Shown one piece after another: positions 1 to 64,000 of a stretch of 64,000 bases of DNA. The notes beneath the pieces are model-generated. The model was not told the DNA's origin. It saw only the letters and a program-made list of their open reading frames with translations, and did no database searches. Made by a program: the position numbers and the translations under genes. Numbering within the stretch: the first letter of the stretch is position 1; every line of letters starts with the position of its first letter. Source of the DNA: Kordia algicida OT-1 (GTDB taxonomy: Bacteria; Bacteroidota; Bacteroidia; Flavobacteriales; Flavobacteriaceae); assembly GCF_000154725.1 (NCBI RefSeq), contig NZ_DS544873.1, positions 3,113,397 through 3,177,396 on the forward strand. Reading direction: 5' to 3'.

Positions 1-462
1 CAAGCTTGTTTCGTACAATACATCTTGATAATAAATCGTCATTCCTACAGCTAACAACACCAAATATACTGGCATAAAGAAGTTGGTAATCCATTTAAAA
101 TAACGTAGCTTTTTCAACATTTTTGTTGCAAATGCTTTCATGTTTTCGGAAATATCGTTGGGCGTTCTCCAAAATAACACACGATACCACATCATTGCTA
201 TAGTAGTGGTTAAAAGTATGAACATAAATGTCAATCCTATATAAAAATTATCTGAACGTTCTTTCAGTGGATTTTCATTCCATAACCAAATAAATACGGC
301 AAATACCGCTGCAAATGAAAGACTCATCAAGAGATTTCCAAAAACTATTTTTTGTTGTAGTTTTTTGAGTTTTCCAAATAATGAATCGCTCACTTTTTTA
401 CGTTCAGTGTTGTCTGTAGCAATCGATTTCCAATCGTTTACCATGTCGTTAAAATCATTCAT
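1..462 (-). CDS. Membrane protein encoded after an ECF sigma factor (3' end outside window)
   Basis: The frame starts with ATG at 462 and stays open to the window edge, giving 154 residues without a stop. It begins MNDFNDMVNDWKS, with a charged cytoplasmic N-terminus of about 40 residues, then hydrophobic segments at about 42-62, 74-92 and 125-145, and basic stretches between them. The start overlaps the end of the sigma-factor gene by 8 bases, so the two are translationally coupled. Position and topology suggest an anti-sigma or sigma-modulating membrane protein, but no known anti-sigma motif (for example a zinc-binding HxxxCxxC) is visible, so that role is inference. A protein of similar layout follows the second ECF sigma factor at 38183-38806. 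Confidence 0.75.
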   Translation of the reverse strand, partial: MNDFNDMVNDWKSIATDNTERKKVSDSLFGKLKKLQQKIVFGNLLMSLSFAAVFAVFIWLWNENPLKERSDNFYIGLTFMFILLTTTIAMMWYRVLFWRTPNDISENMKAFATKMLKKLRYFKWITNFFMPVYLVLLAVGMTIYYQDVLYETSL

Positions 463-946
463 TATTGTATATTTTTAAAAGTCGTTTTTTGATTCTGTTA
501 ATTCGCACACCGACATTATTGGCTTCAATTCCGATAATGTCTGCAATTTCTTTGTAACTTAATTCTTCTAAGACCAAACTGATAATTAAGCGTTCGTCTT
601 TTTTGAGTTTTTGCACACATTTCATTAGCTTGTTTACACGATTTTCCTGCGCTTGTCGTTCTGTATTAATGGCTTCTTCAAATGTATCTGGCAATTCGCT
701 ATTAAATAGTTTGACGTGCTTTTTGCTGTTTCGATTGAAAGTAATCGTGGTATTTAATGTGACACGATAGAGCCAAGTGGTGAGTTTTGCGTTTCCTTTG
801 AACTTTTTAAGTCCATTCCAAACGTTTATCAATACTTCTTGATACAAATCATCTACCAATTCTTTTTCGTAGAGATACGCGAGACAAATTCGATATATTT
901 TGTCTTTGTGATGTGTGATGATTTCCTGAAAATATTCTTCTCGCAT
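455..946 (-). CDS. ECF-type RNA polymerase sigma factor
   Basis: 163 residues, the usual size for an extracytoplasmic-function sigma-70 protein that directs RNA polymerase to a small regulon. Region 2 is visible at about residues 20-75 (YLYEKELVDDLYQEVLINVW followed by FKGNAKLTTWLYRVTLNTTI). Region 4 is at about 110-160, with the helix-turn-helix ELSYKEIADIIGIEANNVGVR. The gene lies 6 bases after the hydrolase stop and overlaps the following membrane-protein gene by 8 bases, so the three form one operon. The membrane protein is the natural candidate for controlling sigma activity. The family is certain; the regulon is unknown. Confidence 0.93.
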   Translation of the reverse strand: MREEYFQEIITHHKDKIYRICLAYLYEKELVDDLYQEVLINVWNGLKKFKGNAKLTTWLYRVTLNTTITFNRNSKKHVKLFNSELPDTFEEAINTERQAQENRVNKLMKCVQKLKKDERLIISLVLEELSYKEIADIIGIEANNVGVRINRIKKRLLKIYNNE

Positions 947-952
947 TGTCTA

Positions 953-1852
953 TTAGTTCGGTTTGATAAAGTTTGAAACTTCTCTAAAAAACACCGTCGG
1001 ATTGTCGAGCATGATAAAATGTTCTGCTTCGTCAATAATTTTTAGCGTACAAGAAGTACAATTTTTATATTGTTCTTGGTACATTTTTTCTTTTTCGGCT
1101 CGTGTAAAGTTAGGAAATTGTGGCAAAGGTTTGTTCCAGTTTGTTAATATGAGCGTTGGTGTTTTGAGTTTTGCTAAATCGTCACGCAAATCATTACTCA
1201 TCATTTCAAACATCGTATAGCCAAGTGTTTTACGATCTGATTTTGCAGCATCTTTCAAGACAAAATCGAGATTTTCTTTATTGCGCATCATTCCGCCTAA
1301 CGATTGTTTTAAGGTATTTCTGAGTGTGACACTATCCATAGGCATGTACATTTGTTTGAGTGTTCCGTAAGTAGATTTCACTACTTCTTCTGTCGCTTGC
1401 GGATTGTACGCTCCTGCAAGAAATGGCAAACTGTCTACAATGATAATTTTAGATACTAGCGTTTCATCTTCAAGTGCAATAAGCAAACTTGTAAATCCGC
1501 CAATACTGTGACCAACTAAAACGCTGTTTTTGGTTTTATGTTTCTTGATGTATGCAATCAATTTTGTTTTGACTTCTTCCAGAATCGTTTCTGAGGCAAT
1601 CGGTTTTACACCGCCAAAACCTGCCAATGTAAACACGTGAATTTCATACGTGTTTTTGTATTTTTCTACAGTTTCGTTCCACACATTTCCCGAACAGGAT
1701 AATCCAGGAATTAAAAACATCGTTTCGCCTTTTCCGTGAACGTTAACTTGAAAAGCTGGTGTTTTTGTGTCTTCTTGCGCTGTCATTTCCGCGAGAACAA
1801 AAAATAAGATAAATGTGGATAGTATTGTTTTCATCATTTTGAGTTTTTTCAT
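953..1852 (-). CDS. Secreted alpha/beta-fold hydrolase
   Basis: 299 residues with an N-terminal signal peptide (about residues 8-25, ending AEMTAQ). The mature protein has an alpha/beta-hydrolase core: an oxyanion-loop region at FLIPGLSCSG (about 46-55), the nucleophile elbow GHSIGG with Ser116, and the C-terminal catalytic His in EAEHFIMLD. The substrate cannot be read from sequence; esterase or peptidase activity is possible. It is the first gene of an operon with an ECF sigma factor and a membrane protein. The chosen start, MKKLKMMKT, is preceded by an AAAAGGGAAA stretch. Periplasmic or extracellular location is inferred from the signal peptide. Confidence 0.88.
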   Translation of the reverse strand: MKKLKMMKTILSTFILFFVLAEMTAQEDTKTPAFQVNVHGKGETMFLIPGLSCSGNVWNETVEKYKNTYEIHVFTLAGFGGVKPIASETILEEVKTKLIAYIKKHKTKNSVLVGHSIGGFTSLLIALEDETLVSKIIIVDSLPFLAGAYNPQATEEVVKSTYGTLKQMYMPMDSVTLRNTLKQSLGGMMRNKENLDFVLKDAAKSDRKTLGYTMFEMMSNDLRDDLAKLKTPTLILTNWNKPLPQFPNFTRAEKEKMYQEQYKNCTSCTLKIIDEAEHFIMLDNPTVFFREVSNFIKPN

Positions 1853-1958
1853 TTCCCTTTTAGTACAAGCTTGCGTTATTTATTACAGTTTTACTTTGAA
1901 AAAAATTGAAATAAAACTCTTTGTTTGTACGTTTCTATTAGTAAAACAAATCTTTTCC

Positions 1959-2681
1959 ATGAAATACGAACTTCTTTTTTTTAGTGTATTGTTTTCTATT
2001 TTATTGATGAGTTGCACTTCTGAAGAACATACTTCTTATCAAAAATTAAAAGCAGAAAATCAATCACTTAGAGATTCACTTGCCATGTTTCAACAACTTT
2101 CTACAATGAAATCAGAAGCCATTGTTGAACTCGAAAGGATGAATATTGTATATCGTGGCGTGGAGAATCACGTGAAAATTGCTGTACCAAATGCACTTAA
2201 CTTTTCTGTGATGGCACCAGGTTTGAAACTTAAAGAAAATGGTCATTATGTATTGCGCCCAACCACAGGAAATGAAGTTACGTTTCATATTGTTGCAGAG
2301 ATGCGAAATGGAGAACAGTTAAAATTTGAGAAGGTTTTTAGAATTCATGAAATTGGAAGCGGAAGAATTGCTGTAAATGATATAAAATATAAAGATGATT
2401 TGATTAGACTTACCAAAAATGACATTAAAAAAAGTTATTTTTCTCTGTACATAGGAAATTATTTACCATATAAACTTCAAAAAGTAATTGGATTTACTGT
2501 ACTATTTCCGAAAAGAAAAAACGTTATAGTAAATGGTAATAGCTTTTCTGAGAAAGCACAAAAAACGCTAGATGAAATGTCTATTGGCGATACAATTTAT
2601 ATTTCAAGTGTTAAAGGTTATGTATCTTCTAATGCTAGAATTTGTAAGATTACTCCATTAGGAATAGAAATTAAAGATTGA
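1959..2681 (+). CDS. Lipoprotein with a stand-alone GldM C-terminal-like domain
   Basis: 240 residues from the ATG at 1959. The same frame is open further upstream, but this start gives a clean lipoprotein signal (hydrophobic residues 5-17, lipobox LMSC with Cys19). A short coiled-coil-like stretch follows (about 25-50). From about residue 60 the sequence follows the C-terminal periplasmic domains of GldM/PorM, the T9SS and gliding motor protein: NIVYRGVENHVKIAVP, VMAPGL, a FRIHEI-type strand, and the closing VIVNGNSF...A..TL.....GDTIYISSVK pattern. The GldM transmembrane helices and N-terminal domain are absent, and no gldKLN genes are adjacent. It could be an accessory part of the gliding or secretion machinery, or a domain reused for another envelope function. 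Confidence 0.8.
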   Translation: MKYELLFFSVLFSILLMSCTSEEHTSYQKLKAENQSLRDSLAMFQQLSTMKSEAIVELERMNIVYRGVENHVKIAVPNALNFSVMAPGLKLKENGHYVLRPTTGNEVTFHIVAEMRNGEQLKFEKVFRIHEIGSGRIAVNDIKYKDDLIRLTKNDIKKSYFSLYIGNYLPYKLQKVIGFTVLFPKRKNVIVNGNSFSEKAQKTLDEMSIGDTIYISSVKGYVSSNARICKITPLGIEIKD

Positions 2682-2922
2682 TCGTTTATGCTTTTAAATA
2701 CGATACGCCTTTGCGAGAAAGTATGACGAAGCAATCATTTTATTCATATTACACACTTATTATTTGAAAAAACAGATTGCCACACGTTTTTTAAAACGTT
2801 CGTAATGACGTTTCTTATGATAATGTATTGATTTTGCAACTGTTCTCGATAGCTCTATTGAGCACAGTCGAAATACTATTTTTCTACATTTTATTCCAAA
2901 AAATCACTAACGGTTTGATCTG
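2682..2922. repeat. Intergenic dispersed-repeat remnants
   Basis: This gap carries no gene. It holds a sequence of the type TTCTCGATAG...ATTGAGCACAGTCGAAATAC (about 2845-2877), variants of which recur at about 18652-18672, 33180-33200, 40855-40875, 41461-41480, 46096-46130 and 51199-51230. It also has a TTAAAACGTTCGTAATGACGTT stretch. These look like fragments of short repeats scattered between genes. Confidence 0.55.
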
Positions 2923-3489
2923 TCAATTCACATTTTTCTTATCCAACACTTCAATGATAAGTTCTTTTAAAACTTCATTTTCTACTTTGTTGATGTAAAT
3001 CGCTTGGAATTTGTTTCGAAAAGCTTGAATTTTATGCGTACTCACATTTTTGATGCGCAGATTTCGCGCCACTTCATCCCAAATTTTAAGTAATTTTCCA
3101 ATGAGTTTTCTGTTGGATTCAAATTGCAATTGCAATTGGCGAAGCGTGCTTTTTGTGTAATTTATAAATAGTGGCATTCCGGCAAGTTTTTGCATGGAAG
3201 CATTCATAAAACGTTGAATTTCCTGTTCATTTTGAAAAGAAAAGAAGCGATATCGGTCTTCTGTATTACATTTTTTACAAGCAACAATAGCAAAAGTATC
3301 TTTGATAAGTTTGGTACAATCGTACGAAGATTCATAGTAAATTTCCAAACCCAAGTTGGTGTTAATTATCAAAACCTCATCACGTAATAGTTCCGCCAAA
3401 AAGTTTTTTAAAATAGCAACTTCCTGATGCGAAATCAGAAGTTGCATTTTATGATGCTTTTCGTTGATATGAAGATATTTTAACGTCAT
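2923..3489 (-). CDS. Unknown protein, downstream member of a tandem paralogue pair
   Basis: 188 residues, no signal peptide or membrane segment, so probably cytoplasmic. I do not recognise the family. It is clearly homologous along its whole length to the upstream neighbour at 3680-4246: both begin M.LKYLHINEK, share the block RDEVLIINTNLGLEIYY (about 37-53) and the later SFQNE.EIQRF and ES.+KLIGKL..IW+EV segments. The central part contains a CKKCNTE cluster (about 71-77) that the sister lacks (there EKYDGDD), so one copy may have gained or lost a metal-binding or disulfide motif. Helix-rich C-terminus. Function unknown. Confidence 0.8.
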   Translation of the reverse strand: MTLKYLHINEKHHKMQLLISHQEVAILKNFLAELLRDEVLIINTNLGLEIYYESSYDCTKLIKDTFAIVACKKCNTEDRYRFFSFQNEQEIQRFMNASMQKLAGMPLFINYTKSTLRQLQLQFESNRKLIGKLLKIWDEVARNLRIKNVSTHKIQAFRNKFQAIYINKVENEVLKELIIEVLDKKNVN

Positions 3490-3603
3490 TTACTTAACAA
3501 ATTCTAAATTAACACATTGGCAATTGAAAATGTGTTAAAGTAAATTGTTTGGTATAATGTACATATAAGGAAAATCTATTTTACTCTTTTTAAGACACAT
3601 AGA

Positions 3604-3642
3604 CACTGAGAACCGCAGTGATTATTATGGCAATTCTCAGTG
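3604..3642. terminator. Inverted repeat between the two paralogues
   Basis: CACTGAGAA (3604-3612) and TTCTCAGTG (3634-3642) are perfect 9-base arms around a 21-base loop. They lie 38 bases after the stop of the upstream paralogue, so they may form a terminator or mRNA-stabilising hairpin. There is no strong T tract. Confidence 0.4.
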
Positions 3643-3679
3643 TAATATGTAATTCTTTCAAATTGAGCAAACAATCAAA

Positions 3680-4246
3680 TTAATTTACATGATTGCGATC
3701 TAAAGCTTCAGTAATCAATTTTTTTAATACTTGATCTTTTAAATTTTTGATGTAAATGTCTTGAAAGTTGCCTTGAAGCGCTTGAATTTTTTGAATACTT
3801 ACATTGTTAATATGTAAGTTTTGAGTTACTTCATTCCATATGTCAGACAATTTTCCGATGAGTTTTTTGTTAGACTCATACTGTAATTTTAATTGACTTA
3901 ACATACTTTTGGTATAACTAAGAAATAATGGAGTTTCAGCTACTTGTTCAATAGAATCATCTATAAAACGCTGAATTTCATCTTCATTTTGAAAAGAGAC
4001 AAACTGAAAACTATCATCGCCATCATATTTTTCACTGATAATAATAGCAAGCACTTCTTTGATGATGTTTGTACAATCGTTTGAAGATTGATAGTAAATT
4101 TCCAATCCTAGATTGGTGTTAATAATTAAAACTTCGTCACGTATTAATTCCGTTAGAAATTTTTTCAACATATTGACTTGCTTTTGAGATATGAGCAGTT
4201 CTTGCGTCTGCACTTTCTCGTTGATGTGGAGGTATTTGAGTTCCAT
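3680..4246 (-). CDS. Unknown protein, upstream member of a tandem paralogue pair
   Basis: 188 residues, exactly the same length as the copy at 2923-3489 and colinear with it, so the pair arose by tandem duplication. No signal peptide or membrane segment. Conserved blocks are M.LKYLHINEK at the start, RDEVLIINTNLGLEIYY at about 37-53, QNEDEIQRF at about 87-95 and SNKKLIGKLSDIWNEVTQN at about 124-142. This copy lacks the CxxC cluster present in its sister. The two genes are separated by 190 bases with a hairpin, so they need not be co-transcribed. No function can be assigned. Confidence 0.8.
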   Translation of the reverse strand: MELKYLHINEKVQTQELLISQKQVNMLKKFLTELIRDEVLIINTNLGLEIYYQSSNDCTNIIKEVLAIIISEKYDGDDSFQFVSFQNEDEIQRFIDDSIEQVAETPLFLSYTKSMLSQLKLQYESNKKLIGKLSDIWNEVTQNLHINNVSIQKIQALQGNFQDIYIKNLKDQVLKKLITEALDRNHVN

Positions 4247-4436
4247 CGACTAAAAAATTATGCAATTAGAGTTTAGGGGACTTTTATAGGGAAATAAAAG
4301 TATTAACACCGACGTAGATGTTAACCTACTAAAGTTAAGGCATTTGCCTCGAAAGTGCGTGTTAAATTAGATTATTAGATCAAATTACACGATAAAATCA
4401 ACAGAAACTACGATATTTAGAATCCGTTAGTTGGAA

Positions 4437-6212
4437 TTATTCTACAATTTCCATCTTTTTTAGCAGAAACGAAGCGTTCATATTGGCACAGATTCCTTTT
4501 TTGAGTTGATAGCCAAAAAAGAGTTCGTCGTTAATGATTTCGGCATCAAAGAAGTAGTTTTTGACTTGATCGATTTCTTTTTCTAATTCACATAAACTTA
4601 AATCGTGTGTCGCAATAATTCCTGCGGCATTTTGTGAAGCGAGTTTTTGTACTATTTTTTTTGAACCCATCGCTTTGTCATGACTATTTGTACCTTTTAA
4701 TATTTCATCTAAAATGATAAAATAGGTATCGTTTTTTATGTTGTCTACAATCATTTTTAAGCGTTGCAATTCTGAGAAAAAGTACGAAGCACCTTCCGCT
4801 AACGAATCGGTCGTACGCATGCTAGTGATGAGTTTTATGGGCGAATACGTTGCCGATGCTGCACAAATTGGCAACCCAACATTAGACATGACAATGCTTA
4901 AAGAAACCGTTCGTAGAAAGGTACTTTTTCCTGCCATATTTGCGCCTGTCACAATAAAAAATTCTGAGTTTCCTATATGGAAATCATTGTCAATTCTGTT
5001 GGTTGTTCGCAAGAGCGGATGTCCTAATTGTGTGGCATTGATAACTTGTGAAGCATTTTCTGAAATTTCTGGATAGCTAAATTGCGGATGATTGAACGCA
5101 AAGTTTCCTAAGCTGTTGTACGCATCAAAAAATGTGACGACTTCAAACCATTGTGCTACTTTGGTGCTGTGTTTTTCAATCCAAGTTTCTATATGATACG
5201 ATTTCGAAATATCCCACAATAAAAAACCATTTAAAAAGATGCCAACTAAGATGTTATTTCGATTGTCTAGCGCGTCAATTCGTTTGGAAAATTCTCGTAC
5301 TAATGTAGATGCTTTTTGAATGTCACTATGAATATTTTGTTGTTTTTCTTGTAATAGTTTTGAGCTGAATTCTTCTTCTTCAATGCGCTGTAAAAGTTGT
5401 CCGTATTGCTGAAACGTGTCTTTTGCTTTATTGGTATTCAGCGAAAGCATGTTGATTTTTTTTAAGAATCTCCCTGTAATTCCCAATCCTACAAATAACC
5501 AAAGAATTACGTAGAAAAATGAGATGATTTCAAAGAAGGCAAGTCCAATGATGGCTGCCGAAATTACAGAAAAGATTGTTGGTAAGAAGCGAATTCCTTT
5601 TGGTATAAAACTTTTGTATTGACTTAACCAATCTGTGATACTTTTGGACGTTGTTTCTACTTTTATCAACAACGCAATTGCAGAAAAATGTTGTCGCCAT
5701 GTTGCTTTTTCTGCGAGTTCTTGTATGGCTTTTTGTCGTATAGAAATGTCTGAAATATCATTGCTTGCCAAGCGTATTGCCAATTCATTTTTCCCTTCTC
5801 GTGTGGTAGATCGGTTGAGATATTGAAAGAAAGAAGCATTTCCAAAGAGATCGATATCGTAACTAAATTCGTGAGTAGCATCTAAGAATTCTTCACCTGT
5901 AGGCAATTTGGAAAGATCGCCATTTAGTACATCCAATTCTAATTGATTACACTGAATTAAGGCTTTTAACTTGTTACTTTTGTATACTAAATCTGAATGA
6001 CGAAATACCAAAAATAGAAAAATCGCTAATCCGACAACAGCAACCAACACTACATAATTCCATTGACCAAATAAGAGATATATGGCGAAAGCGATACTTA
6101 AAAAAACGATCAACCGCAATATGCTCGATTGATTGAGTTTTCGGCGTTGCACTTTTAATTCGGCTTCATATTTGGCTTTTTGTTGTGTGTAAAAGTCTTT
6201 CGGGTTTTGCAT
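4437..6212 (-). CDS. Membrane-anchored MutS-family ATPase
   Basis: 591 residues. The C-terminal third is a MutS domain V ABC-type ATPase: Walker A GANMAGKSTF (about 423-432), signature-like segment SYFFSELQRLK (477-486), Walker B FIILDEILKGTNS (498-510) and the H-loop ATHDLS (534-539). A MutS core/lever region lies at about 120-400. The mismatch-recognition domain I (F-x-E motif) is absent. Instead there are two N-terminal transmembrane segments (about 31-50 and 52-71) and a second hydrophobic pair (about 209-248). Such membrane-attached MutS homologues occur in Bacteroidota, but their role is not established and classical mismatch repair is unlikely. The gene stands alone. Confidence 0.88.
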   Translation of the reverse strand: MQNPKDFYTQQKAKYEAELKVQRRKLNQSSILRLIVFLSIAFAIYLLFGQWNYVVLVAVVGLAIFLFLVFRHSDLVYKSNKLKALIQCNQLELDVLNGDLSKLPTGEEFLDATHEFSYDIDLFGNASFFQYLNRSTTREGKNELAIRLASNDISDISIRQKAIQELAEKATWRQHFSAIALLIKVETTSKSITDWLSQYKSFIPKGIRFLPTIFSVISAAIIGLAFFEIISFFYVILWLFVGLGITGRFLKKINMLSLNTNKAKDTFQQYGQLLQRIEEEEFSSKLLQEKQQNIHSDIQKASTLVREFSKRIDALDNRNNILVGIFLNGFLLWDISKSYHIETWIEKHSTKVAQWFEVVTFFDAYNSLGNFAFNHPQFSYPEISENASQVINATQLGHPLLRTTNRIDNDFHIGNSEFFIVTGANMAGKSTFLRTVSLSIVMSNVGLPICAASATYSPIKLITSMRTTDSLAEGASYFFSELQRLKMIVDNIKNDTYFIILDEILKGTNSHDKAMGSKKIVQKLASQNAAGIIATHDLSLCELEKEIDQVKNYFFDAEIINDELFFGYQLKKGICANMNASFLLKKMEIVE

Positions 6213-6329
6213 GATGGTATTCTGAGAAATATCTCGCCAAGAAACAAAAAAAAACGCAAACCAAATAGCTTTAGCTTTGCTAGTGTTTTATCCTAAGAAA
6301 AGTTTAACAGTTTGAGCACAAGCAAAGTT

Positions 6330-7052
6330 TTACAGCAAGTTAATTTTGAGTAGCAAATCGTCTTTATATTTTTTTCCTATAGGAATGTTCGTGCTTAGAA
6401 TGACAATCGTATTGTGGTCTATTTGTTCGAGATAGTCCAAATTTACGATATAACTTCGGTGAACACGGACAAATTTTTTATTGAGTTTGGTAATGATTTT
6501 GTTCAAATTGCCACGAATGACGTGCTTTTGTCCATTTATTAGTTGAATTTCCGCATATACATGCTCGCTTTTTATGAAAAGAATGTCTTCAAATTTTAGC
6601 TTGATGAAAATATTTTTTTCTTTGATAAAAAATGCATCTTTAATGATGAGTTCTGATTCGTCAACCTCTCCTACTCGTTTGGAATAGTTGTACAGCGCAA
6701 TTTCGATAGAAGTATATAGTTCGTCTTTGGTAAACGGTTTTACAAGGTACGCTGGCGGCATTACTTTTTTAGCTTCCGAAACCGTTAACGGATCAGAGTT
6801 TGAAGTGAGAAAGATAAATGGAAAGTCATAATCTTTTCTAATTTTTTCTGCAATATCAATTCCAGTTTTTCGCCCTGAAAGTTGAATATCTAAGATGGCT
6901 AAATCTGGTTTTTCAGCCTCTATCGCTTCGATGGCTTCTGTGTAATTGATGACAGGTTCTAAGGCTTCGTAACCCAAATTGTCAAGTGTATCGCAGATAT
7001 GATCGGCAATGATAATTTCGTCTTCTACTACTAATATTTTTACTTTACTCAT
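6330..7052 (-). CDS. LytTR-family response regulator
   Basis: 240 residues. An N-terminal receiver domain (1-120) has the acidic pair E10-D11, the phosphorylated Asp55 (LAILDIQLSG), Thr83 and Lys105 in the expected places. A C-terminal LytTR DNA-binding domain (about 140-240) carries the typical FVRVHRSYIVNL pattern. The gene starts 6 bases after the stop of the histidine kinase at 7059-9125, so the two make a coupled two-component system. The proline in MPPAYLVKPF is normal for receivers of this group. Target promoters are unknown. Confidence 0.93.
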   Translation of the reverse strand: MSKVKILVVEDEIIIADHICDTLDNLGYEALEPVINYTEAIEAIEAEKPDLAILDIQLSGRKTGIDIAEKIRKDYDFPFIFLTSNSDPLTVSEAKKVMPPAYLVKPFTKDELYTSIEIALYNYSKRVGEVDESELIIKDAFFIKEKNIFIKLKFEDILFIKSEHVYAEIQLINGQKHVIRGNLNKIITKLNKKFVRVHRSYIVNLDYLEQIDHNTIVILSTNIPIGKKYKDDLLLKINLL

Positions 7053-7058
7053 ATCTTG

Positions 7059-9125
7059 TTAGTCTAATAATGCTCTTTTTTGTGTGTCTTTAAAAGTGAT
7101 TTCAAACGATGCACCATCTTCGTTGTTTAATTGAAATTTGCCTTGTAATTGTTTGGTTAAGCGACGTACTAAACGCAGTCCTAAGCTTTTTACTTTTGTT
7201 AAATCGATTGTATCATCCAATCCTTTTCCGTTATCAGAAACGACTAATTTGTATTCTTCATCGTTTACTTTGTTGATAGAAATATTTAGTTCGTTGTTTT
7301 TGGTAGCATCAAACGCATATTTGTACGCATTTGTGATGAGCTCATTGACAATTAAACCCAACGGAATTGCGGTATCAATGTCAAATTCCATGTTTTCGGT
7401 ATGTATGTTTGTGGTTACTTTTTTCTCGGAAGCATACATGTACGAGAGTTCTTTGACTAAAGTTTGAATGTATTCGTCAAAGTCAATTAAACCTGTTTCA
7501 TTTTGATAGAGTTTTTGATGAATAAGCGCCATCGATTTGACTCTGTTTTTCCCTTCATTTGCCAAACTGAGCGCTTTTTCATCTTCGATTCCTTTGGTTT
7601 GCAATTCGAGCAAGCTTGATACAATTTGGAAATTATTTTTGACTCTGTGATGTACTTCTTTCAACAAAAGTTGCTTTTCTTGTAATGCTTTTTCTATGAT
7701 TTTGTTTTTTTCATCCAATAGTTTAGATGTTTTCTTTTTACGATTGTAAGCATAGTAGGCAAATCCGCCAAAGGCTAGTGCTACTAGAAATAACCCAAAA
7801 AGTATTTGTTGCAAATGTTTTTCACGCTGAATTTCATTTTGCTGTTCGAGCGCCATAATGTCTATTGCTTCTGCATTTTGAATACTGTCTTTATATTGTT
7901 GTTTTTTAAACTCGTAAGTAAGTTCAATTTCTTTTATTTGTTCCACTTTTTGTTTGCTAAATGCAGAATCTTTTATGGTAGCATACGTTTCCATGTATTT
8001 GTATGCTTTCGCAGAATTTCTTTGTTTATCGTAAAAATGTGCTAATGCTTTTGCCGTGTATTGCTTGTCTTTTAGCACATTTAATTCGTCCCAAATATTG
8101 TATGCTTTTTCGAAGTATTTAATTGCCTGACTGGCATTTTCTTTTGTTGCCCAGAAATCTCCTTTTATTTGATTTAAATAACCTTGAAAACGTTTCGTAC
8201 TTCTTCCTAATTGTATGTTGCTTGCTTTTTCTAAGTAAATGTAAGCGCTATCTAGTTTATTTTCGTTTTTTAACATTCTTGCCAAATGAACATACGCGTA
8301 TGCCTCACCTGCATTAAAATTTATTTTTTTGGCACTTTTGATAGATTTGTATAAGTTTTGCTTTTGTATTTCGACAGGAACACATAAACAGCTTAAGTGA
8401 ATCATAGCTTTGTTGTTTCTCCAGATTGATTTTTTTCGATCGTCTCCTTTTTCGTTGTAGAAAGCGATGATTTCATCTAAAATTTGCAAACCTTCTGTAT
8501 ACTGATTGTTAGAATAGTGAATGTAACTTGCCGTTTTTAGTATGGGAATTAACTCTTTTTCATTGTCTGGCAGTTGTAATGCTATTTTTTTTGCAACATT
8601 TAAATCGCTGATAGCTGCTGCAATTTGAGAGATATTATTGTATATATTTCCTCGTGTAGCATACGCTTCTATGATGGCATTTTTATCTTCCGTTTCTTCT
8701 GAAAGTTCAATGGAAGTATTCACGTGAAAAAGTGCTTTATTGTAGTCGTTTCTTACCTGAAATACTCTTGCCAATTTTACCGAAGCTGTAATAATAGAAG
8801 CTGTATCATTTTGTTCGTTGGCAAGTGAAAGTGCTGTTTCTAAATATTCCATTTGTGCCACACTACCACGATCAGCCAAAGCTGCCAATTTTATATGAAG
8901 TGCAATAAGTTGTGCTTTGTTTTCCGCTTTTTCAGCAAGTTCTTTTTGAAGATTTAAAAGATTAAAAATACTGTCTTTATTTTTCGTTTGTTCGAGTATT
9001 TTAGCAATACTATCATATTTTTTCTGAATACTTGGCACTTGCGCAGAAACACAAAAAATAGCACTAAAAGCTACTATAAAAAGATACGATTTGAAAGACT
9101 TTATAGATATTGAAAATCTATTCAT
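7059..9125 (-). CDS. TPR-containing sensor histidine kinase (HisKA_2 type)
   Basis: 688 residues. A signal peptide (about 10-28) leads into an exported sensor region with several tetratricopeptide-like helices (about 70-400), followed by one transmembrane helix (441-460) and a coiled linker. The HisKA_2 dimerisation/phosphoacceptor segment is EVHHRVKNNFQ (490-500, acceptor His492 or His493). The HATPase domain has the N-box NELITNAYKYAF (594-605) and DNGKGL (631-636). It would phosphorylate the LytTR regulator encoded immediately downstream. Extracytoplasmic TPR domains of this kind are common in Bacteroidota kinases; the signal sensed is unknown. Confidence 0.93.
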   Translation of the reverse strand: MNRFSISIKSFKSYLFIVAFSAIFCVSAQVPSIQKKYDSIAKILEQTKNKDSIFNLLNLQKELAEKAENKAQLIALHIKLAALADRGSVAQMEYLETALSLANEQNDTASIITASVKLARVFQVRNDYNKALFHVNTSIELSEETEDKNAIIEAYATRGNIYNNISQIAAAISDLNVAKKIALQLPDNEKELIPILKTASYIHYSNNQYTEGLQILDEIIAFYNEKGDDRKKSIWRNNKAMIHLSCLCVPVEIQKQNLYKSIKSAKKINFNAGEAYAYVHLARMLKNENKLDSAYIYLEKASNIQLGRSTKRFQGYLNQIKGDFWATKENASQAIKYFEKAYNIWDELNVLKDKQYTAKALAHFYDKQRNSAKAYKYMETYATIKDSAFSKQKVEQIKEIELTYEFKKQQYKDSIQNAEAIDIMALEQQNEIQREKHLQQILFGLFLVALAFGGFAYYAYNRKKKTSKLLDEKNKIIEKALQEKQLLLKEVHHRVKNNFQIVSSLLELQTKGIEDEKALSLANEGKNRVKSMALIHQKLYQNETGLIDFDEYIQTLVKELSYMYASEKKVTTNIHTENMEFDIDTAIPLGLIVNELITNAYKYAFDATKNNELNISINKVNDEEYKLVVSDNGKGLDDTIDLTKVKSLGLRLVRRLTKQLQGKFQLNNEDGASFEITFKDTQKRALLD

Positions 9126-9143
9126 GGGTTGGTTGGGTTTTCA

Positions 9144-9151
9144 CAAAAGTA
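9144..9151 (-). promoter_or_regulatory. Candidate flavobacterial -7 element for the kinase/regulator operon
   Basis: Read on the minus strand the bases are TACTTTTG, an exact match to TAnnTTTG, 18 bases before the kinase start codon. A TTT but no clear TTG lies about 19 bases further upstream, so support is partial. Confidence 0.45.
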
Positions 9152-9168
9152 CTATTTGTTTTTAATAT

Positions 9169-9204
9169 GAAAAGAGATTCACTTTTCTAAGCAAATCTCT
9201 TTTC
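9169..9204 (-). terminator. Hairpin terminator after the FG-GAP protein gene
   Basis: GAAAAGAGATT (9169-9179) pairs with AATCTCTTTTC (9194-9204), an 11-base perfect stem with a 14-base loop, 27 bases after the stop of the gene at 9232-10554. It separates that gene from the two-component operon. Confidence 0.6.
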
Positions 9205-9231
9205 GTTCTCTAAAACACCATTATATATGTA

Positions 9232-10554
9232 TTACTGTACTGTAATTTTTTTAATGATAGTTTCTTTATTCTCACGTGTTACTTTGAGAAAATACAATCC
9301 AGCTTTAAGCTTGGAAACATCAATTTTTACAGCATTATCTTTTAATATTGCCCTTTTATTGTACACTACTTGCCCTGCAATAGTATACATTGATAAGTTT
9401 GCTATATTGATTTGACTATTTTGAAATTGAACGGTAAGTATGTCTTTTACAGGATTAGGACTTACGTTCATTGTTACGACACTTCTTTCATCAATACTCA
9501 ACGGAGAAGTTAATACACCTTCAAACCATGCAAAATATCCCGGATTGAATGCTCCGCAAATAGCATCTAAAACACCATCACCATTTACATCACCAAAACT
9601 AATAGTTGCAAATTGTCCAAAGTCAAATGTTGCTAAATCTCCCGTTAGCTGTTGATAAGTATATGTTCCAAAGTCAGGTGCTGATTCACTTCCTACGTTT
9701 TCAATCCATCGAATAACTCCTACATCCGTTGCAAAAATCATATCATAATCTCCATCACGATCTACATCATAAAAGTTAGGAATTGTGGTTAAAACATCAC
9801 CATGTGGCCAATTACGATCAAAAACTCCTGTTCCAGCATTCATATCCCACGGATTGTCTAAATGAAATTTACGATCAAAACTAGGCATTGTTTTTGTTCC
9901 TTCATTTCTAAAGTATGTCAGAGAATCGCTTCCCATTGTTACCATATCTAAATCATCATCATTATCTAAATCGACAAAGCCAAAACTTGGAAAATTAGCT
10001 ACATTTTGGTTTCCAATCCCCGTAATAGTTGAATCTACAAAGTTAGGAACGGTTGCTGTGCCTGTATTTTCATAATAATGAATATCATTAAAATTAAAAT
10101 TATTTTCATCGATTTTAGAACCAAAAAAAAGATCGTAGTCACCATCATCGTCAATATCTACAAATTGACATTTTGTTTCATTGTTTCCTCCAGGAGAATA
10201 ACTAATAGCATCTAATGTTGGCAAAGCAGTTTGTACCCAATTTGGTACTGTAGCAGATCCTGTATTTTCATAATAATATAATTTTCCAGCTGCATCTTGT
10301 GCTCCAGAAACCATATCCAAATCGCCATCACCATCTAAATCTACCAATACTGGCGAACTCAATCGTCCATTTGCAGTTGGCAAAACTGCTGTATCTAATC
10401 CTGCTGGGTTTGGACCAGGTGGCGCTACTGGAGTTGATCCGCCCGAAAAATTTTGATGTATTCCTCTAAATTCCCACGTATCAGGAAATACGGATTGTGC
10501 AGTTAATACATATGTGCTCAATACACATACTAAAAATAGTAGTTGTTTTTTCAT
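9232..10554 (-). CDS. T9SS-exported FG-GAP/VCBS repeat protein
   Basis: 440 residues with a signal peptide (1-19, ending VLTAQ). The body contains at least five calcium-loop FG-GAP/VCBS repeats, such as LVDLDGDGDLDMVSG, FVDIDDDGDYDLFFG, FVDLDNDDDLDMV, FYDVDRDGDYDMIFA and FGDVNGDGVLDAICG, which would fold into a beta-propeller. The last 75 residues are a type A T9SS sorting domain (VSPNPVKDILTVQF ... GLYFLKVTRENKETIIKKITV). It is therefore expected to be secreted or surface-attached through the gliding-associated secretion system. Adhesion or carbohydrate binding is possible but not shown. Confidence 0.92.
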   Translation of the reverse strand: MKKQLLFLVCVLSTYVLTAQSVFPDTWEFRGIHQNFSGGSTPVAPPGPNPAGLDTAVLPTANGRLSSPVLVDLDGDGDLDMVSGAQDAAGKLYYYENTGSATVPNWVQTALPTLDAISYSPGGNNETKCQFVDIDDDGDYDLFFGSKIDENNFNFNDIHYYENTGTATVPNFVDSTITGIGNQNVANFPSFGFVDLDNDDDLDMVTMGSDSLTYFRNEGTKTMPSFDRKFHLDNPWDMNAGTGVFDRNWPHGDVLTTIPNFYDVDRDGDYDMIFATDVGVIRWIENVGSESAPDFGTYTYQQLTGDLATFDFGQFATISFGDVNGDGVLDAICGAFNPGYFAWFEGVLTSPLSIDERSVVTMNVSPNPVKDILTVQFQNSQINIANLSMYTIAGQVVYNKRAILKDNAVKIDVSKLKAGLYFLKVTRENKETIIKKITVQ

Positions 10555-10585
10555 ACGATTTGAGTTTTTTAGTAGGTTATTACCG

Positions 10586-10613
10586 TAAATATAATTTGAA
10601 AAGCAGTTGGCAA
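10586..10613 (-). promoter_or_regulatory. Candidate promoter of the FG-GAP protein gene
   Basis: On the minus strand TTG (in GTTGCC) is followed after 17 bases by TATATTTA, close to the flavobacterial TTG-(17-20)-TAnnTTTG pattern, about 30 bases before the start codon. Confidence 0.5.
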
Positions 10614-10720
10614 CTTTACAAATGTTCTAAACATGTCGTATGATGTTCTAAACTGCTTTATATGGTATAAAACAATAAAGAAACGCTTGTTACTATTTTA
10701 GCTATGGAAGTTTGAAGTAA

Positions 10721-11653
10721 CTATAATTGAGTTGTGTCAACTTTTTTAAAAAAGGTAATAATTGTTTGTACTACATCAACAAAAAACTCTTGGTGAATGT
10801 TCTCGTAATCGTCCGTGGGTTTGTGATAATCTTTGTGATCTTCTACACCAAAGTATATGAAAGGAATTTTAGCTTTGTGAAAACCTGCGTGATCGCTTGC
10901 AAATGTCCATTCTTTATGATCTATTTTTAACGATATATTTCCTGTTGTTTTTACATTTTCTATGATTGATGTGTATTGCGAATAATGTTGTGGACCAACT
11001 GCAAATAATTCTTTTTTCTCACTTCGGCTAATCATGTCCATATTGATGTTTAGCTTAAGTTGTGTTTTTGGAACAATTGAATTTTCAACAAAATAATACG
11101 AACCAATCAGCCCTTTTTCTTCAGCATCAAAAGCCGCTAGAATAACGGAATGTTTCGGTGGATGTTTCCGAAAGTATTCCGCGAAAGCGATCAACGCACT
11201 AATTCCGGAAGCATCATCGTCTGCGCCGTTGTATATTTTTCCGTTTTTTATTCCTTCATGATCGTAATGTGCAGATATAACAATGTATTCTGTAGGCTTC
11301 TCACTACCTTTAATGACTCCGAGAATATTTTCACCTTGTCGAATTTTTGAAGTTTTTGGCATTGGGAATGATTGCTCAAAGGTTTTTCCTAGCGGTTTTA
11401 CACCTAATTTTTTAAACTCTGTTATGATGTAGTTTTTAGCTTTTACTGCACCTTTTGTTCCCGTTTCACGACCTTCATACGCATCAGAAGAAAGTTCTTT
11501 GATGTGTTTTAGTAAGTTATCCGTTGTAAAGTCATACGTAGCTTTTGTTTCTACATTTACAGCTTCTTCTTCTTTTTCACCTTCTTTTTGCGATTTACAA
11601 CTAAGAACTGTCAACAAAAAGCATACTAGAAAAATTATTTTTGATCGTAACAT
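10721..11653 (-). CDS. M28-family zinc peptidase lipoprotein
   Basis: 310 residues. The lipoprotein signal ends in VLSC (Cys19) and is followed by an acidic linker. The peptidase domain covers about 40-305. The di-zinc ligands of the M28 family are in place: His129 in SAHYDHEG, bridging Asp145 in GADDDASG, the catalytic/ligand Glu178-Glu179 in DAEEKGLIGS, Asp206 in NMDMISR and His277 in DYHKPTDD. The length and absence of a PA domain match the short aminopeptidase type. It is probably anchored in the outer or inner membrane and trims peptides in the periplasm or outside. Monocistronic; the sdh terminator lies just upstream. Confidence 0.92.
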   Translation of the reverse strand: MLRSKIIFLVCFLLTVLSCKSQKEGEKEEEAVNVETKATYDFTTDNLLKHIKELSSDAYEGRETGTKGAVKAKNYIITEFKKLGVKPLGKTFEQSFPMPKTSKIRQGENILGVIKGSEKPTEYIVISAHYDHEGIKNGKIYNGADDDASGISALIAFAEYFRKHPPKHSVILAAFDAEEKGLIGSYYFVENSIVPKTQLKLNINMDMISRSEKKELFAVGPQHYSQYTSIIENVKTTGNISLKIDHKEWTFASDHAGFHKAKIPFIYFGVEDHKDYHKPTDDYENIHQEFFVDVVQTIITFFKKVDTTQL

Positions 11654-11672
11654 ATTATTGTTGCTTTAATTA

Positions 11673-11706
11673 AAAAATCCCAAGCATAAACATACTTGGG
11701 ATTTTT
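11673..11706 (-). terminator. Rho-independent terminator of the sdhCAB operon
   Basis: AAAAATCCCAAG (11673-11684) and CTTGGGATTTTT (11695-11706) form a perfect 12-base stem with a 10-base loop, 22 bases after the sdhB stop. The T-rich arm follows on the minus strand. Confidence 0.85.
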
Positions 11707-11728
11707 ATATAATTTATAGGTTGAATGT

Positions 11729-12475
11729 TTATCCTTTAAAAGATGCTTTTAAATACTCACGATTCATACGTGCAATATTTTCAAGTGAGATTCCTTTCGG
11801 ACATTCTACTTCACATGCTCCTGTATTGGTACAGTTTCCAAAACCTTCGGCATCCATTTGGTTTACCATGTTCATTACACGATCTGTAGCTTCTACTTGT
11901 CCTTGTGGTAATAATGCAAACTGTGATACTTTTGCTGATACAAATAGCATGGCACTTGAGTTTTTACAACTTGCTACACATGCGCCACAACCAATACAAG
12001 TTGCCGCGTCGAAAGCAGCATCTGCATTTGCTTTTTCAATTGGAATGGAGTTAGCATCTTGCGTATTTCCTGAGGTATTTACAGAAATAAATCCTCCTGC
12101 ATGTTGTATGCGATCAAAGGAGCTTCTGTCTACAATTAAATCTTTGATAACTGGAAACGCTTTTGCTCTCCAAGGTTCTATATAGATTGTATCGCCATCT
12201 TTAAATTTACGCATATGCAATTGGCAAGTAGTTACCAAACGATCTGGTCCGTGCGCTTCTCCATTAATATATAGCGAACATGATCCACAGATTCCTTCAC
12301 GGCAATCGTGATCGAAAGCTACAGGCTCATCTCCTTTTTCAATTAATTGTGTATTTAAAACGTCTAGCATTTCAAGAAAAGACATATCTGGGGAGACATC
12401 GCTGATTTGATAATCAACCATTTTGCCTTTATCATTTGCGCCTTTTTGACGCCATATTTTTAATGTTAAATTCAT
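11729..12475 (-). CDS. sdhB: Succinate dehydrogenase / fumarate reductase iron-sulfur subunit
   Basis: 248 residues. It passes electrons from the flavoprotein to quinone in respiratory complex II. The [2Fe-2S] ligands are Cys58, Cys63, Cys66 and Cys84 (CREGICGSC...C). The [4Fe-4S] and [3Fe-4S] cluster cysteines lie in [11 protein letters not shown] (160-170) and [14 protein letters not shown] (215-228). Length and spacing match the Bacteroidota type, which pairs with a fused single membrane subunit. It is the last gene of sdhCAB, 76 bases after sdhA, and that gap holds a repeat-derived hairpin. A strong terminator follows. Confidence 0.97.
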
Positions 12476-12490
12476 AAAATTTAGATTTTA

Positions 12491-12546
12491 GTATTGAGTA
12501 TTGAGTATTGAGCAGTTAGCTTTCTAACATCTCATGTCTCAATACT
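12491..12546. repeat. Seven-base tandem repeat and nested hairpin between sdhA and sdhB
   Basis: Three exact copies of GTATTGA lie at 12491-12511. The last copy forms AGTATTGAG (12504-12512), which pairs with CTCAATACT (12538-12546). Inside that stem GTTAG (12515-12519) pairs with CTAAC (12524-12528). The structure lies inside the operon between sdhA and sdhB and could affect mRNA processing or relative expression. Confidence 0.65.
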
Positions 12547-12551
12547 GACAT

Positions 12552-14549
12552 CTATTTATAACTTCTTTCTTTTACTTCTATATTCTCGTACACTAAGTCT
12601 TCCTTGTGAAGTACCGCATCTTTTGGTTCTCCTTTATATTCCCATGCAGAAACAAATTGGAATTCTTTACGACGTTTTGCTTCTCCTTCTGCTGTTTGGT
12701 ATTCTTCTCTAAAGTGTCCACCTGCAGATTCTTCTCGAACTAAAGCATCTTTTGCAAAAAGCTCACCTAATTCTAGAAAGTCAGCTACACGACCTGCTTT
12801 TGCTAGTTCTTCATTAAATTCATTTGCATCGCCTGGCACACGTACATCTTTCCAGAATTCTGCTCGTAGTTGCGAGATTTCTTCAATGGCAGATTTTAAA
12901 TCTTTTTCGTTACGCGCCATTCCACATTTATTCCACATAATTTTTCCTAATTTCTTGTGGAAATAATCAACAGGTTTTGTTCCTTTATTATTGATTAGAT
13001 GATTGATATCTTCGCGTACTTTGTTTTCTGCTTCTTCGAATTCTTTTGTTTCTGTAGAAATTGGTCCGGTACGGATGTCATCCGCTAAATAGTCACCAAT
13101 TGTGTATGGCAATACAAAATAACCATCTGCTAATCCTTGCATTAAAGCAGAAGCTCCCAAACGGTTGGCTCCGTGATCTGAGAAATTCGCTTCTCCGATA
13201 GCATATAATCCAGGAACTGTAGTTTGCAAGTTATAATCTACCCAAATTCCTCCCATAGTATAATGTACTGCTGGGTAAATCATCATCGGTGTTTCGTATG
13301 GATTTTCGTCAACGATCTTCTCATACATTTGGAATAGATTTCCATATTTATTTTTAACAACTTCTTGTCCAAGTTTTTTGACTAAAGCTGCATCGTTTTC
13401 ATTCAGACCTTTTACGTGTGCTTGCTCTTTTCCATAACGTTGAATTGCAGAAGCAAAATCTAAGTATACGGCTTCTCCCGTAGCATTCACGCCAAAACCT
13501 GCATCACAACGTTCTTTTGCTGCTCGTGAAGCAACATCACGAGGTACTAAGTTTCCAAAAGCCGGATAACGACGTTCTAAGTAGTAATCTCTATCTTCTT
13601 CTTTAAGATCGGTTGGCTTCAACGTTTTGTTACGAATTGCCTCGACGTCTTTTTTATGTTTTGGCACCCAAATACGACCATCATTACGTAATGATTCTGA
13701 CATTAATGTCAATTTTGATTGATGATCTCCTGAAACAGGAATACATGTTGGGTGAATTTGTGTGTAACATGGATTTGCGAAATACGCTCCACGTTTGTGC
13801 GCTTTCCAAGCTGCTGTCACGTTACTTCCCATGGCGTTTGTTGACAGGAAAAATACGTTTCCGTATCCACCAGTTCCTAATACAACGGCATGTGCTGAGT
13901 GTCTTTCTATTTCTCCTGTAACTAAGTTACGTGCAATAATTCCTCTCGCTTTCCCATCAACAACAACAATGTCTAACATTTCATGACGATTGTACATTTT
14001 GATTTTTCCACGACCAATTTGACGGTTCATGGCAGAATAAGCTCCCAATAATAATTGCTGTCCTGTTTGTCCTTTTGCGTAGAATGTACGTGATACTAAC
14101 ACACCACCAAACGAACGGTTATCAAGTAATCCACCATAATCACGAGCAAAAGGAACTCCTTGTGCTACACATTGGTCAATGATGTTTGCAGAAACTTCTG
14201 CCAAACGATATACATTAGCTTCACGCGAACGATAATCACCACCTTTTACCGTATCGTAAAAAAGTCTGTATGTTGAATCTCCGTCTCCTTGGTAGTTTTT
14301 TGCTGCGTTGATTCCTCCTTGTGCTGCTATAGAGTGTGCACGACGTGGAGAATCTTGAAAGCAAAATGCTTTTACGTTATATCCTAATTCAGCTAATGTC
14401 GCTGCCGCAGATCCGCCTGCGAGTCCTGTACCTACTACAATAACATCAATAAGACGTTTGTTTGCAGGATTTACAAGATTGATATTATTTTTATGATTTG
14501 TCCACTTATCTGCTAGTGGTCCTTGAGGTATTTTTGAATCTAAAGCCAT
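12552..14549 (-). CDS. sdhA: Succinate dehydrogenase / fumarate reductase flavoprotein subunit
   Basis: 665 residues from [16 protein letters not shown] at 14549. The frame continues upstream into the sdhC end, but this start follows the family and leaves a 16-base gap. It oxidises succinate to fumarate with covalent FAD. The Rossmann motif is [17 protein letters not shown], the FAD-attachment region is [17 protein letters not shown], and substrate-site motifs include HPTCIP, the RDVASRA arginine and HYTMGGI. The length matches the Bacteroidota/epsilon-type enzymes that work with a fused diheme cytochrome subunit. Middle gene of sdhCAB; active at the cytoplasmic face of the inner membrane. 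Confidence 0.97.
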
Positions 14550-14565
14550 AGTTCTGATAAGTATT

Positions 14566-15258
14566 TTAATGAGTTCCTGTAAAATGGTGGAATAAAGCGA
14601 TGAAAATAAATCCTGCTGGAATTCCAATAGAATATACTTTACTTACACCTTTTAATGCTTTCGTGTATTTGTTGTTTGCTCCAATAGATTGGAAGGCTGA
14701 ACCAAAACCATGTAATAAGTGTAATGATAAAAAGACGAATCCTACGCAGTATAAAGCGACTCTCCAAATTGGTTCAAATTTTACAACCAATTCTTCATAG
14801 TATCTAAATCCGCTATTTGGATCTGTTGGATCAATTAATCCAGTCATATCACCTGCTACATATTTTACGTTCATTTCATGTACCCAAAAGTCAATCATGT
14901 GTATCACTATGAAAACAAGGATAAAACCGCCACTCCAAATCATGTTTCTACTCATCCAAGTAGAATTTGCGCTTCCATTATTTTTGGCATAACTCACTTT
15001 TCGTGCATTGTTGTTTTTTATTTCAAGAACGAATCCCATCACAAAGTGAAAGATGACTCCCAAAATTAAAACTGGCTGCAATAAGTATTGTACTGCCCAA
15101 AATGTACCCATAAAGTGTGACGCTTCGTTGAAAGCTTCTGGACTGAATACAGAAAGAATGTTAATTGCAAAGTGTTGTAGGATAAAAACCATTAGGAAGA
15201 GTGCTGAAAGTGCCATCGCAAACTTTCTTCCAATCGAAGAATTTAAAATTCCGCTCAT
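14566..15258 (-). CDS. sdhC: Succinate dehydrogenase cytochrome b subunit (fused membrane anchor)
   Basis: 230 residues with five predicted transmembrane helices (about 12-34, 55-78, 103-125, 160-182 and 205-226). It is the single membrane anchor of complex II in Bacteroidota and replaces separate SdhC and SdhD. Histidines suited to axial ligation of two b hemes are in [30 protein letters not shown] and [10 protein letters not shown]. It is the first gene of the operon, with a good promoter 28-58 bases upstream. It passes electrons to menaquinone. Confidence 0.95.
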
Positions 15259-15285
15259 TATAATTGTGATTAATTATTTGTTTCA

Positions 15286-15316
15286 CAAATATACGGCTCA
15301 GTCGGAATGTCTACAA
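15286..15316 (-). promoter_or_regulatory. Promoter of the sdhCAB operon
   Basis: On the minus strand TTG (in ACTTGTAG), then 20 bases, then TATATTTG, an exact match to the flavobacterial TAnnTTTG -7 element, 27 bases upstream of the sdhC start. Confidence 0.7.
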
Positions 15317-15465
15317 GTTTTAACGGTTCTTTTGAAGTTTATTTAGAATGAATTTAAGTAGTTTAATTACAAAAAACATATTATTTTTTTAGTTTTCTAC
15401 AACGTTTGCGAGCTTTACCTTTTTGATTGCAGAAAGTAATGGTCTTTTTTTAGTAATAGTTTTGC

Positions 15466-16338
15466 TCAGTTTGAAACCAAAGGAATCAATCCGCGCAATC
15501 CCATATCAACAGGCTGTTCGCCAATGGCAGGTTCGTATTTGCCATCTGCGTTAATTTCTGTCCATTCAAAACTATTGTTTACCGAAAAAGAAAGCGTAAC
15601 TTCCACGTCTTGCAATTCTTCTCCTGTAATAGTAAATGCATTAGCAAATTGACCTGTAACCACACATGAACCTTGTGGTACTGGTGATGAGTCAAATAAC
15701 GGATTTGGTACGGTAGTTGCTCCTGCTGGTGCTTGTCCTTGCGTAGTAAATCCTAAAGCCTCAAACGCCCAAAATCCTTGCAATTTATTTTCATTAATGT
15801 TGAAAGTACTTCCGTTGATATCAAAATTGGTAATGTAATTGTTATAACCAACAAAGCTTGCCAATGTTCCTGTAATGTCATTTCCGTTTTGTAAAATATT
15901 GATGCTTCCTTCTTGATATGCCAACGAAACACGAACCCAATTGTACGTTCCTGAAGCTACTTCACTTATGGGAATTGTCAAAAAAACCTCATCATTTCCT
16001 GCAAATTGAGCCGATTGAAAATCAATTGCCGTTTCGCCACCTTGCGTAGTTTCTGCTCCGTTGTATACAATTTCGCCATTACCCAAGAGTGTATTCGCGC
16101 TTGATGCAAATTCAATATAATTAGCACTCATTCGAGCAAAATTGGGTGATTGTGCCGCATTTCCCGCAGGAATCACAGCTGATTCACCTACATTATTTAG
16201 GCGTTCTTGTGTAGCATCAAACTTAAACTTTATAATCAAATTTGCTTCACTTGGATTGGGCAAACAGCAGTCTTCATTAGAATTACAGGATAAAAATAAA
16301 GTACAAAATACAAGTGCGAAATACGAGATTTTTTTCAT
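15466..16338 (-). CDS. Lipoprotein of unknown function, MbnP-like in style
   Basis: 290 residues. The signal peptide ends in LFLSC (Cys18), followed by a cysteine-rich stretch NSNEDCCLPNPSE. The mature part opens with NLIIKFKFDATQERLNN, which resembles the beginning of MbnP-type beta-sandwich lipoproteins, but the rest is not recognised. It is rich in Asn, Thr and Gly and lacks membrane helices. Probably a periplasmic or surface lipoprotein of beta structure. It is transcribed towards sdhC but separated from it by about 200 bases with no gene, so probably its own unit. Confidence 0.75.
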   Translation of the reverse strand: MKKISYFALVFCTLFLSCNSNEDCCLPNPSEANLIIKFKFDATQERLNNVGESAVIPAGNAAQSPNFARMSANYIEFASSANTLLGNGEIVYNGAETTQGGETAIDFQSAQFAGNDEVFLTIPISEVASGTYNWVRVSLAYQEGSINILQNGNDITGTLASFVGYNNYITNFDINGSTFNINENKLQGFWAFEALGFTTQGQAPAGATTVPNPLFDSSPVPQGSCVVTGQFANAFTITGEELQDVEVTLSFSVNNSFEWTEINADGKYEPAIGEQPVDMGLRGLIPLVSN

Positions 16339-16512
16339 CAGTCAATAAAATTTTCAGTCTAAAATATACGCAACAATAACGGCTTCTTTGTCAACTTTAT
16401 TACATTTTTTACACCATTGGTTTTTAAATATTTATCGTTTTTTATTGAACGAGTCTTTTTTAATAAGAAAGTTTACTTATTTTTAGAAAATCTTATTCGA
16501 TTTCACCAACTC

Positions 16513-17406
16513 ATGAATATTTATATTCTTTCTATCAATTCTCGAATTTATTCTACGAATAGATTGTATCATGAAGCTGTAAAAAAAGGACATAATGTTC
16601 GTGTCGTCGATCACACTCGATGCGCTGTCGTTCTTGGCGAAGAAAAGAGACCACAAATTTATTTAGGACCTGAAAATATTACGGATGGCGTACATGCTAT
16701 TATTCCGCGTATTGGAACTTCCGTTACACGACACGGTGCGGCTATTGTAAAACAGTTTGAAATGAATGGCGCTTTTACAACTGCTAAATCTTTAGGAATT
16801 ATTCGTTCGAGAAATAAACTGCGTACGATGCAAATTTTGGCTCGAAAACGCATTCCAATTCCGAAAACTTTGTTTGCCAAAGATACTTCCAATATTAAAG
16901 AACATATCAAATTGCTTGGTGGCGCACCAATTATTATAAAGCTTCAAGAAGGAACACAAGGTTTGGGCGTCATGATTGCCGAGAGTAAAAAATCAGCAAA
17001 GTCTATTATTGAATCGCTGTACAATATGAATGTAAATATCATTCTGCAAGAGTTTATTGAGGAAGCAAACGGACAAGATATTCGCGTGTATATTGTGGGA
17101 AATAAAATTGTAGCGTCGATGATGCGTAGTAGCGATGAAGAAGATTTTAGAAGCAATGTACATCGTGGAGGAAAAACGGAATCGGTAACGCTGACAGAAT
17201 ATGAAAAGAAAATCGCCATTCACACGTCTAAAGTACTCGGATTGCCTGTGTGTGGCGTAGATATTATTCGTTCAAAACGTGGACCTTTGGTGATTGAAGC
17301 CAATTCTTCTGCAGGTTTAGAAGGCATTGAAAATCATACGAAAGTGAATATTGCAGGTGAGATTATTAAATATTTAGAAAAGAATGTTCGGAGATTCAGA
17401 AAATAA
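16513..17406 (+). CDS. rimK: RimK-type alpha-L-glutamate ligase (ATP-grasp)
   Basis: 297 residues from MNIYILSINSRIYSTNRLYHEA at 16513; the frame is open for 32 further codons upstream but only this start fits the family. It is a pre-ATP-grasp plus ATP-grasp protein. The glycine-rich ATP loop is KLQEGTQGLGVMIAES, followed by QEFIEEANGQDIRVYIVG and the metal-binding end PLVIEANSSAGLEGIE. RimK enzymes add glutamate residues to a protein (ribosomal protein S6 in Escherichia coli) or to small molecules; the substrate here is not evident. The last 23 bases overlap the aspartoacylase-like gene, so the two are coupled. Confidence 0.93.
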   Translation: MNIYILSINSRIYSTNRLYHEAVKKGHNVRVVDHTRCAVVLGEEKRPQIYLGPENITDGVHAIIPRIGTSVTRHGAAIVKQFEMNGAFTTAKSLGIIRSRNKLRTMQILARKRIPIPKTLFAKDTSNIKEHIKLLGGAPIIIKLQEGTQGLGVMIAESKKSAKSIIESLYNMNVNIILQEFIEEANGQDIRVYIVGNKIVASMMRSSDEEDFRSNVHRGGKTESVTLTEYEKKIAIHTSKVLGLPVCGVDIIRSKRGPLVIEANSSAGLEGIENHTKVNIAGEIIKYLEKNVRRFRK

Positions 17407-18349
17407 AACGATTATTATTTATGGCAAAAAAGTCAAGCCTGGCGAAGCAAAATGGATTCAGATTCCTATTGATCGTTTGCCCACAGGAACGCTGATTGAT
17501 ATTCCTATTTATGTATATAATGCAGCGAAACCAGGACCGACAATGTTGGTGCAAGGTGGTTTGCATGGCGATGAAATAAATGGTGTGGAAATTATCCGCA
17601 GAATGCTATTTGAAGGCTGTTATAAAATTAAAAGTGGCGCTGTGATTGTATTGCCTTTGCTAAATATTTTTGGATTTATTCATTTTTCACGTCAAGTGCC
17701 AGACGGAAAGGATGTCAACCGTAGTTTTCCAGGTGTTAAAAATGGTTCGCTTGCCGCGAGAATTGCCTATCAAGTAACGCATGAAGTGTTGCCACAGATT
17801 GATTTTGGAATCGATTTGCATACAGGCGGCGCAAAACGTAATAATCATCCACAGATTCGTTACACGGAAAGCATGCCTGAAAGTGAAAACTTAGCAAAAG
17901 TGTTTAATGCGCCTTTTTATTTTGCGACTTCACTGATTTCAAAATCATTCCGAAAAACGGCATACGATCAAAAGGTTCCGATTATTGTATATGAAGGTGG
18001 CGAAAGTATGCGATTTGATGAATATGCAATCAAGGAAGGTATTCAAGGAATTTTGAATGTGATGAAATACGCTGGAATGATTGACAAAATTGATCCAATG
18101 TTGATTGAGCGTGAAGAAAGTGAATTGCTAACCAAACGCAAATGGTTACGCGCACCAACCGCAGGAATGTTTGTTCCGCAAATATTGAATGGAAGTTCTA
18201 TAAAAAAAGGAGCAGTTTTAGGTTTTGTAACTGATACATTTGCCAATTACTGCGAAGCAATCAAAGCGCCGTATGATGGTTTTGTATTTTGTATCAACAA
18301 TCAAGCAGTGGTAAATTACGGAGATGCGTTGTTTCATGTTGGTTGTTAG
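17384..18349 (+). CDS. Succinylglutamate desuccinylase / aspartoacylase-family zinc hydrolase
   Basis: 321 residues. The zinc ligands are His61 and Glu64 (GLHGDEING) and His146 (GIDLHTGG). The substrate-binding Asn-Arg motif is at KDVNRSFPG (109-117), as in AstE/AspA-family M14-like deacylases. The C-terminal part has the family's beta-barrel segment. Overlap with rimK by 23 bases and the repeated pairing of such genes with rimK-type ligases suggest that it removes or exchanges an N-acyl or glutamyl group on the same target; this is inference. Arginine catabolism genes are not nearby. Confidence 0.9.
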   Translation: MFGDSENKTIIIYGKKVKPGEAKWIQIPIDRLPTGTLIDIPIYVYNAAKPGPTMLVQGGLHGDEINGVEIIRRMLFEGCYKIKSGAVIVLPLLNIFGFIHFSRQVPDGKDVNRSFPGVKNGSLAARIAYQVTHEVLPQIDFGIDLHTGGAKRNNHPQIRYTESMPESENLAKVFNAPFYFATSLISKSFRKTAYDQKVPIIVYEGGESMRFDEYAIKEGIQGILNVMKYAGMIDKIDPMLIEREESELLTKRKWLRAPTAGMFVPQILNGSSIKKGAVLGFVTDTFANYCEAIKAPYDGFVFCINNQAVVNYGDALFHVGC

Positions 18350-18691
18350 GTTCGCTTTGCTTTTAGACCTCTTCATTGTTAGATCGCCGCTTTTAGAACG
18401 CTTTGCTTTTAGAACGCGCTTTAGCGCTTTTAGACTTTTCTCTTTGTTTCGATATGGCTTTTAAACCTTCTAATTCTTGAAATTTTCAAACGTCACTTCG
18501 AGTGATTTTTCGTAATAAAATTAAGAAAAAATGTATCGAGAAGTACTTTAAAGTAATACATGTTAGATACGTCTGTGCGAGGAGTTTGCGACGTGGCAAT
18601 CTGTTTCTGTACTAGCAAAAGTTTTCTTTGAAAAATTCTCAATACTTTTACATTGAGCGTAGTCGAAATGCAATACTAAAATCTTTTTTCT
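18350..18691. repeat. Gene-free stretch with three kinds of dispersed repeat
   Basis: No gene is visible. Bases 18350-18440 contain several copies of GCTTTTAGA interspersed with CGCTTTGC and GCGCTTTAGCGC; related fragments recur at 33585, 34557-34580 and 41968. Bases 18488-18546 hold a copy of the AAACGTCACTTCGAGTGA...TATCGAGAAG family, also found at 29641, 46091 and 50485. Bases 18652-18672 hold a TTGAGCGTAGTCGAAATGC fragment. The stretch lies directly after the broken NACHT gene on that gene's 3' side. Confidence 0.65.
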
Positions 18692-19735
18692 TTACCAATC
18701 TAGCAATTCATTTTTCTCTTTTTCGGAATTGTTTTTTTCAAGTTGTTTTAGTTTTGCTAAAGCCCTGCCATAATTTAATCTATTTACATCTAATGTGAGG
18801 CTCAAAACCTCCATTAAAGTATTTGTAACGGTAAAATTTTCTGTAGTATTTAGTTCATTTTCAACATTATCATTCAACTCATACTTAAAATTTTCTTTCA
18901 AATTTTCTAAATGACCGACATTTTCCGCAATATACTCACTATCAATAAGATTAGAATACAAAGTACTTAGTAAATCAATTATAGTTTTATAAGGTTTAAA
19001 ATAATTTTTTAATACAAAACAGATCATATTTGATTCAGTCGAAAGAGAATAAGATAAACTATCAGAATCTCCATCTAATGAAAATTTTTCAGTAAGTCTG
19101 TTGTAAATATTAGATAAACTAGTCTCATTTGATTCATATTTTTTATACTCATTTTTTGTAGATGTTAATATAATACATTCTTCAACAGCAAAATGAAGTG
19201 TAATTCTATTTTTAATTAGAGCGTTTTCCTTTTTAAAATCTTCATACTTATTATTAGAGAAATTTTTAAATTCAATTAATAACCATTTTAAAATAGTATG
19301 CTCAAAACCTTTCCGATCTAATTCAGAATACAACAACAATACGTTAAAAAAACGTTGATTTCCTTCATCATGAAAAATCTTTTTTAGGATATCAATTCTA
19401 CTTTCTTTAGCATCTATCCAAATGAACTTAGCTGCAAAATAATCTTGTAATGATTTATGTGCCCATTTATAATTATTCCCTTCTTTTTTAAACAAAGGAA
19501 CCGTGTTTAATAAATCCTTTAAATAATCACTAGCTTTAAATTCTAGATCAGTAGTTTGTTTTTTAGCTTGCTCAATAAACTGAATGATTGAGTTTTTATC
19601 GTATTCAATTTTATTTGCTTTAGACGTGAAAAACCCCAAATATCTTAATACACGTTCAAAGTCATCAATATGGAGTTTACTATACTTTTCCCGTTTTAAA
19701 TAGCCTTCTTTAGATAAGTCGTGTGCTTCAAACAA
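18692..19735 (-). CDS. C-terminal part of a frameshifted NACHT NTPase
   Basis: 347 residues from the first possible start (TTG at 19735), but the frame is open back to about 19795. Reading it from there gives EYKKDIPVKKSQFYQKVYDALFEAH, the continuation expected after the NACHT helical region in the preceding gene. It continues with FERVLRYLGFFTSK and the WAHKSLQDYFAAKFIW segment, which matches the (H/F)xxxQEFLAA motif of NACHT winged-helix domains. The rest (about residues 120-347) is helical, of unknown family and without recognisable leucine-rich or TPR repeats. It is unlikely to be an independent gene; with the upstream half it makes a protein of about 659 residues. Confidence 0.8.
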   Translation of the reverse strand: MFEAHDLSKEGYLKREKYSKLHIDDFERVLRYLGFFTSKANKIEYDKNSIIQFIEQAKKQTTDLEFKASDYLKDLLNTVPLFKKEGNNYKWAHKSLQDYFAAKFIWIDAKESRIDILKKIFHDEGNQRFFNVLLLYSELDRKGFEHTILKWLLIEFKNFSNNKYEDFKKENALIKNRITLHFAVEECIILTSTKNEYKKYESNETSLSNIYNRLTEKFSLDGDSDSLSYSLSTESNMICFVLKNYFKPYKTIIDLLSTLYSNLIDSEYIAENVGHLENLKENFKYELNDNVENELNTTENFTVTNTLMEVLSLTLDVNRLNYGRALAKLKQLEKNNSEKEKNELLDW

Positions 19736-19792
19736 AGCATCATATACTTTTTGATAAAATTGACTTTTCTTTACCGGAATGTCTTTTTTGTA

Positions 19793-19800
19793 TTCAATAA
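19793..19800 (-). pseudogene. One-base frameshift joining the two NACHT halves
   Basis: On the minus strand the bases read TCT TAT TGA ATA; omitting one T gives TCT TAT GAA TAC, which joins KSY to EYKKDIPVKK without loss of homology-like sequence. The extra base is not in a long homopolymer. Confidence 0.75.
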
Positions 19801-20672
19801 GATTTATACAACAAGGAAACTAAAAAAGGATTACTTAAATACTCCTGTAATGAATCATCACTTGCTTTTAACTTTTCAATTAAGCTTTCTGCTATTTTAT
19901 GATGACCATAGGTATCGTATTTTTCTAATAACTCATACGCTTCTTCATTCTTTAAAGAATTCACATGGAACTTTTGAAAACCTCCAAAAGAAGCCAATGA
20001 AGTTTCAGGTCGTGATGTAATTAAGAAGTAATTATCTCCAGCTTTTTCTATGAAACTGTGTAATTCTTTTATCGTGAAATCTCTATCATTCAACGCTATT
20101 TCATCAAAACCATCAAATAGAAATATAAAATCGCCTTCGTTAATCAATTTTAGAATAACATCCTGATTGATTTTCTTTCCAATCGAAGACATTTGATTTT
20201 GTATTTCTTTTAAAATACTGTTTTTCTTCTTAATTTGACTCAATTCGATCAAGACTGGAATTCCTGCTTTTTCTTGAATGATAGACTGAAATAGTTTTTT
20301 GGTAATGGTTGATTTTCCCATTCCTGCGGCATCTTCGATAATTACTCTAGCGAAGTTTGGGAGTAAATTTTCTGGATAACTGTCTATCTTTATATGAATC
20401 TCCTCGTTTGTAATTCCCTCACGACAACTTATAGTTAATGGTTGATATAAAACTTCTAATAGTGTTTGCTTATTTGCAAACACCAAAGTATCTATTGTTA
20501 AAAACTTTGTATATCTTCTTTCTAAGTAGTCTTGCAACTGTTCTTCAACACCATTTTCCTTTATATTTTTAATTTCATACTTTCTGAATAATGCTTGTAT
20601 TTTTGGTAAAGCTATATCTTTTACGATAGGTAAAATTAAGTTGTCAAGTACTGATTCTCCGAATTCGCTCAT
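19794..20672 (-). CDS. N-terminal part of a NACHT-domain STAND NTPase
   Basis: 292 residues before a TGA stop. The N-terminal 100 residues are helical and of unknown family (possible effector or adaptor domain). The NACHT core follows: Walker A EDAAGMGKSTITKKLF (113-128), Walker B FIFLFDGFDEIA (182-193), sensor-like YFLITSRPET (215-224) and the start of the helical domain at LSNPFLVSLLY. Bacterial NACHT proteins are signal-transducing STAND ATPases, several of which protect against phage; that role here is inference. The frame stops at SY and resumes one base away at EYKKD, so the gene is broken or mis-sequenced. No partner gene is adjacent. Confidence 0.85.
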   Translation of the reverse strand: MSEFGESVLDNLILPIVKDIALPKIQALFRKYEIKNIKENGVEEQLQDYLERRYTKFLTIDTLVFANKQTLLEVLYQPLTISCREGITNEEIHIKIDSYPENLLPNFARVIIEDAAGMGKSTITKKLFQSIIQEKAGIPVLIELSQIKKKNSILKEIQNQMSSIGKKINQDVILKLINEGDFIFLFDGFDEIALNDRDFTIKELHSFIEKAGDNYFLITSRPETSLASFGGFQKFHVNSLKNEEAYELLEKYDTYGHHKIAESLIEKLKASDDSLQEYLSNPFLVSLLYKSY

Positions 20673-20776
20673 ATTTTAAAGTCATTTTCTACAACTCTAA
20701 AGTTAAGATAAAGATGACAACCAAGCAATGAGGTTTTCCGTAAAGAATATAGTTTTTCTTAAACAACTTTTTGTAC

Positions 20777-20800
20777 GATCTTGAATCAAGTTAAGATGAC
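20777..20800. repeat. Short palindrome of the TTCTGAAT-AGTTCAGAATGAC type
   Basis: GATCTTGAATCAAGTTAAGATGAC has ATCTT/AAGAT arms and resembles the palindromes at 32410-32434, 40187-40213, 40711-40760 and 41638-41660. It sits between the NACHT gene and the next lipoprotein gene. Confidence 0.5.
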
Positions 20801-20804
20801 GCTA

Positions 20805-21302
20805 CTAATTCTTATGCGTACTCACAATACGTGTCATTTTCCAATTTCCGTTATCGTTTTTCCAGATTGTAACAAACTTACTCGGAATCGATTTTGCTGT
20901 CGGTTCTAACTTATTAAAGAATTTGTGTTCGCCCATTTGAACTGCGCCATAACCTGCAATCGGATATACTTCCACACTTCCTTCAATTAACGTGCGTGTC
21001 ACTTTATCACAAATATTATTTTTCATAGCTTCCATAATTTGAGTTTTGGAAGTTGCCAATCCGCCTTTGTCATGAAAAAACTCAATATCTTCTGAAATAA
21101 GTTCCGCTTGCGTTTCTAAATCACAAGTATTATAGGCGTCAAAAAATCGTTTGTCCAACGCAACAATAGTGTTATATAATTCTTGATCTACTGGAACATA
21201 TTGTTCTTTGGCAACAATAGTTCGTTTGGATTTTGCTCTGATAGAAATACATGAAGTTGTAAAAATTGCTAACGCTAAAAATAGTAGTAATTTTGAGTTC
21301 AT
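20805..21302 (-). CDS. DUF4440 / SnoaL-like lipoprotein
   Basis: 165 residues. A lipoprotein signal ends in FTTSC (Cys18). The mature domain matches the NTF2-like DUF4440 fold: LYNTIVALDKRFFDAYNTCDLETQAELISEDIEFFHDKGG, then a central TLIEGSVEVYPI strand and the ending WKNDNGNWKMTRIVSTH. Such cone-shaped domains bind small ligands or act as enzymes, but catalytic residues cannot be assigned. Monocistronic, lying between the NACHT gene and a hydrolase gene in the same orientation. Confidence 0.85.
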   Translation of the reverse strand: MNSKLLLFLALAIFTTSCISIRAKSKRTIVAKEQYVPVDQELYNTIVALDKRFFDAYNTCDLETQAELISEDIEFFHDKGGLATSKTQIMEAMKNNICDKVTRTLIEGSVEVYPIAGYGAVQMGEHKFFNKLEPTAKSIPSKFVTIWKNDNGNWKMTRIVSTHKN

Positions 21303-21420
21303 TCTGTTCTGTTTTGATGATTGATACTATGTAATAGACAACCAATTTTTTTATTTGTTACAGAACATTCTGTATTTACATGTTGTAAAACGGTGAGATT
21401 ACTCCATAAATAATTCAAAC

Positions 21421-22110
21421 CTAAAAGAATCGAACAATACTTTCTCTCACTAAATCTGGCATTTCCAACGGAATCATATGTCCGCAGTTTTTTAAGATCG
21501 TAATGGTTGCTTTTGAAAGTTGTTGCTGTGTGTTTTTTACGTCATTAATATTGACTAACGCATCTTCTTTGGAAGCAATCACGTGAATTCGAGTTTGTAT
21601 TTTTGGTAGTTTTTGGGTTAAATCGACACGTTGCGAAGTTGCTTTAAGTTGTCTAACTAAAACATCTTTTCCCAATTCGGCATCCATATCTTTAATGACT
21701 TGAATTAACTCGTTATTTTGATGATTTTTTGGATGTAAAAACTGCAAAGCACGTGCTGTAGCAATTCCTTTATAATTGTGTTGCTCTAGAAAGTTGATCG
21801 TACTTTTTCGCAATTGCAACTCTTTAGCATCCAATCCATTCGCTGAAGCCGCAATAACAATCATTTTTTCAATTCGCTTTGGGTAAGAAATTGCAAAATG
21901 CATTGCTGCATACGCGCCCATCGAAAAGGCAACGACAAAGGCATTTTGCTCTAGTGTAGTTTCTAACAAAACGTCTATTTCATCAAAAGAAGTTGCCAAA
22001 GTTGTGTCTATAAAAATACATTCAAACTGTATCAAATCTTCACAAACCGATTCCCACAAAAGTGGTGTACACATCGTTCCCGAAAGGAAATAGAGTTTTT
22101 GTTTTTTCAT
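21421..22110 (-). CDS. Small alpha/beta hydrolase
   Basis: 229 residues without a signal peptide, so cytoplasmic. The nucleophile elbow is AFSMGAYAAM with Ser63; the catalytic acid is probably the Asp in SKEDALVN and the base the His in NCGHMIPLEMPD. It lacks a large cap domain (a short lid lies between about 95 and 165). It resembles MenH or carboxylesterase-like hydrolases in size, but the substrate cannot be assigned. It starts about 60 bases after the stop of the large BNR protein gene and may share its transcript. Confidence 0.85.
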   Translation of the reverse strand: MKKQKLYFLSGTMCTPLLWESVCEDLIQFECIFIDTTLATSFDEIDVLLETTLEQNAFVVAFSMGAYAAMHFAISYPKRIEKMIVIAASANGLDAKELQLRKSTINFLEQHNYKGIATARALQFLHPKNHQNNELIQVIKDMDAELGKDVLVRQLKATSQRVDLTQKLPKIQTRIHVIASKEDALVNINDVKNTQQQLSKATITILKNCGHMIPLEMPDLVRESIVRFF

Positions 22111-22170
22111 GTTTTAAAAGTTTAAAAAGTAACGTGTAAAATCATTTATTTTCTAAACTTTAAAAAAATA

Positions 22171-25029
22171 CTATTCAATAATTAGGTTTACAGAATCATT
22201 TCCGCCATTTCCAGAAATTTTAACCGAATACATTCCTTTTGGCAAATAATACATACCATTTTTCTTCTTCGGAATTTCCACGTCGTCCTCCGATTTTTTT
22301 AAATATTTTTTTCGTGCTTTTGCCGTAAGACTTAAATCGTAAATCCAAGTATTGAATCCTGCATCAGCATCAATTTCGTAAGTCATCAATTTCGTATCAT
22401 CCTCAAGAGAAATACTTACTTCGTAAGTTCCTCCTTTTTTCACGTAAAAGTTGATACTTTTTTCTGGAACATTTGGCGTTAACCATTTGCTCCATGTTGC
22501 TCCCCAAGACGATCTGTGCCGGACACTTTTCGTCGGGAAAACATACACGTTTTTATCTTTAACAGTCTTATCCGCTTTTTGCAAAACTTCAATGTTTGCC
22601 TTGTAAATAGATCTTCCGTGCGTTCCTATCAATAAGTCTTTTGCCCTTTTTTGCACTACGATATCATGTACAGCAACATTTGGTAGTCCGTTTTGAAAAG
22701 GTTGCCATGTTTTTCCCATATCCAAAGAAGCATAGGCGCCATTGTCTGTACCAAGATACAATACATTTTCATTTACAGGATCTTCCTTGATGACATTTAC
22801 TGGCGAATCTGGCACAGCATTTCCAATATTTGTCCATGTTTGCCCATAATCGTCAGACATGTATACATAACTGGTAAAATCGTCCCAACGATAGCCGTTT
22901 AAAGTGATATAAACACGTTCTTTTTTGTGAGCAGAAGCAATCACACGTGTCACCCATAAATCTTTTGGTAATCCGTTAGAGATATTTTGCCATTGGGCAC
23001 CACCATTTTTTGTTACATGAATCAATCCATCGTCGCTTCCCACATAAATCAATCCGAATTGAAAAGGTGATTCTGAAATACTTGTCAAGGTTCCGTATGC
23101 GACATTTCCTTTTTTTCCGCCTTTCGTTAAGTCGTCAGAAATGGTTTCCCAATCTGTTCCTTGGTTAAGCGATCTGTGCAGTTTATTTCCTCCTAAATAT
23201 AAAATATCTTGATTGTGAACCGATAGCTGAATTGGTGTTTGCCAATTGAATCTGTAAGGCGATTCACCTAATTCATGTTTTGGCTGAATATACTGTTGTG
23301 TACCACTTACACGATCAATTCGGAAGTAATTTCCAAACTGATAACCTGTATATACAATATTCGGATTACGTTTGTCCACTTGTACTTGCATTCCGTCTCC
23401 GCCCATAATTCGCTTGTACGGATATTGACCTTCTTCATGCCATTTTACCGAAGCTTCGTAGTTATTTGGACCAACCCAAACACCATTGTCTTGCAATCCG
23501 CCATACACTTTGTAAGGCGTTTGTTCGTCTGCATAAATTGCGTAAAACTGTCCAACTGCAGGCGTATTACACTTAATCCAATTATCGCCATTATCATACG
23601 AAATATTCACACCACCATCATTTCCGTTAATTAAATGATTCGGATTTTTTGGATTTACCCAAAGCGCATGATGATCTACGTGTACATTTTGTCCATTGAT
23701 CGATTTGAATGTTTTTCCACCATCTTGCGAACGCAAAATTGGAACTCCTGCAATGTAAATTTGATCTTGATTTTTTGGACTTACGCGAATCATTCCGAAG
23801 TAATAACCATACGAATACACAACATCATCCAAATAGTCGTCGTGCGTTTTTTTCCATGATTTTCCTCCATTAGTTGTTTTAAAAATTTGTGCGCCAATTA
23901 CAGGCGTGTCAAATAATAATGAGTTTGCATTTTCTAGATACTTTGCTAAGTCTTCAGGTTTTATCGTTCCTGCACGCACCAATTGTTTTACATTTTCTGC
24001 TCTGTACTTTTCTTGAAAACCGTTCATTTTCAAGTAGGTATTTAATTTTTTATCGGTAAGGTTTAAAAATGTTGCTGAAGACATCGTTTTAAAATCATCT
24101 TTTGTCAATGCTTTAGAATCACTTTTTTCTTTTTCTTTGGCTTCTCGCCTAAATTGACTGTCGTGAAATGCATATACTGTTTCATCGTTGTACACTGCCA
24201 ATCCAATTCGTCCAACGCCTTCACCTTCTGGAAAACCTGACTTATCACTTATTTTGCTCCAAGTATTTCCTGCATCTGTACTTTTATAGATTGCTGAATT
24301 TTCACCGCTTCCAACAAAATTCCAAGCTTTACGATCGCGCTCCCAAGAAGAAGCATATTGTACATTGAAATTGTTTGGCGAAACAGCCAAATCTACAATT
24401 CCCGTATCATTGTTAACAAACAACGTTTTGTTCCACGTTTTTCCGCCATCAGTCGTTTTGAAAATTCCGCGTTCAGCGTTTGGCGAATACAAATGCCCTA
24501 AAACTGCCACAACAACTTCATTTCCATTGTTTGGATTGATTAAGATTCTACTGATATGATGCGAATCTAGCAATCCCATATTTGTCCAATTTTTCCCGTT
24601 GTCGGTACTTTTTAGGATTCCGATTCCTGCATACGACGAGCGCGAAGAATTATTTTCTCCTGTTCCGACCCAAATAGTTTTCGAATTCCAATCGACAGCA
24701 ATATCACCAATATTTTGTGTTGGCGAACTGTCTAAAACAGGTTCAAACGTGGTTCCGTTATTTTTTGTGTACCACAATCCACCAGAAGCATAGGCAACAT
24801 AAAATTCGGTAGTATTGTTTGGGTTTACGTCCAAATCGACCACACGACCACTCATAATTGTGGGTCCAATGTTGGTAAATTCAATGTTTTTTACGGTAGA
24901 ATTTTTGGTAAGTTTCGCTTTTTCTTTTAGTGCATTTTGCACTTTTGCAGCCGGTGTCGGATTGCTTTGCGCGATGCTAATTTGAATTAGAAAAAGGAAT
25001 ACTGTAGAGAGTAAGATTTTAGGTTTCAT
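22171..25029 (-). CDS. Secreted VPS10/sortilin-like BNR-repeat beta-propeller protein
   Basis: 952 residues with a signal peptide (1-20, ending ISIAQ). The body consists of many BNR/Asp-box turns of the S-x-D-x-G-x-T-W type, for example KSTDNGKNWT, KTTDGGKTWN, KTTNGGKSWK, RSQDGGKTFK, MSDDYGQTWT and SLDMGKTWQ, forming one or two beta-propellers, followed by a beta-sandwich end. An inserted helical segment of about 80 residues (about 295-375) interrupts the repeats. The family is widely annotated as glycosyl hydrolase, but sialidase catalytic residues (Arg triad, Tyr/Glu) are not evident, so enzymatic activity is uncertain. No T9SS tail is seen, so it probably stays periplasmic. Confidence 0.88.
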   Translation of the reverse strand: MKPKILLSTVFLFLIQISIAQSNPTPAAKVQNALKEKAKLTKNSTVKNIEFTNIGPTIMSGRVVDLDVNPNNTTEFYVAYASGGLWYTKNNGTTFEPVLDSSPTQNIGDIAVDWNSKTIWVGTGENNSSRSSYAGIGILKSTDNGKNWTNMGLLDSHHISRILINPNNGNEVVVAVLGHLYSPNAERGIFKTTDGGKTWNKTLFVNNDTGIVDLAVSPNNFNVQYASSWERDRKAWNFVGSGENSAIYKSTDAGNTWSKISDKSGFPEGEGVGRIGLAVYNDETVYAFHDSQFRREAKEKEKSDSKALTKDDFKTMSSATFLNLTDKKLNTYLKMNGFQEKYRAENVKQLVRAGTIKPEDLAKYLENANSLLFDTPVIGAQIFKTTNGGKSWKKTHDDYLDDVVYSYGYYFGMIRVSPKNQDQIYIAGVPILRSQDGGKTFKSINGQNVHVDHHALWVNPKNPNHLINGNDGGVNISYDNGDNWIKCNTPAVGQFYAIYADEQTPYKVYGGLQDNGVWVGPNNYEASVKWHEEGQYPYKRIMGGDGMQVQVDKRNPNIVYTGYQFGNYFRIDRVSGTQQYIQPKHELGESPYRFNWQTPIQLSVHNQDILYLGGNKLHRSLNQGTDWETISDDLTKGGKKGNVAYGTLTSISESPFQFGLIYVGSDDGLIHVTKNGGAQWQNISNGLPKDLWVTRVIASAHKKERVYITLNGYRWDDFTSYVYMSDDYGQTWTNIGNAVPDSPVNVIKEDPVNENVLYLGTDNGAYASLDMGKTWQPFQNGLPNVAVHDIVVQKRAKDLLIGTHGRSIYKANIEVLQKADKTVKDKNVYVFPTKSVRHRSSWGATWSKWLTPNVPEKSINFYVKKGGTYEVSISLEDDTKLMTYEIDADAGFNTWIYDLSLTAKARKKYLKKSEDDVEIPKKKNGMYYLPKGMYSVKISGNGGNDSVNLIIE

Positions 25030-25215
25030 GGTTGGGTTTATTTAAAGTTTCAAAGTACTTAATGTTGCAAACTTGGCAAAATTTTGCTCGTTTTTTTAAC
25101 AATAGTTATTGATTTTTCAGCGTTTGTAACAATCAATTTTTAATTCTTCATAAAAAAATATCATTACAAACTTAAAATTGTTTGTATTTTTATCCTATTA
25201 CTTTCTATCGAATTT

Positions 25216-25803
25216 ATGACTATTACCACCACAAATTTGGAATTGTATTTGAAAAACTTCATCAAGGATGTTTCTTTGTATGATGAGATTCCCTTGATTT
25301 TGGAAGCATTCAACTATTTGCATTTACAAAAGAATGCGCTGTTTGTGGAAGAAGGCAAAATTTGTCCATATTTCTGCTTTATTGAAAGTGGCATTTTACA
25401 ACATAGTATTTTGGTTGAAGGTGAAGAAAAAACAACCTATCTCGCCTTGAAAAATTCCGCCACAGCGGCATTAAAAAGCTTCAGGCATCAAATTCCATCA
25501 CGCAAAAATATTAAAGCGATCAGTGATTGTGATTTGTTTGTAATCGATCAAAAAAACTTTCAAAAATTACTAGAAAGGAACGAAGCTTTTCACCGTTTTT
25601 ATTATAATTTAATAGAAAATCAAATCTACAGAATTGACGATTACCGCATTGATTTGTTGACTTTAACTCCTGAAGAACGCTATAAAAAACTTCTTGTTAA
25701 CGAACCAAAATTACTCAAAGAAGTTCCCTTGCATTATTTGGCTTCGTTTTTAGGAATTTCATCACGACACATGAGTCGCATTCGAAAGAATATTGTTTTG
25801 TAG
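25216..25803 (+). CDS. Crp/Fnr-family transcription regulator
   Basis: 195 residues. A cyclic-nucleotide-binding-like beta-roll occupies about 20-130 (ALFVEEGKICPYFCFIESGILQHS). A short helix-turn-helix lies at the end: LHYLASFLGISSRHMSRIRKNI. The phosphate-binding cassette of true cAMP receptors is not conserved, and no FNR-type cysteine cluster is present, so the ligand is unknown. This short form is frequent in Flavobacteriaceae. It is transcribed divergently from the BNR protein at 22171-25029 and could regulate it. Confidence 0.9.
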   Translation: MTITTTNLELYLKNFIKDVSLYDEIPLILEAFNYLHLQKNALFVEEGKICPYFCFIESGILQHSILVEGEEKTTYLALKNSATAALKSFRHQIPSRKNIKAISDCDLFVIDQKNFQKLLERNEAFHRFYYNLIENQIYRIDDYRIDLLTLTPEERYKKLLVNEPKLLKEVPLHYLASFLGISSRHMSRIRKNIVL

Positions 25804-25841
25804 AGTTTTGGTGTTTGAAATTACTTTTACATTTTAAATTT

Positions 25842-25960
25842 CAATGTTCAATGTTCAATGTTCAATGTTCAATGTTCAGTGTTCAATGTTCAGTGTTCAA
25901 TGTTCAGTGTTCAGTGTTCAGTGTTCAGTGTTCAGTGTTCAGTGTTCAGTGTTCAGTGTT
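25842..25960 (+). repeat. Seventeen-copy heptanucleotide tandem repeat
   Basis: Exactly 119 bases, 17 units of seven. Units 1-5, 7 and 9 read CAATGTT; units 6, 8 and 10-17 read CAGTGTT, so variants are alternating in the middle and uniform at the 3' end, as expected from slippage or unequal exchange. It lies between the Crp-like gene and the T9SS propeller gene, ending 150 bases before the start codon at 26111. The frame happens to be open through it, but the translation is a low-complexity peptide and not part of the protein. The rest of the 25804-26110 gap shows nothing else. Confidence 0.95.
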
Positions 25961-26110
25961 TTAAACTGCTCAATCTTTGATAATAAATTGACAATCTTAC
26001 CATTAAAACTATCTGAATTCCATATTTTTACAAACGATTCTTTGCATTTACTACAACGGATCGCAACTTTTTGCCTCGATTTTATTGTATTACCAGACAA
26101 AATGTTCGCT

Positions 26111-29100
26111 ATGAAAAAAACATTACTACTATTTGTATTACTATGTACAATTGTTGGATATTCCCAACAATCTCCAAAACCAGACATTTCAAACCAACTT
26201 TACAAAGAAGCGCCTTCTTGGGCAAAACTCATGTACAGTGAAAACCCAAATGTGAATACCGTTGATGATTTGTATGCTTCGTATTATAAAACAAATCCAT
26301 ATGTAAAATCATTTCACACACAATATTACAAAAGGTGGCGCAGAGCAATCAATCCTTTTTTAAATGCGGAAGGTTTTTACGATCACTCAAAAAAATTAGC
26401 AGCTATTGAAGCGGCACGAACGCTAAAAAATTCTCAAAATAGCAATCCAGAAATGGGCAATTGGTCGCCTATTGGTCCTTATGAAAGTTACCGTCCTGGC
26501 GGAACCATTTTAAGTGGCGCACAAACCAATGTGTATTGCATTGCGCAATGTTTAAATGTCCCAAACACTTTGTATTGCGGTACCGAGTCTGGAGAAATAT
26601 ACAAAACAGTAAATGGTGGCGATACTTGGACAAACGCTTCCAAAACTTTAGTAACAACGTTAGCTCCGCAAGCTGTGATTGCAAATGGTGGTGTGCGAGC
26701 AATGGCGGTTCATCCTACGAATCCTGATATTGTATATGCAGGTTCGGGAAGTGAAGTTTTTAAAACTACAGATGGCGGTGTTTCTTGGACAGTCGTTTTT
26801 GATAGTAATATTGCCTTATCTGGTTATATCGAAAATCCCGCAGAAATATTTATCAATCCAACAAATCCTGATATCGTATTTTTGGCAGGAAAAGCAGGTG
26901 TTCACAGAACTATAAATGGTGGAACAACTTGGACAAGAGTGATTGTAAACGAATGTTTTGACTTAAAACCGCAACCCGGAAATCCAAATACATTATATGT
27001 TGTACGGCGCAACACGGCAACAAATACTCATCAATTTTTAAAATCTACCGATGGTGGAGTGGTATGGATTGCACAAACAACAGGTTGGTACAATTCTACC
27101 GATCCAAATAGAAGCGTTGTTGGTGCAAGATTGGCAGTAAGTGAAGCTGATGCGAACAAAGTGTATGCCTTTTTAATTGGAGACTCCAAAGCTGGCGATA
27201 ATGGTTTTATTGGTGTATATCGAAGTGATGATGCTGGCGTTTCTTGGACAAACACGATGGGTTATGATGGCGCACCTTACACAGCAACACATCCAAATTT
27301 ATTAAACTCAGATACTTCTGCCACAGGTTTTAATCAAGGATTTTATAACTGTGCTGCAACCGCATCCAATACAGATGCCAATCAGGTGTTGGTTGGTGGA
27401 ATTGGAATGTGGCGATCTAACGATGGCGGACAAACGTTTACTTGTATTTATAATTATGGTTGCGGAACATATAATCCGATGCATGTTGATATGCAAGATT
27501 TTAGATCGTTTGGAAATGAATATTGGGCAACAACTGATGGCGGTGTTTTTAAATCGAATGACTTATTTGCCTCACAACCAGAATTTAAAATGAATGGCGT
27601 ACACGGAACGGATTTTTGGGGATTTGGCTCTGGTTGGAATCGTGATTTATTAGTTGGGGGAACATTTCACAATGGTGTTGATGTCTACTCAGAAGGATTT
27701 CCTTTTGGAGTCTTTCTCGATTTAGGCGGTGGCGAACCTGCTTCTGGTTATGTAAATCCGGGAACCGAACAAATATATTCAACCAATATTGGAAGCCGAT
27801 TTATTCCAAATACACTCAGTGGAGCAATCGTAAATGCTTCTATGGGATTAGCACCAACAGAAGAACCTTGGTTTGCACAATCGTCTGAAATGGAATTTCA
27901 TCCAGATTGCTACAATCATGTGTATTTAGGAAACGACAATCAGTTATTTAAAAGTGTAGATGCTGGCGCAAGTTATGATGCAGTTTATACAGCTCCTGCA
28001 AATAGTACGGTATTAGGTATTGAAATTTCACGCACCAATACAGATACCATGTATATTGTAGTACGAACGAATTCTGCAACACCGTATTTGGTAAAAACTA
28101 CTGATGATTGGGCAACAACGAGCATTATTACACTGCCAAATGTAAATACAACATTAGCATTAATTAGTCTTGACCCTGAGAACGATCAAACAATTTGGAT
28201 GGCTTTTCCACGCGGAAATAATGGAAATAAAGTATATAAAAGTGTTGATGGTGGAACAACGTGGAGTAATGAAACCTCTAGCAATTTAGACGGACAAAAT
28301 ATTCAAGTTTTAACAACAATTGGCGGAACAGATGGTGGCGTGTATATTGCTACAGGAATGTCTGTTTATTATAAAAATAATTCGATGTCTTCATGGACTT
28401 TAGATAATAACAATTTACCTGCAACGATTAGTGCAAACGACTTACGTCCGTTTTATAGAGATGGAAAAATTCGTTTGGCAAGTTATGGAAAAGGAGTTTG
28501 GGAAAGCAGTTTGTTTGAAGCACCTTCGCGACCTGTCGCAAAAATTATGGTAGATAAATTAACGGCAACTTGCGCAGGAGATATTTTTTATTTTGATGAT
28601 TTTTCTATGCTGAATCACACCAACGCAACGTGGGCATGGACGTTTGAAAATGCTAATATTGCGACATCTTCTTTACGAAATCCGCAAGTGACTTTCAATA
28701 GTACAGGAGATCATTTAGTAACACTAACTGTAACAAATGAAGCTGGTGTTTCGTCTAGCGATTCGATGACAATTTCTGTGGAAGCATTAACAAATACTGC
28801 ATTAGAAGAAGATTTTGAAGTTGCGTTTGTTCCAGATGGTTGGCGACAAGAATCTACAGGAAACTATACGTGGAGTTATGAAAATACCGTTGGTGGTTTT
28901 GGGCAAAGTACCAATTCGATGTTTGTTAATAATTATGTGATTTCTCAAGTGGGAACACATTGCGATATCATTGCTCCTCTCAATATGCTCAACACAGATG
29001 CTGCAGATGCTACACTTACATTTGATGTAGCGTATGCGTTATATTCAAGTGCGTATGAAGATGGTTTGGAAGTAGAAGTTTCTACCGATTGCGGAATGAC

Positions 29101-29572
29101 ATGGACAAACGTATACAGCAAATACGGAAGTGTGTTAGCGACCGCACCAAATACGACAGCACAGTTTGTACCTACGGCCACACAATGGCGAGAAGAATCT
29201 ATTGATTTGACAAGCTTTATTGGCAATGAAAATGTACAAATAAAGTTCAGAAATGTGAATGCATACGGACAAGCGTTGTATGTTGACAATATCAATTTGG
29301 GGAGAACGTTAAGTGTTGGAGAAGTTGCCTCAGAAGCAATTACTTTCTACCCAAATCCTGTAAAAAGTAACAATGCCGTTTTTGTAAAAAGCACCAAAAA
29401 CGAAGACATTAAATTTTCATTATATAACCTTCAAGGAAAATTAATTGGAACTATTTTTACACAAACCAACAAAGCGATTCCAACACAACAATGGAATTTA
29501 AGTGCTGGAATTTACATGTACAATATCCGATCAAATAATAAGATTAAAAAAGGAAAATTGATTGTGTATTAA
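26111..29572 (+). CDS. T9SS-exported BNR/sortilin-like protein with PKD and jelly-roll domains
   Basis: 1153 residues from the ATG at 26111, where a proper signal peptide begins (MKKTLLLFVLLCTIVGYSQ). Repeated Asp-box turns (KTVNGGDTWT, KTTDGGVSWT, RTINGGTTWT, RSDDAGVSWT, KSVDGGTTWS) build beta-propellers over about 110-800. A PKD domain follows (FDDFSMLNHTNATWAWTFENA ... HLVTLTVTNEAG, about 820-895), then a MAM/jelly-roll-like adhesion domain (about 900-1065). The end is a T9SS type A sorting domain (ITFYPNPVKSNNAVFV ... GIYMYNIRSNNKIKKGKLIVY). The product is expected at the cell surface or outside. Binding or hydrolysis of a polymer is plausible but unproven. Confidence 0.93.
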   Translation: MKKTLLLFVLLCTIVGYSQQSPKPDISNQLYKEAPSWAKLMYSENPNVNTVDDLYASYYKTNPYVKSFHTQYYKRWRRAINPFLNAEGFYDHSKKLAAIEAARTLKNSQNSNPEMGNWSPIGPYESYRPGGTILSGAQTNVYCIAQCLNVPNTLYCGTESGEIYKTVNGGDTWTNASKTLVTTLAPQAVIANGGVRAMAVHPTNPDIVYAGSGSEVFKTTDGGVSWTVVFDSNIALSGYIENPAEIFINPTNPDIVFLAGKAGVHRTINGGTTWTRVIVNECFDLKPQPGNPNTLYVVRRNTATNTHQFLKSTDGGVVWIAQTTGWYNSTDPNRSVVGARLAVSEADANKVYAFLIGDSKAGDNGFIGVYRSDDAGVSWTNTMGYDGAPYTATHPNLLNSDTSATGFNQGFYNCAATASNTDANQVLVGGIGMWRSNDGGQTFTCIYNYGCGTYNPMHVDMQDFRSFGNEYWATTDGGVFKSNDLFASQPEFKMNGVHGTDFWGFGSGWNRDLLVGGTFHNGVDVYSEGFPFGVFLDLGGGEPASGYVNPGTEQIYSTNIGSRFIPNTLSGAIVNASMGLAPTEEPWFAQSSEMEFHPDCYNHVYLGNDNQLFKSVDAGASYDAVYTAPANSTVLGIEISRTNTDTMYIVVRTNSATPYLVKTTDDWATTSIITLPNVNTTLALISLDPENDQTIWMAFPRGNNGNKVYKSVDGGTTWSNETSSNLDGQNIQVLTTIGGTDGGVYIATGMSVYYKNNSMSSWTLDNNNLPATISANDLRPFYRDGKIRLASYGKGVWESSLFEAPSRPVAKIMVDKLTATCAGDIFYFDDFSMLNHTNATWAWTFENANIATSSLRNPQVTFNSTGDHLVTLTVTNEAGVSSSDSMTISVEALTNTALEEDFEVAFVPDGWRQESTGNYTWSYENTVGGFGQSTNSMFVNNYVISQVGTHCDIIAPLNMLNTDAADATLTFDVAYALYSSAYEDGLEVEVSTDCGMTWTNVYSKYGSVLATAPNTTAQFVPTATQWREESIDLTSFIGNENVQIKFRNVNAYGQALYVDNINLGRTLSVGEVASEAITFYPNPVKSNNAVFVKSTKNEDIKFSLYNLQGKLIGTIFTQTNKAIPTQQWNLSAGIYMYNIRSNNKIKKGKLIVY

Positions 29573-29640
29573 TCGATAATTATATTGAATACAGTAGAAA
29601 TACAAATTTTTATACTAAATAATAAATAACAAACTATCAA

Positions 29641-29748
29641 TTCGAATGATTTTTCGCAATAGGATTAAGAAAATTTATATCGAGAATAGCTAGTAAAATC
29701 AAAGTACATCTCGATACAAATTTGTTCCACAAATTCACTCGATGTGAC
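29641..29748. repeat. Imperfect inverted-repeat element (TTCGAGTGA / TATCGAGA family)
   Basis: The left arm TTCGAATGATTTTTCG...TATCGAGAAT (29641-29688) is answered by TCTCGATACA...TTCACTCGATGTGAC (about 29709-29748). The same left arm appears at 18488, 46091 (opposite order) and 50485. It occupies most of the gap between the T9SS protein and the Xaa-Pro peptidase genes; no gene is seen in 29573-29866. Confidence 0.65.
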
Positions 29749-29866
29749 ATGTGATACCAATTCAGAATTATGAATTCAGAATTACAAATTGAAAAAACGC
29801 CATTTGGCTACATCATTCCTTTTTTGTTTGATTATTTTTGAAGAAACACATAAAAAAGTATCAAAA

Positions 29867-31156
29867 ATGAAATACCATCCTATAGATCGCAATTTATTTA
29901 TAAAGAATAGAAAAAACTTCATGGCTCAGATGAAACCAAGTAGTCTAGCAGTGTTTAATTCAAATGATATTTACCCAATTAGCGCAGACAGCACCATGCC
30001 GTTTGAGCAACACAGAGACATCTTTTATTTAAGTGGTGTAGATCAAGAGGAAAGTATTTTAGTATTATTTCCTGATGCTCCAAAAGAGAAACACCGTGAA
30101 ATTTTATTCTTAAAAGAAACCAACGAGCATATCGCTATTTGGGAAGGTGAAAAACTGACCAAAGAAGCCGCATTGAAGACTTCAGGAATAAAAACCGTGT
30201 ATTGGTTGCAAGATTTGGAAAAAATCATGTTTGAAATCATGACGCAATGCGATACCGTGTACATCAACACCAACGAACATTACCGTGCGAATGTAGAAAC
30301 CGAAACGCGTGAAGATCGTTTTACAAAATGGTTAAAAGATAAATATCCTGCACACAGCGTGGCAAAAAGCAATCCGATTTTACAGCGTTTGCGTTCTGTG
30401 AAAGATCCGATTGAGTTAGATTTGATGCAAAAAGCCTGTGATATTACTGAAAAAGGCTTCCGCCGATTGCTCAACTTTGTAAAACCTGGCGTTTGGGAAT
30501 ATGAAATTGAAGCCGAATTGATGCACGAATTTTTACGAAATCGCTCAAAAAAGTTTGCTTACACACCAATTATAGCCGCTGGAAACAACGCGAATGTATT
30601 ACACTATATTGAAAACAATCAACAATGTAAAGCGGGCGATTTAATTTTGATGGATGTTGGTGCAGAATATGCAAATTATTCAAGCGATATGACGCGTACC
30701 ATTCCTGTGTCTGGACGTTTTTCTGAACGTCAAAAAGCAGTATACAACGCTGTAAATCGCGTGAAAGATGATGCTACAAAAATGTTGGTTCCAGGAACTG
30801 ATTGGGCAGATTATCACGTAGAAGTTGGAAAACTCATGACCTCCGAATTGTTAGGTTTAGGTTTGCTTGACAAAGCTGATGTACAAAACGAAAACCCAGA
30901 TTGGCCAGCGTATAAAAAATACTTCATGCACGGAACGTCACATCATATCGGATTGGACACACACGATTACGGAATTTTAACCGAACCAATGACTGCGAAT
31001 ATGGTTTTTACCGTAGAACCAGGAATTTACATTCCCGAAGAAGGTTTTGGAATTCGTTTGGAAGATGATGTTGTCATTCAAGAAACTGGCGAACCATTTA
31101 ACTTAATGCGCAACATTCCTATTGAAGCTGATGAAATTGAAGATTTGATGAATTAG
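29867..31156 (+). CDS. pepP: Xaa-Pro aminopeptidase (M24B)
   Basis: 429 residues from MKYHPIDRNLFIKNRKNF at 29867; upstream in-frame codons lack family similarity. An N-terminal AMP_N domain (about 1-150) is followed by the pita-bread metallopeptidase. The dinuclear metal ligands are visible: Asp in LMDVGAEYANY, Asp in SSDMTRTIPVSG, His in HGTSHHIGLDTHD, Glu in TVEPGIYIPEEGFG and Glu in GIRLEDDVVI. It removes N-terminal residues preceding proline in the cytoplasm. A hairpin terminator follows directly. Confidence 0.94.
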   Translation: MKYHPIDRNLFIKNRKNFMAQMKPSSLAVFNSNDIYPISADSTMPFEQHRDIFYLSGVDQEESILVLFPDAPKEKHREILFLKETNEHIAIWEGEKLTKEAALKTSGIKTVYWLQDLEKIMFEIMTQCDTVYINTNEHYRANVETETREDRFTKWLKDKYPAHSVAKSNPILQRLRSVKDPIELDLMQKACDITEKGFRRLLNFVKPGVWEYEIEAELMHEFLRNRSKKFAYTPIIAAGNNANVLHYIENNQQCKAGDLILMDVGAEYANYSSDMTRTIPVSGRFSERQKAVYNAVNRVKDDATKMLVPGTDWADYHVEVGKLMTSELLGLGLLDKADVQNENPDWPAYKKYFMHGTSHHIGLDTHDYGILTEPMTANMVFTVEPGIYIPEEGFGIRLEDDVVIQETGEPFNLMRNIPIEADEIEDLMN

Positions 31157-31184
31157 ATACTAAGTCTTTACTAGACATAGTTTC

Positions 31185-31230
31185 GGGTGATTTTTGGAGC
31201 TAAATTGTTTCAAAAATCACCCTATTTTTT
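31185..31230 (+). terminator. Rho-independent terminator of the Xaa-Pro aminopeptidase gene
   Basis: GGGTGATTTTTG (31185-31196) and CAAAAATCACCC (31211-31222) form a perfect 12-base stem followed by TATTTTTT. It ends only 12 bases before the next start codon. Confidence 0.85.
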
Positions 31231-31242
31231 GTATCTTTCTTT

Positions 31243-31869
31243 ATGAAGAAAAAAGTCGAATATTCGCTATCAGCACCGTTAATTCCTATTGAACCATACG
31301 AACACATTCGCATGCGTCCGCAGTGGTATTTTACCGAACTCTTTGAGGAAAAAAAACTTGATTCACTTCCGTTAGAAATTGTTAAATATGCAATCGATCA
31401 AAACAGTACAATTATTACGGTAAACTTGTATACTGATATTTTTTCTGTTGAATTTAACAAAGGAATGTCGCTAGAAACGCATCATCGTTACGAAGGCGAT
31501 ATTACGAAAGCAGAAGCTGTTTTGTTGGAGATTTCAAATTATGTATCGTTTCGAAAAAAAGATGATCTGCAATCTGGTCTTAATGGCTCTGTTGGATTGA
31601 TACGAATTAACGCCGCTTCTGAATGGTGTAAATTACTCACCTATTCAAACGGACAAAAAGGGGAATTCCATTTTAAGGAAGGAGAAACCGAAACGAGAAC
31701 TATCTGCGGAAGCGACGAAAAGAAGAATTATACGAAAATTACCGTAAAACCTGATGCGACTATTTTTCCTGACTTAAAAATTAATCCGAAGACACTGCAA
31801 GAAAAGATTGATAATGTGCGTAAAAAACTGAATGGTTTTGACGTTCAGCTTGTTACCGAAATTTATTAA
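31243..31869 (+). CDS. Degenerate GyrB/ParE ATPase-domain-like protein
   Basis: 208 residues, no signal peptide. The sequence aligns in order with the N-terminal half of type II topoisomerase B subunits: EHIRMRPQWYF corresponds to E-x-VRxRPGMYIG; EIVKYAIDQN to the N-box; FNKGMSLETHH to DNGRGIPxxxH; AEAVLLEISNYVSFRKKDDLQSGLNGSVGLIRINAASEW to the AEVVLTxLHAGGKF...GGLHGVGxSVVNALSEW loop; and ITVKPDATIF to TxTFxPDxxIF. The ATP-contacting residues (N-box Asn, GRGI glycines, most of the GLHGVG loop) are changed, and the toprim part is missing. It is probably a non-catalytic GHKL paralogue; function unknown. Compact gene between two terminators. Confidence 0.75.
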   Translation: MKKKVEYSLSAPLIPIEPYEHIRMRPQWYFTELFEEKKLDSLPLEIVKYAIDQNSTIITVNLYTDIFSVEFNKGMSLETHHRYEGDITKAEAVLLEISNYVSFRKKDDLQSGLNGSVGLIRINAASEWCKLLTYSNGQKGEFHFKEGETETRTICGSDEKKNYTKITVKPDATIFPDLKINPKTLQEKIDNVRKKLNGFDVQLVTEIY

Positions 31870-31875
31870 AGTAAA

Positions 31876-31900
31876 AAAGCACGCATTTTCAGCGTGCTTT
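31876..31900. terminator. Bidirectional hairpin terminator
   Basis: AAAGCACGC (31876-31884) and GCGTGCTTT (31892-31900) make a perfect 9-base, G+C-rich stem with flanking A and T runs, between the convergent genes ending at 31869 and 31930. Confidence 0.8.
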
Positions 31901-31929
31901 ATTCAATCAATCATGAAAAAAAATAGTAG

Positions 31930-32310
31930 TTACTTTACTACTAAAGTATATTGAGGTGTTGGATTTAGCGGGCAAAAATATACATATTCCCCTTTTTTGA
32001 GTGTCACTTCTTTAGAATGTCCACTTGTATTATTTTTTACAACTTCCGTTACGTACGCGTTTTTAATATGGTTTGCAGCATCTGTTTTTCCTTTTGGCGC
32101 TAATACAAATCCTACGTCATGTCCAACGCCAGTATTCGCGATTTCAAATACGTACGTTCCTGGAGAAAGTGTAATTGATTTTTGGGTGAATTCACCTTTT
32201 GTTTGTTCTAAAGAAACCGTTTTCACGTCTTTCTTCATCATTTTGTTTTGTGCTTGTGTAGTGATTGAAAATCCTACGAATACTACTAAAATTGCGATTA
32301 ATTTTTTCAT
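31930..32310 (-). CDS. Exported cupredoxin-like protein
   Basis: 126 residues with a signal peptide (1-21, ending TTQAQ). The mature part is a plastocyanin/cupredoxin-like beta-sandwich: ITLSPGTYVFEIANTGVGHDVGFVLAPKG, then VTLKKGEYVYFCPLNPTPQYTLVVK. The first copper-type His (His64 in GVGHDVGF) and the Cys (Cys113 in YFCPLN) are present, but the His and Met that normally follow the Cys are replaced by PTPQY. Copper binding may therefore be altered or lost. Periplasmic, monocistronic, and faces a shared terminator with the GyrB-like gene. Confidence 0.82.
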   Translation of the reverse strand: MKKLIAILVVFVGFSITTQAQNKMMKKDVKTVSLEQTKGEFTQKSITLSPGTYVFEIANTGVGHDVGFVLAPKGKTDAANHIKNAYVTEVVKNNTSGHSKEVTLKKGEYVYFCPLNPTPQYTLVVK

Positions 32311-32409
32311 CTTTTATTTCTTTTAAAATGTATGTTTATGATTATGTATGTTGAAATGAATTCCTGAATCTTATTCCTAAAACTCAGGAAATTCAAATTA
32401 TTTTTGTGA

Positions 32410-32434
32410 GATTCTGAATCGAGTTCAGAATGAC
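32410..32434. repeat. Short palindrome GATTCTGAATCGAGTTCAGAATGAC
   Basis: ATTCTGAA...TTCAGAAT arms around a short loop, upstream of the convergently placed AhpD-like gene end. Related copies are at 20777, 40187, 40711 and 41638. Confidence 0.6.
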
Positions 32435-32441
32435 GTTATTG

Positions 32442-32999
32442 CTATTGTGTTACCGAAAATTTTCCTGCTTCTACACTTGGGAAATCGATTTCAGTTTCCG
32501 CAATATGATTTACATAGTTTGTTAAGGTGTTTGAAACTACATTTAAAACGATTTCTAAAATAGCTCCATCGTCATAACCTGCTGCTTTTACAGCGGCAAT
32601 TTCTTCTCCTGTTACTTGTCCTCTATTTTTGGTAACGCTTTGTGCAAATTGCAATCCTGCTTGTACTTTTGCGTCATTTGCCAATCCTTGTCTGCTTGCT
32701 TCCGTTTGTTCTTCTGTTAATCCGTTCATCTTTCCAATGGCAGTATGTGCAGATAAGCAATAGTTACATGAATTTTCTTCCGCGATTGCTAAGGCTAATT
32801 GTTCTCTGAATTTGTTGCTAAAGTTTCCACTTCCTGTCAATTCTCCCAAACTCAAATACGTTTGTAAAGTTGCTGGAGAATTTCCAAATACTTTGATAAG
32901 GTTTGGAATAAATCCTAATTTCTTTTGAACGGCGTCAAATAATTCTTTTGATTTTCCTGTTGTTGTTTCTGGGTTTAATGTTTCAATTCGTGTGCTCAT
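32442..32999 (-). CDS. Carboxymuconolactone decarboxylase / AhpD-family protein
   Basis: 185 residues, all helical. The AhpD-type active site ENSCNYCLSAHTAIG (CxxC with downstream His, about residues 70-84) is present. The family covers alkylhydroperoxidase-like peroxidases and uncharacterised CMD proteins; this uncharacterised peroxidase-related type is common in Flavobacteriaceae. Its likely role is thiol-dependent peroxide or electrophile reduction in the cytoplasm. A 32-residue CxxC protein is encoded just upstream (33069-33167) in the same direction, about 70 bases away, and may be co-transcribed. Confidence 0.9.
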   Translation of the reverse strand: MSTRIETLNPETTTGKSKELFDAVQKKLGFIPNLIKVFGNSPATLQTYLSLGELTGSGNFSNKFREQLALAIAEENSCNYCLSAHTAIGKMNGLTEEQTEASRQGLANDAKVQAGLQFAQSVTKNRGQVTGEEIAAVKAAGYDDGAILEIVLNVVSNTLTNYVNHIAETEIDFPSVEAGKFSVTQ

Positions 33000-33020
33000 A
33001 ATTTTGTTTTTCCTTGTTTG

Positions 33021-33044
33021 TCATTCCTGCGAAGGCAGGAATCT
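33021..33044. repeat. Short palindrome TCATTCCTGCGAAGGCAGGAATCT
   Basis: ATTCCTGC/GCAGGAAT arms around GAAG. A diverged copy (ATTCTTGCCTACGCAGGAATGAC) lies at 51282-51305. Confidence 0.7.
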
Positions 33045-33068
33045 GTTTTTATTATTAATTCTGATGTT

Positions 33069-33167
33069 TTAATTTTTGCATTCGCAGATTTGTCTTTCTG
33101 GATATTGCTCGTCGTACTCTTGATATCCCCAACAATTAGGGCAATTGGTATTTTGTATGTCTTTCAT
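33069..33167 (-). CDS. 32-residue CxxC/CxC protein
   Basis: Starts with ATG at 33167 and stops at 33069; the protein opens MKDIQNTNCPNCWGYQEYD and ends ICECKN. The CPNCW pair and the C-terminal CEC could bind one zinc ion. The reading is too short for routine gene finding, but the composition (Tyr, Glu, Gln, paired Cys) is protein-like and the place directly upstream of the AhpD-like gene suggests a shared transcript. A function in redox or zinc handling is only a guess. Confidence 0.55.
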   Translation of the reverse strand: MKDIQNTNCPNCWGYQEYDEQYPERQICECKN

Positions 33168-33628
33168 AATTCTATTTTTTATTTCGACTCCGCTCAATGT
33201 GATAGATTTTAATAATTGGTTGCGAAGTATTAATTACAATGCAAAGATGCGGCAGAAAGACATGCCAAGAAATGGACAAAAGTTCCTAAGCGTTGGACAA
33301 ATGGGATTTAGACAGTTAGATTGCTAGATTTTTAGATTTTTTTAATGTGTTTTTGGGCTTGAAATGGTTATTTCTATGGAAACTGAAGTCTGTTTTTTTG
33401 AACTAGAGAGGTTTTGGGTGTTGGGTTTTGGGTTGTGGGTTGTGGGTTGTGGGTTGTGGGTTGTGGGTTGTGGGTTGTGAGTATTCTTTGAAACTTTTTA
33501 GAAAAAAGAAATTAGTACTACTTTAAAAATTGCTTCATCATTTTCATCGTAAAGATGTTTCTAAGATTTCTAATAATCTAAAAGCAAAGCGTATCTATAT
33601 TCCTGTCTATAAAGGAATGACAAAAAAT
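33168..33628. other. Gene-free stretch with repeat fragments
   Basis: No gene is supported in this 461-base gap. It contains a TTTCGACTCCGCTCAATGTG fragment (about 33180-33200), the heptamer array at 33430-33478 and a CTAAAAGCAAAGCG fragment near 33580. Both flanking genes are on the minus strand. Confidence 0.6.
33430..33478 (+). repeat. Seven-copy heptanucleotide repeat GGGTTGT
   Basis: Exactly 49 bases, seven identical units of GGGTTGT, preceded by diverged units (GGGTGTT, GGGTTTT). G-rich runs of three at every seventh base could allow G-quadruplex formation. The perfect identity of all units suggests recent expansion. Confidence 0.93.
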
Positions 33629-34480
33629 CTACTTTTTATATTCCGCTTTAAAAGAAAGAGGTGATTTTTGAATGGCCTTGGTAAAGAATCGTGAAAAATA
33701 TGCCGGATCGTTAAATCCTAAGTCAAAAGCGATTTCTTTAACAGATTGTTCGGAGTACAACAATTGTCGTTTGGCTTCTAAGATGATTCTATTTTTTATA
33801 AAATCGCTTGGTGTCGTTGTCCCTAGTTTTTGGAAGTGTTTGGAAATTGATTTTGGCGAAATTCCCAGACGTTCAGCATACGCTGAAACAGCATGCATTT
33901 TCTTGAAATTTTGTTCTACCAAAACACTGAAGTCTTTGTAAAGTTTTGTTTCTGTTTCCTCTTTTACTACAAAATCAGCAGTTTTTATACGTACCGAATG
34001 AATGATAAATTGTTTCAAATATGCTTGCAACATATCGTACTGTCCTGAGTTTTCATTGTTAAACTCCTCAATCAAATCTTCTAACAGTAAACTTAAACGT
34101 TGTACATCTTTTGATTTCGGAATCACAAAAGGCGCATCGTACACATTATTAAACAATACACCATTACACGAAATTTCTTTGTCATGTGTTTGAATGCAAT
34201 AAAAATCACGTTGAAACGATAGTTTATACGCTTCTTTAATTTTTTCAGAACTTACCGAAAAGACCTGTCCCGGCGACAAAAAGAAGATAATATTTCCATC
34301 AAATGTGTATTCTTCAAAATCGATATGATACGTTCCTTTTCCTTCTTTTATCCAATAAATCGTATAAGAATCTACTTGCTCAGGTTTGTTAACTACACAA
34401 GCTTTTTCAAACTGTACGACACTGAGTGAAAATGTATTTTGATACGTATATGTAGAAATATCCTGAACTGCCATAAACAA
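33629..34480 (-). CDS. AraC-family transcription regulator
   Basis: 283 residues (a start two codons later, at MAVQD, is equally possible). An N-terminal cupin-like sensing domain (about 15-180) is followed by a double helix-turn-helix (about 185-280): VSAYAERLGISPKSISKHFQKLG and the conserved VKEIAFDLGFNDPAYFSRFFTKAIQKSPLSFK. It is probably a one-component activator responding to a small molecule. It stands alone; the nearest upstream gene is the branched-chain amino acid transporter about 220 bases away, with repeats in between. Target genes unknown. Confidence 0.93.
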   Translation of the reverse strand: MFMAVQDISTYTYQNTFSLSVVQFEKACVVNKPEQVDSYTIYWIKEGKGTYHIDFEEYTFDGNIIFFLSPGQVFSVSSEKIKEAYKLSFQRDFYCIQTHDKEISCNGVLFNNVYDAPFVIPKSKDVQRLSLLLEDLIEEFNNENSGQYDMLQAYLKQFIIHSVRIKTADFVVKEETETKLYKDFSVLVEQNFKKMHAVSAYAERLGISPKSISKHFQKLGTTTPSDFIKNRIILEAKRQLLYSEQSVKEIAFDLGFNDPAYFSRFFTKAIQKSPLSFKAEYKK

Positions 34481-34697
34481 TTGTTTTTTCTTAGATTGTT
34501 AAGACTTTGGTCGTAAAAAGTATGGATTGTTTACGTAGAAATTTAGACGCGTTGTACTTTTAGAACGCTAATGCTTTTAGATACAAGATCGCTTCACTCA
34601 ATTAAAAACATTCAAGGTTTTTTCTAATATCATTATTCTATTTTCAAGATAAAATCTGTAAAAAGTATTATTATTTATAAATAAACTAAAAGCAAAT

Positions 34698-35987
34698 CTA
34701 TTTCCGCTGAAAAAAGCCAACCAATACAAACGCTAAAAATGCTGGCAAAACCCAAGCAAAATCATATTCCCCTAATGGCATTATTTTGCGAAACATAACG
34801 ATAAATTGATCTTTCGGGAAAAAGAAAGCAATCGCATCTATCAAACCAAAAACAAAGGTTACCAAGACAACAATTCTGTATACAATTGGTGTTGCAAATT
34901 TTTGTGAAACTATATTTAAAAAGATCAATACTATCGCAATTGGATAGATAAATTTTAACACAGGAATGGCAATAACAATAATATTATGAAAATCCAATTG
35001 TCCAACACCAATTCCTATAATACAAGCAATTACTGCCGTAATAATGTATGTATTTTGCGAACCTTTACATAATTCTTTGAAATAATCTGCCGTTCCTGTA
35101 ATGATTCCGACAGCAGTCGTAAAACATGCCAGCGCGACCAATACACTTAAAAATGCTGTTCCGATATTTCCTAACGTTGCCAAACTGATACCTCGCAATA
35201 AAGTAGCACGTTTCATATCGCCACTCATGTTCATATCTATATTAATTTCACTACTAAAATACGACCCCAAAAGTATCAATCCTGCATAAATGGCGAACAA
35301 TCCAAAACCAGCAATCCAACCCGATTTGGCAATAAGTTGTTTCTTTTCTTCAAATGAATCGTGTCCTTTCAGCCTTAGCGAAATAATAATAACGCCACCA
35401 ATTACAATTGCACCAATCGCATCAAAAGTTTGATAACCTTCCAACAATCCTGCAAATAATGGCGAACCTTCCATTTTAGAAACTTCTACGGTTTCATGTG
35501 GCATACTTAAGCCAATTCCGATAATCGCCAAAATAATTAAAACGATTAATGGTGTCAGGAATTTTCCAATAAAATTGAGAATTTTTGAACGATTCAACAC
35601 AAAAATTAACACCAAGGCAAAATATATACTACTCGTCAATAAAGCACTCGTTCCAAAGTTGGGAAATATAGAAATTTCATGTGTTGCCGCGGCTGTTCGT
35701 GGAGAAGGAATCGTTACAGAAATGATGTAAATAATGATGCAAAATATACTGCTAAATACGGGCGAAACTTTCTTTCCGAAGTCAAACATAGAACCTTGCA
35801 ATCGCGCATGCGCCAAAATTCCAAAAATTGGAATCACAACAGCCGTAATCATAAATCCGAGCGTTACCCAAAACCACTGATCGGTTGCTTGGTATCCTAA
35901 CAATGGTGGCAATAATAAATTTCCTGCTCCGAAAAACATAGAAAATAAGGCAAAAGCAGTAACAAAAAGTTCTTTATTTTTTGACAT
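34698..35987 (-). CDS. brnQ: Branched-chain amino acid transport system II carrier protein
   Basis: 429 residues with about twelve transmembrane helices. The N-terminus ELFVTAFALFSMFFGAGNLLLPPLLGY is the characteristic BrnQ/LIVCS opening, and IPSPRTAAATHEISI is the conserved segment near helix 3. It imports leucine, isoleucine or valine with Na+ or H+. The start codon follows immediately after the stop of the membrane protein at 35988-36548 (TAA directly followed by ATG), so the two are coupled. Confidence 0.95.
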   Translation of the reverse strand: MSKNKELFVTAFALFSMFFGAGNLLLPPLLGYQATDQWFWVTLGFMITAVVIPIFGILAHARLQGSMFDFGKKVSPVFSSIFCIIIYIISVTIPSPRTAAATHEISIFPNFGTSALLTSSIYFALVLIFVLNRSKILNFIGKFLTPLIVLIILAIIGIGLSMPHETVEVSKMEGSPLFAGLLEGYQTFDAIGAIVIGGVIIISLRLKGHDSFEEKKQLIAKSGWIAGFGLFAIYAGLILLGSYFSSEINIDMNMSGDMKRATLLRGISLATLGNIGTAFLSVLVALACFTTAVGIITGTADYFKELCKGSQNTYIITAVIACIIGIGVGQLDFHNIIVIAIPVLKFIYPIAIVLIFLNIVSQKFATPIVYRIVVLVTFVFGLIDAIAFFFPKDQFIVMFRKIMPLGEYDFAWVLPAFLAFVLVGFFQRK

Positions 35988-36548
35988 TTATTTGATTTTT
36001 TTAAGAAGTATGACACCAAAACCGATAACCACATAAAGTAAGCCAAGTCCAATATGCATAAATTTTATAGAAGCTGTAGCAAATGCTAAAAGTGTCCAAT
36101 GTTTCTGTAAATCACCATAAAACAACTGAAGCAACGCAAAATTTTCCACCATATCCAAAAATCCTGCAAACATGGTCATTCCAATTAAAACTGTTCCCAA
36201 GCGATATGCCAATGCTGTCGAATTGTCTGCGACATGTTTTCTAACTAAATGAATAAGTAAAGAGAGGAACATCACATATGTAATGATAAAAATATAATCG
36301 AACCACAAACTCCATTCTGCAGCTTGCAGCGCACCTTCTTTTTTTTGCCATGACATTAAAATATCCTGGCTACATTTAAGTGTACTCGATAATTCAAAAG
36401 AGATAATTTTATTAGGCGCAAAATCAGTTTTTAAAAATCTATCGAAGTACAGCATGCAACTTCCTGCCAACATAAAAGTAGTAATTGCCAAGAACAATAA
36501 TTTCTTTTCGGAAGATTTGGAAAGTTTTTGAAAAGTAGACGATAACAT
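35988..36548 (-). CDS. Four-helix membrane protein of unknown function
   Basis: 186 residues with hydrophobic helices at about 18-35, 83-104, 117-140 and 158-182. Between helices 1 and 2 there is an external loop (FAPNKIISFELSSTLKCSQDILMSW) with one Cys. No family is recognised. The gene abuts brnQ with no intervening base, so it is probably translated with it, but no transport role can be deduced. It is divergent from the hydrolase at 36597. Confidence 0.82.
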   Translation of the reverse strand: MLSSTFQKLSKSSEKKLLFLAITTFMLAGSCMLYFDRFLKTDFAPNKIISFELSSTLKCSQDILMSWQKKEGALQAAEWSLWFDYIFIITYVMFLSLLIHLVRKHVADNSTALAYRLGTVLIGMTMFAGFLDMVENFALLQLFYGDLQKHWTLLAFATASIKFMHIGLGLLYVVIGFGVILLKKIK

Positions 36549-36584
36549 TTTTAACGAATGGTTTTACAGCTAACGAAAGATACA

Positions 36585-36592
36585 TATTTTTG
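36585..36592 (+). promoter_or_regulatory. -7 element placed for a nearly leaderless mRNA
   Basis: TATTTTTG matches TAnnTTTG exactly and ends only 4 bases before the ATG at 36597. If used, transcription would begin at or next to the start codon. No clear TTG -33 element is present. Confidence 0.4.
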
Positions 36593-36596
36593 CGAC

Positions 36597-37379
36597 ATGC
36601 AACAGTTTGTAACATATAAAAATATAGAAATTGCGTATTCGGTTTCTGGCAAAGGAAAAGCGCTTGTGTTATTACACGGTTTTCTGGAAACGAGTTCCAT
36701 GTGGAAAATTTATGTGGACACTTTTTCTAAAACACACAAAGTCATTACGATAGATTTGTTAGGTCATGGAAAAACGCCATGTTTGGGTTACATTCACACG
36801 ATGGAAGAAATGGCAGAAACGGTTTTTGTGGTGTTGAAAGAACTCAAATTGCGTAAAATTCATCTAGCAGGACATTCTATGGGCGGTTATGTAGCGTTGG
36901 CTTTCGCCGAAATGTACCCTGATTATGTAAAAGCTTTGTGTTTGATAAATTCTACTTCGAGAGCTGATAGTGAAGAACGAAAAGTGAACCGTGATCGTGC
37001 TATTAACGCCGTAAAACACAATCACAAACAATTTATTCGTATTTCAATTTCAAACTTATTTCGACCAAAAAATCGTAAAATCTTCGCAGAAACTATCAAA
37101 GAAGTCAAAAAAGAAGCCTTGACAACTTCATTACAAGGAATTATAGCGGCTTTAGAAGGTATGAAAATTCGGGAAGATCGTGAAGTGTTGTTGCATTTTT
37201 CGCCATATAAAAAAATGATGATTATTGGAAAACGCGATCCAATTTTAGCTTTTGAAGATTTAATAGATCAAACTAAAAACTCAGAAGTTGATGTCGATAT
37301 TTTTCCTGACGGACATATGAGTCATATAGAAAATGAAGAAGATTTGTTATTTTCTTTAAAAAAATTTGTAGGAAATTAA
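36597..37379 (+). CDS. Alpha/beta-fold hydrolase
   Basis: 260 residues from MQQFVTYKNIEIAYSVSGKG at 36597; an upstream in-frame ATG at 36558 is possible but adds residues not typical of the family. Motifs: oxyanion LLHGFLETSSMW, the strand DLLGHGKT, nucleophile elbow AGHSMGGYVAL (Ser about 98), an acid near GKRDPILAFED and the base His in DGHMSHIENEE. It resembles haloperoxidase/epoxide-hydrolase-type cytoplasmic esterases; the substrate is unknown. It is divergent from the brnQ operon. Confidence 0.9.
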   Translation: MQQFVTYKNIEIAYSVSGKGKALVLLHGFLETSSMWKIYVDTFSKTHKVITIDLLGHGKTPCLGYIHTMEEMAETVFVVLKELKLRKIHLAGHSMGGYVALAFAEMYPDYVKALCLINSTSRADSEERKVNRDRAINAVKHNHKQFIRISISNLFRPKNRKIFAETIKEVKKEALTTSLQGIIAALEGMKIREDREVLLHFSPYKKMMIIGKRDPILAFEDLIDQTKNSEVDVDIFPDGHMSHIENEEDLLFSLKKFVGN

Positions 37380-37624
37380 TTTAACTTCTCTAAAATCTAT
37401 CACAATAAAGCTCCTTTAAGAAGTAAACTGAATATGCAAGTAAGAAATTACTTTTTTCTTTTTAAGATTTTAAATTTATCTATGAAAGAATCTATTTTTA
37501 AAACTACCATTCAACTTTTAAAAACGTGTCGTTCGTCTAAAAAAAGAGTCTTTTCGTCGGATTTATTATTCGGTTTATGTATATTAGTTGTGTCCAAAAA
37601 TAACTATTTAACCTACTTACCGCC

Positions 37625-37864
37625 ATGGATCATACGAGTATAAAAACTACTTTTTCCTTAGGGAAATTATACTGCAGCATTTTCGGTCATCGTTATCGAG
37701 TTACGAAAAAAATCACTTCACATGTAAACGAATACCAATGCATGCTTTGCAATTGTGAAGCCACCAATGATGACAAAGGGGAATTAACATCATTGACACC
37801 TCAACTTAAAGACATTAATAAAACTTTGGTTTCTTTTCATAAAAAGAAAAATCACGCTTTTTAG
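37625..37864 (+). CDS. Small zinc-ribbon-like protein
   Basis: 79 residues. The pattern CSIFGHRYRV ... YQCMLCNCEATNDDKGELTSLT places Cys and His before a CxxC pair (Cys19, His23, Cys39, Cys42), as in small DUF1660-like zinc proteins, and similar short proteins occur in Flavobacteriaceae. No signal peptide. It stands alone between a hydrolase and a repeat region. Function unknown; zinc binding is inference. Confidence 0.7.
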   Translation: MDHTSIKTTFSLGKLYCSIFGHRYRVTKKITSHVNEYQCMLCNCEATNDDKGELTSLTPQLKDINKTLVSFHKKKNHAF

Positions 37865-38182
37865 ACGACTTAGAATTAATGTAGCAATTTGAAAGTTTGG
37901 AAATGTTGTAATTAGTTTCAAATAATGATCTCAGAAACAACCTTGAATCATTGAATTTTTAAATCCTTGAATTGAGTGAAGCGAAAAAATAGGCATTAGC
38001 TTTTGGGTATTAGGTATTGGTCAAGTTATAAGAGTAATTGGAAATTCAAACTAAAATATGAACATACTTTGAGCGACAGCGATACTTAAATTTTAATGTG
38101 GCAATTAGTTTCAAATAATGATCTCAGAAACAACCTTGAATCTTTGAATTTTTAAATCTTTGAATTGATGAGCAAAGCGAAT
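37865..38182. repeat. Gene-free stretch with a 66-base direct repeat
   Basis: Two copies of a 66-base sequence beginning AATTAGTTTCAAATAATGAT lie at 37910-37975 and 38103-38168 and differ at two positions. Each contains internal TTGAATC/TTGAATT units about seven bases long. Between them are a GGTATTAGGTATTGG stretch and a TTGAGCGACAGCGATAC fragment of a dispersed repeat. No gene is seen. Confidence 0.85.
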
Positions 38183-38806
38183 CTATTCTTCCATCTGCTT
38201 CAAAATTTCCTCCAACTTCCGAACATGCACACCATACAATTGATCTGCCCATTTTACCGTGATGTAGTAAATACATACACAAGAAACCAAATATCCAAAA
38301 ATGACCAATAGTAATGTTGATGTTGGCATTTGCAACAAAAACCATTCTGAGAAACGATCTGCACCACGATGCTCAACACCCATAAAGATTGCCGCTACCG
38401 AAATTGGTAACAACAACGAACCTGCAATGATTCCCGTTTTGTAGACTTCCATTGTCAATTTTATGTCATGGATAAATCGTAAAATAGTTTCCTTTGTTTG
38501 TTGTGCCACACTTGAGGTTCGGCGTAAAAACCAAACCATTTTTGCCAAATATCCCAAGGTCATTAAACTCGTGACAAACATGAGAATTAAATATACAGCA
38601 CGTGGCAATTCATACATTTTTACCAGCGCAGGAAATGCGAAAAATATAACGATTCCTGTCAATTGCGTGGCAATTTCACCTTTCATCGTCTTACGGATTT
38701 TGGCAATTGGCATTTGACTTTCTTTTAAATCTTCTAAACTGCTTGGCAACTGAAAATCATCTTGATTCTCATCATCCATCAATTCTTTTATTTTATCAAA
38801 ATCCAT
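38183..38806 (-). CDS. Membrane protein encoded after an ECF sigma factor (possible sigma regulator)
   Basis: 207 residues. A charged cytoplasmic N-terminus of about 45 residues (DDENQDDFQLPSSLEDLKES) is followed by hydrophobic segments at about 49-68, 70-92, 120-140 and 155-178, and a charged coiled end. The gene overlaps the sigma-factor gene by 11 bases, which points to translational coupling and a regulatory relation such as anti-sigma. It shares layout with the membrane protein at 1-462, including the basic loop after helix 2 (VWFLRRTSS versus VLFWRTPND), though overall similarity is weak. Confidence 0.82.
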   Translation of the reverse strand: MDFDKIKELMDDENQDDFQLPSSLEDLKESQMPIAKIRKTMKGEIATQLTGIVIFFAFPALVKMYELPRAVYLILMFVTSLMTLGYLAKMVWFLRRTSSVAQQTKETILRFIHDIKLTMEVYKTGIIAGSLLLPISVAAIFMGVEHRGADRFSEWFLLQMPTSTLLLVIFGYLVSCVCIYYITVKWADQLYGVHVRKLEEILKQMEE

Positions 38807-39299
38807 GGCTTTGTTTTTTTATAATTTCTTTTAATTTTTTCTTCGTTCGATTCAGTTTTACGCGAACATTTACTGGTGACATTCCTAAGTTTTTGGCAAT
38901 TTCTTCTCCCGAAAAACCTTCTATAAACTGAAAAATTAGTGCCTTTTCTATTTTATTTAACTCATGTACAGCTTTGTAAAAAGCCTTCAATTGTTGTTCT
39001 TTTTCATCCGAATAATCTTCCTGTGCCAATTGTACATGTTCTGGCATTTTGTAGTTGTCAGGCTTCCGCTTTTCTTTCTTAAAAAATACAATTGCCGTAT
39101 TGAGTGCTACCCGATACATCCAACTCGAAAACTGACTTTTTCCATTGAATGATTTGACAGATTTCCAGAGTTGCAAGATAATTTCTTGTACCAAATCTTC
39201 ACGGTCTGCCGCATCTTCAAAGTAGATGCGGGAAACCTTGTGAATGATTCCTTTGTGAATCGTGATTTTGTTTAGAAATTCTTGTTCTGTAAGTTCCAA
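38796..39299 (-). CDS. ECF-type RNA polymerase sigma factor
   Basis: 167 residues. Region 2 is at about 25-85 (YFEDAADREDLVQEIILQLWKSVKSFNGKSQFSSWMYRVALNTAIVFF). Region 4 is at about 110-160 (ELNKIEKALIFQFIEGFSGEEIAKNLGMSPVNVRVKLNRTKKKLKE). It is preceded at 10 bases by a TraB/GumN-family gene and overlaps a membrane-protein gene by 11 bases, an arrangement closely parallel to the operon at 1-1852. Regulon unknown. Confidence 0.94.
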   Translation of the reverse strand: MELTEQEFLNKITIHKGIIHKVSRIYFEDAADREDLVQEIILQLWKSVKSFNGKSQFSSWMYRVALNTAIVFFKKEKRKPDNYKMPEHVQLAQEDYSDEKEQQLKAFYKAVHELNKIEKALIFQFIEGFSGEEIAKNLGMSPVNVRVKLNRTKKKLKEIIKKQSHGF

Positions 39300-39309
39300 A
39301 GAGTTGCTT

Positions 39310-40161
39310 TTAGTGTACTGGAGTTACTTTATAACCTTGTTTGCGTAATAAATGAATCACGCCGTTATTACCTACTAAATGTGCTGATCCAACAGCAAAT
39401 AAATTACTTTGTTTCTTCATAAGATCAGGCATCAACTTTACCCAATTTGTGTTGCGATAAGTTAGCATCCAATATTCGGCATTTTCGTTAAAAAAACGTT
39501 TGTCATTCATCACTTCAAACAATGCTGTAATGTTTTCGTTTTTATAGTTGGTTACCATTTCTTTAAACATGAGTTTGTATTCTTGATGCAATTCAATTTG
39601 TTGCCATAAAAAATCTTTTGGATAGGCTTTTGCAAAATAATCCAATTGATTGTCTAAGGTTTCCAAACCTGCAATTTTTTTGTGTTGCGCTTTCGCTAGA
39701 TTGATTAATTCAAACTCGTACATTTTTTTTGTAGGACAGTTCAAACTCTGCTGAATCAATAATGTATAAACGGTCATCAAGGTATAATTGTCAACCATTT
39801 GTAACGACATATTCATTTCTTTCTTTAGCAAGTTGTCTAAGTATATTTGTTGTTCTTTTGATAATTCTTCCGTTAATTTCCCTGAAGACATCATTTTTTG
39901 TTGTGCTGCCATCAGTGCTTTTGTATCAGATAAATCTACTTCCAACACTAAATTTTCAGTTTTGTTAAAAGCCTTTGTGACTTTTTTAGGAATTGAAAAA
40001 TCATCTTCACATAAAATATGAACCGTTCCAAGAAGATACGATGGCTTTGCCAAGTCTTTATGTTCAATTTTCCACAATACGGAGTTTTCAAGTTTCTTGT
40101 CTTGTGCATTTCCTATAAAACTGCTTACGATAAAGCCAATAAGTATGATTAGTTTTTTCAT
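39310..40161 (-). CDS. TraB/GumN-family protein
   Basis: 283 residues with a signal peptide (1-19, ending IGNAQ). Typical TraB/GumN motifs are LLGTVHILCEDD near residue 45, LVLEVDLSDTKAL near 75 and the ending FAVGSAHLVGNNGVIHLLRKQGYKV. The family has an erythromycin-esterase/ChaN-like fold, with histidines and acidic residues proposed to bind metal and cleave peptides; in Bacteroidota it is usually exported. It is the first gene of an operon with an ECF sigma factor and membrane protein. Its role in the signal pathway is unknown. Confidence 0.9.
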   Translation of the reverse strand: MKKLIILIGFIVSSFIGNAQDKKLENSVLWKIEHKDLAKPSYLLGTVHILCEDDFSIPKKVTKAFNKTENLVLEVDLSDTKALMAAQQKMMSSGKLTEELSKEQQIYLDNLLKKEMNMSLQMVDNYTLMTVYTLLIQQSLNCPTKKMYEFELINLAKAQHKKIAGLETLDNQLDYFAKAYPKDFLWQQIELHQEYKLMFKEMVTNYKNENITALFEVMNDKRFFNENAEYWMLTYRNTNWVKLMPDLMKKQSNLFAVGSAHLVGNNGVIHLLRKQGYKVTPVH

Positions 40162-40352
40162 GTTTTTTGTTTTTACGATGTATCATCATGCTGAACTTGA
40201 TTCAGCATCTTACTAGCTAGCCTAAGATCCTATATGTTTTTTAGGATGATAATAGATCAATTAATTTCTATTTGCTCCGTAAGTATCGACTTTAAAAATA
40301 TGTTACAAAAAAAAGATGAAATTTATTTTTTTTCTTTTATTCAGAAAGCTTC

Positions 40353-40393
40353 TCGTAATTTATAAATGGCGATTCGCTTTTTATAAATTACGA
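40353..40393. promoter_or_regulatory. Perfect 14-base inverted repeat upstream of the RiPP precursor
   Basis: TCGTAATTTATAAA (40353-40366) and TTTATAAATTACGA (40380-40393) are exact reverse complements around a 13-base spacer. The centre is about 95 bases before the precursor start and about 45 bases before its -7 element. Both flanking genes point away, so it is not a terminator of either; an operator or regulatory hairpin is more likely. Confidence 0.7.
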
Positions 40394-40416
40394 ACACCTA
40401 TGGTTTTTTAAAACCC

Positions 40417-40424
40417 TAATTTTG
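40417..40424 (+). promoter_or_regulatory. -7 element of the RiPP precursor gene
   Basis: TAATTTTG is an exact TAnnTTTG match, giving an mRNA leader of roughly 35-40 bases before the ATG at 40468. No clear TTG is seen about 19 bases upstream, where the palindrome ends, so an activator may be needed. Confidence 0.5.
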
Positions 40425-40467
40425 AGTTAATTGCATCAAAAATTAATTCATTAAAAACATCATAATT

Positions 40468-40662
40468 ATGAAAAAACAAACATTAAAAAACTTGTCTTTA
40501 AACAAAAGGGCAATTTCTAAAATTAACTCTACTGGAGTTCAGGGTGGTTTGCATTCAGGATTGGAAGTTACCTGTCCAAATTTTTGTAGAGTAACCAAAG
40601 ATGATGGAGCATTATGTCAGTTTACAAAAGATGGTGGTCCTGTTTGCCAAAACAATAAATAA
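40468..40662 (+). CDS. Orphan GG-leader RiPP precursor, class I lanthipeptide-like
   Basis: 64 residues. The leader MKKQTLKNLSLNKRAISKIN has the L-x-L-N-K-x-x-I-x-x-L-like pattern of Bacteroidota class I lanthipeptide precursors and ends at a double glycine (Gly26-Gly27, VQGG). The 37-residue core has Cys36, Cys40, Cys50 and Cys60, with Thr35, Thr43, Thr53 and Ser30 as possible dehydration sites. The core holds two ten-residue units, C-R-V-TKDDGAL and C-Q-F-TKDGGPV, closed by a final Cys. No LanB, LanC, protease or ABC exporter gene is in the window, so modification would have to occur in trans. Other GG-leader peptides remain possible. Confidence 0.8.
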   Translation: MKKQTLKNLSLNKRAISKINSTGVQGGLHSGLEVTCPNFCRVTKDDGALCQFTKDGGPVCQNNK

Positions 40663-40677
40663 TTCTTTTTTTATAGA

Positions 40678-40918
40678 AAAAACGAAGCTGTTTAAAAAGT
40701 GTACTGAAACGTCATTCTGGACTTGATACTGAAATAAATTCAGCACAGGTTCCAGAATCTTATCATATTGATTTTCAACTGTTATGAGAAACTGAAATGC
40801 TTGCATTCATGAATACCAAATTATCAAATAGATATACATGAATAATCAAGCTTGTCTTGAGCGACAGTCGAAAGGTTGGGTTTGACGAAATCTGTACTTT
40901 TTAGACAGCTTCGTTTTT
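40678..40918. repeat. Long-range inverted repeat interrupted by palindromes
   Basis: AAAAACGAAGCTGTTTAAAAAGT (23 bases, 40678-40700) matches the reverse complement of 40896-40918 at 22 of 23 positions. Joined, they would form an ordinary bidirectional terminator between the convergent precursor and RidA-like genes. The 195 bases between them hold a GTCATTCTGGACTTG...CCAGAATC palindrome (about 40711-40760) and a TTGAGCGACAGTCGAAAGG fragment, as if short repeats had inserted in the loop. Alternatively the whole is a MITE-like element. Confidence 0.75.
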
Positions 40919-40940
40919 GTATCTATATTTTTGGTTAAAA

Positions 40941-41420
40941 TTACTTTGCGGCAATCACATCAATTTCAATTTTTGCTCCTATTGCCAATCCGCCAGCAGC
41001 AAATGTTGTACGTGCAGGTTTGTTTGGAAAATACTGAACGTACACACTATTAAAATCTTTAAAATCGTTGATATCTGCTAAAATCACTGTGCATTTTACC
41101 ACACGATCCAAAGAAGAATTGTGTTGTGCTAAAACCGCTTTGATGTTTTCAATGGCTTGTTTCGTCTCTGCTTTGATGCCGCCAGCAACTAACATTCCTT
41201 TTTTATGATCTTTTCCTATTTGACCAGATAAGAATAACAGATTTTCTGTCTCTACAGCGGCACTAAAAGGCGTATTTTGACGTTCTGCTAAGTGTGAAGC
41301 GTGAAATGTAATGTCATTACTTTTGTTGTCGTTAGTATTATTGTTGTCATTATTATTGGAAGTTTGACAACTTACCAAGCATAGTAACAATACCGAACAA
41401 AGGGAAAAGATGATTTTCAC
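40941..41420 (-). CDS. RidA (YjgF/YER057c)-family lipoprotein
   Basis: 159 residues. The lipoprotein signal ends in CLVSC (Cys18), followed by an Asn/Asp-rich linker (about 19-38). The RidA domain starts near FSAAVETENLLFLSGQIGKD and ends PARTTFAAGGLAIGAKIEIDVIAAK. The family's substrate Arg lies in the KPARTTF segment, so imine or enamine deaminase activity is possible. RidA proteins are usually cytoplasmic; attachment to the envelope is unusual but recurs in Bacteroidota. Confidence 0.9.
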   Translation of the reverse strand: MKIIFSLCSVLLLCLVSCQTSNNNDNNNTNDNKSNDITFHASHLAERQNTPFSAAVETENLLFLSGQIGKDHKKGMLVAGGIKAETKQAIENIKAVLAQHNSSLDRVVKCTVILADINDFKDFNSVYVQYFPNKPARTTFAAGGLAIGAKIEIDVIAAK

Positions 41421-42023
41421 AAGATTGAGTTTTTGGTTGGTAACAAATTTAAGGAATTTACACTTCGACTCCGCTTAGTGCAAGACTTATATTTGATTTT
41501 CCGAATTTGATTAGATTGCTCAATTTAACGTCAGTTCGATATAAATCATTCAATTTACATTTATAGTAATTTTAGAAATAATTCTTCTATATAATTCATT
41601 TTTAGCGCTTTATTTTCGTTTTCTTTGCTTACCCAAAGAATACTGAATCAAGTTCAGCACAGGCATCAACAAAAGAAAGGGAACTTTTAGTTCGTATGAT
41701 TTCTATTTTCAATTATGGAACTCATGAATCTTCGATTTCCAGAGGTATTTTTAGTTTTTCTTTTAGGGAAAAACTAAAACCGCATGAATTTTTCTAAATT
41801 TTAGTTCACCATGCTCTATTTTCTGTTATGGAGTTCATGAATTAACATTTCTCCAAGGTTTCGAAAATTTTTAACGAAAAACTCCTGCTATACTGCGGAA
41901 AAGAAAAGTTTCAAACTAAAATTTTTACGTCGAACTCACGTTAATTTAAAAAAGAGTTTCTCGAGAAAAGGTCTAAAAGCAAAACGATCTAATATCTAAC
42001 AGCGAAGCAGTTTAACATCTATA
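41421..42023. repeat. 603-base gene-free region rich in repeats and hairpins
   Basis: No gene is supported. A CACTTCGACTCCGCTTAGTG fragment is at 41461-41480 and a TACTGAATCAAGTTCAGCA palindrome at about 41641-41659. A perfect 12-base hairpin TTTTAGTTTTTC (41749-41760) / GAAAAACTAAAA (41768-41779) could terminate the operon ending at 42024. Two 27-base direct repeats CTATTTTCnnTTATGGAnnTCATGAAT lie at 41703-41729 and 41816-41842 (23 of 27 identical). A GTCTAAAAGCAAAACGATC fragment is near 41970. Confidence 0.7.
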
Positions 42024-43286
42024 TTAGAAATACTGACCAATTCCAAAGACAATTCCGCGACTTGCATTTTTGGTAATTCCGTATCCGTAATCGATTCGGA
42101 AAATGGCATTAAAAATTCGCTTGTGAATGAATCGCAAGCCAACTCCTGGATAAATTCTAAAATTGTCACTGTCTGCAAAATCACTAAAATTGCCTCCTGG
42201 ATTTCGCCAAGTTCCTGCATCTATAAATCCGTTTCCTTGTAAGATAAACCAGCCTTTTTCATATAACGTGTAGCGATATTCTGAGTTCAGCACCAAACTT
42301 GCTGTTCCACGATCAATAATGTTTCCAACACCACGAATGTTTAAGTTATTGTCTACCGAAAATGGCGCAAATGGACTTGCGTTGTTGGAAGCTACTCCAA
42401 AACGAAAGCGATTTGCCCAGTTTCCTTTTTTGCCAACTCGCGCGAAGTATAAAAAGTCGCTCCAACCAATGAGGAAGTTGTCTTGAAAATTATTTTCTGT
42501 CGTTACGTATTGCAAATAGAGTGTATTTTTGGTGCCTTCTATGTATTGGTAATCGTAGTTCAATCCGTCGTATTCGTAGACAAATTTTAGCATTTGTTTG
42601 TCTAGTTTTAGGTTTTGTGGAATGGACTCTGAAGTCAAGCCATTTAAATAATTGTATTCTTCGGTAAAAACGTTGATTCCGAATTGCAAGCGATGTTTGA
42701 AATTTATTTGATACAACGCCAATACTTCAAACGCAGTATTGCTGTATTTGTAGTTTGCCGAACCATCATCAAAGAATAAAGGTTCTTCACTTGTCCAATT
42801 TTGATGATTGATGGCAATTCCCAAGCTTCGTGTAAACAGGTTTGGCGCACGCAGATTGATTCCGTATGAGTCAAATCCGTTATTTTGGTAAAATCCGCCA
42901 AAAGCGATATTTCTCCCTAAAAAATTATAGTCGTACAGTCCAATTTTATACGCAACTTGTTCATTAGTTGTCGTCCACAAATTTGCATTTGGAATAAGCG
43001 TAAAGTTTTCTTCTATATTGTAAAATACATTGTACAGATTGTCATGCGATTTAAATACTTGATAATACGCATGTGAAACTCCTGCCAAACGTTTCAGCAG
43101 AATGACATCTTTTTCTAGTTGAAGCGAATCTAACACATCACCATTTCGAACACTGACATATTTTTTTAGAAAACCAACTTTGTTCTTTTTTTGTCCCTGA
43201 AATTTGACATCATAGACGATATTGTCTTGCGCAATTCCCTGAAAGGCAACACATAAAAATATAAAAAGTAGTCGTATTTTTTTCAT
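42024..43286 (-). CDS. POTRA plus beta-barrel outer membrane protein (BamA/TamA-like)
   Basis: 420 residues from MKKIRLLFIFLCVAFQGIAQ at 43286 (signal peptide 1-20). One POTRA-like domain (about 25-95: VYDVKFQGQKKNKVGFLKKYVSVRNGDVLDSLQLEKDVILLKRLAGVSHAYYQVF) precedes an Omp85-type 16-strand barrel with repeated aromatic beta strands and a terminal Phe (GIVFGIGQYF). It is shorter than BamA, which has five POTRA domains, so it is probably a dedicated transporter or assembly factor. It starts 2 bases after the lipoprotein gene and is the last gene of an operon with a GH113-like enzyme. Confidence 0.88.
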   Translation of the reverse strand: MKKIRLLFIFLCVAFQGIAQDNIVYDVKFQGQKKNKVGFLKKYVSVRNGDVLDSLQLEKDVILLKRLAGVSHAYYQVFKSHDNLYNVFYNIEENFTLIPNANLWTTTNEQVAYKIGLYDYNFLGRNIAFGGFYQNNGFDSYGINLRAPNLFTRSLGIAINHQNWTSEEPLFFDDGSANYKYSNTAFEVLALYQINFKHRLQFGINVFTEEYNYLNGLTSESIPQNLKLDKQMLKFVYEYDGLNYDYQYIEGTKNTLYLQYVTTENNFQDNFLIGWSDFLYFARVGKKGNWANRFRFGVASNNASPFAPFSVDNNLNIRGVGNIIDRGTASLVLNSEYRYTLYEKGWFILQGNGFIDAGTWRNPGGNFSDFADSDNFRIYPGVGLRFIHKRIFNAIFRIDYGYGITKNASRGIVFGIGQYF

Positions 43287-43288
43287 AG

Positions 43289-44053
43289 CTATTGAGCCAC
43301 AAAGATATCTTGAATTACTGTATTTACCCAATTATCAGCACTAACATCCATTAACGTAAACTTATAGGAGTTGTTAATTGTCAGATCAATAGGGTTTTCT
43401 TCCGAAATATTAAGCACCACATTTGAAGTGTCGTAATATTGAAATTTATTCTCGTTAGTGTATGTTCCTGATAGCAGTCCGTTGTCAACTGTAGAAACTA
43501 TTTGAAAGTAAATAGCGTTGTCGCCATTTGTGTTGTGTTCCCATGAAAATAATGGCATTTTAGAAGTTTCCTGATTGATTGTTATTTCATTCGTCCAGAC
43601 TGTCGGCTTTGATATATTTTTGGTTCGAATCGGATTGGAAAGTTTGATTTCATCATTTAATTCATACGTTACAATAACCCATTGATCTTCTCCAAAAGAA
43701 CGCGTAAATTGCTCGATATAACCTTCAAAAAGTGGTGTCGAAGTAATTGCCAAGCGTCTGTAATTTGTATAATCATTTTTGTCAACGTTAGCAGTATTTG
43801 TTTCAAAAAACTGAACATTACTTGCACCTTCTTCCAAATAATAATACACATTTACTATATCAGAATTGTTTGCATCACTTGCCGCACAAGCAATGACAGC
43901 ACCAGTTTCCACCGTGCGATTTGCAATAATATCTGATAGCTTTTCGGTATTTTCTAAGTTGATTACAGCTTCAGAATCATCTGATTGACATGAACTGATT
44001 GCAAAAAATAATAGGATGCAAGTGCTAAATTGTATTATTTTTAATGTGTTCAT
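43289..44053 (-). CDS. Lipoprotein of unknown function in the glycosidase/barrel operon
   Basis: 254 residues. The lipoprotein signal ends in FAISSC (Cys22). The mature part lacks membrane helices and recognised domains and appears beta-rich, possibly immunoglobulin-like at about 150-254. One Cys pair is plausible near residues 22 and 56. It lies 11 bases after the GH113-like gene and 2 bases before the POTRA-barrel gene, so all three are co-translated. A role in presenting or delivering substrates to the barrel protein is inference. Confidence 0.82.
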   Translation of the reverse strand: MNTLKIIQFSTCILLFFAISSCQSDDSEAVINLENTEKLSDIIANRTVETGAVIACAASDANNSDIVNVYYYLEEGASNVQFFETNTANVDKNDYTNYRRLAITSTPLFEGYIEQFTRSFGEDQWVIVTYELNDEIKLSNPIRTKNISKPTVWTNEITINQETSKMPLFSWEHNTNGDNAIYFQIVSTVDNGLLSGTYTNENKFQYYDTSNVVLNISEENPIDLTINNSYKFTLMDVSADNWVNTVIQDIFVAQ

Positions 44054-44064
44054 TCGTTATTTTT

Positions 44065-45069
44065 CTATTGATGTAATTTGTATGTTTCTCTAACAATTTT
44101 TTCCGCCGGTTTGTTTTGTGGTGTAAAGTAAAAATCTTCCAATCCACCAGATTTTTCATAGTTGTGAAACCACTTCCAGATAAATCCGCCAGCAAACCAA
44201 TCTTCTTTCCAAAACTCATTATACAACGCTTGCAAGGCAATTTCTTGCGCTTTTAAATTCAATACTTTTCCTTTTCTATTGGAATCCCACGGTTCTTTTC
44301 CTGTGTATTCTATGCTGCGATATCCGTATTCGGTAAAGAGAATTTTTCGATCTACTTTTTTAGATAAATTCACTATTTTATCTTTATGCGATTGCCAGCC
44401 TTTTTGCAAACTTTCCAGCGTTGGTATTTTTTCTTCGCTGAGCGGAAAATACGCGTCAATTCCTATAAAATCGAGTTGCTTCCAAAACGGAACTTTTTCA
44501 AATGAATCCCAATTTTCTGCATAGGTCAATTTTCCTTTATATATTTTTTTCACTTTCGTGATAAGTGCATTCCAAAATTCAGGTCGTGCTGCAACAAACG
44601 TGTGCAATTCGGTTCCAATACAGAACATTTCTGCGTCAATTTCTTCTGCCAAACTCGCATATTCGAGGATGAAACTTTCGTAAGAAGCTTCAAATGCTTT
44701 CCAATCGGTTTCGTTTTCCATCGAAATTAATCCTGTAAATTCACCATTCCAAACCCAAATTTGCGGTTTCACCATGATGTTAATGTTGTTTTTTTGTAAA
44801 AGTTCTGCATATTGCTTTGCTCCTTTTCGTGTTTCTCCAAACCATTGTCGGTCTGTATTGTGAACCACTTCTGTTCCGTTTAATTTCCGAAGAAATCCAA
44901 AAGGCATTACCGCAGCGTAATTTGCATGTAATTTTACAACAGGATCTACATGATTTTGATTGATAGGATTTGGCGCCGCTACATAACTAACACCATTTAT
45001 TTTTTGTGCTTGACTCGTACATGAAAATTGTAAAAAGCCAAAAAATATACAAAGGAGTCTAAGTTTCAT
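44065..45069 (-). CDS. GH113-like glycoside hydrolase lipoprotein
   Basis: 334 residues. The lipoprotein signal ends in FLQFSC (Cys17). The catalytic domain is a TIM barrel of the type annotated as GH113 (beta-mannanase-like): GVSYVAAPNPI, KPQIWVWNGEF, the acid/base Glu in EMFCIGTELHT, LDFIGIDAYFPL, and the nucleophile Glu in ILFTEYGYRS, ending with GGFIWKWF. Substrate specificity cannot be inferred. Exported to the envelope; its operon partners are a lipoprotein and a POTRA-barrel protein, so it may process a glycan at the cell surface. Confidence 0.88.
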   Translation of the reverse strand: MKLRLLCIFFGFLQFSCTSQAQKINGVSYVAAPNPINQNHVDPVVKLHANYAAVMPFGFLRKLNGTEVVHNTDRQWFGETRKGAKQYAELLQKNNINIMVKPQIWVWNGEFTGLISMENETDWKAFEASYESFILEYASLAEEIDAEMFCIGTELHTFVAARPEFWNALITKVKKIYKGKLTYAENWDSFEKVPFWKQLDFIGIDAYFPLSEEKIPTLESLQKGWQSHKDKIVNLSKKVDRKILFTEYGYRSIEYTGKEPWDSNRKGKVLNLKAQEIALQALYNEFWKEDWFAGGFIWKWFHNYEKSGGLEDFYFTPQNKPAEKIVRETYKLHQ

Positions 45070-45105
45070 TGATGAACTATTTAGACTCCTAATGTACTAT
45101 TATTA

Positions 45106-46029
45106 TTAAAAAATAGCTCTTAAACCTACGCTAAAAGTTTGTCCCAATCCTTGAAAATTGTTTCCTCTGACGAATTTATCAAAAGAAGCTTCCACATTTA
45201 ATACTTCGTTTAATTGGTATTTTCCTCCAATTCCGAATGATGTAAAGTTTTGAGAAAAATCGTTTCCTAAATCAATTAAAAAACCTTGTTTTCCGTTGAT
45301 ATAAATTGTTGATTCCGTTGAAGGGAAATAGCTTAAAAATGCTGCAAATGGTAAGAATAAACTGTTGTTTGCAAAACGTTCTCCAATGTTTGACGTATTT
45401 GGATCTGCTTCTGTGGCTTTTTCTCCAAAGTTAAATCCTACGTCAGCTTGCGTAAATAATTGCCATTTGTCTTGTCCGAATGTCGTATCATAGAAAAATT
45501 TTGTTTCCCAAAAAATACTTCTCTTATCTAAATACGGAGCATTTGGCTTGTCTTTAAAAATTGGCAAATACACCGAACTCGTAAAAGAAAAATTTGAAAT
45601 ATTCTTAAAAGGTTGCACTCTAATTGATGGTGCTAAAACAGTTAATCCGCTTCTCGCCTGATCGTTGTCTTTAAATTGTAATACATCTAAAGCGCCTGCA
45701 CCACCAAACGTATTGGAGCGTATCTGTACGATTAAACCAACGTTTACTCTACGACTTTCGCTAACTCCAGTATATACTTCTGTGGTACTTGTAAAAAATG
45801 TTTCTCTTGGTACAGTTAGAGAGTTTGATTCCGCATCTGTACGTTCTGTTTGTGTATAAATACTGTTGAAGAATTTTAAATCCCATTGTCCTTTTTTCAA
45901 TAATTTGGAAGGTGTAAATTCCTGAATGTTACTTCTGTCGTCTGTTGTTTCATCATCTTGATCTTGGGCAAATGAGAAGCTTACAAAAAGTAACGTAAGC
46001 ATGGTTAAAATTAGATTGTTCTTTTTCAT
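45106..46029 (-). CDS. Outer membrane beta-barrel protein
   Basis: 307 residues from MKKNNLILTMLTLLFVSFSFAQ at 46029; an open frame extends upstream but only this start yields a signal peptide. The mature protein is a run of amphipathic beta strands ending VGLRAIF with a terminal Phe. Opening segment: IQEFTPSKLLKKGQWDLKFFNSIYTQT. It resembles Bacteroidota outer membrane proteins annotated as transporters but no specific family is recognised. It is 36 bases upstream of the GH113-like gene in the same direction, so possibly the first gene of that operon. Confidence 0.8.
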   Translation of the reverse strand: MKKNNLILTMLTLLFVSFSFAQDQDDETTDDRSNIQEFTPSKLLKKGQWDLKFFNSIYTQTERTDAESNSLTVPRETFFTSTTEVYTGVSESRRVNVGLIVQIRSNTFGGAGALDVLQFKDNDQARSGLTVLAPSIRVQPFKNISNFSFTSSVYLPIFKDKPNAPYLDKRSIFWETKFFYDTTFGQDKWQLFTQADVGFNFGEKATEADPNTSNIGERFANNSLFLPFAAFLSYFPSTESTIYINGKQGFLIDLGNDFSQNFTSFGIGGKYQLNEVLNVEASFDKFVRGNNFQGLGQTFSVGLRAIF

Positions 46030-46090
46030 TTTAGTTATATTTAGTATTTTTTGTTTGTTAGTTTTAAGTTGAAAATTTTCGATTTCGAAG

Positions 46091-46158
46091 TACTTCTCGA
46101 TAGTTCTACTGAGTTTATCGAAGTGCGATTTTCTCTTGAAAATCACTCGAAGTGACGT
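46091..46158. repeat. Dispersed repeat, TATCGAGA / CACTCGAAGTGACG family
   Basis: TACTTCTCGATAG...GAGTTTATCGAAGTGCGATTTTC...AAATCACTCGAAGTGACG, the reverse-orientation relative of the copies at 18488, 29641 and 50485. It sits between the outer membrane protein gene and the DUF547 gene. Confidence 0.65.
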
Positions 46159-46227
46159 TTTGAATTTCTTTGTTTTACATCTTTGCGAAAGTTTTGAAAA
46201 ACTTGTGGCAATCTGTTTCTCGATACC

Positions 46228-46947
46228 TTATTTCGTTTCATTCAATTTCCAGTTATACGGATAGTAACTGATTTTCGATTTTTCTGCGATTTTTTCGTCT
46301 CTGTATTTGTTGATGAAGTCAATTTCGTTTCCATTTTGGGTAAAATCGCCTTTGTACCATTTCATAATTTCAGAAAGTTGTACACGTTTCTTTTTGGCAT
46401 TTACTTTAATGAAATCGTCACTATTTAAAGCTATTTTTGTTTGTCGCGTTAATTGTGTGTCAAGAGTTTCAGGCTTGTAGGCTTCGGCAATAATTGGCGG
46501 ACAACCTAAACCTGCGCAGACCAATACAAAGTGAAAACGTGGATCGTTATTGAACTGCGCGCGCAATAACTTATGTTCTATATCATTTAAGGTAATTTTT
46601 TTGCCTCCAACAGCATATTTCGTCTTGTCAAACAAACCTTTAATATCTAAAGGTGATTTTACAGGATAATTTTCAATAATTCCTTTAATTACAGTGAGAT
46701 TGTAAATATTTATCCAATACGCTTGATAGGTATTTGCATCACTTTTATTGACTGTAATTTTATTTGTTGAAGCTAAAATTGCGTCTAATTCCGCAGCGTT
46801 TTTCTTTACAGCTTTATAATTTACACGTCCGTTTTTTACATATTCCTTAAAGAATACATCAGAAGCATTAAAAAAAGTATCGGTGTTTTGTGCAAAACTG
46901 AATGTGGTAAATAAAACTGCTATAAATGTGATTGTTATGTGTCGCAT
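46228..46947 (-). CDS. DUF547-domain exported protein
   Basis: 239 residues from MRHITITFIAVLFTTFSFAQ at 46947 (signal peptide 1-20). The DUF547 pattern is complete: YQAYWINIYNLTVIKGIIENYPV, GLFDKTKYAVGGKKITLNDIEHKLLR, FNDPRFHFVLVCAGLGCPPI and the closing FINKYRDEKI. The conserved Cys-Gly-Cys-Pro region suggests a papain-like catalytic or metal site, but activity is not established for this family. Monocistronic and periplasmic. Confidence 0.92.
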   Translation of the reverse strand: MRHITITFIAVLFTTFSFAQNTDTFFNASDVFFKEYVKNGRVNYKAVKKNAAELDAILASTNKITVNKSDANTYQAYWINIYNLTVIKGIIENYPVKSPLDIKGLFDKTKYAVGGKKITLNDIEHKLLRAQFNNDPRFHFVLVCAGLGCPPIIAEAYKPETLDTQLTRQTKIALNSDDFIKVNAKKKRVQLSEIMKWYKGDFTQNGNEIDFINKYRDEKIAEKSKISYYPYNWKLNETK

Positions 46948-47211
46948 GATAATTAATTTCAATTTGTAATGCTGTGTAAGTCCGCAAAACATTTTAGAAC
47001 TTACAGTCTTTCGCAAAAAAAAATATCATTTATATATTTGATTTTCAAGCGTCCACAAGTTGTCATTTTTTGTAAAACCTTACATTCTTTTTTTAATTTA
47101 TAATTATTCTAAATTCTATAGCAATGTATAAGTTATTAACTTTACTAGCGACAGAATTCCCGACACGAACATTTTCCGCGTAAGCGAAAAGTAAAAAACC
47201 CAATCAACCTT

Positions 47212-48558
47212 ATGGAACATATTGTAATTATAGGTAATGGAATTTCTGGAGTTACGGCTGCCAGACATATCCGAAAACTTTCCGATAAAAAAATTACCAT
47301 CATTTCTGCTGAAACTGAGTATTTCTTCTCGCGTACAGCGTTGATGTATATTTATATGGGACATATGAAGTTTGAACACACGCAACCTTATGAAAATTGG
47401 TTTTGGGAAAAGAATCGCATCGAACTGAAAAAAGGTTTTGTAAAGCACGTAAAAGATGCTTCAAAAGAGCTCGTTTTTGCTAGTGGAGAAACGATGAAAT
47501 ATGATAAACTCATCATCGCTACAGGTTCAAAACCTAACAAATTTGGATGGCCAGGACAAGATTTGAATGGTGTAATGGGCATGTATCACAAACAAGATTT
47601 AGAAAAACTAGAACAATATGCGCCAAATAACGACGTATGTAAACGCGCTGTAATTGTCGGTGGCGGATTGATTGGAATTGAACTCGCAGAAATGCTACAA
47701 AGCAGAGATATTCCCGTAACATTTTTAGTGCGTGAAAGTAGTTTTTGGAACGGTGTGTTACCTGCAGGCGAATCGGAAATGATTAACCAACATATAAAAG
47801 AACATCATATTGATTTGCGTTTGGGCGTGAATTTACAAGAAATAAAAGCAGACGAAAACGGAAATGTAAAGTCGATTATTATTAAAGAAACAGGCGAAGA
47901 AATTCCGTGTACGGTTGTCGGATTGACCGCAGGAGTTTCGCCAAATGTTGATTTCTTAAAAGATTCCAATATTGAACTCGGACGCGGCGTAAAAGTGAAT
48001 CGACGTTTGGAAACCAATGTAAAAGATATTTATGCCATTGGCGATTGTGCTGAGCAACATGAAGCCATTGGAAATCGCAGACCAATTGAAGCGGTTTGGT
48101 ACACGGGAAGAATGATGGGCGAAACCTTAGCGCAGACATTGTGCGGAAATCCGAGAGATTACAATCCGGGGCATTGGTTTAATTCTGCAAAGTTTTTAGA
48201 CATTGAATATCAAACGTATGGTTGGGTTTTTGGCGAACGTGGGCGACCAGATTATGAACAACATTTTCACTGGAAACATCCTAAGAAACATATTTGTATT
48301 ACGATTGCTTTTCATAAAGAAACTCGCAAATTTTTAGGAATTAATACGTTTGGAATTCGCATGCGTCATCACAGTTTTGATACGTGGCTGAACGAAAATC
48401 GTTCTGTAGAATACGTTTTAGAGCATTTAGCCGATGCCAATTTTGATCCTGAGTTTTATAAACAATACGAAAAAGAGATTGTTGCGCAGTTCAATAGTGA
48501 GCACCAAACAGCTATCAAACCTAAAAAAAGAAGCTGGAAACGTATTTTCAGTTACTAA
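47212..48558 (+). CDS. FAD-dependent pyridine nucleotide-disulfide-type oxidoreductase
   Basis: 448 residues. FAD-binding IIGNGISGVTAARHIRKL (4-21), the ATG motif in LIIATGSKPN, the NAD(P)-binding GGGLIGIELAEML and the second FAD contact YAIGDCAE are all present, as in nitrite reductase/rubredoxin reductase-like enzymes. No redox-active CxxC is visible. The C-terminal domain (about 330-448) carries aromatic and His-rich segments (HWFNSAKFLDIEYQTYGWVFGERG). The next gene, 24 bases on, encodes an iron-sulfur membrane protein, so this enzyme probably feeds electrons to it. Confidence 0.9.
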   Translation: MEHIVIIGNGISGVTAARHIRKLSDKKITIISAETEYFFSRTALMYIYMGHMKFEHTQPYENWFWEKNRIELKKGFVKHVKDASKELVFASGETMKYDKLIIATGSKPNKFGWPGQDLNGVMGMYHKQDLEKLEQYAPNNDVCKRAVIVGGGLIGIELAEMLQSRDIPVTFLVRESSFWNGVLPAGESEMINQHIKEHHIDLRLGVNLQEIKADENGNVKSIIIKETGEEIPCTVVGLTAGVSPNVDFLKDSNIELGRGVKVNRRLETNVKDIYAIGDCAEQHEAIGNRRPIEAVWYTGRMMGETLAQTLCGNPRDYNPGHWFNSAKFLDIEYQTYGWVFGERGRPDYEQHFHWKHPKKHICITIAFHKETRKFLGINTFGIRMRHHSFDTWLNENRSVEYVLEHLADANFDPEFYKQYEKEIVAQFNSEHQTAIKPKKRSWKRIFSY

Positions 48559-48582
48559 TCACCTCATCTTAAAAATTATATT

Positions 48583-50442
48583 ATGAAATTCATTCGAATT
48601 GCAGGACTCTATATATTTATTGCCTCCGTAGTGTTGTTTAGTGCAACGCTTTTTATGGGAAATTATTCTTTAACAGAAACTTCTATTGAACAAACTTTTA
48701 GCGATAAAAAAGCAAGAGTAACCGAAACATTTGCCAAAGTTGCCAAAGAAAATGGTGTTTTGGACAAAACTTATAGCAATCCATTTTCTTTTATGAGCGA
48801 TGTAAAAGGATTATTTGAAAAACACAATCAGCAAGTTTCTAAGGATATTGCTAAAGAAAAAGGAATTTCTTCCGAAGAAACAGAAAAACTCATCGCAGCT
48901 GCTACCAAAAATGGAAACGTTGTGTACACAAAGGAAGTCGTCGATCAGGTGTTAAGTGGAGAAAAAGCCAAAACATTAGATCAATCTACCAATTGGATGT
49001 ATAGTCCGGGAAAAACGTATGATTCGGTAGAAACGTTTCAAAATGATTTGACCAATAAAGTAAATGATGCGAATAGAAACTTGGCAAAAGAATTCTTTTT
49101 GTATGACAATAAATATTCGCGATTTGATATTACAAAAGCAGCTTCTAGTGGAATAATCGTAGAAAATAAAGGTTTATTTCTATTCTTAACCTTCGGTTTG
49201 GGAATTATTGGATCGCTGATGTTTATCATTACAGGATTGTTTTTAAAACCAATTCCTGGCATCAAAAACAACGGAATTTATTTAAATAATGCAACCAATC
49301 GCGGTTGGGTTGGCATTGTTGTTTTTGGATTTTTAGTCATCTTCTACGTTTTACTATACTTTCATCCGTATGTAATTGTCAATTGGACAAGTATTGTAGA
49401 TCCTGTAAAAGCACTTTTTATTGAAAATGGATCGGCTTCACAATGGTTTGTATACGGTTTACTGTACACAGTTTCTATGACAGTTATGGCAATTCGTATG
49501 TTCATCAAATACAGACACAATCAATATCAAATAGTTAGAACTGCGGTAGTATTGGCGTTTCAAATCATATTTGCCTTCTTATTAGTAGAGATTTTACCAT
49601 TATTCGATTTGCCAGGAGTAGACTTGAAAAACGCATGGCCGTTGGATTATAATTTCTTGACCGATTGGAATGTGAAAAACTATTTAGAAGCAGGACATTT
49701 AGGAAAGTTTATGTTCTTTTGGGGCATAATTCTTTCACTTATTCTAGTGCCAGTTTTGGTCTATTTTTATGGAAAACGTTGGTATTGTTCGTGGGTTTGT
49801 GGTTGTGGCGGATTGGCAGAAACGCTTGGAGATCCGTATCGTCAATTGTCAGACAAACGTTTGATTGCTTGGAAAATAGAACGCTGGACCATTTATCCTG
49901 TATTGGTTTTTGCAGTTATTATGACCATTATTGTAGGCTACAATACCTATTATGTAATCAATGCGCCTGATATTGCTGCGGCTAATCAAAATGAATTTTT
50001 TGGAATCAACGCATACAGAATTAACGAATGGTATGGATTTTTAATCGGATCAATCTTTGCCGGCGTGATTGGAACAGGTTTTTATCCACTTTTAGGAAAC
50101 AGAACTTGGTGTCGCTTTGGTTGTCCGTTAGCAGCGTATATGGGAATCATTCAACGTTTTAAGTCTAAATTTAGAATTACGACGAATGGCGGACAGTGTA
50201 TTTCTTGCGGAAACTGTTCAACATATTGTGAACAAGGAATTGACGTTCGTGCATATGCGCAAAAAGGACAAAATATTGTGCGTTCTTCTTGTGTAGGATG
50301 CGGAATTTGTAGTGCTGTGTGCCCAAGAGGAGTTTTAAAATTAGAAAATGCTAGCGATGATGGCGCAACTCGTCATAAAGTTCCTGAAGTAATTTTAGGA
50401 AACGATATGGACTTGTTTGAAATGTTGGAAGAAAATAAGTAA
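48583..50442 (+). CDS. Polyferredoxin-type 4Fe-4S membrane protein (NosR/CcoG-like)
   Basis: 619 residues with an N-terminal helix (7-27), an external coiled domain (about 30-200) and about seven further transmembrane helices. Cytoplasmic motifs RWYCSWVCGCGG (about 400) and RTWCRFGCPLAAYMG (about 507) are the membrane-flanking Cys pairs of NosR/NapH/CcoG-type proteins. Two [4Fe-4S] ferredoxin motifs follow: CISCGNCSTYCEQGID (about 538) and CVGCGICSAVCPRG (about 569). It would move electrons between the membrane and a partner. It is encoded directly after an FAD oxidoreductase. No nitrous oxide or cytochrome oxidase genes are adjacent, so the terminal acceptor is unknown. Confidence 0.9.
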   Translation: MKFIRIAGLYIFIASVVLFSATLFMGNYSLTETSIEQTFSDKKARVTETFAKVAKENGVLDKTYSNPFSFMSDVKGLFEKHNQQVSKDIAKEKGISSEETEKLIAAATKNGNVVYTKEVVDQVLSGEKAKTLDQSTNWMYSPGKTYDSVETFQNDLTNKVNDANRNLAKEFFLYDNKYSRFDITKAASSGIIVENKGLFLFLTFGLGIIGSLMFIITGLFLKPIPGIKNNGIYLNNATNRGWVGIVVFGFLVIFYVLLYFHPYVIVNWTSIVDPVKALFIENGSASQWFVYGLLYTVSMTVMAIRMFIKYRHNQYQIVRTAVVLAFQIIFAFLLVEILPLFDLPGVDLKNAWPLDYNFLTDWNVKNYLEAGHLGKFMFFWGIILSLILVPVLVYFYGKRWYCSWVCGCGGLAETLGDPYRQLSDKRLIAWKIERWTIYPVLVFAVIMTIIVGYNTYYVINAPDIAAANQNEFFGINAYRINEWYGFLIGSIFAGVIGTGFYPLLGNRTWCRFGCPLAAYMGIIQRFKSKFRITTNGGQCISCGNCSTYCEQGIDVRAYAQKGQNIVRSSCVGCGICSAVCPRGVLKLENASDDGATRHKVPEVILGNDMDLFEMLEENK

Positions 50443-50450
50443 TGAAATTT

Positions 50451-50540
50451 TGAATGTTGAATGTTGAATGTGATATAAAAACTTAAACGTCAGTTCGAGT
50501 GATTTTTCAAATGAAATGAAGAAAAGTTGTATCGAGAACA
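50451..50540. repeat. TGAATGT x3 heptamer repeat and dispersed repeat copy
   Basis: TGAATGT occurs three times in tandem at 50451-50471. AAACGTCAGTTCGAGTGA...TATCGAGAAC follows at 50485-50540, a copy of the family at 18488 and 29641. Confidence 0.7.
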
Positions 50541-50657
50541 GCTATGAAATTGAAAATTTTAAATATGATTCTATCGGAAATCTGGGAATATACTTTAAAA
50601 TATAACATAAATACCCAAATGCCTCTGGCTAACAACAAAAAGCCAAAACCTAAAGTT

Positions 50658-51134
50658 ATGAAAAATCTATTCCTTATTATCTGTTTCAGTGTGACATTCA
50701 GCGTAAGCGGACAAAAAGAGTATGAGAAAACCTATTATGATAATGGGCAAATGAAGGAAGAAGGTTGGGTAAAAAATGATGTAAAAACGAAATATTGGAA
50801 ATTTTACTATCCAAATGGAGCTTTGAAAAAAGAAGGACGTTTCAAAAATGGGAAACCAACGAAATATTGGTATTTTTATCGCGAAAATAAAACCAAAAAA
50901 AGCGAAGGACATTACGTAAATGGTGTAAAAAGCAAATGGTGGCTTTTTTATGATGAACAAGGAAAAGTAAATCATAAATGTCAATTGAAAAATAATCAAA
51001 AAAACGGCTATTGTTTGCGTTATATAAATGAAAAATTAGTCAGCGCAGAAAAGTATAAACACGGAAAGAAAATTGGCGAATGGACCGATTTAGCAAGCTT
51101 TAAAAGAGAAAATAGTGTTTGGGATTTGAGATAG
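50658..51134 (+). CDS. Exported YwqK-like (MORN_2 repeat) protein
   Basis: 158 residues from MKNLFLIICFSVTFSVSGQK at 50658 (signal peptide 1-18); an earlier in-frame ATG would hide this signal. Four repeats of the Y-x-N-G-x-x-K-x-E-G-x-(K)-x-x-x-K-x-G-x-W-x-x-Y type follow, e.g. YYDNGQMKEEGWVKNDVKTK, YYPNGALKKEGRFKNGKPTK and KKSEGHYVNGVKSKWWLFYD. Such proteins are often named antitoxin YwqK, but the export signal and lack of a neighbouring toxin make a toxin-antitoxin role unlikely here. Probably a periplasmic or surface repeat protein. Confidence 0.85.
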   Translation: MKNLFLIICFSVTFSVSGQKEYEKTYYDNGQMKEEGWVKNDVKTKYWKFYYPNGALKKEGRFKNGKPTKYWYFYRENKTKKSEGHYVNGVKSKWWLFYDEQGKVNHKCQLKNNQKNGYCLRYINEKLVSAEKYKHGKKIGEWTDLASFKRENSVWDLR

Positions 51135-51281
51135 ATTGGTTGTTCACTAAATGATTTTAAATGCTAAATTTTGAATATGATTCTAATGAAAATCTGTTTC
51201 GACGAAGCTCAACAGCACTATCGAGAACCGCTTAGAAATTAAAAACTTTGAATGTTATAAATAATATTCAAATAGAAAATA

Positions 51282-51305
51282 AATTCTTGCCTACGCAGGA
51301 ATGAC
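51282..51305. repeat. Short palindrome ATTCTTGCCTACGCAGGAATGAC
   Basis: Related to the copy at 33021-33044. It ends 14 bases before the glycosyltransferase start codon. Further TTTCGACGAAGCTCAACAG-type fragments lie at about 51199-51218. Confidence 0.6.
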
Positions 51306-51319
51306 AAAAACATATAGTA

Positions 51320-52006
51320 ATGATTATAAAAGTCATCATTCCTGCATATAATGAAGAAGATTCTATTGCAAATGTGATTCAGGAAATCCCCAAAAATGTG
51401 ACTGAGATTATTGTAGTAAGCAATAATTCTACAGACAATACAGAACTCAATGCAAAAGCTGCTGGAACTACGGTTTTAAAAGAACCCCGAAAAGGCTACG
51501 GTTACGCATGTTTAAAAGGCATGGATTACATTGCCAAGCAAGAAGTAAAACCTGATATTTTGGTGTTTTTAGATGGCGATTACTCAGATTATCCTGAAGA
51601 ATTGACGAAAATTGTAGCACCAATTATAGAAGATGATATCGACTTTGTCATTGGAGCGCGTGTAAAATCATTACGAGAAAATGGTTCGATGACACCACAA
51701 CAAGTTTTTGGAAACTGGCTTGCTACCTTTTTAATGAAATTATTTTTTGTCGCAAAATTTACCGATTTAGGACCTTTTAGAGCTATTAAATACGATAAGC
51801 TTTTACAGTTGAATATGGAAGACAAAACTTATGGCTGGACAGTAGAAATGCAACTCAAAGCATTGAAGCAGAAATTATCATACGTTGAAGTTCCTGTACG
51901 CTACAAAAAGAGAATTGGTATCTCAAAAGTTTCTGGTACCGTAAAAGGTACTATATTTGCTGGCGTAAAAATTTTAGGTTGGATTTTTAAATATAGTTTT
52001 AAATAA
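51320..52006 (+). CDS. Family 2 glycosyltransferase (polyprenyl-phosphate hexose synthase-like)
   Basis: 228 residues, GT-A fold. Motifs: IIPAYNEEDSIANVI at the start, VVSNNSTDNTELNA, LVFLDGDYSDYPEEL (DxD-like, about 88-102) and GPFRAIKYDKL; the end is basic and amphipathic. It resembles dolichyl/polyprenyl-phosphate mannose or glucose synthases, which transfer a sugar from a nucleotide to a lipid carrier at the cytoplasmic face. It is the first gene of a three-gene operon; the next starts at the adjoining base. Sugar specificity unknown. Confidence 0.92.
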   Translation: MIIKVIIPAYNEEDSIANVIQEIPKNVTEIIVVSNNSTDNTELNAKAAGTTVLKEPRKGYGYACLKGMDYIAKQEVKPDILVFLDGDYSDYPEELTKIVAPIIEDDIDFVIGARVKSLRENGSMTPQQVFGNWLATFLMKLFFVAKFTDLGPFRAIKYDKLLQLNMEDKTYGWTVEMQLKALKQKLSYVEVPVRYKKRIGISKVSGTVKGTIFAGVKILGWIFKYSFK

Positions 52007-53512
52007 ATGGAGTTTGATGCAGATTTTTTTAAACTAGCGTTGTCATTTATCGTAATGACCTTGTATGCTATTGCTTTGATACTGATTTTACTGTATAGCT
52101 TGGCACAACTAAACTTGCTAATTAATTATCTAAAAGCTAAGAAGCAAGAAGACAACGCACCACGTTTTGATTTAAACAATTCAAACGAAGTTCCGTACGT
52201 AACCATTCAGCTTCCGGTATACAACGAATTGTATGTAATGGAACGTTTGTTAGATAATATTGCTTTAATTGATTATCCAAAAGAGAAACTAGAAATTCAG
52301 GTGTTGGACGATTCTACAGACGAATCTGTGATTTCTACCGCAGAAAAAATCAAGGAATTACAACAATTAGGTTTAGACATTTCGCATATTTGCCGAAAAG
52401 ACCGAACAGGTTTTAAAGCTGGTGCGCTCAAAGAAGGATTGATTGATGCCAAAGGAGAATTTATCGCGATTTTTGATGCAGATTTCCTTCCGAAGAAAGA
52501 CTGGTTACAACAAACAATTCCTTATTTTAAAGATGAAAAAATTGGCGTAGTCCAAACACGTTGGGGACATATTAACCGAGATTATTCGCTATTAACCAAG
52601 ATTCAAGCATTCGCGCTCGACGCACATTTTACCTTGGAACAAGTTGGACGAAATTCCAAAGGTCACTTTATCAACTTTAACGGAACTGCTGGAATTTGGC
52701 GAAAAACCTGCATTATTGATGCTGGAAACTGGGAAGGCGATACGTTAACCGAAGATTTAGATTTGAGTTACCGCGCACAATTGAAAAACTGGAAATTCAA
52801 ATATTTGGAAGATGTAGAAACGCCTGCCGAATTGCCTGTTGTAATTAGCGCGGCACGTTCACAACAATTCCGTTGGAACAAAGGTGGCGCAGAAAATTTC
52901 CGCAAAATGGTAAAGCGTGTTATTTTTTCAAAAAATATCTCTTTTAAAACAAAAATTCACGGCATATTACACTTACTCAACAGTACCATGTTTTTAAATG
53001 TGTTGATTGTTGGCGTATTGAGCATTCCGATGTTGTACATCAAAAACACGTATGGACATTTGGAAATTTACTTTACGGTTTCAAGTTTCTTCATCATCAG
53101 TACCATCATCTTTTTTGTCTGTTTTTGGTTTCCGTTCAAGCGTGTACAAGGTGGCGGATTTGCAAATTTTATCGATTATATCAAGATGTTTTTTACCTTC
53201 TTTTCTGTAGCGATGGGATTTTCAGTGCACAATTCAGTAGCCGTTTTGGAAGGTCATATGGGAAAACGCAGTGAATTTGTTCGCACACCAAAATTCAACA
53301 TCAAAACATTAAAAGATTCTTGGAAAAACAACAAATACATCAAAAAGAAAATTTCAGCAAATACGGTTATTGAAGCGTTATTAATGGTGTATTTCCTTTT
53401 CGGAATGTACAGCGCGTATCCATTAAATGACTTCGGATTGTTTCCGTTTCACTTAATGTTATTTTTAGGTTTTGCCTTTGTATTTTTTAACTCGATTCGT
53501 TCAAAAGTGTGA
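52007..53512 (+). CDS. Processive family 2 glycosyltransferase (membrane, cellulose-synthase-like)
   Basis: 501 residues. One N-terminal helix (about 10-35) precedes a large cytoplasmic GT2 domain, followed by several C-terminal helices (about 325-500). Catalytic motifs: VLDDSTDES, AIFDADFLPKKD (DxD), TLTEDLDLSYRAQ (TED) and QQFRWNKGG (QxxRW), the last being diagnostic of membrane-embedded beta-glycan synthases. It probably forms a glycolipid or polysaccharide, with the neighbouring enzymes supplying or extending the lipid-linked sugar. Direct junction with the upstream gene and a 3-base overlap region with the downstream gene show one operon. Confidence 0.93.
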   Translation: MEFDADFFKLALSFIVMTLYAIALILILLYSLAQLNLLINYLKAKKQEDNAPRFDLNNSNEVPYVTIQLPVYNELYVMERLLDNIALIDYPKEKLEIQVLDDSTDESVISTAEKIKELQQLGLDISHICRKDRTGFKAGALKEGLIDAKGEFIAIFDADFLPKKDWLQQTIPYFKDEKIGVVQTRWGHINRDYSLLTKIQAFALDAHFTLEQVGRNSKGHFINFNGTAGIWRKTCIIDAGNWEGDTLTEDLDLSYRAQLKNWKFKYLEDVETPAELPVVISAARSQQFRWNKGGAENFRKMVKRVIFSKNISFKTKIHGILHLLNSTMFLNVLIVGVLSIPMLYIKNTYGHLEIYFTVSSFFIISTIIFFVCFWFPFKRVQGGGFANFIDYIKMFFTFFSVAMGFSVHNSVAVLEGHMGKRSEFVRTPKFNIKTLKDSWKNNKYIKKKISANTVIEALLMVYFLFGMYSAYPLNDFGLFPFHLMLFLGFAFVFFNSIRSKV

Positions 53513-54909
53513 TTGCTTCCGTAGGGAAATATCATAAATTCTCCATCGTACTTGTGCTGCTTAGCGCCTTTGTATACTACTACTTTGGCTATCCGTTGGT
53601 ACGTACCGATTTGGTGATTTTAATCTCGTTATACGGAATTGCTTTTGCTTCTTTTTTTGGATTGATTAAACTTGAAAAGCATAACTTTTTGTTCCTTGCG
53701 GGAATTGCCATTGTTTTCCGATTGATATTTCTCGGAAGCATTCCAAACTTATCACAAGATTTTTACCGCTTTATTTGGGATGGAAGATTGCTGTTGCAAG
53801 GCTGGAATCCGTATTTGTATTTACCCAATGATTTAATGGCGAGTGGAAGCGTTCCTATTCAAGAATCGCAAGCACTTTTTGACGGCATGGGAAGTTTAAA
53901 CGCTTCACATTACACAAATTATACACCAATAAATCAACTCTGCTTTGTGTTGGCGGCGATTGTTTCTCCAAAAAGCATTACAGGCGCAGTAATTGTTTTA
54001 CGATTGATTTTGATTTTAGCAGATATCGGCACATTATATTTTGGTCGAAAATTACTTAAAAATCTCGGGTTACCTGTAAATAACATTTGGTTATTCATCC
54101 TAAATCCGCTCGTAATTATCGAACTCGTTGGAAACTTACATTTTGAAGGTTTAATGATTTTCTTTTTAGTGTGGAGTTTGTATTTGTTACAGAAAGGTTT
54201 GTGGAAATGGGCTGCGGTAATTTTGGCATTGTCTGTTTCGGTAAAGTTATTGCCTTTTATCTTTTTACCGATACTTTTTCAATGGTTTACCAAGCGTAAA
54301 ATCACGGAAATTCATAAAACTTCATTCTCCATATTGAGGAAAAATTTAGGAAAATTGATCGTATTTTATGCCATTGTTTTTGCGATTGTCATTGGATTGT
54401 TTCTACCGTTTATTTCTGAAAAATTCATTTCAAATTACCAAGAAACGATTGGTTTGTACTTTCAAAATTTTGAATTTAATGCAAGTTTGTATTACATCGC
54501 ACGCTGGATTGGTTATCAAATTGTAGGTTGGAATACGATTGCTACGATTGGAAAAATTACGCCGATTGTAGTTTTTGTTTCAGTACTCATCATCAGTTTT
54601 TTTAGAGATAATACCGACTTTAAAAAAACAGTGACTGCCTTACTTTTTGGGCTTTCTATTTACTTTTTTACCACTACAACGATGCATCCTTGGTATTTTA
54701 CCACTTTACTCGTTTTAAGCGTATTTACCAACTACCGATTTACCGTAGTTTGGTCATTTATGTTTGTGTTGAGTTACACAGCATATCAGAAAGAAGGTTA
54801 CGGTGAAATTTTAGAATTGGTTGCTTTAGAATATATTGCTGTGTATGGTTTTTTACTGTATGAAATTATTTCTTTACAGAGAAAAAAGTTGCAAATTCAA
54901 GCTTCTTAA
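53509..54909 (+). CDS. GT-C-type mannosyltransferase-like integral membrane protein
   Basis: 466 residues with about eleven transmembrane helices. It starts with GTG at 53509, overlapping the preceding stop (GTGA). The first external loop contains SQDFYRFIWDGRLLLQGWNPYLYLP, typical of polyprenol-phosphate-sugar-dependent GT-C transferases, and TTTMHPWYFTTLLVLSVFTNYR near the end is the usual HPWY segment. It would use the lipid-linked sugar made by the first enzyme of the operon (inference). Last gene of the operon; no clear terminator. Confidence 0.88.
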   Translation: MIASVGKYHKFSIVLVLLSAFVYYYFGYPLVRTDLVILISLYGIAFASFFGLIKLEKHNFLFLAGIAIVFRLIFLGSIPNLSQDFYRFIWDGRLLLQGWNPYLYLPNDLMASGSVPIQESQALFDGMGSLNASHYTNYTPINQLCFVLAAIVSPKSITGAVIVLRLILILADIGTLYFGRKLLKNLGLPVNNIWLFILNPLVIIELVGNLHFEGLMIFFLVWSLYLLQKGLWKWAAVILALSVSVKLLPFIFLPILFQWFTKRKITEIHKTSFSILRKNLGKLIVFYAIVFAIVIGLFLPFISEKFISNYQETIGLYFQNFEFNASLYYIARWIGYQIVGWNTIATIGKITPIVVFVSVLIISFFRDNTDFKKTVTALLFGLSIYFFTTTTMHPWYFTTLLVLSVFTNYRFTVVWSFMFVLSYTAYQKEGYGEILELVALEYIAVYGFLLYEIISLQRKKLQIQAS

Positions 54910-55000
54910 GTGCTATTTATAATTACTTTCTTCGATAAGTCGTTCAAAAAACCCACATTTTTTCTGTATTTTTATAATTAGAACCAATACTTTAACCATT

Positions 55001-55720
55001 ATGAAATCATTAAAACTGTTACCAATTGCACTATTATTGCTGTATAGTTCTTCTATGCTTGCGCAAATGAGTGGTGCTCCGAGAGAATTTGAAAGTACTT
55101 CTCAAGTTTACGATGAACTCCGAAAATTTTTAAATACCAAACAAAAAGATGCATATGAAATTGATTGGGATAATGTAAAAGGAAGTCCGTATTTGAATGA
55201 AAAATATAAGCTTGCAAAGTTTTTTATTGGCAATAAATCCTATGGAAATGTGATGATGCGTTACAATACGTATTCTGACGAAATAGAATTATTTACAGAA
55301 GATGGAAAAGAAATGGAAGCCTTGATGAAGGTTGAAAATTCGCGCCTGACTTTTGAAGATAAAACGCTAAAATTGTTTACCTACAAAGATGAAGATGGCT
55401 ATGAACAACAAGGTTATTTTTTAGTGTTGAATAATGAAAAAGAGCCTAAATTATTACTAAAAAAGAAATGTGTTTTTTCTCCAAATGAAAAAGCATTAAC
55501 AGCAAATCAGGCAGATAGAGCAGCAAAATTCACACAATACGATTATTTTTATATTGTGAAAGAGGGGAAATTAATTCAGGTTGATCCGAAGAAAAAAGCA
55601 GTAGTAAAGTTATTTCCTGAAAAAGGAAGTGAAATTAAAAAGTATATCAAATCTGAAAGATTGAAACTTAAAAGACAAAAAGATTTCGCAAAACTTGTTG
55701 ATTATATTGCGACTTTATAG
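55001..55720 (+). CDS. Exported protein of unknown function
   Basis: 239 residues with a signal peptide (1-21, ending SSMLAQ). The mature protein is charged (many Lys and Glu) and begins MSGAPREFESTSQVYDELRKFL; no membrane helices, no known domain. It may be predominantly beta with a helical Lys-rich end. Related proteins appear in other flavobacteria, I believe, but no function is known. The stop codon overlaps the stop of the convergent yidD gene by 6 bases, so there is no room for a terminator. Confidence 0.8.
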   Translation: MKSLKLLPIALLLLYSSSMLAQMSGAPREFESTSQVYDELRKFLNTKQKDAYEIDWDNVKGSPYLNEKYKLAKFFIGNKSYGNVMMRYNTYSDEIELFTEDGKEMEALMKVENSRLTFEDKTLKLFTYKDEDGYEQQGYFLVLNNEKEPKLLLKKKCVFSPNEKALTANQADRAAKFTQYDYFYIVKEGKLIQVDPKKKAVVKLFPEKGSEIKKYIKSERLKLKRQKDFAKLVDYIATL

Positions 55721-55993
55721 AAATCGTTCTGCAATATCTTTTTGATTTAACACTTCGTTATTTCTAAGTTTTATTTGCATTTCATTGTTAACAGGATTTT
55801 TAAAAATTTCATATCCGTGTCGACAATTATAAAATCTATATTTAAAAGCTTTACAACCAGCTATGAACCCTTTATTCATAGCTGTTTTGTAGACATGATT
55901 TGAGCATGAAACTCTGAAAATACATTTTTTCCTTTTGGACTTTGGTATTAAAAACCAATAAGCTTTAATGAAGATTAATAAGAGATATTTCAT
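55715..55993 (-). CDS. yidD: YidD-family membrane protein insertion efficiency factor
   Basis: 92 residues. An N-terminal hydrophobic amphipathic helix (LLLIFIKAYWFLIP) is followed by the YidD core KKCIFRVSCSNHVYKTAMNKGFIAGCKAFKYRFYNCRHGYEIF, with the four conserved cysteines of the family. YidD proteins lie at the inner membrane and assist YidC-dependent insertion; here no rnpA, yidC or rpmH is nearby, so this is a displaced or extra copy. The start codon shares one base with the stop of the DUF4177 gene (TAATG), so the two are coupled. Confidence 0.88.
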   Translation of the reverse strand: MKYLLLIFIKAYWFLIPKSKRKKCIFRVSCSNHVYKTAMNKGFIAGCKAFKYRFYNCRHGYEIFKNPVNNEMQIKLRNNEVLNQKDIAERFL

Positions 55994-56223
55994 TATTTGC
56001 TAAAAACAATCATTTGTCTAGTTGTCGTGTATCCAGGTTTTGCACCCAATCCAAAACAACCTGTTTCTGGATGCACAACAGTAGTTACACTTTCCAAGCT
56101 GACATAAGTCCATCCTTGATCTGAATAGTTTTTAATAATATCTTCTAATTGACTGGGAACGTGATTTGCTGATTCTTTTCCTGCACTAACAGAAGGCACA
56201 AATGGTACGACTTTATATTCCAT
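55993..56223 (-). CDS. DUF4177-like small protein
   Basis: 76 residues. It begins MEYKVVPFVPSVSAGKESAN and contains the DUF4177 pattern QLEDIIKNYSDQGWTYVSLESV...RQMIVFSK. No signal peptide. A CFGLG segment in the middle is unusual for the family. It overlaps yidD by one base, so probably co-translated; why these two are paired is not clear. Function of the family is unknown. Confidence 0.85.
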   Translation of the reverse strand: MEYKVVPFVPSVSAGKESANHVPSQLEDIIKNYSDQGWTYVSLESVTTVVHPETGCFGLGAKPGYTTTRQMIVFSK

Positions 56224-56302
56224 ATTTTAAATTTTATATATCGAATATATTTTAATGAAAAATCAAATCCTTACGGCTTTCCATAAATACATGAAAATTT
56301 CA

Positions 56303-56968
56303 TTAAATAAGTCCTAAATCTTTTGCGTTGGCAATCAAATGAATGGCATTATTGGCTTTGAAATATATCTTCAATTTACTCAGCCGCTTTTCTATAGAAC
56401 TCAAGCTGTTTGGAGAAATACTGCGCCCTTTTAAATTGGCAGAAATTTCATCTTGACTCATTCCTTTAGATAATAATTTTAATAAACCGATATCGTAATC
56501 ATCAATTTCCATATCGCTCTTATTACTCAGCGCATTTTTGGCTTTGGCAGAAAGATATTTTTCTCCTTTGTAGACTATTTTTATAGCTTTTTTTAATTCT
56601 TGCAGACTCTTTCTTCCTTTACACACATACGCGTCGATTCCGTGCATATTGTAGAGTCTACGAATGCGTTGTAATTTATCTTCTACGGAATAGACAATTA
56701 CTTTTAAATTGGGTTGATCTTTCTTTAACTTTTTCAATAAATCTTCTCCAGAAGCTAATTTTTGTTTTCGATGATCTTCCGCAAAAGACAAATCGGTAAT
56801 GAGCAATTCGTAAGGTTTCTTATCTTTTCGTGCTTTCTTAGCTTTCAAATCTGCATCATCGCAATATTGAGTTTGATCTATTGTTGCTATTTCCAATTGG
56901 GAAAGCGCAGTAAGGACACCTGTGTTGATGTCGTCCATATCTTCGGCAATTAAAACTTTAGTAAACAT
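56303..56968 (-). CDS. Response regulator with LuxR-like helix-turn-helix
   Basis: 221 residues. The receiver domain has the acidic pair E9-D10, the phosphoacceptor Asp59 (ELLITDLSF) and the Lys of AYVCKGR in place of the usual KP. The C-terminal helix-turn-helix (about 155-221) reads LLKLLSKGMSQDEISANLKG...SLSSIEKRLSKLK. It lies 10 bases after the kinase gene stop and is the output of that kinase. Targets unknown. Confidence 0.9.
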   Translation of the reverse strand: MFTKVLIAEDMDDINTGVLTALSQLEIATIDQTQYCDDADLKAKKARKDKKPYELLITDLSFAEDHRKQKLASGEDLLKKLKKDQPNLKVIVYSVEDKLQRIRRLYNMHGIDAYVCKGRKSLQELKKAIKIVYKGEKYLSAKAKNALSNKSDMEIDDYDIGLLKLLSKGMSQDEISANLKGRSISPNSLSSIEKRLSKLKIYFKANNAIHLIANAKDLGLI

Positions 56969-56978
56969 AGGCTATCTA

Positions 56979-59051
56979 TCATACTGGAACATTAATACTA
57001 AACTTACAACCTTTGTGAAGTTCTGTATCAAAAGTAAGTTTTCCTTGAATTGCATGAATACGGTTTTCCGCATTTTGCAGTCCATTTTTTGAAATTTCTT
57101 CGGAAAAACCTTTTCCGTTATCTATATATTGAATAAATAATTGCTTGTTTAGTTTTTCTATTGAAACCACTACTAGCGTGGCATTGCTGTGTTTTTTCAT
57201 ATTGGTTAGCAACTCTTGAAGCACTCTGTAAATTGTTGCTTTGACATGAGAGGAAATTCCGTTCCAAATATCAATATCGTATCGTTTTAACAGTACATTT
57301 ACATCTTCAGATCGGTAACTTCTGAATAAATTATTGAGTTCACTAGGAAATTCTTTGCTAGTATTTATACGTTGAATTTGCTTTGAAATGTCTCTCGCTT
57401 GGTTGTAAATCAAGTCCAATTTATCTAAAATAACTTCCTTTTCAGGATCGGTCGTTTCGAGTTGAGAAATCAATTTGTACAGATCATTTGCCAATTCATC
57501 ATGTACTTTTGATGAAATTCTGGCTTCTGTGACATGTACTGTTTTTACTTTTTCAATTTTATGTTGTCGCTTTATTTTGTTGTAAATGATAAAAACTAGC
57601 ACTATTATAATGATGAGAATAAGCGATAACCATAAAATAAAGTTATAAAATTTATTTGCTTTATTTTCAGCCTTTATTCTTTCATTATCTGCTTTAATTG
57701 TTTTGTTTTCTTCTTCCTCAACATCAAACTTAGCATTAGCTATTTCAGTTTCTATAGCTTTATCTTCTCGATTAACTTCTCTTTCTAAAGAAAGGTATCT
57801 TTCTATATTTTTATAATTAGGGAATAATCTAATCTTTAGCTGTTGCGCTTCGTATAAAGATTTTTTATTATTAAGTATTTTAGCATATTTTTCAACTTCT
57901 TCAATATAGTATGTAGCTTTTTGTTTATCTCTTTTGCTATTTAACTCCGCTAGCTTCATGTTTGTAGAAATCATTTCTCTAGTGGGGTTTCCTTTTTTAT
58001 AATATGATAGGGAAAATTTAAGAAGTGAATCGGAACGCTTATTAAAACCATCTTTCAAAAAAAGAGTATGTGCTAAATTAGCATTTATACGAGCTTCATC
58101 TCTTTCAATTAATTTACCAAAATCATTTTTTAGTAAGCTTTCATATATATTTATTGCTCTATCAAGCTCACCTTTTTCTTTGAAAATATTTGCTTTTGTA
58201 TTCCTATAATTTATTACTCTATTTTTACCTATTTTTTTAAAAGCTATTGAATCTTTTGCTAAATCTAAAGCTTCATTGACTCTCTTTTCAGCAATCTTCA
58301 AATTCCCTTGTTCTTTTGCTGCAACTGCAATGGTATAATAAAATTTACTTCTTAATTTTACTTCATCTGCATGTACTAAATATTGTAAACCTTCAATTGA
58401 AGATGATTGACTTGAACCATAATTTCCCGATGCTTTTTCAACTTCAGCAATGCGTAATAAAACTTCTGCTACTTTAACACTATCATTTATTTTTAAAAAT
58501 AATTTTTTGGATTCAACAAAACTGTCATATGATAATTTGAAACTGTCAATTTCTTTACGATAATGACCTAGTTTATAACTAGCTTTTGCCAAACCTAATG
58601 TATCATCACTTTTATTAGCCAAATCATATAATTTTCTCCCATAATAAATAGCTGAATCATAATTATTATCAAAACCATGATAGCGAGATAATTTATCATA
58701 TGCTTTTTTAATGGTAGAATTTTGATCTTTATCTATAGATAATTGCAAAATTTTATGACCATAATAAATAGCACTATCATATATTTCAAGTTTTACGTAA
58801 GTACGAGACAATCGATCATAAGCTACTTGAGTAAATTTCTCATCATTCCTTTCTGTTGAAATTTTAAGTAATTTTTTTGCATAAAAAATAGCACTATCAT
58901 ATTCTTTTGCTATTGATTTTTGATATGCCCTTTTTTTTAAAACTACCAAATCAGAAGAAATTTCTTTATTTATTTCTTTTCTTGACTCACAAGCAATGAA
59001 AATGATTGATAATAATAAAAAAAAGAAGGATGTCGCTGGTAGTAGTTTCAT
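56979..59051 (-). CDS. Lipoprotein-type sensor histidine kinase with TPR domain
   Basis: 690 residues. The N-terminus MKLLPATSFFFLLLSIIFIACES has a lipobox-like IIFIAC (Cys21). Tetratricopeptide-like repeats follow (about 30-420), among them three near-identical YDSAI(Y/F)Y(G/A)(R/K/H)KL units. A transmembrane helix (468-490) precedes the kinase core: His517 in VHDELANDLYKLIS (NarL-type HisKA_3), N-box LQELLTNMKKHSN and DNGKGFSEE. It pairs with the LuxR-like regulator at 56303-56968. If the lipobox is used, the sensor domain would be doubly membrane-anchored, which is unusual. Confidence 0.9.
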   Translation of the reverse strand: MKLLPATSFFFLLLSIIFIACESRKEINKEISSDLVVLKKRAYQKSIAKEYDSAIFYAKKLLKISTERNDEKFTQVAYDRLSRTYVKLEIYDSAIYYGHKILQLSIDKDQNSTIKKAYDKLSRYHGFDNNYDSAIYYGRKLYDLANKSDDTLGLAKASYKLGHYRKEIDSFKLSYDSFVESKKLFLKINDSVKVAEVLLRIAEVEKASGNYGSSQSSSIEGLQYLVHADEVKLRSKFYYTIAVAAKEQGNLKIAEKRVNEALDLAKDSIAFKKIGKNRVINYRNTKANIFKEKGELDRAINIYESLLKNDFGKLIERDEARINANLAHTLFLKDGFNKRSDSLLKFSLSYYKKGNPTREMISTNMKLAELNSKRDKQKATYYIEEVEKYAKILNNKKSLYEAQQLKIRLFPNYKNIERYLSLEREVNREDKAIETEIANAKFDVEEEENKTIKADNERIKAENKANKFYNFILWLSLILIIIIVLVFIIYNKIKRQHKIEKVKTVHVTEARISSKVHDELANDLYKLISQLETTDPEKEVILDKLDLIYNQARDISKQIQRINTSKEFPSELNNLFRSYRSEDVNVLLKRYDIDIWNGISSHVKATIYRVLQELLTNMKKHSNATLVVVSIEKLNKQLFIQYIDNGKGFSEEISKNGLQNAENRIHAIQGKLTFDTELHKGCKFSINVPV

Positions 59052-59086
59052 CCTTCTAAAATAGTAAAAATATATTTACAAAATTA

Positions 59087-59269
59087 TTAATTTCCTTTAG
59101 ACTCTTGGTCTTCAGGTTCTTCTCCTTCACCTTCTCCCATTTCGTCATCTTCACCTTCGGTGGCTTGCTGTTCATATTGTATTTCTTCTTCGGCAATTGA
59201 GGTTGGTGTACAAGAAAATATTGCTCCATTGAGGAAAACCGTAAGTATTATTAAGCTGAATTTTTTCAT
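59087..59269 (-). CDS. Small acidic lipoprotein
   Basis: 60 residues from MKKFSLIILTVFLNGAIFSC at 59269 (lipobox IFSC, Cys20). The mature 41 residues are very acidic (EEEIQYEQQATEGEDDEMGEG and on), with a Glu/Asp/Gly tail that may bind calcium or basic ligands. The upstream extension of the frame is not protein-like. It is 35 bases upstream of the sensor kinase gene in the same direction and could be its accessory ligand-binding component (inference). Confidence 0.78.
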   Translation of the reverse strand: MKKFSLIILTVFLNGAIFSCTPTSIAEEEIQYEQQATEGEDDEMGEGEGEEPEDQESKGN

Positions 59270-59656
59270 TTTGTTAAAGTTTAAAAGTTGGACATAGGTG
59301 TTGCCGTCCGAGAAATGCTCAGATAGTTGTGTGCAACAACACGGTTGACATAGAAATGGCGCCGATTCCTTGTGTTTTGGGAAGTGTAGAGACAAATACA
59401 ATACGTTTAGCTACTTCCAGGAGCTAGCAGTTTGCTTCTCATCTCAAGAATAAACCGAGTTAAATACAAGAGATCAAATTGATTTTAAGTCTCGGTTTTT
59501 GAAATATTTCTGAAGCAAATTAACTGAGGAATTACGGGAATGAATGGAAAATTTCAGGAAGAGTTAGGGAAAGTTTATAGAAATTAATTTCCCGGTTCTG
59601 TTCAAGTTTTAAATCACTTTTACTCATTGAAAAAGGAAACCTAAAACTATTATATT
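59270..59656. other. Divergent intergenic region without a gene
   Basis: This 387-base gap separates the minus-strand lipoprotein/kinase operon from the plus-strand gene at 59657. I see no ORF worth calling, no palindromic repeat and no clear TAnnTTTG element. GGAAACCTAAAACTA immediately before 59657 may act in translation initiation. Confidence 0.5.
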
Positions 59657-60115
59657 ATGCATAAAGAGTTAGTATTACGAACTTTTGATAAAGCTAGAAA
59701 AGAAGTGAAAGAAGCCACAGGAGCAAACATGTCTGTAACTGGACTTTCCAAACAAATCTCAGATTTTTTGATGGAAGAATGTCGGTTTCAATATCATGAA
59801 AAAAGCTTGCGAAATAAGTATAATTTGGCAAAAAAAGGAGATACTGTCGCGCTTAAAAGTAGTGTAGCAAATTGTCTGTGTAGATATCTCGGTTATGATA
59901 GTTATGCTGCGTTTATCCGTAAAAATACTTCAGAGGAAATCACAACAGAAATATCAGAAGATGTAACCATTGCACACGAAGCGCAGGTAGAAAGGAAAAT
60001 AAATAAAGGAGCGACAATGGGAGAGAAATTAAAAATCATTATTCAAAAGAATAAAGTAACATTGATTTTTTCTTTAATATTTTTTTGTACTTTTTTTAAA
60101 GTTATGAACGCTTAA
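59657..60115 (+). CDS. Unknown protein with C-terminal membrane anchor
   Basis: 152 residues. A helical N-terminal domain (about 1-95) starts MHKELVLRTFDKARKEVKEA and includes SVTGLSKQISDFLMEECRFQYHEKSLRNKYN and LCRYLGYDSYAAFIRK, which read like a small DNA- or protein-binding helical bundle. An acidic linker follows, and a single hydrophobic helix lies at the C-terminus (about 133-150), so it would be tail-anchored. The gene is divergent from the lipoprotein/kinase operon. The family is not recognised. Confidence 0.75.
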   Translation: MHKELVLRTFDKARKEVKEATGANMSVTGLSKQISDFLMEECRFQYHEKSLRNKYNLAKKGDTVALKSSVANCLCRYLGYDSYAAFIRKNTSEEITTEISEDVTIAHEAQVERKINKGATMGEKLKIIIQKNKVTLIFSLIFFCTFFKVMNA

Positions 60116-60234
60116 TTAAAAGTGCTTAAAAGCTAAGAATCAATATTGATATATAGATGTTTAATTACTGAAATTAAAATTCTACAGAGACAAGTATGCT
60201 CTTTTTTAAAAAATAATTCATTCATTAGTAAGCA

Positions 60235-60262
60235 TAAAAAAACCTCCCAAAATGAGAGGTTT
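60235..60262 (-). terminator. Rho-independent terminator of the pseudouridine synthase gene
   Basis: AAACCTC (60240-60246) and GAGGTTT (60256-60262) form a 7-base stem with a 9-base loop; on the minus strand a run of seven T follows. It lies 24 bases after the gene stop. Confidence 0.75.
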
Positions 60263-60285
60263 GTGATTTCAAAAAAATAATTTTT

Positions 60286-61164
60286 TTATGAATTTTTTAA
60301 ATTAACAACTTCCTGTGCCGTAAGATGTCGCCAGTGACTTCTTGGCAAATCTTTCTTCGTCAATCCTGCGAAAACAACACGATCTAAACGAGCTACTGTA
60401 TACGATAAGTGTTCAAAAATAGCTTTTACCAAACCATTACTACCTGTACTTACTTTAATCCCAACTTCACGTTTTGAAGCTCCTTGAATCCAAGAAATTT
60501 CATCAACTCCATAAATATCACCACGAATATTGACACCATCTTTTATTTTATTAAAATCTGTCTGACTCAAATTACGATCCAACTCTACATGAAATATTTT
60601 ACGAACATTTTGATGTGGATCTGTCAATTTTCTAGCCAATTCTCCATCATTCGTAAACAACAATAACCCTGTAGTTTGGCGTTCTAAACGACCGACAGGA
60701 ACAATTCTAGCTGTGGTTGCCGTTGCTACCAAATCCATTACTGTTTTTCTTCCTTTTTCATCTTTAGTTGTGACCAAAAACCCTTTGGGCTTGTTCAATA
60801 AAATATAAGTCGCTTTTTCAGGATTGATAATACGTCCGTCAAAACGAACTTCATCTGTCAATTGAACTTTGTAACCCATTTCTGTTACCACTTTTCCGTT
60901 TACCGTAACACTTCCAACAGAAATGTGCATATCGGCTTCGCGTCGTGAGCAAATACCTGAGTTTGAAATATATTTATTTAAGCGAATCTCATTCGGATTG
61001 CTTGAAGTTTTTTGCTTTGGCGCTGATTTTTTTCTGTAATTCGGCTTTTTCCCGTCAAAAGATTTTTTCTCTCCTGAAGATTTCTTTTTATCAAAAGGCT
61101 TTTTCCCTCCATGATTCTTGCTTCCTGCTTTGACTTTACTTTTACCGTGTCGCTCTTTTGCCAT
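60286..61164 (-). CDS. RluB/RsuA-family 23S/16S rRNA pseudouridine synthase
   Basis: 292 residues. A Lys/Ser/Gly-rich basic extension (1-57) precedes an S4 domain (IRLNKYISNSGICSRREADMHI, about 60-115) and the catalytic domain: LLNKPKGFLVT and VPVGRLERQTTGLLLFTNDGEL. The family's catalytic Asp in G-R-L-D is replaced by Glu161 here. The enzyme isomerises uridine to pseudouridine in rRNA. A candidate -7 element lies 26 bases upstream. The exact base modified cannot be told from sequence. Confidence 0.88.
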   Translation of the reverse strand: MAKERHGKSKVKAGSKNHGGKKPFDKKKSSGEKKSFDGKKPNYRKKSAPKQKTSSNPNEIRLNKYISNSGICSRREADMHISVGSVTVNGKVVTEMGYKVQLTDEVRFDGRIINPEKATYILLNKPKGFLVTTKDEKGRKTVMDLVATATTARIVPVGRLERQTTGLLLFTNDGELARKLTDPHQNVRKIFHVELDRNLSQTDFNKIKDGVNIRGDIYGVDEISWIQGASKREVGIKVSTGSNGLVKAIFEHLSYTVARLDRVVFAGLTKKDLPRSHWRHLTAQEVVNLKNS

Positions 61165-61189
61165 TATTAATTATGCTATAAATTTTTTG

Positions 61190-61197
61190 CAAAGATA
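61190..61197 (-). promoter_or_regulatory. -7 element of the pseudouridine synthase gene
   Basis: On the minus strand the bases read TATCTTTG, an exact TAnnTTTG match 25 bases upstream of the start codon. The -33 region is not clear. Confidence 0.5.
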
Positions 61198-61284
61198 CTT
61201 TTTAATTACTCATAACCGAATCTAGATTGAATTATTCGTTTTAAGAATATGAAATAGATAATTCATTCAGAATCAAAACTTAAA

Positions 61285-62241
61285 CTAATTGTTGATTTTG
61301 ATTGTACACTGCCGTTCTCGATTTACCGTTAATTGTGTGACATCTGGACGCGAATAATGTCCGACAGCATCAAAGTTTTGTCGTTCTTCTAGTACGCGAT
61401 TAAAATTTAATGTGGCAATAATCAATCCTTCTTTGTGTAATACAGGCGGAATTAACCATTCGCCATCTGGACTTGCAATACACGATCCGCCGTTTGCCAA
61501 TTCATCTGGCACATTATCTAATATTTCTTGTACATGCGGAATGTTTTTAGGAATGTCACTTTTTCGCATCAAACTAGATACCGAAATGACATATGAACGT
61601 GATTCACGCGCTATAAAACGTGTAATATCTTTTGTATTTACTTCACTACCTGGCCAAACTGCAATATGTAAATTTTCGCCCATTCCGTACAAAGCAGCTC
61701 TCGGCAAAGGCATCCAATTTTCCCAACAATTCAATCCGCCAACAGTAAAATCTTTTAGTGGATGTACTTTTAAGCCATTTCCATCGCCACTTGCCCACGT
61801 CAATCGTTCTTCATAAGTTGGCATCAATTTTCTATGCATAGATTTTATACTTCCTTCTTGATTGATATACGCTAAAGAACAGTAAATACTATGTCCGCCA
61901 CGATCGGCAGCGCGTTCCATTAAACCTAAATAAATAGCAATGTTGTGTTCTTTGGCTAAATTGCAAATTTCATCCAAATCACCTTTTTCAACCTGAACAG
62001 CATTTTGTATGTAATGTCGGTGAATTTCTTTTTGAGTAGTTGAATTGAATACAGCACCATTGGTATTGGCAACCCAAAACGGATATCCTGGTAATAATGC
62101 TTCGCCAAAAACGATGAGTTCACAATTTTGTTGACTTGCGTCTAAAATTTGCTGTTTTATTTTTACCAATGTTTTGGATTTATCTAACCAAACAGGAGCA
62201 ATTTGCGCCAATGCGACTTTTAATTTATGTGAAGATGACAT
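61285..62241 (-). CDS. Nitrilase-family carbon-nitrogen hydrolase
   Basis: 318 residues. The catalytic triad is in place: Glu47 (VFGEALLPGYPFW), Lys138 (MHRKLMPTYEERLTWASGDG) and Cys172 (GGLNCWENWMPL). The aliphatic-nitrilase type signature, with Trp after Cys, suggests nitrile or amide hydrolysis, but substrate is unknown. No signal peptide. The gene lies between rRNA modification and prenyltransferase genes, each with its own gap, so no operon partner is evident. Confidence 0.93.
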   Translation of the reverse strand: MSSSHKLKVALAQIAPVWLDKSKTLVKIKQQILDASQQNCELIVFGEALLPGYPFWVANTNGAVFNSTTQKEIHRHYIQNAVQVEKGDLDEICNLAKEHNIAIYLGLMERAADRGGHSIYCSLAYINQEGSIKSMHRKLMPTYEERLTWASGDGNGLKVHPLKDFTVGGLNCWENWMPLPRAALYGMGENLHIAVWPGSEVNTKDITRFIARESRSYVISVSSLMRKSDIPKNIPHVQEILDNVPDELANGGSCIASPDGEWLIPPVLHKEGLIIATLNFNRVLEERQNFDAVGHYSRPDVTQLTVNRERQCTIKINN

Positions 62242-62336
62242 AGCAATTGTATTTGCTACAAATTACCAATTTTCGAGAAGAAAAACACACTTCAATTCTG
62301 CTTTAACAAATTTCAATTCCTAATAATAATTTTTTA

Positions 62337-63251
62337 TCACAAAACGTTCGTGATTTTATTTAAAATCGCTTCAATATTGAGTAATGGAATGCTGAAAACA
62401 CCTGCAACAATGATAAATTTCAAAATATTATGAAGCAATAAATAGTGTGATTTTGAAGTTGCTTTGTAGAGAACTATAACAGAAATAATAAGCAATGTGG
62501 TACTTCCATAAAAATAGAAACGCATGTAACCTGTGTCGTAGTGAGAAATCAGGAAAACTGTGACTGAAATTGCGATGATAGCTGCTAATGTGATGAATCC
62601 TTTGGAAACTTTTTCGCCGTAAATAATTGGAATCGTTTTATAATTTTGTGCCAAATCACCTTTGATATTTTCCAAATCTTTGATGAATTCACGAATAAGA
62701 ATTAGTAAGAATAGAAAGGTTGCATGCACAAAAATAACACTGCTTAAGTTTCTGTAGTAAATGAAAACGGCAAAGAACGGTGTAATTGCCAACATCGCCG
62801 AAGTAAGATTTCCCAATAATGGAATCTTTTTCATTTTGTGCGAATAAAACCAAATTCCAAAGATATAGACAGAGAAAAATATAACAGCATTAAAAGAAAC
62901 AGAACTTGCGATGATGACCGAAATGAAATTCAAGATGAAATACGTAACAATTTTTGTACGCTGACTTACCAAACGATCTAACATTGACTTTTTTGGTCTG
63001 TTGATTAAATCTTTTTCGGCATCATAAAAATTATTGATAATGTAACCTGCGGCAATTGCTACAGCAGAAGCGAAGATTAACGCAAATAAATGCCCATCAA
63101 AAGCAATCTCCATAAAACCTTTTTTGGGTGCCAAAATATACTTGGCAGCCAAATATTGTGCAATTACGATAATGAGAATATTGTAGCCTCTTACAACGGA
63201 AAACAAGCTAAAGAGTTTGTATAAAAATAACTTGCGTTTTCTAGATAACAT
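62337..63251 (-). CDS. UbiA-family prenyltransferase (geranylgeranylglycerol-phosphate synthase-like)
   Basis: 304 residues with about eight transmembrane helices. The first aspartate-rich motif is NNFYDAEKDLINRPKKS (NxxxDxxxD) and the second is REFIKDLENIKGDLAQNYKTIP (DxxxD). UbiA enzymes transfer a prenyl chain to an aromatic or glycerol-phosphate acceptor in the membrane. Flavobacterial members of this type are often called geranylgeranylglycerol-phosphate geranylgeranyltransferases. It is 13 bases downstream of a GHMP kinase gene, which fits isoprenoid supply through mevalonate. Confidence 0.9.
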   Translation of the reverse strand: MLSRKRKLFLYKLFSLFSVVRGYNILIIVIAQYLAAKYILAPKKGFMEIAFDGHLFALIFASAVAIAAGYIINNFYDAEKDLINRPKKSMLDRLVSQRTKIVTYFILNFISVIIASSVSFNAVIFFSVYIFGIWFYSHKMKKIPLLGNLTSAMLAITPFFAVFIYYRNLSSVIFVHATFLFLLILIREFIKDLENIKGDLAQNYKTIPIIYGEKVSKGFITLAAIIAISVTVFLISHYDTGYMRFYFYGSTTLLIISVIVLYKATSKSHYLLLHNILKFIIVAGVFSIPLLNIEAILNKITNVL

Positions 63252-63264
63252 TTGTGTCTAAACT

Positions 63265-64000
63265 TTAGAAGTTATAGACTACTTCCAATTTGTAATCTTT
63301 TAGCGTTTCTTTTGTCTTTTCAATGTTTTGTGTGAATCCTAAAATGTAACCTCCACCGCCAGAACCACAAAGTTTTAAGTAGTAATCGTTGGTTTCAATT
63401 CCTTGTTTCCAAAGTGAATGAAATTGTTGCGGAATCATTGGTTTAAAGTTATTGAAAACGACTTTAGATAATGATTTTAAATTTCCAAATAATGATTTTA
63501 CATCACCTTTTAAGAAATCTTCCACACAAGAATCAGTGTGTTTGATAAATTGATCTTTCAGCATTTTACGGAAACCTTCTTGCTTCATGTTTTCCATAAA
63601 AATATTCACCATCGGTGCAGTTTCGCCAATAATTCCACTATCTAATAAAAATACCGCACCAGTTCCTGCTTCGTTTTGCGAAGGAATTCCGGTAGGTTCT
63701 ATGTTGTCTTTTGAATTGATTAAGATTGGCAGACTTAAATAACTGTTTAGTGGATCTAAACCAGAACTTTTCCCATGGAAAAATGATTCCATTGCACCAA
63801 AAATCTCTTTAAGTTTAAGTAATTTTTCTCTCGTGAGATTTTCTAAAACCGTGATTTTATCATGTGCATATTTGTCATAAATAGAAGCGACTAACGCACC
63901 AGAACTTCCCACTCCATATCCTTGCGGAATTGAAGAATCAAAGTACATTCCTTTTGCCAAATCATTTTTTAAGATTTCTATATCAAATGTCACTAAGTCA
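63265..64000 (-). CDS. GHMP kinase, probably mevalonate kinase (5' end outside window)
   Basis: The frame is open to the window edge and the visible part has about 245 residues. A GTG at 63993 lies inside the gene and is not the start. The GHMP ATP-binding motif SSIPQGYGVGSSGALVA is near the beginning of the visible part; the C-terminal GHMP segment reads KLCGSGGGGYILGF. This matches mevalonate kinase, which phosphorylates mevalonate on the route to isopentenyl diphosphate. The next gene, 13 bases downstream, is a UbiA prenyltransferase that consumes prenyl diphosphates. Confidence 0.88.
   Translation of the reverse strand, partial: DLVTFDIEILKNDLAKGMYFDSSIPQGYGVGSSGALVASIYDKYAHDKITVLENLTREKLLKLKEIFGAMESFFHGKSSGLDPLNSYLSLPILINSKDNIEPTGIPSQNEAGTGAVFLLDSGIIGETAPMVNIFMENMKQEGFRKMLKDQFIKHTDSCVEDFLKGDVKSLFGNLKSLSKVVFNNFKPMIPQQFHSLWKQGIETNDYYLKLCGSGGGGYILGFTQNIEKTKETLKDYKLEVVYNF

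Follow-up and report, generated by a model that had tools for sequence, protein, structure and literature searches.

A predicted class I lanthipeptide precursor of Kordia algicida that shares its leader with many scattered genes and probably depends on a distant LanB/LanC enzyme set

Identification of the precursor gene

Analysis of the window (the whole 64,000-nucleotide stretch of the Kordia algicida OT-1 genome under study) and of related genomes suggests that a small gene within it, hereafter the query, quite likely encodes one of the precursors in an extensive class I lanthipeptide system that spans the genus; this assignment comes from sequence comparison. More than 100 scattered precursors, the query among them, are probably processed by one distant enzyme set. 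The original prediction of a class I lanthipeptide-type precursor which is modified in trans is well supported, as LanB, LanC and C39 genes occur about 262 kb away. The peptide alone is one more member of a known precursor type, and it is the genomic arrangement that varies.

The precursor gene is located at 40468-40662 on the plus strand, starts with ATG and codes for 64 residues, and it was recognized both as an open reading frame (ORF) and through the leader family in its own genome. Direct reading of the sequence agreed with the frame that had been described, including Cys at positions 36, 40, 50 and 60. The leader (residues 1-27; 40468-40548, plus strand) contains LxLxKx5I (L9, L11, K13 and I19) and ends in GG at residues 26-27, the double-Gly site that had been noted. 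It is also of the Bacteroidota type that had been claimed: LSLNKRAISKI fits a relaxed form of LxLxKx5L, in which Ile replaces the final Leu, and is followed by GG26-27. The core (residues 28-64; 40549-40659, plus strand) contains four Cys and four Ser/Thr, and S30, T35, T43 and T53 are the sole Ser/Thr behind GG. Of the 333 frames in the window that start with ATG and are 35-130 aa long, one (40468-40662) combines leader, GG and two Cys, and 40 order-2 Markov copies of the same sequence contain no such frame. NCBIfam model NF038153 (lant_leader_L1a) scored the query peptide at 21.3 bits (E 2.3e-4; cut-off 22), and Pfam gave no family match up to E 10, nor was a Nif11-type leader found.

Two similar Thr-Lys-Asp units had been noticed in the core. 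These units, residues 41-50 (RVTKDDGALC; 40588-40617, plus strand) and residues 51-60 (QFTKDGGPVC; 40618-40647, plus strand), match each other better than was seen in all of 500 core shuffles (500/500), and 17 of 30 bases are identical between them. T43-C50 and T53-C60 are equally spaced, and two like-shaped rings in the query core are plausible.

Unit 1 is conserved in core relatives from three other species, L094 (in G005), L095 (in G001) and L098 (in G003), which are 62%, 52% and 52% identical to the query core over 21-23 residues, with E values, calculated for a small set made up of the own cores and these three, of 1.2e-8, 9e-6 and 9e-5. These relatives retain Ser/Thr ahead of the first Cys, the first two Cys themselves, T43 and C50, and the L098 core has one extra residue inserted before the first Cys. 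Unit 2, which repeats unit 1, is absent from the three relatives and was found in the query only. The relatives share one common locus, beside a gene pair other than the TraB-RidA pair that flanks the query. For L094 and L095, dN/dS was 0.161/1.159 overall and about 0.11 (0.112/1.008) within the Cys region; judged from this one pair with high dS, their core is under purifying selection. Repeated cores were also observed elsewhere in the genome, in L086 (4172761), L091 (4848292), L037 (270667) and L085 (4159040), e.g., with CPIDTRx or CPPQTNG units, and a repeat at p < 0.01 was present in 8 of 83 cores tested, with Gly-rich runs counted.

A common leader on unlike cores

The query had been described as an orphan. 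This is correct locally, in that no modifying gene lies beside it, but not genome-wide, since it is one of about 130 genes with this leader. Other peptides with this leader, a search for which had been proposed, were indeed found: a profile of 52 own leaders identified 133 places at E up to 0.01 in the own genome, which is one 5.03-Mb contig. In ten other species of the genus, the same profile and threshold gave 115, 126, 146, 146 and 149 matches and, in the remaining five, at least 150 each; these matches were counted without one-by-one inspection, and first-look candidates numbered up to 421.

With matches accepted up to E 10, NF038153 marked 97 places in the own genome; 18 of those with E up to 0.0016 were over the cut-off, alone or with neighbors, and so was one more at 0.0025. 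At a limit of E 0.2, each genome of the genus had 53-110 matches to this model. Removal of 5 non-precursors and 2 places without an in-frame start reduced the 97 places to 90, and removal of one partly masked place and two without GG/GA left 87 for leader and core statistics. The leaders had a mean identity of 47.0% over 600 pairs, compared with 23.6% after shuffling. The corresponding values for the cores were 23.5% and 22.1%, i.e., the cores showed no agreement. Cys accounted for 11.3% of core residues and occurred in 1 of 87 leaders. The relaxed motif was fitted by 85 of the 87 sister leaders and the strict LxLxKx5L by 64. A leader HMM with a limit of E 1 added 31 ORFs from the own genome, of which 22 were taken into the pairing test described below, the rest being weaker or not fitting the GG pattern. 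A 400-kb control stretch contained one precursor, a count that is no density estimate because the stretch was chosen to avoid known precursor loci.

A single LanB and its co-occurrence with the leader

The prediction depended on the presence of a dehydratase in the genome. LanB, LanC and a C39 exporter were located about 262 kb from the query, and the PF04738 match at this distance is the only one in the own genome. In this lan cluster, HMMs identified LanC (405 aa), LanB_N (759 aa), LanB_C (304 aa), HlyD and a C39-ABC transporter, and the cluster also holds a regulator with TPR and HTH_18 (581 aa) and two leader-type precursors. LanB matched 9g04 (E 4.9e-51) and NisB (E 5.9e-24) and keeps RxxxRxTPFGLF, with RMSSRCTPFGLF aligned to RMSMRPTPFGLF; the Arg and Thr of the aligned motif are presumably catalytic residues in NisB. 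Comparison of LanC with 8byk showed that WCYG and CHG, whose residues we take to be the zinc ligands, are kept. PF04738 (LanB) and PF14028 (Lant_dehydr_C) are present once each in all 11 genomes (own and ten species). LanC, LanB and LanB_C are contiguous in all 11, with the C39-ABC gene located, according to the coordinates, 6-9 kb on.

In a family sample of 149 genomes, one per genus, LanB was found in 15 and, with a limit of E 0.01, the leader in 8. The leader occurred in 7 of 15 genomes with LanB versus 1 of 134 genomes without LanB, the lone exception being a 500-aa frame (Fisher 1.7e-7, and 1.5e-6 once the own genome is left out). LanB alone is no predictor of the leader, because 8 of the 15 LanB genomes had no leader match. 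Own genome aside, LanB genomes with the leader had 1-3 matches each, and therefore the expansion looks genus-specific within this sample. On the basis of the co-occurrence, we infer that one LanB serves so many unlike cores.

The route via the lan cluster is not unique, because beyond this cluster the own genome has another two LanC-like genes and additional C39 genes. A stand-alone LanC-like gene of 426-427 aa, located 69 kb upstream (G000:C1:3084392-3085447), is kept in 10 of 11 species, and in five other species it occurs on the same contig as the TraB ortholog, about 11-27 kb from it. At L049, a 393-aa LanC-like gene (G000:C1:1589636-1590730) lies between precursors at 1588398 and 1591698, with no LanB adjoining. 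LanC domains in frames of 974-982 aa, which is LanM size, were observed in three of the ten further species, at G001:C34:229372, G004:C2:129796 and G006:C5:128579. No LanM was detected in the own genome as judged by the length of LanC-like frames, which at 356-426 aa are too short.

Pairing of Cys with upstream Ser/Thr

Lanthionine is formed when Cys attacks a dehydrated Ser/Thr, and in most known lanthipeptides this residue is N-terminal to the Cys. In the pairing test, each Cys was given a different Ser/Thr 2-12 residues upstream, and the sample consisted of the 87 precursors above and 22 identified with the leader HMM (109 in all), 107 of which have Cys. In these 107 own cores, 466 of 472 Cys were paired upstream, compared with 337 when the direction was reversed, 344 +/- 9.4 (maximum 373) in shuffles and 358 +/- 9 after permutation of C/S/T labels. 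Every Cys was served in 102 of 107 own cores versus 15 reversed and 32.5 shuffled, and the result was alike under other distance limits. The 55 cores examined from other species behaved in the same way (212 of 216 Cys served versus 142 reversed and 155 shuffled), and 166 random small ORFs showed no asymmetry (293 versus 292 of 453). In the query core, 4 of 4 Cys have their own upstream Ser/Thr, as ring closure would demand. We consider that nothing else in the data argues as strongly for these peptides being lanthionine substrates as the pairing asymmetry does.

The site of the query gene and its turnover

As had been noted originally, nothing RiPP-related is found nearby: no RiPP gene adjoins the query, and LanB and LanC are not in the same cluster with it. 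The query is flanked by two minus-strand genes, TraB/PrgY/gumN and Ribonuc_L-PSP (RidA-type), and no tRNA is present in 36000-45000. A close TraB ortholog (69-79%) was detected in 8 other species. The TraB-RidA spacer contains a precursor in 4 of 9 species (the own genome, G009, G001 and G006), and their cores are unlike; the spacer peptides of G001 and G006 are alike and neither resembles the query. Spacers without a precursor measure 189 bases in G002, 149 in G004 and 172 in G008, and those of G005 and G007 contain other coding remains. No RidA was detected in the stretch examined from G001. The G004 and G006 sequences are 99% identical over 101 bases and divergence begins at the G006 precursor segment. 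This breakpoint and the presence of a precursor in 4 of 9 species indicate that precursor genes come and go at one site. We also looked for an ortholog of the query at its own site, which was rejected, the core being absent from the TraB-RidA spacer of other species.

Directly 3' of the gene lies a 241-bp inverted-repeat element (40678-40918) with 23-nt arms (96%). It is a dispersed, MITE-like element, because similar pieces recur in the own loci L059 and L060 and also in L094 and L123 of other species. A 3' flank common to the query and L094 was set aside as a candidate, since this element accounts for it.

Upstream of the gene, a 41-bp palindrome (40353-40393, no strand assigned) has 20-nt arms that are 90% complementary, two TTTATAAAT half-sites and a DNA fold z of -6.2. 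It is a possible operator of element class c2, the basis for which includes enrichment of this class. In addition, TATGG-N10-CCCTA (40399-40418, plus strand) starts 69 bp before the ATG, at the position of TAnGG-N5-CCnTA in sister genes, to which it bears a weak likeness, the spacer being 10 here.

A possible pathway and its alternatives

In the pathway that we propose, the LanB/LanC pair of the distant cluster would bind the common leader and LanB would dehydrate core Thr/Ser through glutamylation followed by elimination. Thioether rings would then close from each Cys to an upstream Ser/Thr, in the simplest case S30-C36, T35-C40, T43-C50 and T53-C60, and the second T-C unit, which copies the first, would contribute a further ring of equal size. 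The C39 domain of the exporter would cut after GG27, and a polycyclic 37-residue peptide would leave the cell. We infer modification, cleavage and activity of the query peptide on these grounds; our guess is that the product might be used for antagonism or signaling towards other bacteria or algae.

It is quite unlikely that the peptide is exported through C39 undehydrated, as a Cys-rich linear or disulfide-linked peptide sharing only the double-Gly leader. Such leaders also serve unmodified peptides, C39-ABC genes exist beyond the lan cluster and no modifying gene is near the query. However, disulfides do not require strictly upstream Cys-Ser/Thr pairing, and co-occurrence of the leader with LanB would not be explained in this way. 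Modification by some other enzyme, for example one of the stand-alone LanC-like proteins with an unrecognized partner or a radical SAM (rSAM) enzyme, appears very improbable to us. It would be consistent with the conserved 426-aa LanC upstream of the query (10 of 11 species) and the 393-aa LanC beside other precursors, as well as with Kordia rSAM clusters and a LanC with nucleotidyltransferase named in PMC11118758; however, LanB is single, and an rSAM motif scan of the ORFs of 59 own precursor loci yielded two only, KamA- and BioB-like by context.

The turnover of precursors with unlike cores at the TraB-RidA site, which is occupied in 4 of 9 species, raises the question of whether the query belongs to a mobile repertoire as an idle or decaying copy from which no peptide is made. 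We regard this as unlikely. The promoter of the query gene is putative, but the frame is intact with four Cys and four Ser/Thr all present, the core resembles conserved relatives in three species, and a long palindrome lies upstream.

Relation to known systems

Read as a class I precursor modified in trans, the query resembles Bacteroidota class I precursors (NF038153) in leader type, GG end, Ser/Thr/Cys core and the presence of LanB/LanC/C39 in the genome, but differs from them in its location away from LanB and in belonging to a scattered group of about 130. An LxLxKx5L leader with GG and C39 was described for Bacteroidetes class I LanAs (PMC7268733), and double-Gly leaders are stated for Bacteroidales RiPPs and bacteroidetocins (PMC10352776). 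The mining range in the former study was seven genes on either side of LanC and, for this reason, unclustered precursors would have been missed. Class I LanB/LanC from Chryseobacterium OV715 and Runella limosa gave thioether rings after E. coli expression (PMC9993889); phylum and enzyme class are as here, whereas these are clustered, single systems. Ocean mining revealed up to 176 predicted precursors per Bacteroidota genome, with Kordia as a RiPP-rich example (PMC11118758); unlike the present work, the available part of that paper does not describe the one-LanB link, the pairing test or the site turnover. A lanthipeptide cluster was reported by antiSMASH in Kordia antarctica (PMC7477175), and a family-wide study found Kordia to be rich in clusters (PMC10734526). 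We found no report of one LanB for scattered class I precursors at such a scale in the open-access literature, subscription papers being mostly outside this search.

The genome layout observed here fits that of the prochlorosins and synechococsins of picocyanobacteria (ProcM, SyncM), in which one promiscuous enzyme acts on scattered precursors with a constant leader and a variable core. ProcM has 29 substrates and SyncM has 79, one strain with two enzymes has 143, and the function of prochlorosins is stated as unknown (PMC10783134; prochlorosins are also reviewed in PMC12328550). However, prochlorosins are class II, with one LanM and a Nif11 leader, whereas the Kordia system is class I, with split LanB + LanC and a 27-residue leader. 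Going further is speculative, and we consider it rather unlikely that Kordia represents a larger-scale class I prochlorosin counterpart. In such a counterpart, one LanB/LanC/C39 set would serve well over 100 scattered, fast-changing precursors; dedicated TPR-AraC regulators and several fixed upstream elements would keep groups; turnover of promoter, leader and core at fixed sites would give every species a peptide set of its own, acting as species-specific signals or weapons; and the TPR regulators may read the peptides.

If processing by one enzyme set is true, a single class I dehydratase would handle more than 100 unlike natural substrates, which would make it a natural library and a tool for cyclic peptides, and the prochlorosin strategy would have arisen twice, with different enzymes. 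The strong rule that Cys pairs with upstream Ser/Thr allows rings to be predicted, in a form open to testing, in about a hundred peptides. The upstream elements and regulators described below offer handles on the timing of peptide production, a question common to prochlorosins.

Upstream elements and regulators of the precursors

Several elements were more frequent upstream of precursors than in controls: TAnGG-N5-CCnTA at -75 to -64 (14 of 89 own precursors versus 0 of 257 controls; 1 of 51 in other species), TTYATRAA at -100 to -65 (20 of 89 versus 9 of 257; 6 of 51 in other species) and TGGGTAA (5 of 89 versus 0 of 257; 0 of 51 in other species), although p-values for them are overstated because the element windows and TGGGTAA were picked after the sites had been seen and related copies are non-independent. 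The case for TAnGG-N5-CCnTA is that its position is fixed (in the 14 precursors and no control), as its likelihood in an EM search was not above control (113.2 versus 115.3 for the best control set at width 16, and 161.6 versus 162.1 at width 28). One promoter for all precursors was also rejected, since exact k-mers gave weak signals only. The Bacteroidota -7 box TAnnTTTG was not enriched upstream of precursors (11 of 89 versus 53 of 257 controls).

TPR-HTH_18 (AraC-type) homologs were found near precursors, accounting for 10 of 210 ORFs within 1.5 kb, at distances of 34-168 bp, versus 1 of 250 farther ORFs, this one a frame of 113 aa, and none of 327 ORFs in control stretches (Fisher 7.3e-5 versus controls). 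The scan of neighbor genes covered 116/130. Nine of the ten homologs are 561-611 aa long, and the ten include the lan-cluster regulator itself. They lie beside precursors at ten loci of the own contig (G000:C1), including L079, L073, L076, L065, L050, L056, L078, L035 and L044; no TPR-HTH_18 neighbor is present beside the query. At L073, 1.5-1.8 kb left of the window, there are two precursors (3111574 and 3111774) with near-identical leaders and a third leader-like ORF (frame from 3111185), and all three are located behind a TPR-HTH_18 regulator at 3109414-3111105.
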